Below, one piece after another: positions 1 through 37,849 of a stretch of DNA of 37,849 nt (within the stretch, counting starts at the first letter, position 1; each line of letters opens with the position of its first letter). The notes beneath the pieces were generated by a model. The model was given only the letters and a program-made list of their open reading frames with translations, searched no databases and was not told the DNA's origin. The DNA is from Deltaproteobacteria bacterium. Its GTDB lineage: Bacteria; Desulfobacterota; Dissulfuribacteria; Dissulfuribacterales; UBA5754. The DNA is taken from contig JAINCN010000025.1 in NCBI GenBank assembly GCA_036574075.1, positions 67,336 through 105,184 of the forward strand. Direction: 5' to 3'. The translations under genes and the position numbers were made by a program.

Positions 1-13
1 CCCTGGATGATCA

Positions 14-29
14 GGGATCATATGATCCC
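14..29. repeat. Perfect 16-bp palindrome over the ubiD stop codon
   Basis: GGGATCAT followed directly by ATGATCCC. It has no loop and spans the stop codon of the UbiD gene. With no spacer and no T-run it is not a good intrinsic terminator; it could be a dimeric-protein binding site or chance. Confidence 0.4.
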
Positions 30-1844
30 GTGTAATGGCCCCCCGGTCGCAGCGAGCCTTTCCACACGACGGGTTATGGCTGGGTCTTCCACAAGGGCTG
101 GAGAGTGATGGGGTTTGGCACGGGCGTCGATGATGAGGGACCCTCGGCATCCCCAGTGTTTGGCCTCGATAAAGGGATCGACGCCGTGGATGTCACGGGC
201 GGGGTCGGACCGGGTGAAGGTCACCCATAGGAAATTTTTGAAGGAACTGGCGCAGAAATTCGCGTCATCTACAATGACGACGAGTGGGAAGCCGGGAAGC
301 CGCTCCGGGGTAAGATGATAAGCAAGCCTTCCGATTCTGGTATTCTCGGATTCATAGTCCTGAAATGGAGGCCCCTGGATCACGAGGATCCCGGGGATGG
401 GTGAGACAGCGGTCCCATAGCCTTCGGGGAGGGTCAGCCCGGCAGGGATCTCGCGCTCCAGAACCCGTTTTTTTTCTCCGGCGGCGGCCATCACGACCTT
501 GGATCCCTCGTTGAGCCCTGTGCCAGTATAGTCCAGGGTATCCATGGTGGTTGAGGTCTGGAAGTGGAGGTCGCGTCTCCAGTCGATCCGTTCGAGTAGA
601 TGGCGGAAAAACGCTGGAATGTCCTGGATGTCGAGGCCTGGCGCGTCTTCGCCCGCCACGATCAGAAGATACTTGGCAAGTGAGCACTGGCCGAAGCCGA
701 GCAGTGCGTTTGCTGTGGTGAGGAGCTCCATTGGACGCCTTTTTTGATAAGGGACGTACCTTTCGCTTCCGATGGCAAGTAGCAGGGGATGGACCCCTGC
801 CGCGTCCACTGCATGGATCGCCTTGAGTCCAGGGATCTCCCTGGGGACGAGCGGGGCCACAAGTTCATGAATGAGTTTCCCAAAGGACGTATCTTCCTGA
901 GGGGGGCGCCCCACGACCGTGAAGGGCCAGACCGCATCCTTCCGGCAGTAAACCGCCTGGACACGGATGAACGGAAACGGGTGGATGAGGCTGTAATAGC
1001 CCAAGTGGTCGCCGAAAGGCCCTTCAGGCCGGGTCTCGTCGGGGTGGACGGTCCCGAGGATGCAGAAGTCGGCATCCGCAGAGATCACGTGGCCGTTCCT
1101 TACGGCATACCGGAATCTTCGCCCCGCCATGAGCCCGGCGAAGAGGACCTCCGGAAGCCCCTCCGGGAGGGGGAGTACGGCCGCGAGGGTGTGAGCGGGC
1201 GGGCCGCCCACAAAGATGCTCACCTTGAGGGGTTTACCGCATGCAAGGGCTGCGGCATGGTGGACCCCGATCCCACGGTGGATCTGGTAGTGAAGGCCGA
1301 TCTCATCCTGTCCATACTCGTTTCCGGCGAGCTGGATCCGGTACATGCCCAGATTGGAGTGGAGGATTCCGGGTCTATCCGGGGCCTCGGAATAGACTTG
1401 GGGAAGGGTGATAAACGGGCCCCCGTCCCTGGGCCAGGAGACGATCGGGGGCAGATCTCCGATGGTGATCCTTTCGGCCAGGACCGGACCGTTTTTTACC
1501 CGTCTCGGAAGGGCATGGGGGGTGTGGAGCAGGGCGGAGATGGTAGAGATGGGGGAGCGGAAGGCGGTTTGCGGGCATGCCTTCAGTGCAAGCAGGCGCC
1601 TCGTCCTGTCTAGGGTGTGCCGGAATATGAACCTGCACCTTTCCATGGTGCCAAAGAGGTTCGAGACCGCCGGGAACCGGCATCCTTCCACCCGCTCGTA
1701 GAGGATGGCAGGCCCTCCTGCCTCCGAGACCCTCCGATGGATCTCCGCCATCTCGAGGTATGGGGAGACGCTCTCCCGGATGCGGACGAGGTGGCCGTTT
1801 CGCTCCAGATCCCGGATGCATTCTGAGAGAGAGCCGTAACTCAT
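18..1844 (-). CDS. UbiD family decarboxylase (prenylated-FMN dependent)
   Basis: A 608-residue protein of the UbiD family. These enzymes use prenylated FMN, made by a UbiX partner, for reversible non-oxidative decarboxylation of aromatic or alpha,beta-unsaturated acids; the classic substrate is a 3-polyprenyl-4-hydroxybenzoate in ubiquinone synthesis. Family signatures visible are SNLFG (61-65), NLGMYR (164-169) and the active-site segment EGPFGDHLGYY (274-284). Length fits the longer bacterial and anaerobic UbiD paralogues rather than the roughly 490-residue E. coli enzyme. The start gives the usual N-terminus (short helix then LERNGHLVRI); I see no good ribosome site. The gene stands alone between the window edge and a tRNA with its own terminator. 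No ubiX, ubiA or menaquinone gene is in view, so the substrate is open: quinone synthesis or anaerobic aromatic metabolism are both possible. Family assignment is strong, substrate unknown. Confidence 0.93.
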   Translation of the reverse strand: MSYGSLSECIRDLERNGHLVRIRESVSPYLEMAEIHRRVSEAGGPAILYERVEGCRFPAVSNLFGTMERCRFIFRHTLDRTRRLLALKACPQTAFRSPISTISALLHTPHALPRRVKNGPVLAERITIGDLPPIVSWPRDGGPFITLPQVYSEAPDRPGILHSNLGMYRIQLAGNEYGQDEIGLHYQIHRGIGVHHAAALACGKPLKVSIFVGGPPAHTLAAVLPLPEGLPEVLFAGLMAGRRFRYAVRNGHVISADADFCILGTVHPDETRPEGPFGDHLGYYSLIHPFPFIRVQAVYCRKDAVWPFTVVGRPPQEDTSFGKLIHELVAPLVPREIPGLKAIHAVDAAGVHPLLLAIGSERYVPYQKRRPMELLTTANALLGFGQCSLAKYLLIVAGEDAPGLDIQDIPAFFRHLLERIDWRRDLHFQTSTTMDTLDYTGTGLNEGSKVVMAAAGEKKRVLEREIPAGLTLPEGYGTAVSPIPGILVIQGPPFQDYESENTRIGRLAYHLTPERLPGFPLVVIVDDANFCASSFKNFLWVTFTRSDPARDIHGVDPFIEAKHWGCRGSLIIDARAKPHHSPALVEDPAITRRVERLAATGGPLHGII

Positions 1845-1877
1845 CTAAATAGCAAGAAAGGTCTGAGTGTGGAAATG

Positions 1878-1905
1878 AAAAAAGGCCAGGTTGTCATGCC
1901 TGACC
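1878..1905 (-). terminator. Rho-independent terminator of tRNA-Glu
   Basis: Read on the minus strand: GGTCAGG, an 8-nt loop, CCTGGCC (7 pairs, one G-U), then six T. It lies just downstream of the tRNA and separates it from the UbiD gene. Confidence 0.75.
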
Positions 1906-1925
1906 CATTGATTGATGTTATGAAA

Positions 1926-2001
1926 TGGCGGTCTCAAGGGGACTCGAACCCCTGTTTCCGGCGTGAGAGGCCAGCGTCCTGGGCCACTAGACGATGAGAC
2001 C
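1926..2001 (-). tRNA. tRNA-Glu (anticodon CTC)
   Basis: Complete 76-nt cloverleaf with encoded CCA. The acceptor stem GGTCTCA/TGAGACC is perfect, the anticodon stem CTGGC/GCCGG carries the loop CTCTCAC (anticodon CTC, decodes GAG), and the T arm is AGGGG-TTCGAGT-CCCCT. Discriminator is G. Confidence 0.96.
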
Positions 2002-2011
2002 GTGTCGTGTG

Positions 2012-2041
2012 AAGGTACTGTGATGATCAGGACCTTGTCAA
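2012..2041 (-). promoter_or_regulatory. sigma70-like promoter for tRNA-Glu
   Basis: Minus strand: -35 TTGACA (2036-2041), 18-bp spacer, -10 TACCTT (2012-2017). The predicted start lies only a few bases before the tRNA. The -10 is weak, but the same TTGACA/TACCTT pair recurs before hrcA. Confidence 0.5.
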
Positions 2042-2078
2042 GGATACCCTTTGAAAGAACCTCGTTTCCCAGAGGGTC

Positions 2079-3974
<1,896 letters not shown>

Positions 3975-4033
3975 ATCATTTCCTCCTGAAATTTTGGGTT
4001 GTGAAAGGTGCTTTCCTTGCCGACAAGACAAAA

Positions 4034-4597
4034 CTAAGCATCCCCGCCCGATTGTCCACCGCCTTCAGGGGGGGGAGATGGTTTTTTGGAAACCGTCACC
4101 AGGGCGGGTCTCAGGACCCGTTCGTGGAGGATGTATCCTCGAAGGAGTTCCTCCACAACGGTGTTTTCCTCATAATCAGGGTGCTCCACAACAGAGAGGG
4201 CCTCGTGGAGGGTGGGGTCGAACCTCTGACCAACGGCTGCAAAGGTCCTGAGTCCGTAGCGTTCGAGGGTCTTCAGATAACCCGTGAGGGTGATTTCAAT
4301 GCCATCAGTCAGTTTTCCGATGTCTCTCGATTCTTTGGCAGAAGAGACCGCCCGTTCCAGGTTGTCGAGAAACGGAAGGAGGTCGTTTGCAAAGGCTGCG
4401 AGGGCATATTTCATATGTTCGGCCTTTTCCCGCTCTATCCTTTTTTTGAAATTGTCGAGTTCTGCAGCAAGCCGCATGACCTTTTCCTGGCAGATCCGGA
4501 GTTCTTCTTCCGCCTCGGCGAGACGGACAGAGAGGTCTTCAGCGGACGCGGTCTGCTCTTCCGGGGCTTGCTGTGCGTCTTTTTTTTCTTCAGTCAT
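4034..4597 (-). CDS. grpE: Nucleotide exchange factor GrpE
   Basis: A 187-residue GrpE: a charged N-terminus, a long heptad helix (about 20-90, with [16 protein letters not shown]) and the beta domain signature around [21 protein letters not shown]. The dimeric protein releases ADP from DnaK. Its ATG overlaps the hrcA stop as ATGA (4594-4597), so translation is probably coupled. It ends about 60 bases before dnaK. Confidence 0.97.
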
Positions 4598-5652
4598 GGG
4601 TAAAACTCCTGTAGCTTCTTTCTGATGACATTTCGGGTGTATTCCACAAGGGCGATGACCCGGGGGTAGTTCATGCGGACAGGGCCGATCACCCCGATGC
4701 CACCGAGGGGTGTATCCTTTTTGTCGTAGGGGGCAAGGACCATGGAGCAGCGGGGGACGTCACGTCCCAGTTCCTCAGGGCCGATGAAGATCTGGACGTC
4801 CTCCTTTTCGAGGCAACGGTCGAGGAGGATGATGAGGTTCTGTTTCTCCTCGAGTGCCTGAAGCAGGCCCCGCAACCTCTGGTTTCTGAAAAATTCGGGC
4901 TGGTTGAGGAGGTTTGGGCGGCCGCTCACAAAGACGTCCTGGGTATCGATGGACGAATGGTTGTGCGGCTGGGCGACGTCGAGGAGGGACGAGATCACCC
5001 GTTTGTCGTTTTCTAGCTCACGGGAAAGGGTTTCCCTGACCTCTTCCAGATCCATTTGAGAGAGTGCCGCATTCAGGAGGTGGGAGAGGCGTTCGAGACG
5101 CTCCTCAGTGATGTCCCAGGGAAGTCGGACCGTCCTGTTTTCCACAAAGCCCGTCTCAGAGACGATCACGACGAGGACCACAGATGGACGGATTCGAATG
5201 AATTCCACGTGTTTCGGGGTAGTCCGGCCGCTTTTGGGGGAACTCGCCACTGCGGCGTGGCCCGTGAATGCGGCAAGGATCTCGACGCTCTTCTTGAGGG
5301 TGGATGCCAAGTCCTCGCAGCGCAGGAGAAGGGCCTTCTCAATGGTCTCCTGATCCTCGAGGGAGAGTTCGCGGGTCTCGATGAGATGCTCGATGAAGTA
5401 TCTCAACCCGGCCTCGGTGGGAAGTCTCCCAGCGGAGGTATGGGGTTGGGTGAGGTAACCCAGTTCCTCCAGATCGGACATGGCATTTCTGATGGTGGCG
5501 GCACTGAGACCAAAGCGGGTCATCTTGGAGATCGTCCTGGACCCGACGGGCTCGGCGGTTTCGATGTAAATCTGGATGATCGCCCTGAGGATCTCGCGGC
5601 TACGATCGGAAAGACAATCCCTTGTGTCTGTCGTTTTCGTTTTGGGCGGCAT
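4594..5652 (-). CDS. hrcA: Heat-inducible transcription repressor HrcA
   Basis: A 352-residue HrcA. An N-terminal winged helix (about 10-90, with RTISKMTRFGLSAATIRNAM and LEELGYLTQPHTSAGRLPT) is followed by the GAF-like dimerisation region and the C-terminal GIGVIGPVRMNYPRVIALVEY signature. HrcA binds CIRCE operators to repress heat-shock genes and depends on GroEL for activity in studied species. First gene of hrcA-grpE-dnaK; a CIRCE element lies 6 bases upstream of its start, so the operon is self-repressed. Confidence 0.98.
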   Translation of the reverse strand: MPPKTKTTDTRDCLSDRSREILRAIIQIYIETAEPVGSRTISKMTRFGLSAATIRNAMSDLEELGYLTQPHTSAGRLPTEAGLRYFIEHLIETRELSLEDQETIEKALLLRCEDLASTLKKSVEILAAFTGHAAVASSPKSGRTTPKHVEFIRIRPSVVLVVIVSETGFVENRTVRLPWDITEERLERLSHLLNAALSQMDLEEVRETLSRELENDKRVISSLLDVAQPHNHSSIDTQDVFVSGRPNLLNQPEFFRNQRLRGLLQALEEKQNLIILLDRCLEKEDVQIFIGPEELGRDVPRCSMVLAPYDKKDTPLGGIGVIGPVRMNYPRVIALVEYTRNVIRKKLQEFYP

Positions 5653-5658
5653 GGCCTT

Positions 5659-5685
5659 TTAGCACTCTCTGCATACGAGTGCCAA
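5659..5685 (-). promoter_or_regulatory. CIRCE operator
   Basis: TTAGCACTC, a 9-base spacer, then GAGTGCCAA: the 9-9-9 CIRCE inverted repeat with a single departure from the consensus (C for T in the right arm). It sits between the promoter and the hrcA start, in the predicted 5' leader. Confidence 0.96.
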
Positions 5686-5687
5686 GG

Positions 5688-5716
5688 AAGGTAATGTCCA
5701 CCCGCCGGGATGTCAA
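5688..5716 (-). promoter_or_regulatory. sigma70-like promoter of hrcA-grpE-dnaK
   Basis: Minus strand: perfect -35 TTGACA (5711-5716), 17-bp spacer, -10 TACCTT (5688-5693). Transcription would begin at the CIRCE element, the usual arrangement. Confidence 0.6.
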
Positions 5717-5724
5717 TGTAAAGC

Positions 5725-5804
5725 CTGAATCCGTGAGAACGGAACAAATACATAGGCGGCCTGCCTGTGCCAGGCACGGCAGACAGATCGGCTCATGGAT
5801 TCAG
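5725..5804. repeat. Family A repeat, short form (A1a)
   Basis: CTGAATCCGTGAG (5725-5737) and its near-complement CTCATGGATTCAG (5792-5804) enclose a G+C-rich core containing CTGCCTGTGCCAGGCACGG. The same core recurs at 11,299-11,367. It lies directly upstream of the hrcA promoter. Confidence 0.75.
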
Positions 5805-5864
5805 GAAAAGGGCGCCATCAATGTTGAATATACGTTCATTTTCGATTAAGTGAATGCGTTCAAC

Positions 5865-5989
5865 CTGAACGCCGTGAGCCTGCGGCCTAGGCATGTATGG
5901 ATGGGGGCTATTTGCCGCATGAAACAAATACCCCGGCCCGTAGGCTCACGGATTCAGGTGAATATCGGGCGCATAACCCACGGATTCAG
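5865..5989. repeat. Family A repeat, rearranged partial copy (A1b)
   Basis: Begins with CTGAACGCCGTGAG and ends with CTCACGGATTCAG (5945-5957), followed by a further CACGGATTCAG at 5979-5989. The right part is the reverse complement of the left part of the full copies (CGGCAAATAGCC and GGGGTATTTGT segments), so this is an inverted, internally deleted copy. With A1a it fills most of the 364-bp gap between hrcA and the next gene. Confidence 0.7.
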
Positions 5990-6016
5990 GTTATATCTCG
6001 CTAAGGGAGGGTCTTC

Positions 6017-7027
6017 ATGGAAAGCGGAGGGACGAAGAGGAAGGGCATGGGTATCCTTTTGTGCGTCATGGTCCTTTTTGTGTGCGCATGCTGGGAGGTA
6101 TGGCACGTCAGGGCTGCACATGCCGGCGGAGGCGGCGCCTATCCCAACGGAGCCGAAGGGTTCCTCGTGGGGGCTGCGCCTCCTCCAGGAATCACGTTCG
6201 TCAATTACCTCTATTACTATCATGCCAACGAGATGATGGACGATGACGGAAATGGAAACCCGGCATTTGACGAGATATCGGTCTGGGCAGAGGTGGCGCG
6301 CTTCATCTGGATCTCCAAGGCCCAGTTTCTCGGGGCAAACTACGGCCAGCACGTCTTCTTCCTCGCCACTGACACAGACCTTGATTTCACGGTCCCATTT
6401 GGCCCAGAGGGAGATCGACATTATCACAGCACAGACATCCCCTACGTCATCTGGTCGCCATGCCTCCTGACGTGGCATCTGCTTGAGGGAAGGCTCCACA
6501 TGGTCCTCGACGTGGCGGATCTCTACATCCCCCTTTCAAACGAGGACAAGAACGACCCCTCTTCCCTCGGGCGAAACTTCTGGACCATCGAGCCGGTCTT
6601 CGCTGTCACGTGGCTCCCGGCCCCGGCCATCGAGTTCTCAGCCAAGTTCATGTACGATTTCAACACCCGTCAGGACGATTTTCTTCCCGGCCCCCCGGTT
6701 AACCTCGACCGCACGCCGGGTGACGAGTTTCACGTGGATTTCGCCACGTCTTATGCCATTCAGCCCAATCTGCGTCTCGGGGTGAGCGGCTATTACTACC
6801 GCCAGGTGGAGGACGACGACTATCACGGTCTCGACGCCTTTGCCGAACCGCTTCGCGCCGCCCTCGAAGGGATGGAAGGCGCCCAGTCCAGGGTCTGGGC
6901 CCTCGGGCCCGGGGTCTGGTATCAGCACGGGAACATGATGGCGGAGTTCCGGACCCAGTTCGAGTTCGAGGCCCGGAACAAGACCGAAGGCACCAACGCC
7001 TGGCTCAAGTTCTATTACGTTTTTTAA
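6017..7027 (+). CDS. Outer-membrane beta-barrel protein, SphA/MetA-like (Phenol_MetA_deg type)
   Basis: A 336-residue protein with a basic N-terminus, a hydrophobic signal segment (about 11-28) and a likely cleavage after AAHA. The mature part alternates hydrophobic and polar residues in beta-strand fashion, with motifs seen in the family once named for a phenol meta-pathway protein: [60 protein letters not shown]. It ends in Phe, the outer-membrane assembly signal. GGGAGG precedes the ATG by 6 bases. Members are presumed outer-membrane channels for hydrophobic compounds, but few are tested. It is followed after 10 bases by the TrpB-like gene, suggesting co-transcription without an obvious functional link. 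Confidence 0.75.
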
Positions 7028-7037
7028 GGAGATGACC

Positions 7038-8408
7038 ATGAATGACAGTTACAAGATCTTCCTTTCGGAAAAGGAGTTGCCTGAAGCCTGGTACAACATC
7101 CTTCCGGATCTGCCCACACCCCTTGCCCCCCCGCTTCATCCCAAGACCGGGCAACCCGTCACCCCTGACGATCTGAAGCCCATCTTTCCGGACGCCCTCA
7201 TCGCCCAGGAGGTGAGCGCAGAGAGGTGGATCGAGATCCCAGGCCCGGTCCGTGACGTCCTCAAGCTCTGGAGGCCGAGCCCTTTGCACCGGGCCCGCAA
7301 CTTTGAAAAGGCCCTCAAAACCCCGGCCCGGATCTATTACAAGAACGAGGGCGTGAGTCCACCTGGCAGTCACAAGCCGAACACCGCAGTAGCTCAGGCC
7401 TATTACAACAAGGAGGCGGGTATCAAAAGGCTCGCCACCGAGACGGGCGCTGGCCAGTGGGGAAGCGCCCTTTCCTTCGCCTGTCAGCTCTTCGGAATGA
7501 AGTGTACGGTCTACATGGTGAAGGTGAGCTACGAGCAGAAGCCCTATCGCCGCATCCTTATGAATGTCTGGGGTGGAGAGGTCTTTCCGTCGCCCACGGA
7601 GAGGACCAACTCGGGCCGTGCCATCCTGGCAAAAAATCCAGATTCCAAAGGCAGCCTAGGGATAGCCATCTCCGAGGCCGTGGAGGACGCGGCCACCCAC
7701 GAGGATACGAACTACGCCCTCGGTAGCGTTCTCAACCACGTTCTTCTGCACCAGACCGTCATCGGTCTCGAGACCCAGAAGCAACTGGCACTGGCCGAGG
7801 AAAAGGCCGACATCCTCATCGGATGTGTTGGAGGAGGGTCCAATTTCGGCGGATTCTGCGTCCCCTTCGCCAGGGACAAGATCCAGGGGAAGACCGATTG
7901 CGAGATCATCGCCGTTGAACCCAAGTCCTGTCCCACCCTCACGAAGGGGGCTTATCAGTACGATTACGGGGACACGGTTGGGCTCACACCCCTCCTTCTC
8001 ATGCATACCCTCGGCCACTCCTTCGAGCCTCCTGGTATTCACGCAGGCGGCCTCCGGTATCATGGAGACGCGCCGGTCCTCTGCAATCTCGTCCACAACG
8101 GGGTGATCAAGGCCCGGGCCTATACCCAGAACCCGGTCTTCGAGGCCTCTGTCCTATTCGCCCGCACCGAGGGTATCATCCCTGCCCCGGAGACCTCCCA
8201 TGCCATTCGGGCCGTCATGGACGAGGCATTGAGGTGCAAGGAGACCGGAGAGGAGAAATGCATCGTCTGCTGTTTCAGCGGCCACGGGCATTTCGATCTT
8301 GCCGCGTACGACGACTACCTCGGGGGAAGGCTCGTGGACTATGAGTATCCCGAGGAAAAGATCAGAGAGGCCCTGGCGGATCTGCCAAAGTTTCCGACCG
8401 GGATCTAA
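7038..8408 (+). CDS. Tryptophan synthase beta-like protein, TrpB2 type
   Basis: A 456-residue pyridoxal-phosphate enzyme of the TrpB2 class, which is longer than TrpB1 and usually found away from trpA. The PLP lysine lies in [10 protein letters not shown] (Lys113) and the phosphate-binding loop in [11 protein letters not shown]; the C-terminus has [14 protein letters not shown] and the [10 protein letters not shown] segment. It would condense indole (or a related nucleophile) with serine. The ATG at 7038 is preferred over the one at 7032 because AAGGAG (7026-7031) abuts the latter and sits 6 bases from the former. No trpA or other trp gene is nearby, so a salvage role for free indole or O-phosphoserine use is inference. 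Confidence 0.92.
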
Positions 8409-8425
8409 GTTCCATTGGTGGAGCG

Positions 8426-8449
8426 GGGGCCGCCCCGTGGGGCGGCCCC
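8426..8449 (+). terminator. Strong G+C hairpin between the trpB-like and LOG genes
   Basis: GGGGCCGCCCC-GT-GGGGCGGCCCC, a perfect 11-base inverted repeat starting 17 bases after the trpB-like stop codon. There is no T-run, so it may be a Rho-assisted stop, an RNA 3'-end stabiliser or an attenuator for the next gene. Confidence 0.5.
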
Positions 8450-8465
8450 ATTCCCTGCACACTGC

Positions 8466-9344
8466 ATGAGCTATCAGAAAAAATTGTTTCCCTCCGCCCG
8501 GGAGGATGTGGAGGCGGCTGGAGCGCCCCGGCCTTCGCCCCAGACCCTTTCCCCCACATACCGACTCGCATTCTCCGACCCTGCCTTTCTCCTGAGGGAC
8601 GAGCTGAGGCCTGTCAGGCTCCAGCTCGAACTCTTGAAGCCTGAGCTCACATTTCAGGAGAAGGGGATCGAGGCGACCATCGTGGTCTTCGGAAGCGCCC
8701 GCATACTTGCCCCAGAGGCAGCGCGTAAGGCACTCGAAGAGGCGGAGAAGAGATTGGGAGACGTGTCTGGAGACGGGACGGCCGGTCTCGACGTGGAGAT
8801 GGCCCGAAGGCGTCTCGAGCAGTCCCGGTATTATGACGAGGCCCGTAGGTTCGCAAGGATTGCATCCAAAAAAGGTCATCGGACGGCGGACGGACGGTTT
8901 TACGTGATGACAGGTGGAGGTCCGGGGATCATGGAGGCAGCAAACCGTGGGGCGCACGAGGCAGGGGCCGAGAGTATCGGCCTCAACATAATGATCCCCC
9001 ACGAGCAGGCCCCGAATCCTTACATCACCCCGGAGCTCTGTTTCCAGTTCCATTACTTCGCCATCCGCAAGATGCACTTTCTCATGCGGGCCGTGGCGCT
9101 TGTGGCATTCCCAGGAGGATTCGGGACATTCGACGAGGTCTTCGAGACCCTCACACTCATACAGACAGGCAAGATAACCCGGATCCCTGTCATACTTTTC
9201 GGCAGGGAATTCTGGGAGAAGGCCGTGGATTTCGCGTTTCTTGTCCGCGAGGGCATGATCTCATCCCAGGATCTCGATCTTTTCGAATACGCCGAGACCG
9301 CGGAAGAGGCCTGCGAGAAGATCACCCGTTTTTACTGGGGGTGA
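8466..9344 (+). CDS. LOG family protein (putative nucleoside-monophosphate phosphoribohydrolase)
   Basis: A 292-residue Rossmann-fold protein of the LOG/lysine-decarboxylase-like family. The nucleotide-binding motifs are intact: TGGGPGIMEAANRGA and FPGGFGTFDEVFE (the PGGxGTxxE signature); an N-terminal extension of about 60 residues is seen in many bacterial members. Proven members hydrolyse nucleoside 5'-monophosphates, including cytokinin forms, to base plus ribose 5-phosphate; the older lysine decarboxylase label is wrong. The start is uncertain: ATG at 8466 lacks a clear ribosome site, and a TTG at 8415 also keeps the frame but would put the hairpin inside the gene. It follows the trpB-like gene by 57 bases. 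Confidence 0.85.
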   Translation: MSYQKKLFPSAREDVEAAGAPRPSPQTLSPTYRLAFSDPAFLLRDELRPVRLQLELLKPELTFQEKGIEATIVVFGSARILAPEAARKALEEAEKRLGDVSGDGTAGLDVEMARRRLEQSRYYDEARRFARIASKKGHRTADGRFYVMTGGGPGIMEAANRGAHEAGAESIGLNIMIPHEQAPNPYITPELCFQFHYFAIRKMHFLMRAVALVAFPGGFGTFDEVFETLTLIQTGKITRIPVILFGREFWEKAVDFAFLVREGMISSQDLDLFEYAETAEEACEKITRFYWG

Positions 9345-9403
9345 AGGTCTGTCCAAGCGGGTGTCTTCGTCCTGTATCCGTCAGTTCGATAGCTGCAAGG
9401 AAG

Positions 9404-9562
9404 GGGAGGGGGTGCGGGGCAGTGCCTCATCGGCCGGATAACCGCTTTGGTGATGCAACTGCCTTTTCGGCCGTTGACGCGAGGTGCCATGCAAGGCCCT
9501 GCGGCCGCCTGCCCTGGCTTTCTGGATCCGGCCTGATTCAGCACTACCCCGCACCACCTCCC
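9404..9562 (+). repeat. Family B repeat, left hairpin (L1)
   Basis: Outer arms GGTGCGGGGCAGTGC (9411-9425) and GCACTACCCCGCACC (9541-9555), extended by GGGAGG/CCTCCC, enclose a roughly 115-nt core starting CGGCCGGATAACCGCTTTGG and ending CTTTCTGGATCCGGCC. Near-identical copies lie at 22,954 and 23,204. No coding gene: short frames here differ between copies. Followed by a linker with a small hairpin (AAACC...GGTTT) leading to R1. With R1 it fills most of 9,345-9,863. Confidence 0.88.
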
Positions 9563-9630
9563 TGGATTACATGGGCGTACAGCAAACCTTACACGAGGGT
9601 TTGGACGGATGGGTGCACGGCGCAAGTGGA

Positions 9631-9788
9631 GGCTGGTGGGGCGGGCCGTTGTGGAGGCGGGCGGATCCAGAAAGCCAGGGTAAGCGGGCACCGGGCCTTG
9701 CATGGCACCTTGCGTCCTCGGACAAGACAGCCGCTATATTGCCAAAGCGGTTATCCGCCCGCCGGAACAACGGCCCGCCCCACCAGCC
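9631..9788 (+). repeat. Family B repeat, right hairpin (R1)
   Basis: A 158-nt element whose outer 22 bases (9631-9652, beginning GGCTGGTGGGGCGGGCC) are exactly complementary to 9767-9788. A GGA/GGA internal loop follows, then a second perfect 11-bp stem (GGCGGGCGGAT with ATCCGCCCGCC), then an 86-nt apical region. That region is, in reverse complement, clearly related to the core of L1 (AACCGCTTTGG, AAGGTGCCATGCAAGGC, CTGGCTTTCTGGATCC shared). Copies at 23,433 and, inverted, 37,662. Confidence 0.9.
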
Positions 9789-9863
9789 GATTGCCATGAT
9801 GCGGGTCCTCTGTGTCATGAAACCGGACAGTTTGTTTGCTCCCAACAGCTTTCAACGCAAGCC

Positions 9864-9892
9864 TTGCCGGAGTATGGCCTCCATCCTATAAT
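9864..9892 (+). promoter_or_regulatory. sigma70-like promoter for tRNA-Ala
   Basis: -35 TTGCCG (9864-9869), 17-bp spacer, perfect -10 TATAAT (9887-9892). The expected start is about 10 bases before the tRNA. Confidence 0.75.
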
Positions 9893-9910
9893 GACCATCC
9901 ATTCCCTGGT

Positions 9911-9986
9911 GGGGATGTAGCTCAGCTGGGAGAGCGCCACGTTCGCAACGTGGAAGTCAGGGGTTCGAATCCCCTCATCTCCACCA
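9911..9986 (+). tRNA. tRNA-Ala (anticodon CGC)
   Basis: Complete 76-nt cloverleaf with encoded CCA. The acceptor is GGGGATG/CATCTCC with one G-T pair, the anticodon stem CCACG/CGTGG carries loop TTCGCAA (anticodon CGC, decodes GCG), and the T arm is AGGGG-TTCGAAT-CCCCT. Discriminator A. Confidence 0.96.
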
Positions 9987-10007
9987 TTTCCCCCTCACCT
10001 GTTCTCC

Positions 10008-11297
10008 ATGGGTCATCCTGATTCATATCCTCGTCTTGTCTTTGCAGACGAGACGGGATCCATCTACGACCACCCGTTCCTCAGGCTCGCCGGGCGGAGC
10101 GGCAGGACCGTTTTCCCCCTTTCCAGTCAGGACCTGATTCCGCTTCCCGAAGGAAGTGAGCTTTTCGTCCTGCCGGGGCGGCTCCCTGTTGGGTGGGATG
10201 GGAAGACGGACCGGCCCGTAATCCTCGACAAAAATCCGTTTCAGAGGCGCGGAAAGGCCCAGGCCGTGGCCGCTTTCGTCTCGCCGGCCCACACCCAGAC
10301 CGCACTTGCGGCCTGGGAACGGGCGCGTGACGGACTTTCGCCCCTTCCCCTCTTTGCCTATACGGCCGTGGGGTGGTGGCAAGGGAGGTTCTGGGCCGCT
10401 GCCTTTCGAAGCGATCCGGATCCCCGGCAGGATTTCCGGAGATTCGATCTGGAAGAGGTCAGGGCGAGGACCCTTAAAGCCCTGAGGAAGGGACGGGGTA
10501 ACCGCCTCATCCAGCACCTCGGAAAATGTTCGCTCACCTATGGATGCCCGGCTGCGCGCAACTACTTTCACGGCCGTTTCGAGGCCCCGCTTCCCACATC
10601 CCCCTTCTGCAATGCCCGCTGCCTCGGGTGTATCTCGCTCCAGGGCGAAGGTGGCCCACCCGCGCCCCAGGATCGGATCGGGTTCGTCCCCACGCCAGAG
10701 GAGATCGCCGGTGTGGCGGTCCCCCATCTTGCACGGGTGAAGCAGGCAATTGTCTCTTTCGGCCAGGGCTGCGAGGGAGAGCCACTTCTCCAGGGAGAGA
10801 CGATCGGAAAGGCCATACGGCTGATACGGGCCGCAACCAATCGGGGCACCATCAACCTCAACACGAACGCGAGCCTGCCGCGCGTGGCTGAACGACTCGT
10901 TGAAGCTGGTCTCGAGAGCGTCCGGATCAGCATGAACAGCGTACGGGAGCAGTATTACACAGCATACTACCGGCCGAAAGGGTACGGTTACAGTGACGTA
11001 CTCGAATCCTGGCGGATATTTAAGCAGGCGGGCCTGTTCGTATCCCTCAACCTCTTTGTGACCCCCGGATTTACTGACGAGGAAGATGAGCTGGAGAGGC
11101 TTTCAGAGTGCATCGAGTCCCAAGGTCTCGACCTCATCCAGCTCAGGAACCATACCATCGACCCGGACTGGTATCTGGAGGAGATCGGCCACAAGTCCAG
11201 TGGAAGGACCCTTGGGATTCGTGGGATGGTCGCACGTCTCAAAAAGAGATTCCCGCATCTGGCCTTCGGTTATTTCAACCCTCCTGTCAAAGGATGA
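10008..11297 (+). CDS. Radical SAM domain protein of unknown substrate
   Basis: A 429-residue protein. A roughly 190-residue N-terminal domain I do not recognise is followed by CNARCLGC (Cys201, Cys205, Cys208), the CxxxCxxC that binds the [4Fe-4S] cluster used to cleave S-adenosylmethionine. Downstream are partial-barrel features: SFGQGCEGEPLL (the GEP-type motif), TINLNTNAS, ESVRISMNSV and LFVSLNLFVTPGFTDEEDEL. Two more cysteines (174 and 180, in KCSLTYGC) sit just before the cluster motif. The start lies 22 bases after tRNA-Ala with no clear ribosome site, so it may be read through from the tRNA promoter. No nearby substrate gene. Radical SAM identity is firm, the reaction is not known. 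Confidence 0.9.
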   Translation: MGHPDSYPRLVFADETGSIYDHPFLRLAGRSGRTVFPLSSQDLIPLPEGSELFVLPGRLPVGWDGKTDRPVILDKNPFQRRGKAQAVAAFVSPAHTQTALAAWERARDGLSPLPLFAYTAVGWWQGRFWAAAFRSDPDPRQDFRRFDLEEVRARTLKALRKGRGNRLIQHLGKCSLTYGCPAARNYFHGRFEAPLPTSPFCNARCLGCISLQGEGGPPAPQDRIGFVPTPEEIAGVAVPHLARVKQAIVSFGQGCEGEPLLQGETIGKAIRLIRAATNRGTINLNTNASLPRVAERLVEAGLESVRISMNSVREQYYTAYYRPKGYGYSDVLESWRIFKQAGLFVSLNLFVTPGFTDEEDELERLSECIESQGLDLIQLRNHTIDPDWYLEEIGHKSSGRTLGIRGMVARLKKRFPHLAFGYFNPPVKG

Positions 11298-11298
11298 C

Positions 11299-11367
11299 CT
11301 GAATCCACGGAACATCCACCTGAACGCCTGCCTGCGCCGGGCACGGCAGACAGGTCGGCTCACGGAT
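11299..11367. repeat. Family A repeat, short form (A2)
   Basis: CTGAATCC at the left and CTCACGGAT at the right, with a core (GCCTGCCTGCGCCGGGCACG then GCAGACAGGTCGG) nearly the same as A1a. It fills the 77-bp gap between the convergent radical SAM and HDOD genes, where its hairpin could act as a two-way transcription stop. Confidence 0.75.
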
Positions 11368-11374
11368 AAGGTCG

Positions 11375-12607
11375 TTATTTTCCCGTGGACGCGAAAGGCA
11401 CACAGTCCATGGACCATGAAATGGCAGTCAAATAGGCATCTATCACGTCCATGCTCGTGATTCCAAGGGCCGTTGCTGCGGTGTCCACGGCATCCACGTC
11501 AGCCCGTTCATGGGCCAGGACGAGGTCGAGCCAGGGACGAAGGGAGCCGCGTTGTCGAAGGATCGCATCGGGGATGGCCGGCTCCAGGGGAAGTCTTCCA
11601 AGGCATTCTTCCATGGGTTTTCCGAGAAGGGCATCCAGGAGGGATAGGAGGCCCGCGAGATAGAGCGCAGGGGCGATTTCGGTTTTGCCGCGGAGTTCGG
11701 CGAGCGCTTCGAGAAAACGGGCCCTTACGCAGGCCGTAAGGAGGAGCTCAGGGGTCTTTTCTTCCCTTGCGTGGTAAAGGACGAGAAAGGAGAACCATCG
11801 CCTGATCTCCTTTTCCCCTAGAAGGATGATGGCCTGACGAATGGAGGAAACCGGCTGCCTCAAACCTTTTTCAGCTGCGTTGACCATGAGAAGGAGCTTG
11901 TGACACAGGGCGGGATCCCGGCCGATCAGCTCCGTGAGTTCATCAATGTCCATCTCCGGGCGCTGGATGGCGCAGAGGATCGAAAGCAGGCTCCAGGAGG
12001 ATGTGGGGATGTCGCGGACGCGAACGGTCTCAGGTCGGGTGAAGAAATAGCCCTGAAAGAGGCTGAAGCCTTGGTTGCGCGCCGCATGATATTCCTCGCG
12101 GGTCTCGATCTTCTCCGCGAGGAATCGTCCCCTGAAACCATTGAGGCCCGAGACGAGCCTTGGGATCTCCGCCTTGGCCTGGGCGCGCCAATCCACCTTG
12201 ATGACGGATGCAAGCCCGAGAAGGGGGTTAAAGCTCGCGTCAAAGGTAAAGTCGTCTAGTGCGATGCGAAAACCCTTCCGGACTAGTTCGGTGGTCGTCT
12301 CTACAAAGGCCGCGTCCACCAGGGTGTCTTCGAGGATCTCGATCACGATCAGCTTCGGGTCCATGGCGGGAAGGCCGGAAAGGAGCATCTCCTTTGTAAA
12401 ATTGATGAAGGCGGGCCTGTTCCCCGTGATTTCCTCGATGCCAGAGGTCATCAAGAGGTTGTAGAGGATGCGGGACGTGGCCTCTGTGCCGTCTATGCCG
12501 GGAAATCCGGCGTTTTTGCCGTCCCGGTACAGGAGTTCGTAGGCCACAGTAGCCCCGTTTTCGTCGAGGATGGGCTGACGGCCAATGAAGACATGGGAAG
12601 ATGTCAT
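11375..12607 (-). CDS. EAL-like plus HDOD domain signalling protein (YuxH type)
   Basis: A 410-residue protein. The N-terminal half resembles an EAL domain (IGRQPILDENGATVAYELLYRD at 7-28, then IVIEILEDTLVD and FRIALDDFTFD), but the EAL tripeptide reads ELL and the usual set of metal ligands seems incomplete, so c-di-GMP hydrolysis is doubtful. The C-terminal half is an HDOD domain (IGRDPALCHKLLLMVNAA, VSSIRQAIILLGEKEIRRWFSFL). Such proteins are thought to be regulatory scaffolds. The start at 12607 is chosen because its ATG overlaps the stop of the DnaJ-like gene as ATGA; the upstream in-frame extension overlaps that gene fully and looks spurious. Last gene of the chemotaxis operon. Confidence 0.88.
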   Translation of the reverse strand: MTSSHVFIGRQPILDENGATVAYELLYRDGKNAGFPGIDGTEATSRILYNLLMTSGIEEITGNRPAFINFTKEMLLSGLPAMDPKLIVIEILEDTLVDAAFVETTTELVRKGFRIALDDFTFDASFNPLLGLASVIKVDWRAQAKAEIPRLVSGLNGFRGRFLAEKIETREEYHAARNQGFSLFQGYFFTRPETVRVRDIPTSSWSLLSILCAIQRPEMDIDELTELIGRDPALCHKLLLMVNAAEKGLRQPVSSIRQAIILLGEKEIRRWFSFLVLYHAREEKTPELLLTACVRARFLEALAELRGKTEIAPALYLAGLLSLLDALLGKPMEECLGRLPLEPAIPDAILRQRGSLRPWLDLVLAHERADVDAVDTAATALGITSMDVIDAYLTAISWSMDCVPFASTGK

Positions 12608-13650
12608 TTTCTCTTTCCGATTTCCGGACCAGGAAGCGCCAGCTTCGCGTCTCCCGCCGGCCAGACGACCCTTAGGATCTGGACGAGGGACAAGGCGAGT
12701 CCTACGGGCGGTTGCTGAGGCATCTTGATCGAGATCTCTGCCACGTGATCCCCGCGGACGCCGTCTTTGCCCACCCAGCCCCTTCCATGGAGCCTGTGGA
12801 TGTCTCCGGCAACGGTTCCAGGCGGGATCTGGGCAGGTACCATCCCGTCCAAGGTCTGGATGCATGTGCAACCCCCAACGAGAGCGGTCCAGACGTCCAG
12901 TTCCAAGGGGGCGTGGACATCGGCCCCCTCGATGCGCCATCCGGGCGGCAGGTCCACCCGTGCCACTGCATGGAGGGGGTCCCGCTCCCCCCGTGCCCCT
13001 CGTTGGGGGCCTTGGCCTGGTAGGGTGAGCACGTCACCGTCCCGTATCCCGGGTGGAATGCCGACACGGATCAGCCTTGATCGGGTGATGCGGCCCCGTC
13101 CATGACAGTCAGGACAAGGAATGCGGTTTTCCATCCCTGTTCCGGAGCAGTGTTCGCACACGATGCGAAGGCGTCCGTTTCCCCAGGGCACATCACGGGT
13201 ACCGAGCCCACCGCATGCGCCACAGGGGGCCTTCGTCTCATCGGGTATCCGTCCGGAGCCGTTGCAGCGCGGGCAGCATTCTTCTTTTTCCGCGAGGTGT
13301 AAGGTCACAGACCCGCCTTTCAGGGCCTCGGTGGGAGAAAGGTCCAGAAAGACGTAGGCCCCGTCGGAGGGTGCGCCTGCACATTCTTCGCCCGTTTGGC
13401 CTGTGTTGCCGCCAGGGGTGGTGTATGGAACACATCTTCGGAGTTCCTCCCGGAGCGTTTTGTACGCGAGCACGATGCGCCGGAACCTGTCTGCCTCCCG
13501 GGTTCCCGGTCCAGCGACATCTGGATGGGTGAGAAGGACCTTTCTGCGGAACGCCTGGGTGATCTCGTCCAGGCCCGCTTCCTCAGGGACCCCGAGGATC
13601 CGCCTCGGGTCATCCTGGTTTCCGGATCGGTCGAAATGATCATGGGGCAC
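12604..13650 (-). CDS. DnaJ-like co-chaperone (J domain plus zinc-finger domain)
   Basis: A 348-residue DnaJ-like protein. The J domain (about 14-72) has the HPD tripeptide at 42-44; the Gly/Phe linker is replaced by about 25 residues of other composition; four zinc-binding repeats follow (CPRCNGSG from 126, CGACGGLG from 143, CEHCSGTG from 165, CPDCHGRG from 179); the C-terminal beta domains include LIRVGIPPGIRDGDVLTLPG. J-proteins stimulate Hsp70 ATP hydrolysis and deliver clients. The short or absent G/F segment and the place inside a chemotaxis operon suggest a dedicated paralogue, but in the absence of another dnaJ in view it could be the only type I DnaJ. It overlaps cheW by 11 bases and the HDOD gene by 4. 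Confidence 0.88.
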   Translation of the reverse strand: MPHDHFDRSGNQDDPRRILGVPEEAGLDEITQAFRRKVLLTHPDVAGPGTREADRFRRIVLAYKTLREELRRCVPYTTPGGNTGQTGEECAGAPSDGAYVFLDLSPTEALKGGSVTLHLAEKEECCPRCNGSGRIPDETKAPCGACGGLGTRDVPWGNGRLRIVCEHCSGTGMENRIPCPDCHGRGRITRSRLIRVGIPPGIRDGDVLTLPGQGPQRGARGERDPLHAVARVDLPPGWRIEGADVHAPLELDVWTALVGGCTCIQTLDGMVPAQIPPGTVAGDIHRLHGRGWVGKDGVRGDHVAEISIKMPQQPPVGLALSLVQILRVVWPAGDAKLALPGPEIGKRK

Positions 13651-14167
13651 TTAGACCCCTCCGTTTGTCTTCTACGTCCGGCTCCTCGAAGTCTTTCGTG
13701 TCCAGAATAACCAGAAGCCGGTCCGGGAGTTTGCAGACGTTTTTCACGAAGCGGCGCTCGATCCCCTCGATGCGTTCGGGCGCAGGGGCGATCTGTTCCC
13801 GTGGGATCGTGCAGACGTCCCCGATGGTCTCGACGATGAGGCTCACCGGCTCTTCCCGGCTTCCGACCACCACGTTGTGGAGGGTTCTGTCTTTCTGTTC
13901 CCGGGTGTCAGGGATGCCGAGCCTTTGGGCGAGATCAATGGAGGTCAGGATGTGACCCCGCAGATTGATGAGCCCGGCCACGTACGGAGGGGCCATGGGA
14001 ACAGGCGTGATGTCGAGGGATCGGTTGATCTCGATCACGTCTTCGATGGGAAGACCGAAGGAATGCCTGCCCACGGAGAACGTCACGAATTGCCTGTCTC
14101 CGCCTGCTGAAGGTTTCAGGGCAGGTTTTTTGATGGGTGCGGGAAGATGTGTCTCCATGCCGTGCAT
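13640..14167 (-). CDS. cheW: Chemotaxis coupling protein CheW
   Basis: A 175-residue single CheW domain: FVTFSVGRHSFGLPIEDVIEI, then PVPMAPPYVAGLINLRGHILTSIDL (the conserved NLRG), then VSLIVETIGDV. It links receptors to CheA at the membrane. AGGAGG lies 7 bases before the ATG. About 50 bases after cheA in the same operon. Confidence 0.95.
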   Translation of the reverse strand: MHGMETHLPAPIKKPALKPSAGGDRQFVTFSVGRHSFGLPIEDVIEINRSLDITPVPMAPPYVAGLINLRGHILTSIDLAQRLGIPDTREQKDRTLHNVVVGSREEPVSLIVETIGDVCTIPREQIAPAPERIEGIERRFVKNVCKLPDRLLVILDTKDFEEPDVEDKRRGLSAP

Positions 14168-14218
14168 GTTTGTACCTCCTGATATCCGAATGCAATGTGC
14201 GTCGTTTATCCGGGTAGA

Positions 14219-16927
14219 TCACGCCGCCTCCTTGTAGGAAAGTCCCGAAAGGAGATTGCGGAGGGCGCCGAGCATATGATCCCTGTCGAGTTTGACCTGA
14301 TAATCGGTGATGCCTGCCTGGACCCCCCGCCTTCTGTCTTCGTCGCTAGAGAGCGACGTCACCGCAACAATGGGCAGATCACGGTATCTCTCTGATCCCC
14401 TGATCTTGGCAGCGAGTTCGAAGCCGTTCATCCTGGGCATCTCGATGTCGGTCACGAGGAGGTCGAAAGGCCCATTTGTTTCCTCAGAAAGGATCTCCCA
14501 GGCCTCGAGGCCGTCTTTTGCGGTGACCACCTCGTAGCCCGCGGCCTCGATATAGGAGGAGATGAGGTTGCGGTAGAAGGTAGAATCCTCGGCAAGCAGG
14601 ATCCTGCCCCCCTGTCCTGCCTCCGAAGCGGCCGGTATCGCGAAGAAATCCGGGTCGTGACGGGTGATGATCTGATGCACGTCGAGAAACAGCGTAGTCC
14701 GGTCCTTCACAATAGCGGATCCCAGGATCCCGTCCCCTTTGTACACCCGGTCGTCCACGTCAACTGCCAGATTCAGGGTGTCCTCGATCCTTCCCACGAG
14801 GAAGGCGATGTCCCGTTCGTTCATGTGGAAGACGACGATGTGGTATTCCTCCATCTCCGGAATCGGGCGTATGGGTAAGTAGTGTTCGAGCCGGATGACG
14901 GGCATGGACGAGCCCCGGTACTGGATGACCTCCCGCCCGCCAACGCTCTCGATCCGGGAAGCGGGAATCTTGTCAAGCCGGTTCACAAGCGCAAGCGGAA
15001 TGGCGAAGACCTCGGACGGGTCGAGGCTGAAGAGGAGGAGGAACTGGCGTTCTTCGCCGACGGCTGTGCCCATTTCCTCCGCCTCATGGATCCTCTCTTC
15101 CCCCTTGAGATTCACGCTCGCCGCGATCCCCATGACATCGAGTATGAGGGCCACGCGCCCGTCTCCCATGAGCGTGGTCCCGGCATAGCATGGGATGTGC
15201 TTGATGTGCTTTCCGAGGGGTTTTACCACGATCTCTTCGGAATCGCTGATTCCGTCCACCACAAGGCCGAACTGGCGGTCTCCGGTGGAAAGGACCACTA
15301 TGCTCAGGTCGTCCCTCCGCTCCCCTCCTCCCTGGCTTCCGAGGACATCCTCAAGCCGCACGAGTGGGAGGATCTCGCCACGGAGGCGGTAGAATTCGGA
15401 GCCGCCTATGGTCTGGACGTCCCGCTCCAGGGCCTCCCGGCCGAGATGGACGAGTTCCACCAGATTCACCTGTGGTATGGCGTAGCGCTGGCCTCCGGAT
15501 CGGACGATCAGCGCTGGAATGATGGCGAGGGTGAGGGGGATCTTGATCTTGACGGTGGTCCCGTGGCCCTTTTCCGAGAGGAGTTCCACCGTTCCACCGA
15601 TGCGTTCGATGTTGGTTTTTACTACGTCCATGCCCACTCCGCGGCCCGAGATGTTCGTGACCTTCTCAGCCGTGGAGAATCCAGGGTGGAAGACGAGCTG
15701 GATCGCGTCCCGATCCGAGAGCGTCCGCGCCTGGGCCTCTGTGATCACCCCTTTTTCCACGGCCTTGGCCCGGATCTTCGCTGGGTCGATCCCTGCCCCG
15801 TCGTCCTGGATCTCGATGATGACCTGGCCGCCCTCGTGATAGGCCCTCATGATCAGGGTCCCGGAAGGAGGCTTTTCAGCCTGGATGCGCATATCCGGGG
15901 CCTCGATCCCGTGATCTACGGAGTTTCTGACCATGTGGGTGAGGGGATCCTTGATGACCTCGATGATGGAGCGGTCGAGCTCGGTCTCCGCCCCCTCAAT
16001 CCTGAGCTGTATCTGTTTGCCTGCTGCCTTTGCGAGATCCCGGACGATTCTCGGGAACTTGTTGAAGACGTTTCCGACAGGCTGCATCCGGGTCTTCATG
16101 ATCTGTTCCTGGAGCTCGGTGACGATGAGGCTCATCCGCTGGTTGGCGGTCACGAGGTCCGGGTTGTTGAGGGTTCCTGCTATCTGGGCAAGGCGGTTTC
16201 GGGAAAGGACGAGCTCGCCTGCCAGGTTCATGAGTCTGTCGAGGAGCTGTACGTCCACCCTCACGTGGGTCTCGGTGAGCTGATGGGCAGCAGCAGGAGG
16301 TTCTGCAGCAGGCGGATTCACCTGACGGGGCGCGGGTTCTGCAGATGAGACCGGGACAGAGGCCGTAGGTGTTTCTGTGACAGATCCCTGTTGGCCCTTG
16401 CCTTCCGGAGATGGCTGATCGGATCCATCGGAGCCCGGAGAAGTTTCTTCACTTGCCGGTCCTGCCACGGTTTCCGTCTTTTCCTCGGCCGCAGGGGCAG
16501 GCGGTGACTGGGCAGTTTTCGGGGCCCCGCCCTTTACGACACGCTCCGCGAAGTTTCGAAGATCCACGATGAAGTCGAGATAGGCGAGGTCGTCTGGTTC
16601 CTTGCCCGTGGACTCCAAAGAGGCGAGGATGGCCTTGATGTGATCCACGGCCTTGAGGAGCATGGTCGTGATCTCCTCGTTCACCCCGATCACCTTGTCC
16701 CTGAGCTTGGACAGGATGTCCTCGGCGAAGTGGGCGATCCCCTCGAGGGTCGTGAAACCGAAAAACCCCGCTGTCCCCTTTATGGTGTGGATGGTCCGGA
16801 AGATACTCTTGATGAGGTCCTCGTTTTGGGGGTTCTCCTCGAGCTCAACGAATTCCTGGTCGAGGCGATCGAGGTTCTCCTTGGATTCAGCGAGAAAGTC
16901 CTTGAAGATGTCGTCTTCCATGCCCAT
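14219..16927 (-). CDS. cheA: Chemotaxis histidine kinase CheA with two CheW-like domains and a receiver
   Basis: A 902-residue hybrid CheA. The Hpt domain has the phosphorylated His47 in IHTIKGTAGFFG; a Pro/Ala/Glu-rich linker (about 138-215) stands where a P2 domain might be; the dimer helices follow (HVRVDVQLLDRLMNLAGELV, 221-240); the ATP-binding domain has HMVRNSVDHG (331-340), DDGAGI (375-380) and SGRGVGMDVV (427-436). The first CheW-like P5 region spans about 468-605, a second CheW-like domain about 625-765, and a receiver about 774-895 with Asp827 in LLVTDIEMP. The kinase passes phosphate to CheY and CheB; the attached receiver may act as a phosphate sink. The start at 16927 follows AAGGAG by 7 bases; longer in-frame starts would run into cheR. 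Confidence 0.95.
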   Translation of the reverse strand: MGMEDDIFKDFLAESKENLDRLDQEFVELEENPQNEDLIKSIFRTIHTIKGTAGFFGFTTLEGIAHFAEDILSKLRDKVIGVNEEITTMLLKAVDHIKAILASLESTGKEPDDLAYLDFIVDLRNFAERVVKGGAPKTAQSPPAPAAEEKTETVAGPASEETSPGSDGSDQPSPEGKGQQGSVTETPTASVPVSSAEPAPRQVNPPAAEPPAAAHQLTETHVRVDVQLLDRLMNLAGELVLSRNRLAQIAGTLNNPDLVTANQRMSLIVTELQEQIMKTRMQPVGNVFNKFPRIVRDLAKAAGKQIQLRIEGAETELDRSIIEVIKDPLTHMVRNSVDHGIEAPDMRIQAEKPPSGTLIMRAYHEGGQVIIEIQDDGAGIDPAKIRAKAVEKGVITEAQARTLSDRDAIQLVFHPGFSTAEKVTNISGRGVGMDVVKTNIERIGGTVELLSEKGHGTTVKIKIPLTLAIIPALIVRSGGQRYAIPQVNLVELVHLGREALERDVQTIGGSEFYRLRGEILPLVRLEDVLGSQGGGERRDDLSIVVLSTGDRQFGLVVDGISDSEEIVVKPLGKHIKHIPCYAGTTLMGDGRVALILDVMGIAASVNLKGEERIHEAEEMGTAVGEERQFLLLFSLDPSEVFAIPLALVNRLDKIPASRIESVGGREVIQYRGSSMPVIRLEHYLPIRPIPEMEEYHIVVFHMNERDIAFLVGRIEDTLNLAVDVDDRVYKGDGILGSAIVKDRTTLFLDVHQIITRHDPDFFAIPAASEAGQGGRILLAEDSTFYRNLISSYIEAAGYEVVTAKDGLEAWEILSEETNGPFDLLVTDIEMPRMNGFELAAKIRGSERYRDLPIVAVTSLSSDEDRRRGVQAGITDYQVKLDRDHMLGALRNLLSGLSYKEAA

Positions 16928-16959
16928 GTCTTTTCTCCTTTTTTGCTGTTCTGTATCGG

Positions 16960-17775
16960 TCATCCTTCGCGTCTCCAGCATGAGCCCTTGTCGAGGGTGA
17001 TCCTTTTCATGAACGATGGGAGTCCCGTGGGTGTCTCGGTTGCCCCGAGAAAGAGCCATCCGCCCGGATTCAAGGTGTTTGCGAGCCTGCCGAGTATCTG
17101 GTTCTTCGTCTCCTGATCGAAATAGATGAGGACATAGCGGCAGAAGATCACGTCAAAGGTCCCAAGGCCGGAAAAGGGCTGGAGCAGGTTGAAGATTCGG
17201 AAAGATACCATTTTTCTGAGGTCGTCTTTCGCGTACCAGAATGCCCCGTTCTGCGTGAAGTACTTGATGAGGAAGGTGATGGGGAGTCCCCGGTTCACCT
17301 CCACCTGGGTGAATCTTCCGGCCGTGCCCTTTTCCACTGCCTGCCTCGAGATGTCGGTTGCGAGGATCTCGCATTTGCCCCTGGCAAGAGTGGGAAAGTG
17401 TTCCTGGATGATCATGGCAAGACTGTATGGTTCCTGACCCGTGGAGCAGGCCGCGCTCCAGATGCGAAGACGACCATTTCCGTTTCTCTTGGAAAGTTCA
17501 GGCAGGACGGACTTCTTCAGGGCCTCGAATGGGTGCTGGTCCCTGAAGAAATACGTCTCGTTGGTAGTCATGGCATCGACGATCTTTTCCAGGAACTGGG
17601 GCGTGAGCGATGCGCGGGCCTTCCGGTAGAGCTCTTCCATGTCCTTCATGCCAAGGCCCCTTGCCAGTTCGTTCAGCCTGCTCTCTACGAGATATTCCTT
17701 GCCAGGGGCAAGGGCGATGCCGCTTGCGGCCTTGACGAGATCGGCGAAGAATCGAAACTGTTCCGCCGTGATCAT
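16960..17775 (-). CDS. cheR: Chemotaxis protein methyltransferase CheR
   Basis: A 271-residue CheR: an N-terminal helical domain (1-80, ending DAMTTNETYFFRD) and an AdoMet-binding domain with RIWSAACSTGQEPYSLAM and VIFCRYVLIYFD. It methylates glutamates of chemoreceptors, opposite to CheB. ATG at 17775 overlaps the cheB stop as ATGA and has GGAGG 8 bases upstream; a GTG two codons earlier is less likely. A 33-base gap precedes cheA. Confidence 0.96.
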   Translation of the reverse strand: MITAEQFRFFADLVKAASGIALAPGKEYLVESRLNELARGLGMKDMEELYRKARASLTPQFLEKIVDAMTTNETYFFRDQHPFEALKKSVLPELSKRNGNGRLRIWSAACSTGQEPYSLAMIIQEHFPTLARGKCEILATDISRQAVEKGTAGRFTQVEVNRGLPITFLIKYFTQNGAFWYAKDDLRKMVSFRIFNLLQPFSGLGTFDVIFCRYVLIYFDQETKNQILGRLANTLNPGGWLFLGATETPTGLPSFMKRITLDKGSCWRREG

Positions 17776-18908
17776 CGCCACCTACCTCCGGCCCGAACCG
17801 CGTCGAGGATCGAGTCGGTGATGCATTCGAGTGAGACGACGCGGTCTGCTATCCCGGCCTCGGTGACGAATCTGGGCATCCCCCAGACCACGCACGACTC
17901 CTTGTCCTGGGCGATGACAGACGCTCCCTTGGACTTGAGCGTCCTGCAGCCCGCAAGCCCGTCCTGTCCCATGCCTGTAAGGATGGCCGCAACCACTCGG
18001 CCTCCATAGACTTGGGCAAGGGATTCATAAAGGACGTCCACTGCCGGCCGACAACTGTTCACGGGTGGCGACTGGGTGAGGCGTATGACGCGACGCGTAC
18101 CGTCGAGCGCGGCCACCATGTGATAGTCTCCTGGGGCCACATAAACCGTTCCGCCTTCGATCGCCATCCCGTCTGTGGCCTCCACGACACGAAGGGCGGA
18201 CTTTTCGTCGAGCCGCCGCGCAAGCTGGGCTGTAAAGACTGGCGGCATGTGCTGGACGAGGAATATGGGCAGGGGAAACCCTGCTGGGAATTTGGGAATG
18301 ACGGAGTTGAGGGCATTGGGCCCTCCGGTCGAGACCCCGATCCCCACGGCCTCAGGCGGAAACGTAGGGCGCAATGAGGGCCGTGCCCCAGAGGGGTGGA
18401 CGGGCCTCAGGCAGGGTCGGGGCGAGGGCATCAAGGGGGCGGCGGGGCGAGGTCCGGCCGGGACCCGAAGAACGGACGGCCGGGGGCCGCTGTTTCTCAT
18501 GGCCCCGTATGCCTCGATCTTGGGGATGAGTTCCCTTTCGATCCGGGCGACGCTTTCGGCAAAGGCCCCGGTATTGGCCGGTTTGGGAACGAAGTCGAAC
18601 GCCCCCTTGGCAAGGGCGTCGAGAGTGGTATCCGCGCCTTTTAACGTGAGGGTCGAAAACATGATGGCCCCGACGTCGAGCCTTCGGGCGCGGATCTCGT
18701 CGAGGGTGGCAAGCCCGTCCATCTCGGGCATCTCCACGTCGAGGATGAGGAGATCCGGACGAAGGGTGGGGATCTGTGTCACGGCCTCGCGTCCGTTGGC
18801 GGCCGTCCCCACTACCAAGATGCCTTTGTGCCGTCCTAATGTCTCCTTGAGGAGCCTGCGGAAGACGAACGAGTCGTCCACGATGAGGACTCTTGTTTGG
18901 GAAGTCAT
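17772..18908 (-). CDS. cheB: Protein-glutamate methylesterase CheB
   Basis: A 378-residue two-domain CheB. Receiver: acidic pair DDS at 11-13 and phosphorylated Asp57 in LILDVEMPEMDG. A Pro/Arg-rich linker (about 140-185) is longer than usual. Esterase domain: catalytic Ser193 (GVSTGGP), His220 (VQHMPP) and Asp316 (TGMGQDG). It removes receptor methyl groups when phosphorylated. Overlaps cheY and cheR by four bases each. Confidence 0.97.
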   Translation of the reverse strand: MTSQTRVLIVDDSFVFRRLLKETLGRHKGILVVGTAANGREAVTQIPTLRPDLLILDVEMPEMDGLATLDEIRARRLDVGAIMFSTLTLKGADTTLDALAKGAFDFVPKPANTGAFAESVARIERELIPKIEAYGAMRNSGPRPSVLRVPAGPRPAAPLMPSPRPCLRPVHPSGARPSLRPTFPPEAVGIGVSTGGPNALNSVIPKFPAGFPLPIFLVQHMPPVFTAQLARRLDEKSALRVVEATDGMAIEGGTVYVAPGDYHMVAALDGTRRVIRLTQSPPVNSCRPAVDVLYESLAQVYGGRVVAAILTGMGQDGLAGCRTLKSKGASVIAQDKESCVVWGMPRFVTEAGIADRVVSLECITDSILDAVRAGGRWR

Positions 18909-19276
18909 AAGCCGAGCACCATCCTTACCTTTTCCTCGAGCATCTCGGTGTTGAAGGGCTTCATGAGGTATTCGTTCGCCCCTGCCATGACCGCCCTGAT
19001 GATGTTTTCCTGCTGGTTCTCTGTGGTCACCATCATGACCTTGGTGTCGCTCCAGCGTTCGTTGCCCCTGATATTGACGAGGCAGTCGTAGCCCTCCATG
19101 ACCGGCATGTACCAGTCAAGGAGCACGAGATCAAAAGGGCCTTTCGATTCGAGCAGTTCCAGGGCGATCTGGCCGTTTTCCGCCTCTGATATCTCGTCGA
19201 ATATGCCCATGCCCCGTAGGCCTTTCTTGACAATGTTTCTCATGGACTGGGAGTCATCCACGACGAGTGCCTTCAT
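18905..19276 (-). CDS. cheY: Chemotaxis response regulator CheY
   Basis: A 123-residue stand-alone receiver: Asp7/Asp8, phosphorylated Asp54 (VLLDWYMPVMEG), Thr84/85 and Lys106 (LMKPFN). Closest in look to CheY, which binds the flagellar switch. First gene of the operon, with GGGAG 9 bases before ATG and a FliA-type promoter upstream. Confidence 0.94.
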   Translation of the reverse strand: MKALVVDDSQSMRNIVKKGLRGMGIFDEISEAENGQIALELLESKGPFDLVLLDWYMPVMEGYDCLVNIRGNERWSDTKVMMVTTENQQENIIRAVMAGANEYLMKPFNTEMLEEKVRMVLGL

Positions 19277-19357
19277 GTGCGTTTTCTCCCTTTAGGGGTG
19301 TTATCTCCCGCGATCACAGGAATCTCTTCCATGCTTCTCCGTAGTGAGTTTGGTCTT

Positions 19358-19384
19358 TTATCGGCGGGGCCGGGAAAAATCTTG
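19358..19384 (-). promoter_or_regulatory. sigma28 (FliA)-like promoter for the cheY operon
   Basis: Minus strand: -10 GCCGATAA (19358-19365, matches the FliA consensus at all eight positions), 11-bp spacer, -35 CAAGATTT (19377-19384, five of eight against TAAAGTTT). About 80 bases before cheY. Flagellar-late control is the expected meaning. Confidence 0.65.
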
Positions 19385-19485
19385 AGGGCCGTGTCCGTCA
19401 GGGTTTTCGTCAGCCGTCTCTGATTCGCCGTTTTCGGGGAACATGTCCAAGAAGGCCCTACGATCTTTATGCATGGATGCAATCT

Positions 19486-19493
19486 GTCGATAA
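19486..19493 (+). promoter_or_regulatory. Possible sigma28-like -10 for cheW2-mcp
   Basis: GTCGATAA, seven of eight against the FliA -10, on the plus strand about 70 bases before the second CheW gene. The matching -35 (TTATGCAT) is poor, so this is tentative; it mirrors the divergent cheY promoter. Confidence 0.35.
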
Positions 19494-19504
19494 GGAGTTC
19501 AGAT

Positions 19505-19556
19505 GGATTAAAGGATTAAAGGATTATCGCTTCGCTCAGGATTAGAGGATTAAAGG
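19505..19556 (+). repeat. Short A+T-rich GGATTA repeats
   Basis: GGATTAAA, GGATTAAA, GGATTA, then GGATTA and GGATTAAA around a TCGCTTCGCTC segment. It lies just before the ribosome site of cheW2. Low-complexity; possibly regulatory, possibly only repeat drift. The rest of the 288-bp gap from cheY holds the two sigma28-like sites. Confidence 0.6.
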
Positions 19557-19564
19557 AGGACGGT

Positions 19565-20038
19565 GTGCGCCCTGAGATGAGCAGGATCATGGAGTTTGTC
19601 GTGGGAAACGGTCGTTGGGGGGTGGATATCGGATGGGTCCGGGAGATCGTCCCGGTGCGGGGCATGACCCCGCTTCCCAACGGGATCCCCTCGCTCGCAG
19701 GCGTTATGAACGTCCGTGGAGACGTGGTCCCGGTTCTCGACGGAAAGAAGGTCCTTGTCGGGGCCGAAGAGGGTGGCGGCAGGACCGTTCTGGTCCTGGG
19801 CCGGGGGGACGATACACTCGGGCTTCTGATAGATGCGGTTACGGACATCCGGGCGTCTGATCCCCTTGGCAAGGACGGGAAGGGACATGTGCCGGCAGCC
19901 CTGCAAGACCGAGGATCCGGATATGTCCCGGATCTCGAGTGCAGTGCTAAAGGGGATGCCTGTCCTTTGATCGATGTGGAAAGACTTCAAAACATGGTCG
20001 CCCAATCGCGGGAAGCCAAGAAAAACGAGGAGATATGA
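19565..20038 (+). CDS. Second CheW-type coupling protein
   Basis: A 157-residue CheW domain: IMEFVVGNGRWGVDIGWVREIV, LPNGIPSLAGVMNVRGDVVPVLD (the NVRG turn), LGLLIDAVTDI. Sequence is well apart from the cheW at 13.6 kb. Start taken as GTG at 19565 because GGAGG (19555-19559) is 5 bases upstream, while the ATG at 19577 is 17 away. Three bases before the chemoreceptor gene, so it probably couples that receptor to CheA. Confidence 0.9.
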   Translation: MRPEMSRIMEFVVGNGRWGVDIGWVREIVPVRGMTPLPNGIPSLAGVMNVRGDVVPVLDGKKVLVGAEEGGGRTVLVLGRGDDTLGLLIDAVTDIRASDPLGKDGKGHVPAALQDRGSGYVPDLECSAKGDACPLIDVERLQNMVAQSREAKKNEEI

Positions 20039-20041
20039 ATC

Positions 20042-22441
20042 ATGGCAAATCACCAGTTGTCCCGGATCACGAACATGGGTATCGCGTTGAAAGGTCTGCT
20101 GACTGTGGGCCTCTTCATCGGGGTCGCTCTCCTAGGTCTCGTTTTTTCCTTTTGGGGGGACTACAGGGACGCACGCGACAGGGGAAGGCGTCTCCTTGAG
20201 GCCGAGACAGGCGACCTGGCCGATCGGATCTCTGGGTTCCTCAATGACCGCGCAGTAGATATGCGCATGCTCGGCAGGCTCGATGTCGTGCGTCTTGCAG
20301 TGGAGATCGGCGGCGGACAGGGAGGCACAGACAAGTTCCTGAGCGATTTTCTCGAGGAATCCGGCTATTACGAGGCCGTGGCAGTGACCGATACGGCAGG
20401 CAGGGTCCTTGCGTCAAGCGACAAGGGTCTCGTTTCCTTAGATCTGGGCAAGGCATCCTGGTTTGCAGAGGCTGTAAAGGGCGGGATCGTCCATGGGCCT
20501 GTCAGGCTTTCAGTCCACGGCAAAAATGACGATGCCTCCGGAGGGACGTGGAGCGTGGTCGTGGCCTCCCCGGTCGTTTCTCCGGAGAAGGGGGGTGTGG
20601 GTTGTGTCGTGGGCTTTGTGAGGGAAAACGCCATTGTCTCCCATCTTCGGGCGGCCATGGACGCCCTTGGCGACATGGGCGGCGTGGCCTATCTCGTGGA
20701 GGCAAAAAAGGGGATGGTGTTCGCACATACGGACATGGGCCGGATCGGCAGGGCCCTCGCAGATGATGGCCGCGGGGTCGTCGCCGGTCTGAACGGCATG
20801 GGAGAGATCCCGTCGGGTCAGGGCGTTCCGGAAACACTCACCGCATGTACCCGGATCATCCGCCCAGTCGAGGGGTTTTCCATGCCATCCCTCCTTGCTG
20901 TGGCTGAAATCCCTACCTCCCGAATCTATGCAGGGCTTAGGGACGTTTTGGTCAGGCAGATGGGGGCGGGTGCAATTATCGTCTTTTTTCTTGCACTGAT
21001 CGGATACTTCGTAAACAAGGACGTGGTCCGTCCCATCGTGGACACGGCCCAGGCCTTGGAGCGGGCGGCCAGGGATTTCGATCTGACGGTAAGGATCGGC
21101 GTGAGGAACCGGGACGAGGTCGGGCGTATGGCCGAGGCCGTCAATCTCTTCATGAAGACCCTTCAGGAGACCTTTCTGGGCATGAAGGAGACGTCAGCGG
21201 TGTTTGTGAAGTCGAGCGCCCAGGTCTTCGAGGTGGCAAAACGGATTGTTGAGAATGCATCCCTCCAGGCGGAGAGGGCGAAGGACGTCATGCAGAGGAT
21301 CGCGGTCATGGGGCAGACGGCGAGCGAGGTCGCAGGACACGCAGAGACCTCGGCGAAACTCGCCCACGAGGCCGCGCGGGTCATCCAGGACATGGCGCAG
21401 TCGAGCGCCAGGATCATCAAGGCCTCTTCCCAGAACAAGGAAGGGGCGGATGAAGCAGGCAGGATCGTCGGGGCCATGGGCGACACGGCAAAGGAGGTCC
21501 AGGCCAAGGCCAAGGCCCAATTCGAGGCGGCTGACCGCTCCGCCGGATCCCTCAGACTCATGGCCGAAAGGCTCCAGCGGATGGCAGAGGATGCGCGCCA
21601 GTCGGCAACCCGGTCCCAGAGCGCCCTCGAGAGCGCCATTGAAGGCCGGAAGGCCATGGAAGACACCGTCCGTGGCATGGAGGCAATCGCTGAGAGCTCG
21701 GACCAGGTGAGAGAGATCGTCGATCTCATCTCTGACATCGCAGAGCAGACCCACCTTCTCGCCCTGAACGCCGCCATAGAGGCCGCACGGGCCGGCGAGC
21801 ACGGGCGCGGTTTCTCAGTAGTCGCAGAAGAGATCCGTAAGCTCGCGGAGAGGACGGCGGATTCCACTAAGGAGATCGCGGAACTTATTGGAAGCAGCCT
21901 CGAAAAGGTAGCTGAGGGGAAGGCATCCACCCAAAAGACCGCACAGGCCATTTCCGAGATCGTCCGAAGCGTGGAAGAAAGCAGCGAAATCTCGGGACGG
22001 ATCGCCCTCATGTCTGCCGAACACGCAAAGGACGCAGGAAGCCTTCTTGGGGCGACCGCGGAACTCACGGAACTCGCCCAGGGGATCGTTACATTGACGG
22101 ACAAACAGGCCGAACGGCGGAAGATGACAGAGGATGCCATGCAGAAGATCGTCGCCCTGAGTGACGATATCGCAGCTTCCGCCAATTCCGCAGGCGTCGT
22201 CACCAAGTCGGCCTCTGAGACCATCGGGAAGGTCGTGGCCAACTCCTCGGAGATCACGGCCCGCACTGCAAAACAGCGCGAAAGGAGTGCGGCCCTCCAA
22301 AAGGTCATGAACGAGATGGGCGAGACGGCCATTGCGAACGCCCAAGGTGCCAAGGAAACCCTCGCGACCATCGAGGATCTCATTTCAAAGGCACGGCGTG
22401 TAGACCAGGAGATCGCGAAATTCAAGGTCGCCGCCTTCTGA
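20042..22441 (+). CDS. Methyl-accepting chemotaxis protein
   Basis: A 799-residue chemoreceptor. Membrane segment 1 (about 13-37), a roughly 270-residue periplasmic sensor region (double Cache-like, with [15 protein letters not shown] at 113-127), membrane segment 2 (about 306-324), HAMP (about 325-380), then a long coiled-coil signalling domain. The hairpin tip is the canonical [30 protein letters not shown]. No C-terminal CheR-tethering pentapeptide (it ends KFKVAAF). Ligand unknown. Co-transcribed with the CheW gene 3 bases upstream. Confidence 0.95.
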
Positions 22442-22451
22442 CCGGATATGA

Positions 22452-22700
22452 AGGGATGAAATCCCGCAGGAGGGGATATACGATGAAGATGGCTCACAGC
22501 TCGTTTTTCCTCGGATCCCGGAGTGGCCCGTAAGTGCGACTCGGCGTCTTTCCAAGGCCATGCAGCAGCGGTTCGCCCAGGCCCTTCTCTCCCTTCCGGA
22601 AGACGCCCCTGCGGCCAAGGCGGCAGGAATCACGGGATTCGTGCCAGCCGGTGATTACACCACGGTCTCGGAGGTCATGAAGTTGGTGGGGCCAAGATGA
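22452..22700 (+). pseudogene. 3' remnant of a PhnD-like (phosphonate/phosphite ABC-type) substrate-binding gene
   Basis: An open frame with no start codon at its head runs 82 codons to TGA at 22698. The product contains LVFPRIPEWPVSATRRL, then MQQRFAQALLSLPEDAPAAK and AAGITGFVPAGDYTTVSEVM. This matches, from memory, the C-terminal end of PhnD-like periplasmic binding domains, including those fused to sensor kinases (an EWP segment, an ALL-ladder, DSPAAKA and a final D-Y-x-x-V). Everything upstream is missing; the mcp stop lies 10 bases before it in another frame. A dead fragment is the simplest view; an internal ATG at 22560 could in theory give a 46-residue peptide. Confidence 0.65.
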
Positions 22701-22803
22701 CATTGATGTCCTCGTAAAAAGTGCCAGACTTGATCCGGCATCCAGAACATATTGAAAAACGCCGGATTCAGTCATGCGCCGGAATAATACAAAAACCGGA
22801 ATC

Positions 22804-22953
22804 CTGAATCCGTGAGCCGACGGCCGGTGTGTTTGTTCCGTGCGGCAAATAGCCTCCTGTCCATGGGGGCGGATTTGCCGTTTGAGCCCTGTCCATGGGC
22901 GCCACACTCCGCAAACACCCCGGCCGTTGGCTTATGCTGTGAAATCAAAAGGT
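22804..22953 (+). repeat. Family A repeat, 3'-truncated (A3)
   Basis: Starts CTGAATCCGTGAG (22804-22816), keeps the CGGCAAATAGCC and CAAACACCCCGGCCG segments and CTTATGCTGTGAAATC, then stops abruptly where family B element L2 begins. The terminal GCATATCTCACGGATTCAG is missing. Confidence 0.8.
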
Positions 22954-23112
22954 GGGAGGGTGTGCGGGGCAGTGCTTCACCGGCCGGATAACCGCTTTGG
23001 TGATTCAACTGCCTTTTCGGCCGTGGACGCGAGGTGCCAAGTGAGGCCCTGCGGCCGCCTGCCCTGGCTTTCTGGATCCGGCCTGATTCAGCACTACCCC
23101 GCACCCCCTCCC
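22954..23112 (+). repeat. Family B repeat, left hairpin (L2)
   Basis: Almost identical to L1; arms TGTGCGGGGCAGTGC and GCACTACCCCGCACC. It is joined directly to truncated A3 and is not followed by an R element: similarity to L1 ends just after CAGCAAACC (about 23,139). A short A-like scrap (GTGAATCCGTGGGCC, about 23,158) lies between L2 and L3. Confidence 0.88.
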
Positions 23113-23203
23113 TGGATTACATGGGCGTACAGCAAACCCTTCCAGATGATGCGGTGGTGAATCCGTGGGCCGAGGGTTGTGCGATCCATTGGGATGAAAG
23201 GTG

Positions 23204-23364
23204 GGGGAGGGGGGTGCGGGGCAGTGCCTCATCGGCCGGATAACCGCTTTGGTAATGCAACTGCCTTTTCGGCCGTGGACGCGAGGTGCCAAGTGAGGCC
23301 CTGCGGCCGCCTGCCCTGGCTTTCTGGATCCGGCCTGATTCAACACTACCCCGCACCCCCTCCC
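23204..23364 (+). repeat. Family B repeat, left hairpin (L3)
   Basis: Third copy of L, with one extra G in the left arm. Followed by the same 68-nt linker as at 9.56 kb and then R2, so L3-R2 repeats the whole L1-R1 arrangement. Confidence 0.88.
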
Positions 23365-23432
23365 TGGATTACATGGGCGTACAGCAAACCCTACACGAGG
23401 GTTTGGACGGATGGGTGCACGGCGCAAGTGGA

Positions 23433-23590
23433 GGCTGGTGGGGCGGGCCGTTGTGGAGGCGGGCGGATCCAGAAAGCCAGGATAAGCGGGCACCGGGCCT
23501 TGCATGGCACCTTGCTTTCTCGGAAAAGATTACTGCTACATCGCCAAAGCGGTTATCCGCCCGCCGGAACAACGGCCCGCCCCACCAGCC
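23433..23590 (+). repeat. Family B repeat, right hairpin (R2)
   Basis: 158 nt, outer 22-bp arms perfectly complementary as in R1. The apical region differs from R1 at scattered positions while the stems are unchanged. Sixteen bases (CACGATTGAGGTATGA) separate it from A4. Confidence 0.9.
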
Positions 23591-23606
23591 CACGATTGAG
23601 GTATGA

Positions 23607-23779
23607 CTGAATCCGTGAGCCAACAGCCGGTGTGTTTGTTCCGTGCGGCAAATAGCCTCCTGTCCATGGGGGCGGATTTGCTGACAGCGCCCGTCCGCGG
23701 GCGCCTCCATCCACAAATACCCCAGCCGTAGGCTTATGCTACGAAATCGAAAGATTGAGTGCATATCTCACGGATTCAG
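23607..23779 (+). repeat. Family A repeat, full length (A4)
   Basis: 173 nt bounded by CTGAATCCGTGAG and CTCACGGATTCAG. Same internal plan as A5. It ends about 21 bases before the likely plsY start, so the element is in the plsY leader. Confidence 0.9.
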
Positions 23780-23800
23780 GTTATTTATTTCCGGGTTCAT

Positions 23801-24427
23801 ATGGATTTCATGCCCTCCGTCCAGACGATATTTTTTCCTGCATTCGCCTATCTTCTCGGCTCAATCCCTTTTGGCCTGCTCCTTGCGAGGATGCGTGGCG
23901 TGGATGTGCGTTCCGTTGGAAGCGGAAACATCGGAGCGACGAACGTGACCCGTGCCGTGGGCAAAGGTTTCGGTCTGCTGACCTTCTGCGCGGATCTTTC
24001 CAAGGGGCTCATCCCGGTGCTTGTGTGTCGCGCCGTCCTTCCGGCTGGTCTTGAGACGCAGACCATCCTTGCCTTCACCGGGTTCGGGGCCGTCCTCGGG
24101 CATTGTTTTCCGGTCTTTCTCGGGTTTCAGGGGGGTAAGGGGATAGCGACGGCATCCGGAGTCTTTCTCGGGATCTGTCCGTTGGCATTAGCCCCAGCCA
24201 CTGTCTTGTTTGCCCTCGCCTTCTGGCTTACCCGGATCGTCTCCGTGGGTTCCCTTCTCGCCTCCCTCGCCCTTCCTGTGGCCCTTCATTTTTTATGCAC
24301 AGGCTGCAGTGGTCCTGTCGAGGTCATGACATGGGCAGTGACCCTTCTGGTCTGGTGGAAGCACAGGGGCAATATCCAGAGGCTTCTTCGAGGAGAAGAG
24401 TTGGGCTTCAGGCGTTCAGGCGTCTAA
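23801..24427 (+). CDS. plsY: Glycerol-3-phosphate acyltransferase PlsY
   Basis: About 208 residues, an integral membrane acyl-phosphate:glycerol-3-phosphate acyltransferase that starts phospholipid synthesis. Family motifs are GSGNIGATNV, GHCFPVFLGFQGGKGIAT and a late WWKHRGNIQRLLRGEE; about five hydrophobic segments. An upstream in-frame ATG at 23759 lies inside repeat A4, so ATG 23801 is preferred; ATG 23810 is also possible. The 3' end overlaps the convergent ntrX gene by 12 bases. Confidence 0.95.
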   Translation: MDFMPSVQTIFFPAFAYLLGSIPFGLLLARMRGVDVRSVGSGNIGATNVTRAVGKGFGLLTFCADLSKGLIPVLVCRAVLPAGLETQTILAFTGFGAVLGHCFPVFLGFQGGKGIATASGVFLGICPLALAPATVLFALAFWLTRIVSVGSLLASLALPVALHFLCTGCSGPVEVMTWAVTLLVWWKHRGNIQRLLRGEELGFRRSGV

Positions 24428-25813
24428 TCCGAGGGCGTGGAGCTTCCGATAGAGGTGTCTTCTCTCGATGCCAATGGCCTCGGCAGTCTTTTTGATGTTC
24501 CCGTCGTTTTCCTTGAGCTTGCGGCTGAGATAGGCCCGTTCGAATCCCGCCTTGGCGGTCCGGTAGTCCTCTGCTGAAAGCCAGTCGGGGAGAGACACAT
24601 CCGGCGCCGTTGGGCCATGTCCGTTCGGGGATCCGCTGTCCACGCGGGTCTTGCGGATGGAGGCTGGCAGGTCCACGGCCTTGATTTCCTTGCCGCGGGA
24701 AAGGATCACGAGGCGCTCAGCCAGGTTTCTGAGCTCCCGAACGTTGCCCGGCCAGTCGTAGTTCATGAGCTCCGTGTAGATCGCCTCATCGATTTTGGGC
24801 GGACTGCGATGGGCATTGCCCGTGAACTCCCTGACAAATGCGGTGAAAAGGAGCGGGATGTCATCCTTTCTTTCCCTGAGCGGAGGCACCTCTATAGGGA
24901 TGACATTCAGGCGGTAGTATAGGTCTTCCCGAAAGCGACCTTCCTCTATCTCCTTTTCCAGGTCCTTGTTCGTCGCTGCGATTATGCGGACGTCCACAGT
25001 GATGGTCTTCCTCCCGCCGACCCGTTCAAAGCGCTGTTCCTGGAGGATGCGCAGGATCTTGGCCTGGGTCTTGAGACTCATGTCTCCGATCTCGTCGAGA
25101 AAGAGGGTCCCCCGGTTGGCAAGGTCGAATTTCCCCCTTTTCATGGAAGTCGCACCGGTAAAGGCCCCTTTTTCGTGTCCAAATAGCTCGCTCTCAATGA
25201 GTTCCTCTGGGATGGCCGCGCAGTTGATCTCTACAAAGGGTTTGTCCTTTCGTCTGCTGAGACGGTAGATCATCCGTGCCACGAGCTCCTTGCCGGTCCC
25301 GTTTTCCCCCTGTATGAGCACCCATGCGTCCGTCGGAGCCACGATGGCGATCTGTTCCTTGAGGTGTTTCATGGCCTCGCTTTCGCCGATGATCTCCTGC
25401 CCTCTTGCGGTCTTTTGCCGCAGAAGGAGGTTTTCCTCCTCCAGGTCCCGATACTTGATGGCGTTACGAATGGTGAGGATAACCTGTTCGTAGGAGAGAG
25501 GCTTTTCCAGAAAATCATAGGCCCCGAGGCGGGTTGCACGGACCGCCGTTTCGATGGTCCCGTGCCCGGACATGATGATCACGGGGATAAACGGCCACTC
25601 CTCCTTGATCCTTTTAAGGAGATCGATCCCGTCCATGCCTGGCATCCAGATATCAAGCAGGATCAGATCCGGAAGATGTTGGGAAAGGGCTGAAAGGGCC
25701 TCTTCGGCATCGTGTGCCGCAGTGATCGCGTATCCCTCGTCCTCTAAGATCCCCGTGAGGCTCTCGATGATGGAATGCTCGTCGTCAACGATGAGGATTT
25801 TTTGGGAGGGCAT
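24416..25813 (-). CDS. ntrX: NtrX-like sigma54-dependent response regulator
   Basis: 465 residues: receiver with Asp54 (LILLDIWMPGMDG) and Lys104; AAA+ domain with Walker A GENGTGKE (169-176), the sigma54-contact loop GAFTGA (216-221) and LFLDEIGDM; Fis-type HTH at the end (NIKKTAEAIGIERRHLYRKL). Activates sigma54 promoters when phosphorylated. Named NtrX because an NtrY-like kinase precedes it on the same strand, although a 397-bp gap with repeat A5 separates them. Confidence 0.9.
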   Translation of the reverse strand: MPSQKILIVDDEHSIIESLTGILEDEGYAITAAHDAEEALSALSQHLPDLILLDIWMPGMDGIDLLKRIKEEWPFIPVIIMSGHGTIETAVRATRLGAYDFLEKPLSYEQVILTIRNAIKYRDLEEENLLLRQKTARGQEIIGESEAMKHLKEQIAIVAPTDAWVLIQGENGTGKELVARMIYRLSRRKDKPFVEINCAAIPEELIESELFGHEKGAFTGATSMKRGKFDLANRGTLFLDEIGDMSLKTQAKILRILQEQRFERVGGRKTITVDVRIIAATNKDLEKEIEEGRFREDLYYRLNVIPIEVPPLRERKDDIPLLFTAFVREFTGNAHRSPPKIDEAIYTELMNYDWPGNVRELRNLAERLVILSRGKEIKAVDLPASIRKTRVDSGSPNGHGPTAPDVSLPDWLSAEDYRTAKAGFERAYLSRKLKENDGNIKKTAEAIGIERRHLYRKLHALGLDA

Positions 25814-25904
25814 GGCAGAAGGTTGTGAGCGGTGAGAGGATCAGTTTAGCGCAGTAATCGGCCCTGCGAATATGTCCGGAATGCGATTGTGGAACAGCAT
25901 AAAT

Positions 25905-26076
25905 CTGAATCCGTGAGCCTACGGCTGGGGTATTTGTTTCGTGCGGCAAATAGCCCCCATCCATGGGGGCAGATTTGCCGACGGCGCCCATCCGTGGGCG
26001 CCTCACTCCACAAATACCCCGGCCGTAGGCTTATGCTGTGAAATCGAAAGGTTGAGTGCATATCTCACGGATTCAG
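25905..26076. repeat. Family A repeat, full length (A5), between ntrY and ntrX
   Basis: 172 nt. Pairings seen: P1 CTGAATCCGTGAG (25905-25917) with CTCACGGATTCAG (26064-26076); P2 25917-25937 with 26010-26030 (20 of 21 exact, the other a G-U; core GGGGTATTTGT/ACAAATACCCC); P3 hairpin 25944-25980 (CGGCAAAT...ATTTGCCG around GCCCCCAT/ATGGGGGC); P4 hairpin GGCGCCCA-TCCG-TGGGCGCC (25983-26002). An unpaired 33-nt stretch lies 3' of P2. The rest of the 397-bp gap (26,081-26,210) holds no gene, only a CTCTGTGTCCTCTGTGCTCC stretch. Confidence 0.92.
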
Positions 26077-26210
26077 GATAAATATAGAGAGATTTTCTCT
26101 GTGTCCTCTGTGCTCCCTATGGTGAGATATGAGTCAATTGGTTGCGTGTATCACCTTGAGAGGGCTTTCAAAAAGGCTACCGGGAAGGGGGGAAAGACGC
26201 AAGACATCTC

Positions 26211-28460
26211 TCATGCCGGCAGGTTCGGAAGATACAGGGTGAATCGCGTTCCTCTGGGCGTATTGTCCTCGACCTCGATCCTTCCCCCGTGGTCCGTCAC
26301 AATGGAGTGAACGATGGCAAGCCCAAGGCCCGTGCCTCCCCGTTTTCGGGAGAAATATGGCTCGAAAAGCCTCTTGCGGTCTTCGGGCGGGATGCCGGTT
26401 CCGGTATCCGCGATGGAGATCGAGACCTCTTTTGCGTCGGTATTCCCGAAGACCTGGATTCGGACCGAGCCGCCGTCCGGCATGGCGGCAATGGCATTTT
26501 CAAGGAGGTTGATGACGGCCCGTTTGATCTGATCTGGATCCACGAGGATCTCTGGGAGTGTATCCACCATGTCGAGGGTGAATTCCACCTCCGGATGGCC
26601 TTCCCTGTATATGACGGTCAGGTCCTTGAGGATCTTTTCCAGATCCGTGGGGACAAAGCGGGGCGCTGGCATGCGGGCGAAATTGGAGAATTCGTTTGCG
26701 AGACGCTTGAGGTCCTCGACCTGTTCGATGATGGTGGCGGTGCTCCTGTCAAAGACATCCCTGGCCTCGGAATCGACCATAGGGAGGTATTTTTTCCTCA
26801 GCCTCTGGGCGGAGAGCTGTATGGGTGTGAGGGGGTTTTTTATCTCGTGCGCAATGCGGCGGGCGACCTCCCGCCAAGCGGCGATCCTCTGGATCCGTTC
26901 GAGCTCGGTGAGGTCCTCGAACACGATGACCGTCCCCAAGGATCTTCCTTCCCGGTCACGGAGCTGGGAGAAATTGCACAACAGGGAGAGGATGCGGTTG
27001 TTCGATTGTAGGCGGATCGACTTCTGGACAGTACCCGTCTTGGACACAAGGAGCTCGTGCCTGATGACCTCGAATTCCTCCAGCTGTTCCGGACTCATGA
27101 CATCCACATAGGATCTCCCGATGAAAGAGGAAGCAGGCTTGCCCAGGATGGATTCCGCAGAAGGGTTCATGGTGGTGATGATCCCCAAGCGGTCCACTGA
27201 AATGACCCCAGCTGCCACGTTATCGAGTATGATCTCCATGTAGCGTCTTCGTGATTCGATCTCCGCGTTGCTTTTCTGGAGCTCGCGCGCGGCGTTTTCG
27301 GCCCGCTGCCGCGCTTCCTTGAGATCCAGGGTCATGGTGTTGAAGGCCCTTAGTAGGCTGCTCAATTCATCCTTTCCCGGAATTTCGAGTCTGACATCCA
27401 GATCCCCCTGGGCGATGCGGCGAGTGGCCTCTGCCAATGCCTGAACGGGCTTGGTGATCCCGTCGGCGATACGGTATCCGAACCAGATGGAGACAAAGAT
27501 GATGAGAAGGGTAATGAGGAAAAGGGTGAGAAGGATGACCCCCTTGATCGGGTTCTGGGAGAGAAAAAGCAGATTGTAGTCCTCGTAACCGGTTCGAATC
27601 TCGTCGAGAAGCCGTGCAATGTCCTGAGGGAGGAGGGTTCCAGCCACGAGGATGTGGCGGACTCCTGTTTCAGATGCCATGGGCAGTAAGACGCGCAGGA
27701 GCACACTGCCCTCGAGCTCATCGTTCAAGGTGGAGATCTTTCCATCCGCAAGGACCGAACTGATGATGTCTTCGGATGGCCCAGGCAGGGGGGGAAGGAG
27801 GGGGAGCCATGTCTTTGAGAAGAGAACGTCCCCTTTCGGTCCGAGGATTTCGACGCAGTGGAGGGGGGTGCCGTGACGGATCTCTGGGATGCCTACCAGG
27901 AGGGACGCAGGGGAGATGATCTGTTCGACGCATGCCTGATCCAGGACATAACCGCCCGTCATGCAGCGGCGGGAGACGAGGCGGGCGATTTCCTCTCCCT
28001 TGATCTGAAGTCCCGCTATCTGGTCCTCGTAGTAGGTTTTCCCGACCGTCAGGGCGTTTTCGAGGGCGCGTTCCACCTTTACATCGAACCAGTAGGCCAC
28101 GCTCGTTTTCAAAAACTGGTAGGAGACCCAGAACAGGAGGAGGGTCGGCAGGAGAGAGAGGGAGACAAAGGCGATGACGAGTTTGGTGCGCAGCTTGGCC
28201 CCGAGGAGGTGTTGCCTCTCCTCGAAGATCGCCTTTACGAGATATCTGAGGATCAGAAAAAGGAGGTAGAGAACGAGGAGGATGTCGATGCTCAGGATCC
28301 CGAAAAGGATCGTGGTATTGATCGGGTTGGCCGGGACGTATCTTTCGAGGATGAAGTATCCGAAAGCGGAGAAAAGGAGGATGAGAAAAAGGGAAATGGT
28401 GATGGCAAGCCGCTCCCTTTTTCGTTTTCGTTCCTTTTCAGTACGTGAATTCGGATTCAT
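26211..28460 (-). CDS. ntrY: NtrY-like membrane sensor histidine kinase
   Basis: About 749 residues. Three N-terminal membrane segments (about 18-38, 50-73, 94-112), an extracytoplasmic region of roughly 190 residues, a fourth membrane segment (VILLTLFLITLLIIFVSIWFGY), HAMP, PAS (ILDNVAAGVISVDRLGIITTMN), then HisKA with His538 (RRIAHEIKNPLTP) and ATPase motifs (NLLENAIAAMPDGG, DTGTGIPPED, GGTGLGL). This order is the NtrY plan; the partner is the downstream NtrX-like regulator. The chosen ATG overlaps the upstream DUF4390 gene by 23 bases; in-frame starts further up have no better ribosome site. Confidence 0.9.
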   Translation of the reverse strand: MNPNSRTEKERKRKRERLAITISLFLILLFSAFGYFILERYVPANPINTTILFGILSIDILLVLYLLFLILRYLVKAIFEERQHLLGAKLRTKLVIAFVSLSLLPTLLLFWVSYQFLKTSVAYWFDVKVERALENALTVGKTYYEDQIAGLQIKGEEIARLVSRRCMTGGYVLDQACVEQIISPASLLVGIPEIRHGTPLHCVEILGPKGDVLFSKTWLPLLPPLPGPSEDIISSVLADGKISTLNDELEGSVLLRVLLPMASETGVRHILVAGTLLPQDIARLLDEIRTGYEDYNLLFLSQNPIKGVILLTLFLITLLIIFVSIWFGYRIADGITKPVQALAEATRRIAQGDLDVRLEIPGKDELSSLLRAFNTMTLDLKEARQRAENAARELQKSNAEIESRRRYMEIILDNVAAGVISVDRLGIITTMNPSAESILGKPASSFIGRSYVDVMSPEQLEEFEVIRHELLVSKTGTVQKSIRLQSNNRILSLLCNFSQLRDREGRSLGTVIVFEDLTELERIQRIAAWREVARRIAHEIKNPLTPIQLSAQRLRKKYLPMVDSEARDVFDRSTATIIEQVEDLKRLANEFSNFARMPAPRFVPTDLEKILKDLTVIYREGHPEVEFTLDMVDTLPEILVDPDQIKRAVINLLENAIAAMPDGGSVRIQVFGNTDAKEVSISIADTGTGIPPEDRKRLFEPYFSRKRGGTGLGLAIVHSIVTDHGGRIEVEDNTPRGTRFTLYLPNLPA

Positions 28461-29037
28461 GCCACGGGCTGCCATAGCCGGAAGACGAAAAAATAGATAG
28501 CAGGGCCTCGAATGGTTTCTCAGGGCCGAGTTGTTCGATGAAGACACGCGCCCTGACACGATAGGTGGTCCCTTTGTGCAACCTTTCGATCGGGGCCATG
28601 GGAATCGAGATGTGATCGAACGCGAACCGTTTTGTCTCCTCCAGGGATTTGAGTCCTGTCACACGCGGGGGATCCGGTCCTGAAATAACGATGTATTCTC
28701 CCCGAAGGACGTCGTGCTTCAAGGTCCTTGTGACGCTACGGTGGGCCACGGTCTTTTTTTGGAGGAAACGGCCGGTCTCGATCTCCACCTCAAAGGAATA
28801 GCGGATCGTGCCTCCTCGTTCGAGGGCCGCCCGGATCTTGTCGTCAAAAGGATTTTCGAGTGCGAAATACACGACGAGAAAGCGATCGGCGTTTGCCGCC
28901 GAGGGCCCTGAAATCCGCGCGTCGTATCCCTTTTCCCCAAAGATGTGCCCCTTTGTTTCCGCGCTGGCCGTTCCGGACGTCATGAAGAAGATACCGATGA
29001 GAATGGACCATCGGAGTGCTGTAAGTAAGGCTTTCAT
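28438..29037 (-). CDS. DUF4390 family secreted protein
   Basis: 199 residues. A signal peptide (MKALLTALRWSILIGIFFMTSGTASA) is followed by a beta-rich domain with RFLVVYFALENPFDDKIRAAL, TIRYSFEVEIE, RTLKHDVLRGEYIV and GTTYRVRARV, which I recognise as DUF4390. Function is not known; it commonly sits immediately upstream of NtrY-like kinases in this phylum, and here overlaps ntrY by 23 bases, so it may belong to the same envelope-sensing system. A longer in-frame extension upstream is not credible. Confidence 0.8.
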   Translation of the reverse strand: MKALLTALRWSILIGIFFMTSGTASAETKGHIFGEKGYDARISGPSAANADRFLVVYFALENPFDDKIRAALERGGTIRYSFEVEIETGRFLQKKTVAHRSVTRTLKHDVLRGEYIVISGPDPPRVTGLKSLEETKRFAFDHISIPMAPIERLHKGTTYRVRARVFIEQLGPEKPFEALLSIFSSSGYGSPWHESEFTY

Positions 29038-29216
29038 GACGTCGTGCGCTGGGGCTCCTGAAGGGAATGGGCGTGGAGACGAGACTATGCGGAGAATAAA
29101 AACAACTAAAAATACTGAGGCGATACAACTGCCGCAAGGATGCGCCTGACTTCCCTTTACCATTGCCCGGGATCTGTGATACAAGATGAAAAAATCCACA
29201 AAGAGGAGGTTCATGT

Positions 29217-30560
29217 ATGAGAAAGGTGAAGCCGATTGTTGTTGCCTTGTTTCTTGCCTCGTTAGGGGGGACGGGCGAGTGCGCTGACAGGTGCACCATG
29301 CCGAAGGCCCCGCCCGCAGAGAAGGCCAAGACCATGGCGGAGCTTGCGGCCCGCTACGACTCGACGTCCTGTAAAGATTGCCATGAGGAGATCTACAACC
29401 AGTGGGAGAAGTCGCTCCACGCCCGCTCCATCCTCGGCACACCCAGGACGGCCCCGACCATCATCACTGCCATCGACAAGGGCATCCTGCAGTTTGAGTG
29501 TTCCGGGGCCACCTCTGACAAGGACCTCGAGGTCCGTCACCTCATGATGTGCGCCAAGTGTCATTTGCCCCAGCTCGAGGAGGCGACCGACGACGTGGCC
29601 CGCGAGATCATAGCGACCATCCGGGCGTGGCAGAAGGAGGAGGACGAGACGAAACTCGCCGAGCTCAAGAAAAAGATCGAGAGTGTAAACATAGGTTGCA
29701 TGGTCTGTCACAACAAGAAGGCCATCGTCCACAAGTGGTCCGACGGCTATCCCCAACCTGACACGGTTTACGGTTCCAAAGTCGGCGCCCATGACTCCCC
29801 GGACTTTCCTAAGATGGGCAAGGCCCCGGCCCTTTCCGAGTCCATCTTCTGCGGGCAGTGCCACGGGCTCGGACCCAATTTCGAGCTGGATCAGCCGTCC
29901 CAGTGCGCCACCCTCTACGGGAGCTATCTCTATGCCTACATCCCGGAGGGAGGGAGCGAGACCTGCCAGGAATGCCACATGCACAAGCCCAAGCTAGGAC
30001 ACGACATGGAGGCGTACCGGAGCGAGCCCATGAGGAAGATGGCCCTCGACGTGGACGTGGAGAGCCAGGCCCTCTTCTGGCGCAAGGACAAGGCCGCTGG
30101 TGTCATCCCCTTGGGGATCGTTCACGTGGACTTGCGGAACAAGGCCGGGCATGCCATACCCGACGGGTGACCCACGCCCAACCGCATGGTCCTGGACGTG
30201 ACCGCAAAGACAAAGGATGGCAAGGAGATCTACAAGAAGCAGGACATCTTCATGCCCTATCCCGGAAGGATGGGCCGTGGCGAGGAGATGGGGCGCGGAC
30301 CGTACGAGAAGAGCGGCCTTCTGGCTGACACGAGCCTTCCGCCAGGGCGGATAGTCCGCAAGACCTTCGAGATCCCCTTCCCCTTCAAGGACGTCACCCT
30401 CAAGGACGGCAAGAAGGACCGGAATCTCCTGGCGGATGAGATCACCGCACAGATCCGCCTCTGGTATGTACCCTTCGGCGAGTTCGACGGAAACGAGGTC
30501 CTTTTCTTCAGCGAGGACCGGAAGCTCGAACTCAAGGGCGAGTGGGTCTGGAAGAATTAG
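29217..30560 (+). CDS. Pentaheme c-type cytochrome of ExtKL type, probable selenoprotein (in-frame TGA at codon 318)
   Basis: Reading through one in-frame TGA (30168-30170) gives 447 residues. A signal peptide (1-23) leads to five heme sites: CKDCH (52), CAKCH (112), CMVCH (161), CGQCH (212), CQECH (250). After AGHAIPDG comes TGA, then PTPNRMVLDV and about 120 further residues in the same frame without cysteine or stop, rich in beta strands, ending GEWVWKN. The continuing frame and a hairpin at 30173-30200 argue for selenocysteine insertion (Sec318). I recall deltaproteobacterial multiheme cytochromes called ExtKL being listed as (seleno)proteins; the match here is by pattern, not by search. 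Role: periplasmic or outer-surface electron transfer. SD GAGGAGG lies 7 bases upstream. Alternative: a nonsense mutation splitting the gene into 29217-30170 and 30186-30560. Confidence 0.85.
30173..30200 (+). promoter_or_regulatory. Candidate bacterial SECIS hairpin
   Basis: Starts 2 bases after the in-frame TGA. CACG (30173-30176) pairs with CGTG (30197-30200), CCA (178-180) with TGG (193-195), and ACC (181-183) with GGT (188-190), leaving a GCAT loop, a C/A mismatch and a CC bulge. The loop starts with G about 16 nt from the T of TGA, at the short end of the range known for bacterial SECIS elements. Confidence 0.5.
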
Positions 30561-31878
30561 GATGGGTTAATGAAACCGGGCCGGGCGTCTGCCCGGCCTC
30601 CCTCCACCGGGCCGGGAACTGGAGCCTCACAGTCGTCCCCTGGCCAGGTTTCGACTCTATCTCTATATCCCCCTGGTGTTCCCTCATGATCTGCTTCACC
30701 AGAATGAGACCGAGACCAGTGCCTGTGGGTTTGGTCGTGACCGATGCCTTGAAGAGACGATCTCTGACCTCGTCTGGAATGCCAGGTCCGTGATCCTGCA
30801 CAATGACCACTGGGTTGCCGTCGGAGCGCGTGACCTGGACCGAAATCGTTCCGTTTTCCGGCGATGCTTGGGCAGCGTTTCTCAGGACGTGCAGGAGGGC
30901 CACCTTGAAGGTCCGTGGATTCGATCTCACGAGTATAGGCCCTTCATCAGTGCGTATCTCGTGGGTGATTCCCTTTTTGTGCAGGCTCGGGATCCATGTC
31001 TCTATGATTTCACGTACCATGGATCCGAGATCCACGTGGGCAAATAGCCCGGCCTGGGCCTTGGCAAGGGTCTCGAACTCTTCGACGATCTCGTTGAGGC
31101 GTCCGGCCTGCTCCACGATTGCATCGAGCTTTTCCCATACCCAGGCGGACTCGGGTATTTCCTTGCGGATCGCGCGAGCGAGACCTCCGATCACCATGGC
31201 CGGGTTTCTCACCCTGTCCGCGATCTTGAGGGTCATCTCGAAGACGGTCCGCTCCTGCGCAAGTGCCTCCAGGTCCTCTGCCAGGCGGAGGAGTTGGGTG
31301 TTCACGCGGGTCAGCTCGTTGTTCTTGTCCGCCTTTTCCTTGAGGAGTCTCAGGACCTCCTCGTGCTTGGCGCGCAGGTTTTCCAGATAGGACTCTTCTG
31401 CGTCCAGGAAGAGGTCCTTCCGGATGAGGTCAGACCCCTCTGCAAGGGCATCCCACGGCGTCTTGAGCCCCCATTTGATGAGACGCAACCTGAAGGGCTC
31501 ATTCGCACCGGACATCTGGGCCTCCACCTCGTCAAGGACCCGGGAAAGCCCGCTGTAGGGAAGGATCCCGCAGAGATTATGTGTGGCTGCGTCACACGCG
31601 CCAGTATCCATTTTGCCAGTGAAAAGGAGTTCGACTCCAGTGTCGTGCGGGGCTGCGGCCCGCTGAACAAAAGACATCTCCACAGTGCCTCCGCCAAAGG
31701 AATTGACGAGGATCCTGGCCGTTTCCGATGCCGCGGTCGCGATCTGGACCACGGCGATCCGTTCGTAACCCGCCTCACGGGCAAGGGATTTCGCCTTGGA
31801 CCGGATCTTCGGGATGTCCCGCTTTCGGTTCAGGACAAGGCTGATGATGTGGATGCGCTGGCCGATCTCCGTTGCCAT
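30532..31878 (-). CDS. Kinase-like ATPase with N-terminal RsbT-like domain (stressosome output candidate)
   Basis: 448 residues. The N-terminal 90 residues resemble an anti-sigma/RsbT ATPase start (DIPKIRSKAKSLAREAGYERIAVVQIATAASETARILVN). A coiled coil (about 155-215) follows, then a HisKA-like helix in which the usual phosphorylated His is Asp221 (KIADRVRNPAMVIGG), and a full HATPase domain (VLRNAAQASPENG, DHGPGIPDEVRDRLF, GTGLGL). It may bind ATP without His autophosphorylation, or use another residue. Start ATG 31878 overlaps the upstream RsbT-phosphatase gene by 49 bases. The 3' end overlaps the convergent cytochrome gene by 29 bases. No paired receiver is adjacent. Confidence 0.8.
   Translation of the reverse strand: MATEIGQRIHIISLVLNRKRDIPKIRSKAKSLAREAGYERIAVVQIATAASETARILVNSFGGGTVEMSFVQRAAAPHDTGVELLFTGKMDTGACDAATHNLCGILPYSGLSRVLDEVEAQMSGANEPFRLRLIKWGLKTPWDALAEGSDLIRKDLFLDAEESYLENLRAKHEEVLRLLKEKADKNNELTRVNTQLLRLAEDLEALAQERTVFEMTLKIADRVRNPAMVIGGLARAIRKEIPESAWVWEKLDAIVEQAGRLNEIVEEFETLAKAQAGLFAHVDLGSMVREIIETWIPSLHKKGITHEIRTDEGPILVRSNPRTFKVALLHVLRNAAQASPENGTISVQVTRSDGNPVVIVQDHGPGIPDEVRDRLFKASVTTKPTGTGLGLILVKQIMREHQGDIEIESKPGQGTTVRLQFPARWREAGQTPGPVSLTHPNSSRPTRP
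30579..30598. terminator. Hairpin at the convergent ends of the cytochrome and kinase genes
   Basis: GGCCGGGC-GTCT-GCCCGGCC, a perfect 8-bp stem with a 4-nt loop, 18 bases after the cytochrome stop and inside the last codons of the kinase gene. There is no T-run on either side, so at best a Rho-assisted or weak terminator. Confidence 0.4.
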
Positions 31879-32987
31879 GTGAGCACCATTAGGCTTGCGT
31901 CGTCCCGTATCTCGTTGCGCCGTGGGAAAAGGACCTGTGTCCAGATACACGGCGTAACTGGTGGATTGCGAAAGGGAAGGATCCACCCGGGTCTCTGGAT
32001 CAGGGGAGGAGGAGGGGGCAGGCCGTCGGTCGAAACCATGATCCAGAGCTCAGCGATCGCTCCGATGAGCACGGGTTCCTCTCTTTCGCCCTGTATTCCA
32101 CGAATGACGGTGACCTGTTCGCCGGTCTCCTGGCGGGCGTGGAGCACGAGACGGACGTTGCCCATCCCAGCGCTCTGGACGCTTCCTGAAAGGAGATCGA
32201 CGAGGAGGATTCGGGCAGAAGGCTGTCTCGGCAGGCACGACCTTTTTAACAGGTCGAGGACCCTGTGCGGCGGCCAGAGGAGGGCGAGGCGATCCAGGTC
32301 CAGAACCAGGGGCTGGCCTTCTTTTCTGTGCCCAATGCCTGTCCCTTCCGCATCGAGGACGGTGACGCGCAGGTACCGGCCATCCGTCTGGACGATGATC
32401 CTGTCACCGCATCGGCCGCCTGATGGACGGGGCGCCACGATGCCAGCCAGGCCGGGCCAGCCCATGGATCGGGTTTCCGAACGCCCATTTCCGGGCCGAA
32501 GGGTGGCGCAGATCACTGTTCCACGCCCCTGTTCGGGGGTGACGGCAGGACAGGGGCTGGAGGTATCCAGGCAGGAACAGGCGGAAAACTCGTCTGCGAG
32601 GCGGGCGACTGCGGCAAGTCCCGCGCCGAGTCCTTTCCCAAAGGGGTTTTTCCCCGAGCAGGCCATGGAGAGATTTGCGATCCCTGGTCCTTCATCGAGG
32701 CTCGCGATGGTGAGGACAGGGAGATGGGCAAGATCCAGCCCCGTGATCCGTATGATGCCACGCGTGGTCTTGTGCATGACGTGATTGAAAGCGAGTTCGC
32801 TTGCCACGAGTTCTGCCTCAGCCGCCCGTCTGGCAGGAAAACCGAGGTCGATGGCCGCCCTTTTGGCGGTCTTTTTCGCCATCGTCGCGTCCAGGACAGA
32901 CGAGACCGGTATCTCCTCACAGATCGGAGTCCGTGGGGCTGGGTGCAGGCGAGGGCTGTAAGAGGGGGAAAACGGCTTGTTCTGCAT
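31830..32987 (-). CDS. Fused RsbT-like switch kinase and SpoIIE/RsbX-type phosphatase
   Basis: 385 residues. The first part is an RsbT-type serine/threonine kinase ATPase: SELAFN (Asn68), SLDEGPGI (98-102 core) and GKGLGAGLAAVARLADEF (117-134), very like RsbT. The second part (about 205-385) is a PP2C-type phosphatase: VTVLDAEGTGIGH, MVSTDGL and a final DDASLMVL. In B. subtilis RsbT phosphorylates RsbS and RsbR, and RsbX removes the phosphate; here both roles seem to be on one chain. The N-terminus overlaps rsbS by 71 bases; there is no other ATG early enough to keep the first strand, but a non-ATG start near 32917 is possible. Confidence 0.83.
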   Translation of the reverse strand: MQNKPFSPSYSPRLHPAPRTPICEEIPVSSVLDATMAKKTAKRAAIDLGFPARRAAEAELVASELAFNHVMHKTTRGIIRITGLDLAHLPVLTIASLDEGPGIANLSMACSGKNPFGKGLGAGLAAVARLADEFSACSCLDTSSPCPAVTPEQGRGTVICATLRPGNGRSETRSMGWPGLAGIVAPRPSGGRCGDRIIVQTDGRYLRVTVLDAEGTGIGHRKEGQPLVLDLDRLALLWPPHRVLDLLKRSCLPRQPSARILLVDLLSGSVQSAGMGNVRLVLHARQETGEQVTVIRGIQGEREEPVLIGAIAELWIMVSTDGLPPPPPLIQRPGWILPFRNPPVTPCIWTQVLFPRRNEIRDDASLMVLTWQRRSASASTSSALS

Positions 32988-33300
32988 CGAGGGCGAAGGA
33001 GACCTCTTCGAAATGGATGTCGAAATCGAGAAGGGTCAGGACCACTGGCACAGAAAGCCCGGCGATGATGACCGAGGTGTCGAGGGGCATAAGGGTGCGG
33101 GCGAGTCGTTCTATATGTCGAGCCAGGTATGTGTCCACCACCTCCACTGAAGAAAGATCCACCACGACCCTTTTTGTTTCGCGGGCCTTTGCCTCGCTGG
33201 TGATCTTACTGATGAGGCGTTCGACGCTTTCGTCGTCGATGTCCTCTGGAGGGGCGACGATGATCACCTCCCCAAGAGGTATGAAAACATGGGGCGTCAT
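32917..33300 (-). CDS. rsbS: RsbS-like STAS domain scaffold protein
   Basis: 127 residues, a single STAS domain: VFIPLGEVIIVAPPEDIDDESVERL, KRVVVDLSSVEVVDTYLARHIERLAR, SVIIAGLSVPVVLTLLDFDI. The site equivalent to the RsbS phospho-serine falls at Thr57 (VDT). RsbS and RsbR form the stressosome core and hold RsbT until phosphorylated. Its ATG overlaps the rsbR stop by four bases. Confidence 0.85.
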   Translation of the reverse strand: MTPHVFIPLGEVIIVAPPEDIDDESVERLISKITSEAKARETKRVVVDLSSVEVVDTYLARHIERLARTLMPLDTSVIIAGLSVPVVLTLLDFDIHFEEVSFALDAEQAVFPLLQPSPAPSPTDSDL

Positions 33301-34181
33301 GATCTGCCGATCTTTTTTCGGGCGATGTCCACTGCGCGTCTTCCCTTCTCCGAGGCCTCTTCCATGCGGTAAATGGCCAGGTGCAGCGCGTCGGTCATTC
33401 GGGATCGGAAGGTGACGTTTTCCATGCGCACGTCGAGTTGGGTGATGGTCCGTGCGATGTGTGGGGAGATACCGGAGATGATGGCCTCGCTTCCCATGTA
33501 GCGGACCGCGTGAATGGTCTGGATCAGGTGTCGAGCCACATCCGCGTCAACTGCGGGCACACCTGTGATGTCGATGATGACGAAGGGGGCCCGCGCCTGT
33601 TCGATGGCCTCAAGGAGCCGCTCCGTTGCGATGCGTGCCCTGTAGCTGTCCAGGGTGCCGATGAGTGGCAGGAGGACGATGCCTTCCCAGATGTCGATGA
33701 CAGGGGTCGATAGTTCCAGAACCTCGTCCTGAAGATGCCTGATGGCCTCTTCCTGTTTGCGGAGCATCTCCTCCTGCTGCTCGATGAGTTTGCGCTCCTG
33801 CTCGATGCGTCCGGAGATATCGATGAAATGTTCGACACAGCCGACGATCTCTCCCTTATAGTTTTTGAGGGGACGGCTTGCGTATTCGATAGGGATCTCG
33901 CGTTCACCGGCCTTGAGGACCGTCTGTCCCTGGTGCACGGCGTTTTCCGAGATGGAGAGATGGCATGTGCAGTTCTCTGTCCCGCACATGGGGGTGTTGA
34001 AGACTTCGTAACACTTGCGGTCGAAACAGTCCCCCGGGGTCCGTCCTACCATGGCGGCCCCTGCCTGGTTGATCATGAGGATGGTGTGTTCCAGGTCCGT
34101 GACAAAGATCCCGGAAGGAACGGCGTTGATGATCTCGGAAAGAAAGGTCTCGTCCCGGTTGATCTCGGCTAAGTTTTCCAT
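33297..34181 (-). CDS. rsbR: RsbR-like stressosome sensor (PAS plus STAS)
   Basis: 294 residues. A PAS domain (about 10-125) carries a cysteine cluster (Cys52, 57, 66, 71, 73 and His74); a coiled coil (about 125-155) joins it to a STAS domain (about 160-275) with PFVIIDITGVPAVDADVARHLIQ and ISGISPHIARTITQ. By my alignment from memory, the B. subtilis RsbR Thr171 position is Ala213 and Thr205 is Thr245. B. subtilis RsbR has a globin-like sensor instead of PAS. AGGGG lies 7 bases before the ATG at 34181; an upstream ATG at 34238 is less likely. First gene of the stressosome set. Confidence 0.86.
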   Translation of the reverse strand: MENLAEINRDETFLSEIINAVPSGIFVTDLEHTILMINQAGAAMVGRTPGDCFDRKCYEVFNTPMCGTENCTCHLSISENAVHQGQTVLKAGEREIPIEYASRPLKNYKGEIVGCVEHFIDISGRIEQERKLIEQQEEMLRKQEEAIRHLQDEVLELSTPVIDIWEGIVLLPLIGTLDSYRARIATERLLEAIEQARAPFVIIDITGVPAVDADVARHLIQTIHAVRYMGSEAIISGISPHIARTITQLDVRMENVTFRSRMTDALHLAIYRMEEASEKGRRAVDIARKKIGRS

Positions 34182-34209
34182 GTGCGTTCCCCTGTCTCCG
34201 GCACACTGC

Positions 34210-34226
34210 AAGGCGAAACTCGCCTT
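34210..34226. other. Small hairpin between pilS and rsbR
   Basis: AAGGCGA-AAC-TCGCCTT, a perfect 7-bp stem in the 119-bp gap between pilS and rsbR. No T-run. A remnant of the family A end (GGATTCAGG, 34262-34270) is also in this gap. Confidence 0.35.
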
Positions 34227-34300
34227 ATGGCAGCTCAAAAAGGTCCCGGCCGCCCGCTTAAGGATTCAGGTCTATTCGTAGCACCCAAGCCAGCGGCCTG

Positions 34301-35920
34301 TCAATGGAAGGGGGCGTCTTTCTGCCCGTCGAAGCCGAAGCACCGGGATGGAAAGGTGAGGGTACACCTGGTCCCTTGGCCTTTTCGGGAGGAGATGGCT
34401 ATATCGCCTCCAATGGACGCGACGAGCTGGTGGACTATGGCGAGCCCAAGGCCGGTTCCATCGGGCCGGGTTGTAAAAAAAGGGTTGAAGACCTTGGGGA
34501 GGTCCTCCTCGGCAATGCCTGTGCCCGTGTCCTCCACAGTGATGACGAGAGATTCATCCTGGATCTTCCCTGTCACGGATATCTTGCCGCCCCCGGAAGG
34601 AAGTGCCTGATGGGCGTTTGTGAGGAGGTTTTCGAGTATCTGGCGAAATCGGAAGCGATCTCCGTGGCATCGCAGGCCAGGCGGGATCTCGACGGTGATG
34701 TGTGCCTCTGGAAGGTCCTTTCGGCGTTTCATGCCCTCGATGATGGTTTCGATAAGGTCACCCAGCTCGAAGCTTTCCGAAGGCCGGGTCTCGGGCCTTG
34801 CATAGAGCAGAAAGGAGTGGGTGAGGTCGTTTAAGTGGCCGGCCTCACGTTGGATGATGGCCAGGAGGTTTTCTCCGCCGGGCAGGACGAGTTCCGACTC
34901 GGAAAGGAGCTGGGATGCCCCAGAGATGGAGGCAAGCGGGTTTCGAATCTCGTGGGCAAGTCCCGCGGCCATCTCGCCGAGGGCAGCCAGCCGTCCGATC
35001 CTCTCTCTTCGTGCCTCCTCCTCTTTCGCCTGGGTGATGTCCTGGAATATGATCCCGTGTCCGAGGAGGCCGTTTCTGTCGTCCCGGAGGGGAAAGGCCG
35101 AGATCCCAAAGCACCTTTTGGCGGATGTCTTGCCAAAGGGCAGCTCCATCCTTTCCGTCTCCTCGTTTCTGGCAAGACGGGCGACGACCTCGCTGGACTC
35201 CGGCCAGACGTCCACGATGTTTTGTCCTATGATGTCCTGCTGTGTCTCTCCAAGGAGCTTATGAGCCGCTGCATTGGAGCTCAGGATCGTTCCTTTTTCA
35301 TCAATGGCCAGGAGCCCGGATTTGAGGCTGTTTGCCAGGTACCGATGGAGTTTTTCGATCCTCCTGAGGTTTTTTTCGGCCGTGGCCAGGCGCGATTCCG
35401 CCCTGTGAATTCGGCGCGCGAGCAGTATCCCCAGGGAGGCGATGACGGCGAACGCCGCCATGTTGACGAAAAAGGTGAAGAGGACCTCGCGTAGAGGGAT
35501 GGCGGGTTGAGAGGCAGCCCAGCACGCGAAGGCGTAACTCGCGGTGGAGAGGATCAAGGCAAGTGTCCCCCCGCGCCGTCCGTCCAGAAAGCAGGCCGAG
35601 ATGATGACTGCCGGATATAGATATGCAAAAGGGCTTGTGATTCCTCCGGACCAATAGACGGCCAGGCCCACGATCCCCACGTCGAGAAAGGCCTGGGTAA
35701 TGACGAGACCCTGTTCGAGGATGCCCAAGACCCGCCAGAGTAGGGAGAGGAGGGTTGCGATGATGATCCCGGCGACTACAAGGGCGAAACGCCATCTGTC
35801 AAGGGCCTCTACCGTATCTGACAACAGGAAATAGGCCCCGCTGAAGAGGACGAGGATCAGGACGAATCGGCCGGCCAGGATCCAGTAAAACGGCCTTTCC
35901 GCAAGGGTCTCAGAGTCCAT
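34301..35920 (-). CDS. pilS: PilS-like membrane sensor histidine kinase
   Basis: 539 residues. About six membrane segments in the first 180 residues with almost no periplasmic domain, as in PilS; then a PAS domain (LKSGLLAIDEKGTILSSNAAA), HisKA with His323 (GLAHEIRNPLASISGASQLL) and HATPase motifs (NLLTNAHQALPSGGG, DTGTGIAEED, DGTGLGLAI). It would phosphorylate PilR. ATG at 35920 overlaps the pilR end by 11 bases. Confidence 0.87.
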   Translation of the reverse strand: MDSETLAERPFYWILAGRFVLILVLFSGAYFLLSDTVEALDRWRFALVVAGIIIATLLSLLWRVLGILEQGLVITQAFLDVGIVGLAVYWSGGITSPFAYLYPAVIISACFLDGRRGGTLALILSTASYAFACWAASQPAIPLREVLFTFFVNMAAFAVIASLGILLARRIHRAESRLATAEKNLRRIEKLHRYLANSLKSGLLAIDEKGTILSSNAAAHKLLGETQQDIIGQNIVDVWPESSEVVARLARNEETERMELPFGKTSAKRCFGISAFPLRDDRNGLLGHGIIFQDITQAKEEEARRERIGRLAALGEMAAGLAHEIRNPLASISGASQLLSESELVLPGGENLLAIIQREAGHLNDLTHSFLLYARPETRPSESFELGDLIETIIEGMKRRKDLPEAHITVEIPPGLRCHGDRFRFRQILENLLTNAHQALPSGGGKISVTGKIQDESLVITVEDTGTGIAEEDLPKVFNPFFTTRPDGTGLGLAIVHQLVASIGGDIAISSRKGQGTRCTLTFPSRCFGFDGQKDAPFH

Positions 35921-37340
35921 ATTTGGCCAGCCGGTAGCGGAAAGAGCGAAAATTGAGGCCGAGCAGGGCCGCTGCCTCGGTTTTTGAACCACCGCTTCGC
36001 TCCAGGGCCTTGAGGAGGAGGCCCTTTTCTATATCGGCGAGATAGGCCTCGAGGTCGAGACCCTCTGGGGGGATGTCCGGGGCAGAGGTGGCCGGGGCCT
36101 TTGCGGATTCCGCCTGGGTCTTGAATCTGGCGAGGGAAAGGCTCTCCGGGAGGATGAGGCTAGAGGAGGAGAGGGCCACGCTCCGTTCGATGATGTTTTC
36201 GAGTTCCCGCACATTGCCCGGAAAGGGATAGGACATGAGGGCCTCCAGCGCAAAGCTCGATATGGCCTGGACCTCCTTGCCGCTTTCTGCGGCGTACTTA
36301 TCGAGGAAGTACTGGACGAGCAGGGGGATGTCCTCTGGCCGTTCCCTAAGGGCGGGCACAGCGATGTGGATGACGTTCAGACGGTAAAAGAGGTCCTCGC
36401 GGAAACGGCCGGCCATGACCTCTTCCTCAAGGTCGCGATTGGTCGCCGCTATGATCCTTACATCCACGTTGATCTCCTGGGTCCCCCCCAGGGGCGTGAA
36501 TGCCTTTTGCTGGACGACCCTCAGGAGTTTCACCTGGAGGGTCAGGGGGAGTTCACCGATCTCGTCAAGAAAGATGGTTCCCCCGTTTGCCTTGGTGAAG
36601 AGCCCTATCTTGTCCCGCTCGGCACCGGTAAATGCCCCTTTCTGGTATCCGAAGAGTTCGCTTTCGAGGAGCTGATCGGGGATCCCTCCGCAGTTGACCA
36701 CGACAAAGGGCCTGTCCCTGCGGCAGCCAGAATTGTGGATCGCCCTGGCCACGAGCTCCTTGCCGGTCCCGCTCTCCCCGGAGATGAGGACACTCGAAGG
36801 ACTCGATGCGATTCGGGGGATGAGATGGAAGATCTTGAGCATGGCCGGGCTTCGCGCCACCATGGCATCGAGCCTGTGGACCTTTTCTTTTTCCGTATAT
36901 TCGTCCTGGGTGAGGGGGAACCGGTTGTTTAGGGCCTTCTGGACCACTTTCCGAAGCTCATCGATGCGGAAGGGTTTGGTGATGTAGTCCCATGCCCCTT
37001 CCCGCATGGCCGCCACCGCGGTGTCCAGGGAGGCGAAGGCCGTTATGAGGATAACAGGCAGGGATGGTTTTTCCCGCTTGATCTCCTTCAGGAGCGATAC
37101 ACCGTCCATGCCGGGCATTCGAATGTCGCTCAGGACCAATGAGATCCTTTCTGAGGCAAGTATCTCTAAGGCTTGGCGACCGTCTGTGGCCGATACCACC
37201 TTGTACCCGTCCTTGGCGAGGAAGATCTCGAGGAATTCCCGAAGGCTTCGGTCGTCATCAACGATCAGGATCCTCGGCCGATTCGGGATCGAATCGGTCT
37301 GCCCAGACGGTTCTTCAGTGCGCGCAAAGATCGTCTCCAT
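35910..37340 (-). CDS. pilR: PilR-like sigma54-dependent response regulator
   Basis: 476 residues: receiver with Asp72 (LVLSDIRMPGMDG) and Lys122; AAA+ domain with GESGTGKE (188-195), GAFTGA (235-240) and IFLDEIGEL; Fis-type HTH ending LGLNFRSFRYRLAKYGL, which is the PilR ending. PilR drives sigma54 promoters of pilin genes; no pilin gene is in the window. ATG at 37340 follows AAGGG by 7 bases. Confidence 0.88.
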   Translation of the reverse strand: METIFARTEEPSGQTDSIPNRPRILIVDDDRSLREFLEIFLAKDGYKVVSATDGRQALEILASERISLVLSDIRMPGMDGVSLLKEIKREKPSLPVILITAFASLDTAVAAMREGAWDYITKPFRIDELRKVVQKALNNRFPLTQDEYTEKEKVHRLDAMVARSPAMLKIFHLIPRIASSPSSVLISGESGTGKELVARAIHNSGCRRDRPFVVVNCGGIPDQLLESELFGYQKGAFTGAERDKIGLFTKANGGTIFLDEIGELPLTLQVKLLRVVQQKAFTPLGGTQEINVDVRIIAATNRDLEEEVMAGRFREDLFYRLNVIHIAVPALRERPEDIPLLVQYFLDKYAAESGKEVQAISSFALEALMSYPFPGNVRELENIIERSVALSSSSLILPESLSLARFKTQAESAKAPATSAPDIPPEGLDLEAYLADIEKGLLLKALERSGGSKTEAAALLGLNFRSFRYRLAKYGL

Positions 37341-37354
37341 GATGTTGCCCTTCG

Positions 37355-37376
37355 CCGTTTTTATCGGCAAAAACGG
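37355..37376. other. Inverted repeat in the pilR leader
   Basis: CCGTTTTT-ATCGGC-AAAAACGG, a perfect 8-bp stem just before the pilR ribosome site. On the minus strand it contains GCCGATAA (a FliA-type -10), but the region 11 bases upstream does not match a -35. Could be an operator or leader hairpin. Confidence 0.4.
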
Positions 37377-37405
37377 ACCACAGAAAAAATGGCCGAAAGG
37401 CCTTC

Positions 37406-37433
37406 ATTCTACTCAGACACATTGATATCCCAA
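37406..37433 (-). promoter_or_regulatory. Possible sigma70-like promoter of pilR-pilS
   Basis: Minus strand: -35 TTGGGA (37428-37433), 16-bp spacer, -10 TAGAAT (37406-37411). It lies in an A+T-rich stretch about 65 bases before pilR. Confidence 0.4.
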
Positions 37434-37546
37434 GCAGTTCGATCGACGAGGAATCTTGCAGATAAGCCTCTGAACGGGAAGATTTTTCACTCTCTTCGGT
37501 CCTAAAAACGTAAATTGTCGGAGTAGAATTCATTTACCCTGCGAAA

Positions 37547-37645
37547 TAAGCCTAAGGCCGGGGTATTTGTGGTGTGAGGCAACCATGGACAGGAGGCTAT
37601 TTGCCGCACGAAACAAATACCTCGGCCGTAGGCTCACGGATTCAG
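37547..37645 (-). repeat. Family A repeat, internally deleted, inverted (A7)
   Basis: Reads as the reverse complement of the other copies: TAAGCCTAAGGCCGGGGTAT at the left, then CTATTTGCCGCACGAAACAA and CTCACGGATTCAG (37633-37645) at the right. The P4 hairpin and most of P3 are lost; the P2 arms are kept. Confidence 0.8.
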
Positions 37646-37661
37646 GCATACCTCAATAGTG

Positions 37662-37819
37662 GGCTGGTGGGGCGGGCCGTTGTTCCGGCGGGCGGATAAC
37701 CGCTTTGGCAATGTAGCGGCTGTCTTTTCCGATGACGCAAGGTGCCATGCAAGGCCTGGTGCCCGCTTATCCTGGCTTTCTGGATCCGCCCGCCTCCACA
37801 ACGGCCCGCCCCGCCAGCC
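37662..37819 (-). repeat. Family B repeat, right hairpin, inverted (R3)
   Basis: 158 nt, reverse complement of R2 with scattered changes. It is joined to A7 by CATACCTCAATAGTG, the same joint (inverted) as between R2 and A4. The linker toward an L element begins (CTCCACTTGCGCCGTGCACC) and runs off the window end. Confidence 0.9.
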
Positions 37820-37849
37820 TCCACTTGCGCCGTGCACCCATCCGTCCAA

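Follow-up and report, generated by a model that had tools for sequence, protein, structure and literature searches.

A genus-restricted doublet of long palindromic hairpins, often nested in a MITE and probably mobile

REPs are repeats of 20–40 bp with stems of 5–13 bp (PMC3733652). In REPINs and BIMEs two palindromes are set in inverted orientation around a structured spacer, and the whole can be folded as one hairpin (PMC3116915, PMC3733652). Such doublets are intergenic and dispersed, show compensatory changes and include heterodimers with different stems. MITEs such as Chunjie of Geobacter uraniireducens and QMITE of Coxiella (PMC10969869) are likewise non-coding, short, palindromic and intergenic, and in TIME-COMP structures (PMC4133298) two miniature elements of the same orientation flank other DNA. 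Apart from the small size of REPs, these traits recur in a repeat, here called L-R, that stands twice in full within the window, the whole stretch of 37,849 nt that was analysed. It is probably a genus-restricted, non-autonomous and non-coding mobile palindromic repeat that is in part the passenger of a MITE. What is new is a repeat family confined to one genus and composed of a doublet of hairpins of about 160 nt, often MITE-nested and far larger than the REP doublets described so far.

Each unit comprises a hairpin L, a link and a hairpin R (Table 1), the hairpins being GC-rich and 158–161 nt in size with an outer stem of 22 bp. In the unit at 9.4 kb, L and R each fold as a single hairpin with RNA MFEs of -90.3 kcal/mol (z -5.2) and -105.8 kcal/mol (z -8.4) respectively, and none of 200 dinucleotide shuffles folds as well in either case. 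A single giant hairpin (z -10.1) is likewise predicted for the complete unit (9400-9790). The first-pass annotation had read L and R as paired long hairpins whose apices are diverged inverted copies of each other, and this is borne out by both folds and by the alignments: arms of 126 nt are 75% complementary without gaps, BLAST pairs the apices at 79.6% identity over 103 nt and the unit matches its own complement with an E value of 3.5e-32. L and R would be the products of an inverted duplication of one ancestral hairpin in which the link was kept between them. The recurrence of the unit at 23.2 kb was also recognised correctly; this second copy (23204-23590) is 95% identical to the first, its link measures 67 nt, and the small hairpin proposed for the link is present. 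It is preceded by an extra L and a spacer, an L-spacer-L arrangement that is also seen at contigs C23 and C14. Open reading frames span the unit on both strands, yet the copies carry indels and a protein-coding reading was rejected.

Table 1. Coordinates of the hairpin unit, MITE A and associated repeats (positions in the window unless a contig is named)
Feature	Position	Strand	Basis or structure
Left MITE A of second unit, positions 1-147 only, right end missing, L directly after	22804..22951	+	
L hairpin, first full unit	9403..9563	+	fold, alignment of L copies
Link, 67 nt, with small AAACC..GGTTT hairpin	9564..9630	+	
R hairpin, first full unit	9631..9788	+	22-bp outer stem, symmetric GGA/GGA internal loop, ~10-bp inner stem, apex
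Extra L hairpin	22953..23113	+	
Spacer between two L copies, ending in GATGAAAGGT(G)	23114..23203	+	
L hairpin, second full unit	23204..23365	+	
Link, second full unit	23366..23432	+	
R hairpin, second full unit	23433..23590	+	
Conserved junction CACGATTGAGGTATGA between R and right MITE	23591..23606	+	
Right MITE A, complete, 173 bp	23607..23779	+	
Solo MITE A, 6-bp direct repeat ATAAAT, absent at congener site	25905..26076	+	
AGAGATTTTCTCTGTGTCCTCTGTGCTC...GGTTGCGTGTATCA repeat	26082-26163; L047 5430-5490, 6212-6240		
MITE A fragment, far side of third R	37583..37645	-	
Third R hairpin, one C-A mismatch in outer stem	37662..37819	-	
End of link adjoining third R, cut by contig end	37820..37849	-	
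Tandem R copies without left outer arm	L045 7068-7213; L050 285-563; L056 7663-7808		

Thirteen copies of R, drawn from this genome and that of a congener, were aligned. The stems of R had been described as perfect and its apices as variable, and the stem columns are indeed less variable than the apical ones, but the 22-bp outer stem is fully Watson-Crick in only six of the 13 copies (w9.6, w23.4, C45, C17, C15 and C60). The remaining seven have between one and four mismatched or wobble positions; the mismatch in the third R of the window falls at stem position 7. Three pairs of the outer stem have changed on both sides, 97.3% of cells are paired as against 96.1% in shuffles (none of 500 shuffles reaches 97.3%) and the 13 copies show next to no variation in the GGA/GGA internal loop, with the covariation signal weakened by the small number and relatedness of the sequences. 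This conservation fits selection on the fold, whether as DNA or RNA, and also fits a templated correction of one palindrome arm by the other, which cannot be told from such selection. Gene-conversion-like repair between L and R, which had also been suggested, is not reflected in the data, as L-R pairs from the same locus score 0.688 and pairs from different loci 0.686 (permutation P 0.31).

The hairpins could alternatively act as a structured RNA or a regulatory element in processing, stability or termination, maintained by selection on the fold, which would account for stems conserved above apices, the double-changed pairs, the degree of pairing and the invariant loop. This reading, already raised in the first-pass annotation, is improbable: at gathering scores there is no Rfam match and only weak and meaningless matches to plant miRNA models were returned, no terminator-like site is present, the neighbouring genes and the orientation towards them are not constant and presence differs between sister species, while the same pattern of pairing would be produced by templated arm correction. 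On three contigs there are tandem copies of R in which CATGAATTTAGGCGGAA replaces the left outer arm, so local amplification does not depend on an intact hairpin. Genes for Cas2 and Cas1 lie directly downstream of an array of MITE A, L, R and R' at L045 7329-8592 (C30), where the DNA of the congener differs.

In its own genome (1.99 Mb in 66 contigs) the unit or parts of it occupy 18 contig positions, all of which are intergenic and in mixed orientation to their neighbours as judged from uncurated ORF calls. Since 11 of the 18 lie at contig ends, the number of loci is about 13–18, and many of the contig breaks in the assembly are explained by the repeat. The congener, the single one compared and 83% complete, has about five loci, namely C95 (L and R), C25 (R alone), C6 (a partial R), C5 (R and the edge of an L) and, at the C45 site, a contig whose first bases lie within an L. 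A BLAST search of 59 other genomes returned the congener only, with no match in the remaining 58 (44 of the order and 14 of the phylum). A covariance model of R likewise had no match in the 44 genomes of the order or in 296 sampled across the phylum, although very diverged relatives could be missed because of the strict filters of the large searches. The unit has no match among phage, plasmid and viral-contig records, none to a known element, and the exact 22-bp arm of R none in the GTDB genome collection, from which this genome and its near relatives may be absent.

The congener also bears on the idea that L and R are the left and right ends of a larger transposon that has lost its cargo. At C95 of the congener the two hairpins stand about 290 bp apart, each with its own half of the link still attached, both of which would agree with such remnants; yet no copy with a gene between L and R is seen, though many copies end at contig breaks and some of these may carry cargo, and L and R do not share the sequence of their outer arms, so that an origin from transposon ends is doubtful.

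A mobile element remains the preferred reading, and the comparison of filled and empty sites argues for it. Where 1,109 bp stand at the 23.2 kb site, the congener has 97 bp and is colinear on both sides with about 87–91% identity; at the C48 site, 812 bp here correspond to about 30 bp there. Conversely, the C95 unit of the congener is missing at the corresponding site here. The empty sites are not base-perfect as other flanking repeats are absent there too, and the direction of the change is probably insertion rather than loss. A further common repeat, AGAGATTTTCTCTGTGTCCTCTGTGCTC...GGTTGCGTGTATCA, flanks several copies of MITE A and is absent at the congener sites. Two positions are common to both species, an R at 9.4 kb and an L at the C45 site, which indicates that some copies are old and stable; the repeat is nonetheless not a single copy held at a fixed position. 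Dispersed intergenic copies of mixed orientation, a presence specific to either species and two sites that are empty in the congener thus uphold the earlier suggestion of a non-autonomous mobile element. At the 9.4 kb site the congener lacks L and has only an R, placed like the one here between tRNA-Ala and the same gene. The two R copies are only 73% identical, and the R here is typical of the family as it now stands. As a typical R and an L now stand where the congener has a diverged R, the old R site appears to have received new sequence, by overwriting or extension, for which recombination with other copies would be the simplest route.

Most L-R copies are nested in a second element, MITE A, a connection that was not made in the first-pass annotation. 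MITE A is 173 bp long with the ends CCTGAATCCGTGAG and CTCACGGATTCAGG; 405 end sites correspond to about 200 copies in the genome, and it is also abundant in the congener. It has the terminal inverted repeats (CCTGAATCCGTGAG) and target duplications of a MITE, as 5-6-bp direct repeats bracket seven of the seven solo copies tested against two of 90 mismatched pairs. Position 147 of the MITE (..GAAAGGT) is followed directly by L at ten contig positions (23.2 kb, C30, C48, C17, C40, C7, C44, C14, C20 and C29), and at six positions R is followed by a conserved junction of 16–18 nt and then by a MITE. Both outer ends of the MITE are thus retained in the compound, and most present copies belong to an arrangement of the form MITE A(1-147)-L-link-R-junction-MITE A. 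At L173 454-1767 (C6 20453-21766) two MITE A ends, 1.3 kb from each other, enclose a nucleotidyltransferase and HepT-like pair (toxin-antitoxin type) that resembles a cassette set between MITEs.

The composite at C48 is bracketed by the 6-bp direct repeat AATTAA and so has probably moved as a MITE; its left and right MITEs are only 0.7% different, where MITEs of separate loci differ by 12% on average. Mobility of the compound as a MITE is supported at this one locus and may extend to others, with no direct repeat found for the composites at 23.2 kb and C14. The notion that the left and right MITE of a composite are sisters throughout was discarded, as the relation is clear at C48 only; the two are moderately similar, and the relation weak, at C14, and they are no closer than average at 23.2 kb, which contradicts it. 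The L-R unit itself has no direct repeat of at least 5 bp at any of the five unit loci examined. Nor is L-R simply a part of the MITE, since copies without MITE A exist (9.4 kb, C45, C10, C23 and C95 of the congener).

Spread mainly by homologous recombination among the repeats, through ectopic exchange between copies of MITE A or of the hairpins, would explain the replacement of a diverged R by young family sequence together with L at 9.4 kb, the two composites without direct repeats and the near identity of the C48 MITEs. It is nevertheless rather unlikely to be the principal route, as the whole composite stands at two sites where the congener has neither MITE nor unit and as C48 has a 6-bp direct repeat. 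An undescribed mobilisation system, in which long hairpin doublets with their invariant symmetric GGA/GGA internal loop would be recognised and placed at a single set point within resident MITEs, so that one non-autonomous element parasitises another, seems improbable as well.

On the preferred reading, that of a mobile repeat carried in part by a MITE, L-R would spread at the DNA level within intergenic space. Because the outer TIRs are intact, at least part of this spread probably took place as a passenger mobilised by a transposase acting on the ends of MITE A, and the copies without MITE A show that there is or was another route, which could be a transposase that recognises hairpins or else homologous recombination among the copies. 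It may be inferred that a mobilising enzyme exists and that L-R has no function for the host. No transposase tied to L/R or to MITE A was found, and the two wider TIR pairs checked, among the sites listed, contain none that would make an autonomous partner of MITE A. If L-R rides in the MITE, one non-autonomous element carries another; if hairpin recognition drives its spread, the case would extend what is known of single-strand-based dispersal.

A matching transposase of the IS200/IS605 or REP-associated type had been proposed, and the corresponding explanation is a REPIN- or BIME-type element that owes its movement to a REP-associated tyrosine (Y1, HUH) transposase working on hairpins in single-stranded form, with L and R as its ends and the AAAGGT before L as the flanking tag that is recognised. 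The inverted doublet with its structured spacer, foldable as one hairpin, is laid out as in the REPINs of PMC3116915, the unit lacks target duplications, AAAGGT or a near variant precedes nearly all L copies in both MITE and non-MITE settings, and the genome encodes two Y1 transposases that could act in trans. Neither Y1 gene, however, is flanked by L or R within 1.5 kb, which speaks against the proposed match. Furthermore, hairpins of about 160 nt with 22-bp outer stems far exceed the size of REPs (PMC3733652), the unit is flanked by AAAGGT before L and by CAYRAATTGAGG or unrelated DNA after R with neither a GTAG nor a CGTC tag, the L at 9.4 kb lacks AAAGGT and the copy number is only 13–18. 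Mobilisation by such an enzyme is possible but not favoured. On both sides of one Y1 (RAYT-like) gene, at L031 1427-2499 (C51), stands an inverted repeat of 20 bp, GACGTTGTTAGTTTAGTTAG, that is unrelated to L/R.

Set against the described systems as a whole, L-R departs from an IS200/IS605-derived (PATE-like) element in the absence of L/R motifs around both Y1 genes, in a genome that may hold unassembled copies. As in MITEs, its presence differs between related genomes and its companion MITE A is typical, with target duplications, which the L-R unit itself lacks. With TIME-COMP it shares the two flanking miniature elements of like orientation and a direct repeat of 5-6 bp around the whole, as at C48; unlike there, the left MITE A lacks its inner end, and the likeness of the compound is one of logic, its transposition being only probable and CCTGAATCCGTGAG no established Tn3-type end. 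REPINs and BIMEs share its layout, and differ in the 20–40 bp of their palindromes, whereas L-R occurs in few copies, is nested in a MITE and has no RAYT gene adjoining any copy seen. It is therefore best read as a repeat of REPIN/BIME-like layout but far larger, and of a familiar rather than a new kind.

Follow-up and report, generated by a model that had tools for sequence, protein, structure and literature searches.

An intergenic, high-copy mobile element with IS1380-type ends and a likely TwoAYGGAY/Csr-type RNA core in a deltaproteobacterium

Results

Architecture of the element and its copies in the window

The window examined here is a stretch of 37,849 nucleotides from a deltaproteobacterium of the UBA5754 lineage (GenBank assembly GCA_036574075.1, contig JAINCN010000025.1, positions 67,336 to 105,184), and it holds several copies of a dispersed repeat (Table 1). 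The original prediction had placed two full copies at 23,607–23,779 and 25,905–26,076, and both were found there. The inverted ends that it described as shared among the copies are also real, while the exact boundary was misplaced by one base on either side: judging from the flanks of 30 long genome matches, the C before and the G after belong to the element, which thus runs from CCTGAATCC to GGATTCAGG. With the inverted ends CCTGAATCCGTGAG...CTCACGGATTCAGG, most copies are 174–176 bp in length. The further copies at 22,804 (truncated at the 3′ side) and 37,547 (internally deleted) as well as the short ones at 5,725 and 5,865 were broadly as described, and a covariance model of the core (see below) found 22812–22934, 37547–37637 and, weakly, 5875–5949. 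For the copy placed at 11,299, the analysis covered the repeat and 13-mer listings.

Table 1. Features of the element and related repeats in the window
Feature	Position	Strand	Basis or remark
Whole element, type copy, ends included	25904–26077	+	Terminal inverted repeat and target-site duplication boundaries; first base T, C in most copies
Left 5-bp target-site duplication, ATAAA	25899–25903		Sequence
Right 5-bp target-site duplication, ATAAA	26078–26082		Sequence
Left terminal inverted repeat, (T/C)CTGAATCCGTGAG	25904–25917	+	Sequence
Right terminal inverted repeat, CTCACGGATTCAGG	26064–26077	+	Sequence
P2 stem, 5′ arm (21 bp, pairs with 26010–26030)	25917–25937		Fold, covariation
P2 stem, 3′ arm	26010–26030		Fold, covariation
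3 × 3 internal loop, side one (minus strand: GAA here, in many copies GGA)	25938–25940	−	Fold, loop counts
3 × 3 internal loop, opposite side (minus strand: nearly invariant GGA)	26007–26009	−	Loop counts
Hairpin P3 (hexaloop ATGGAT at 25959–25964; CANGGANG with closing pair)	25944–25980	−	Fold, covariation, loop counts
Hairpin P4 (hexaloop ACGGAT at 25990–25995; CANGGANG with closing pair)	25983–26002	−	Fold, loop counts
P5, small hairpin between P2 and the right end (loop GAAA)	26031–26063	+	Fold
Match to Rfam RF01731 (TwoAYGGAY), whole model 1–168	25906–26041	−	42.6 bits, E = 6.1e-6; gathering score 43
Second full copy, 175 bp, without exact target-site duplication	23606–23780	+	Sequence, fold, covariance model
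Copy cut at the 3′ side at the start of a family-B palindrome	22803–22950	+	Sequence; covariance model, 22812–22934
Internally deleted copy	37546–37646	−	Covariance-model core 37547–37637, 54.1 bits
Short copy bounded by terminal inverted repeats, with nested GCCTGCCTG-type repeat	5724–5805		Repeat listing
Short rearranged copy	5865–5958	−	Weak core match 5875–5949, 22.3 bits
Family B members	22952–23113, 23200–23360, 9400–9560, 37659–37821	+	
Family B members	23431–23593, 9629–9791	−	

Several variants of the repeat were noticed in passing. A 90-nt form, in which the hairpins P3 and P4 are fused into one, occurs at 37547–37637 of the window and at the loci L106, L109, and L110; both the home genome and a sister species have it. 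A repeat of the type GCCTGCCTG...CAGGCAGAC is nested in several degenerate copies (5759–5800 and 11326–11367 in the window, and also at the loci L081, L159, and L299). The window further contains a second repeat family, called family B here, with longer palindromes of about 160 nt each. Our covariance model matched four of them at 30–53 bits because a long stem and a similar internal loop are common to both families; the internal loop of family B is TCC/TCC (GGA/GGA on the minus strand) in three of these four palindromes, and family B is without the twin ANGGAN hairpins.

The element is abundant in its home genome (66 contigs; 1,986,167 bases, i.e., 2.0 Mb). Places matching CTGAATCCGTGAGCC with at most one mismatch numbered 210, against none for the reversed control, and a BLAST search with the 172-mer, in which 40 of 266 candidates were scored, gave at least 66 matches, at least about 40 of them long. 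The covariance model found at least 78 matches in the genome, and the 97 model matches sampled in the home-genome loci correspond to 96 distinct cores; the element is hence present in at least 96 distinct copies. None of 127 copies lay inside a called open reading frame (for 28 of the 127, the locus had a called gene on one side only), so that the element is strictly intergenic, as had been proposed from the window.

Target-site duplications and IS1380-type ends

Mobility of the element is well supported. Exact 5-bp duplications bordered 31 of the 71 full-length home elements for which both flanks were available and 7 of the 16 such elements of the sister species, against zero in both when the flank partners were shuffled. 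With up to one mismatch, the numbers were 38 of 71 and 12 of 16 (shuffled partners, 1/71 and 0/16); the other elements (33/71 and 4/16), having two or more mismatches in the duplication, are presumably old or recombined. A pair of empty and filled sites was also available: one copy is inserted in an IS1380 remnant on contig C39 (L080), an uninterrupted remnant is present on contig C37 (L083), and the target TTCTC occurs once in the latter and twice at the filled site, exactly at the ends of the element.

The IS1380-family transposase (NF033539) was found as fragments only, with a best score of 52 bits against the cut-off of 180. The pieces are broken or located at contig ends, which suggests an insertion sequence in several copies that the assembly has split. 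In the home genome, N-terminal fragments are at the contig ends of C43 and C63 and C-terminal ones on C39 and C37; the fragments are bounded by CCTGGATCCGTGAG (13/14, one base off the element end), which is present at both ends of the split insertion-sequence copies. On contig C35 of the sister species, about 100 bp separate CCTGAATCCGTGAG from an N-terminal transposase fragment further inward; also in this species, the 14-mer of the left end, with C as its first base, stands ahead of an IS1380-type transposase start (L084). Since the ends of the element match those of the IS1380-type fragments or differ from them by one base, the element is almost certainly a miniature inverted-repeat transposable element (MITE) with IS1380-type ends, and an IS1380-type transposase would have moved it in trans. 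The remark in the original prediction that the element was not recognizable as a named repeat is thus superseded. IS1380 elements produce 4–5-bp duplications, have ends beginning with CCT (as in ISEcp1), and encode a DDE transposase.

As in other MITEs of the IS1380 family, then, the element shares its ends with transposase fragments, makes 5-bp duplications, and occurs in high copy number; unlike them, its interior is a conserved structured module, and beyond the ends we noticed no sequence common to the element and the insertion sequence. No named relatives of the transposase were found among the genome contigs searched, where the records of the home genome are perhaps absent. Fragments of a second IS1380-type transposase were also observed (L081 and L082), of which the downstream end has no CCTGAATCC end in the expected direction.

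A branched fold maintained across four sequence lineages

The predicted folding energy of the window copy was −109.7 kcal/mol (z = −12.9 versus 200 shuffles) and that of the second full copy at 23,607 was −81.8 kcal/mol (z = −7.05, also versus 200 shuffles). The branched fold suggested previously, comprising an outer stem, a 21-bp stem, and two separate hairpins, was reproduced; what had been missed are a fifth small hairpin (P5), which is missing from a shorter sister-species form and from the copies in another genome, STE_37, and a 3 × 3 internal loop that separates the 21-bp stem from the two hairpins.

Compensatory changes, which the first description had considered testable, are present in the stems. 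The alignment used for the analysis of covariation comprised 35 cores, of which 12 were from the home genome, 11 from the sister species, and 12 from STE_37, chosen as diverse picks from 137. With the structure of the window copy as the pair reference, which favors it over slid controls, and with shuffles that do not keep relatedness, 87.6% of the cells were paired versus 75.8% in the shuffles and 39–47% in the slid controls, and double-change cells numbered 185 versus 61.8 and 10–49, respectively. Double changes occurred in 21 of the 47 pairs. Two of the five covariation measures were not above the shuffles, namely the number of double-change pairs (94 of 500 shuffles as high) and that of further pair types (340 of 500).

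A covariance model made from this alignment, R1, matched cores in 5 of the 46 genomes of the class: the home genome, the sister species G001 (54 matches), STE_37 (at least 78), G002 (one), and the complete genome G033 (one). The copy in G002 has kept a degenerate right end. STE_37 has two forms with different stem sequences, type I (GGGCGAGGG...) and type II (GGGGCGGCAG...), while the core of G033 represents a fourth sequence, and the CCTGAATCC ends are absent from all of these three forms. When the consensuses of the four lineages were compared, 31 of 43 ungapped pairs held in all, with a double change in 18 of those 31; among the ungapped columns, 30 of 94 paired but 12 of 21 unpaired ones were identical, showing that the stems turn over and the loops stay. 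Because the stems covary across four lineages, three of which are without the IS1380 ends, we conclude that the branched fold is real.

A pattern scan over one genome per species (84,980 species) returned 54 stretches in UBA5754, STE_37, one cave contig of the SulCav series, and two others; the pattern matches in Xanthovirga and Tenericutes were dismissed as chance, neither being found by the model at E values up to 1. In a DNA search throughout the phylum (395 genomes, two candidates scored in each), only the home genome, STE_37, and a 38-nt end match in G113 were hit. The cave contig, 3 kb in length and belonging to the bin SulCav_AS07-7, carries a home-type copy (L276, core 821–942) and is labeled Syntrophus aciditrophicus, a label or binning that may be wrong. 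As for the arrangement in STE_37, type I and type II cores were seen in convergent pairs (L141 at 1570–2480, L142, L143, and L146), often in tandem units of about 576–693 bp, and in one array of 196-bp tandem units the core is cut in half.

Conserved GGA loops on the minus strand

Read on the minus strand, both apical loops of the element conform to CANGGANG, and a further GGA is located in the internal loop, where it is nearly invariant on one side and alternates with GAA on the other. Nearly all home copies have ATGGAC or ATGGAT as the P3 loop, and nearly all have ATGGAC, ACGGAC, ATGGAT, or ACGGAT as the P4 loop; in G033, P3 has ATGGAT and P4 has ATGGAC. In STE_37, all of the 45 distinct copies have ATGGAG, AAGGAG, AGGGAG, AGGGAT, or AAGGAT in P3, and 28 of them have a P4 loop without GGA; most of the STE_37 loops end in G, and a degenerate P4 is frequent there. 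Counted on the minus strand, CANGGANG occurred twice in 70, once in 20, and not at all in 6 of the 96 home cores, the corresponding numbers being 18, 11, and 2 in the sister species (n = 31) and 6, 39, and 0 in STE_37 (n = 45), and it occurred twice in the single copy of G033. On the plus strand, it was found in 1 of 173 cores.

Conservation in the 96 home copies also differed between positions. The four fixed letters of the loops were off consensus in 6 of 767 cells (0.8%), in comparison with 56 of 384 (14.6%) for the two free letters, part of whose variation falls at CpG sites. For the stems, the numbers were 133 of 1344 (9.9%) in P4, 326 of 4023 (8.1%) in P2, and 43 of 2684 (1.6%) in P3; within the home genome, conservation of the P3 stem comes close to that of the loops (p = 0.12 for the difference). 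The element presents GGA in ANGGAN hexaloops closed by a C–G pair, a feature of the CsrB/RsmZ type, and the two loop GGAs are 25–31 nt apart. As an apical hexaloop, CANGGANG is described as a high-affinity target of CsrA/RsmE, with an optimum GGA–GGA spacing of 18 nt and a spacing of 21 nt in a natural site (PMC4894983).

Match to the TwoAYGGAY RNA motif

The loop pattern had been noted ahead of the Rfam match to TwoAYGGAY (RF01731), which covers the whole model on the minus strand of the window copy (Table 1). A match to a known repeat family had been named among the observations that would refute the first description, and such a match exists in part, with the minus-strand core scoring at or about the cut-off of this family: against the gathering score of 43, two other copies reached 45.5 bits (sister copy L060) and 44.3 bits (home copy at 12900 of contig C25), and many copies are below it. 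The copies in STE_37 and G033 gave no match. At the gathering score with default filters, there was none in 20 loci and none in the whole window. With strict filters, 7 of 46 class genomes and 0 of 14 control genomes had matches, the sole one over the cut-off being the C25 copy of the home genome; two places of this genome were at E ≤ 0.01, one of them over the cut-off, and none was found in G001, G003 (STE_37), or G033. Weak matches to RsmZ (16.7 bits, E = 0.042) and RsmW (21.3 bits, E = 0.17), both in the same Rfam clan as TwoAYGGAY, were obtained from other lineages.

In common with TwoAYGGAY (clan CL00106), the element has a basal stem and two apical hairpins with AYGGAY loops (ATGGAC, ATGGAT, ACGGAC, and ACGGAT in the home copies), about 27–29 nt lie between the GGAs, and the whole model is matched at or about the gathering score. 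Based on these likenesses, the core is likely a TwoAYGGAY/Csr-type module on the minus strand. It differs from TwoAYGGAY in its 3 × 3 internal loop and long basal stem and in riding in a MITE with about a hundred or more copies; also, TwoAYGGAY, described in 2010 as a probable RNA, has been published from human gut, gamma-Proteobacteria, and Clostridiales (PMC2864571). In 2014, it was proposed to bind CsrA (PMC4333381), where this role is called work in progress and tandem GA pairs in a stem are mentioned as well.

The other six genomes with RF01731 matches (G005, G014, G015, G017, G018, and G032; loci L302–L310) have twin CANGGANG hairpins on unrelated long stems at no more than four places per genome. 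All of these matches are below the threshold; several places each were seen in G005, G017, and G018, and three of the loci have common flanks containing GCGGCAACGGGG and GCGGTTTTCTTTGGTTC or similar. Ten RF01731 loci were examined, including the home copy; the CANGGANG motifs number two or more in nine of them, and one locus has a single motif.

Possible CsrA partner and tests of an RNA role

The home genome contains a complete csrA gene (for a CsrA of 83 amino acids) followed by fliW. CsrA was present in all 11 class genomes with an R1 or RF01731 match versus 32 of 46 overall (p = 0.0097 by a simple draw that ignores kinship); because CsrA is common in the class, this is weak evidence for a CsrA role. 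At the end of the csrA–fliW pair, a decayed copy of the element, missed by R1, starts on the fliW stop codon (L299, 2254–2438).

By a codon-score gene call, the orientation of the copies was not significantly biased: both flanking genes agreed with the minus strand for 30 copies and with the plus strand for 19 (p = 0.15), and of the remaining 50 copies, 34 had divergent and 16 convergent genes on their two sides. With fewer copies and a cruder gene call, the numbers had been 24 to 10. One-sided changes showed no preference for G–U over A–C on either strand (the counts being 37:27 for the home copies and 45:53 for those of the sister species, leaving out the loop-closing columns 50–61 and 89–117 and the slipped column 83–123), as expected if most copies decay neutrally. 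The strand preference differs among the relatives, in that wobbles favor the minus strand in STE_37 and the G033 core folds better as the plus strand.

Discussion

We have described a mobile intergenic element in which a known orphan RNA motif is present in a mobile, high-copy form. Taking the observed and the supposed steps together, we favor, with some reservation, the view that the element is an IS1380-type MITE by which a TwoAYGGAY/Csr-type RNA module is spread. An IS1380-type transposase would move the element in trans and thereby duplicate 5 bp of the target; the minus strand would be the functional one, its transcript being expected to form the long stem, the 3 × 3 internal loop, and the two apical hairpins presenting CANGGANG hexaloops. 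When a copy is within a transcript read in the minus sense, the pair of loops could be bound by a CsrA dimer, so that a single copy might act as a cis site in the untranslated region of a neighboring gene and many copies together as a distributed decoy lowering free CsrA. As to whether CsrA does bind the module in the cell, we consider the chances evenly balanced.

The main competitor, to which we assign a distinctly smaller probability, is a purely selfish MITE whose palindromic core would serve transposition or replication as DNA, in the form of a cruciform or single-strand hairpin, with CsrA uninvolved. Template switching or correction of one arm by the other would keep its arms equal, and the matched-arm subfamilies (GCCTACGGCC, GCCGACGTTC, and GCCGGCGTTC with matching partners) could indeed come from such correction; the lack of an orientation bias and of a wobble asymmetry in the home and sister genomes is what maintenance at the DNA level predicts, and the lineages of other genera that have the core without IS1380 ends can also be counted on this side. 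The TCC/GGA loops would then be read by a DNA-binding protein or simply be inherited by descent, but this leaves unexplained why loops rather than stems are most conserved across four lineages, why their pattern is exactly CANGGANG, and why an independent RNA model, RF01731, reaches its cut-off on the minus strand. The same conservation of the loops and the match to TwoAYGGAY are left unaccounted for if the element is regarded as an RNA hairpin like REP or ERIC that acts locally on mRNA as a 3′-end stabilizer, RNase III site, or partial terminator with no contribution of CsrA. This idea agrees with the very stable fold, with the absence of all 127 copies from called open reading frames, and with several copies near the ends of flanking genes, including the decayed one directly on the fliW stop codon; the window copy has no U-run after its hairpins, however, and we regard the idea as improbable. 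That the element is of the REPIN type, with a RAYT (Y1) transposase providing its mobility, is hardly credible, and this origin was rejected on co-occurrence and target duplications: Y1_Tnp matches are found in the home genome and STE_37 but also in 27 of 46 genomes overall, they are absent from two of the five carriers of the element (G002 and G033), and the 5-bp duplications and IS1380-type ends point to a transposase of the DDE type, as generally ascribed to IS1380.

The favored reading, a MITE dispersing a TwoAYGGAY/Csr-type module, resembles established CsrA antagonists in part. CsrB/CsrC and RsmX/Y/Z similarly display GGA in hairpin loops, but they are stand-alone sRNA genes with several GGA sites, whereas the element has two to four GGA per copy in very many copies. 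By description, it can also be likened to the reverse complement of Bacillaceae-1 (RF01690), which was proposed together with TwoAYGGAY to bind CsrA and in which the motif is likewise on the strand opposite to the first-described one (PMC4333381).

More tentatively, and in our view with the odds against it, a transposon family may have acquired an RNA that binds CsrA and carried it to a hundred or more sites between genes, by which the regulator would be titrated and its regulon rewired; mobile copies would then do the titration of CsrA in place of a CsrB-type sRNA gene. If so, additional forms of this arrangement would be found in other genera of the order, namely the multi-copy carriers of TwoAYGGAY whose outer stems are unrelated. 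Our literature search over titles and the openings of abstracts found no report of a CsrA-binding repeat that is mobile or present in high copy number.

Since 2010, TwoAYGGAY has had the status of an orphan RNA, and many bacteria are described as having CsrA but no known CsrB-type sRNA (PMC4894983). A high-copy mobile carrier in an organism with csrA–fliW provides many natural replicates for addressing both the role of TwoAYGGAY and the regulation by CsrA without CsrB. Should CsrA indeed bind the module, the element would be a transposon that distributes binding sites for a global RNA-binding regulator.
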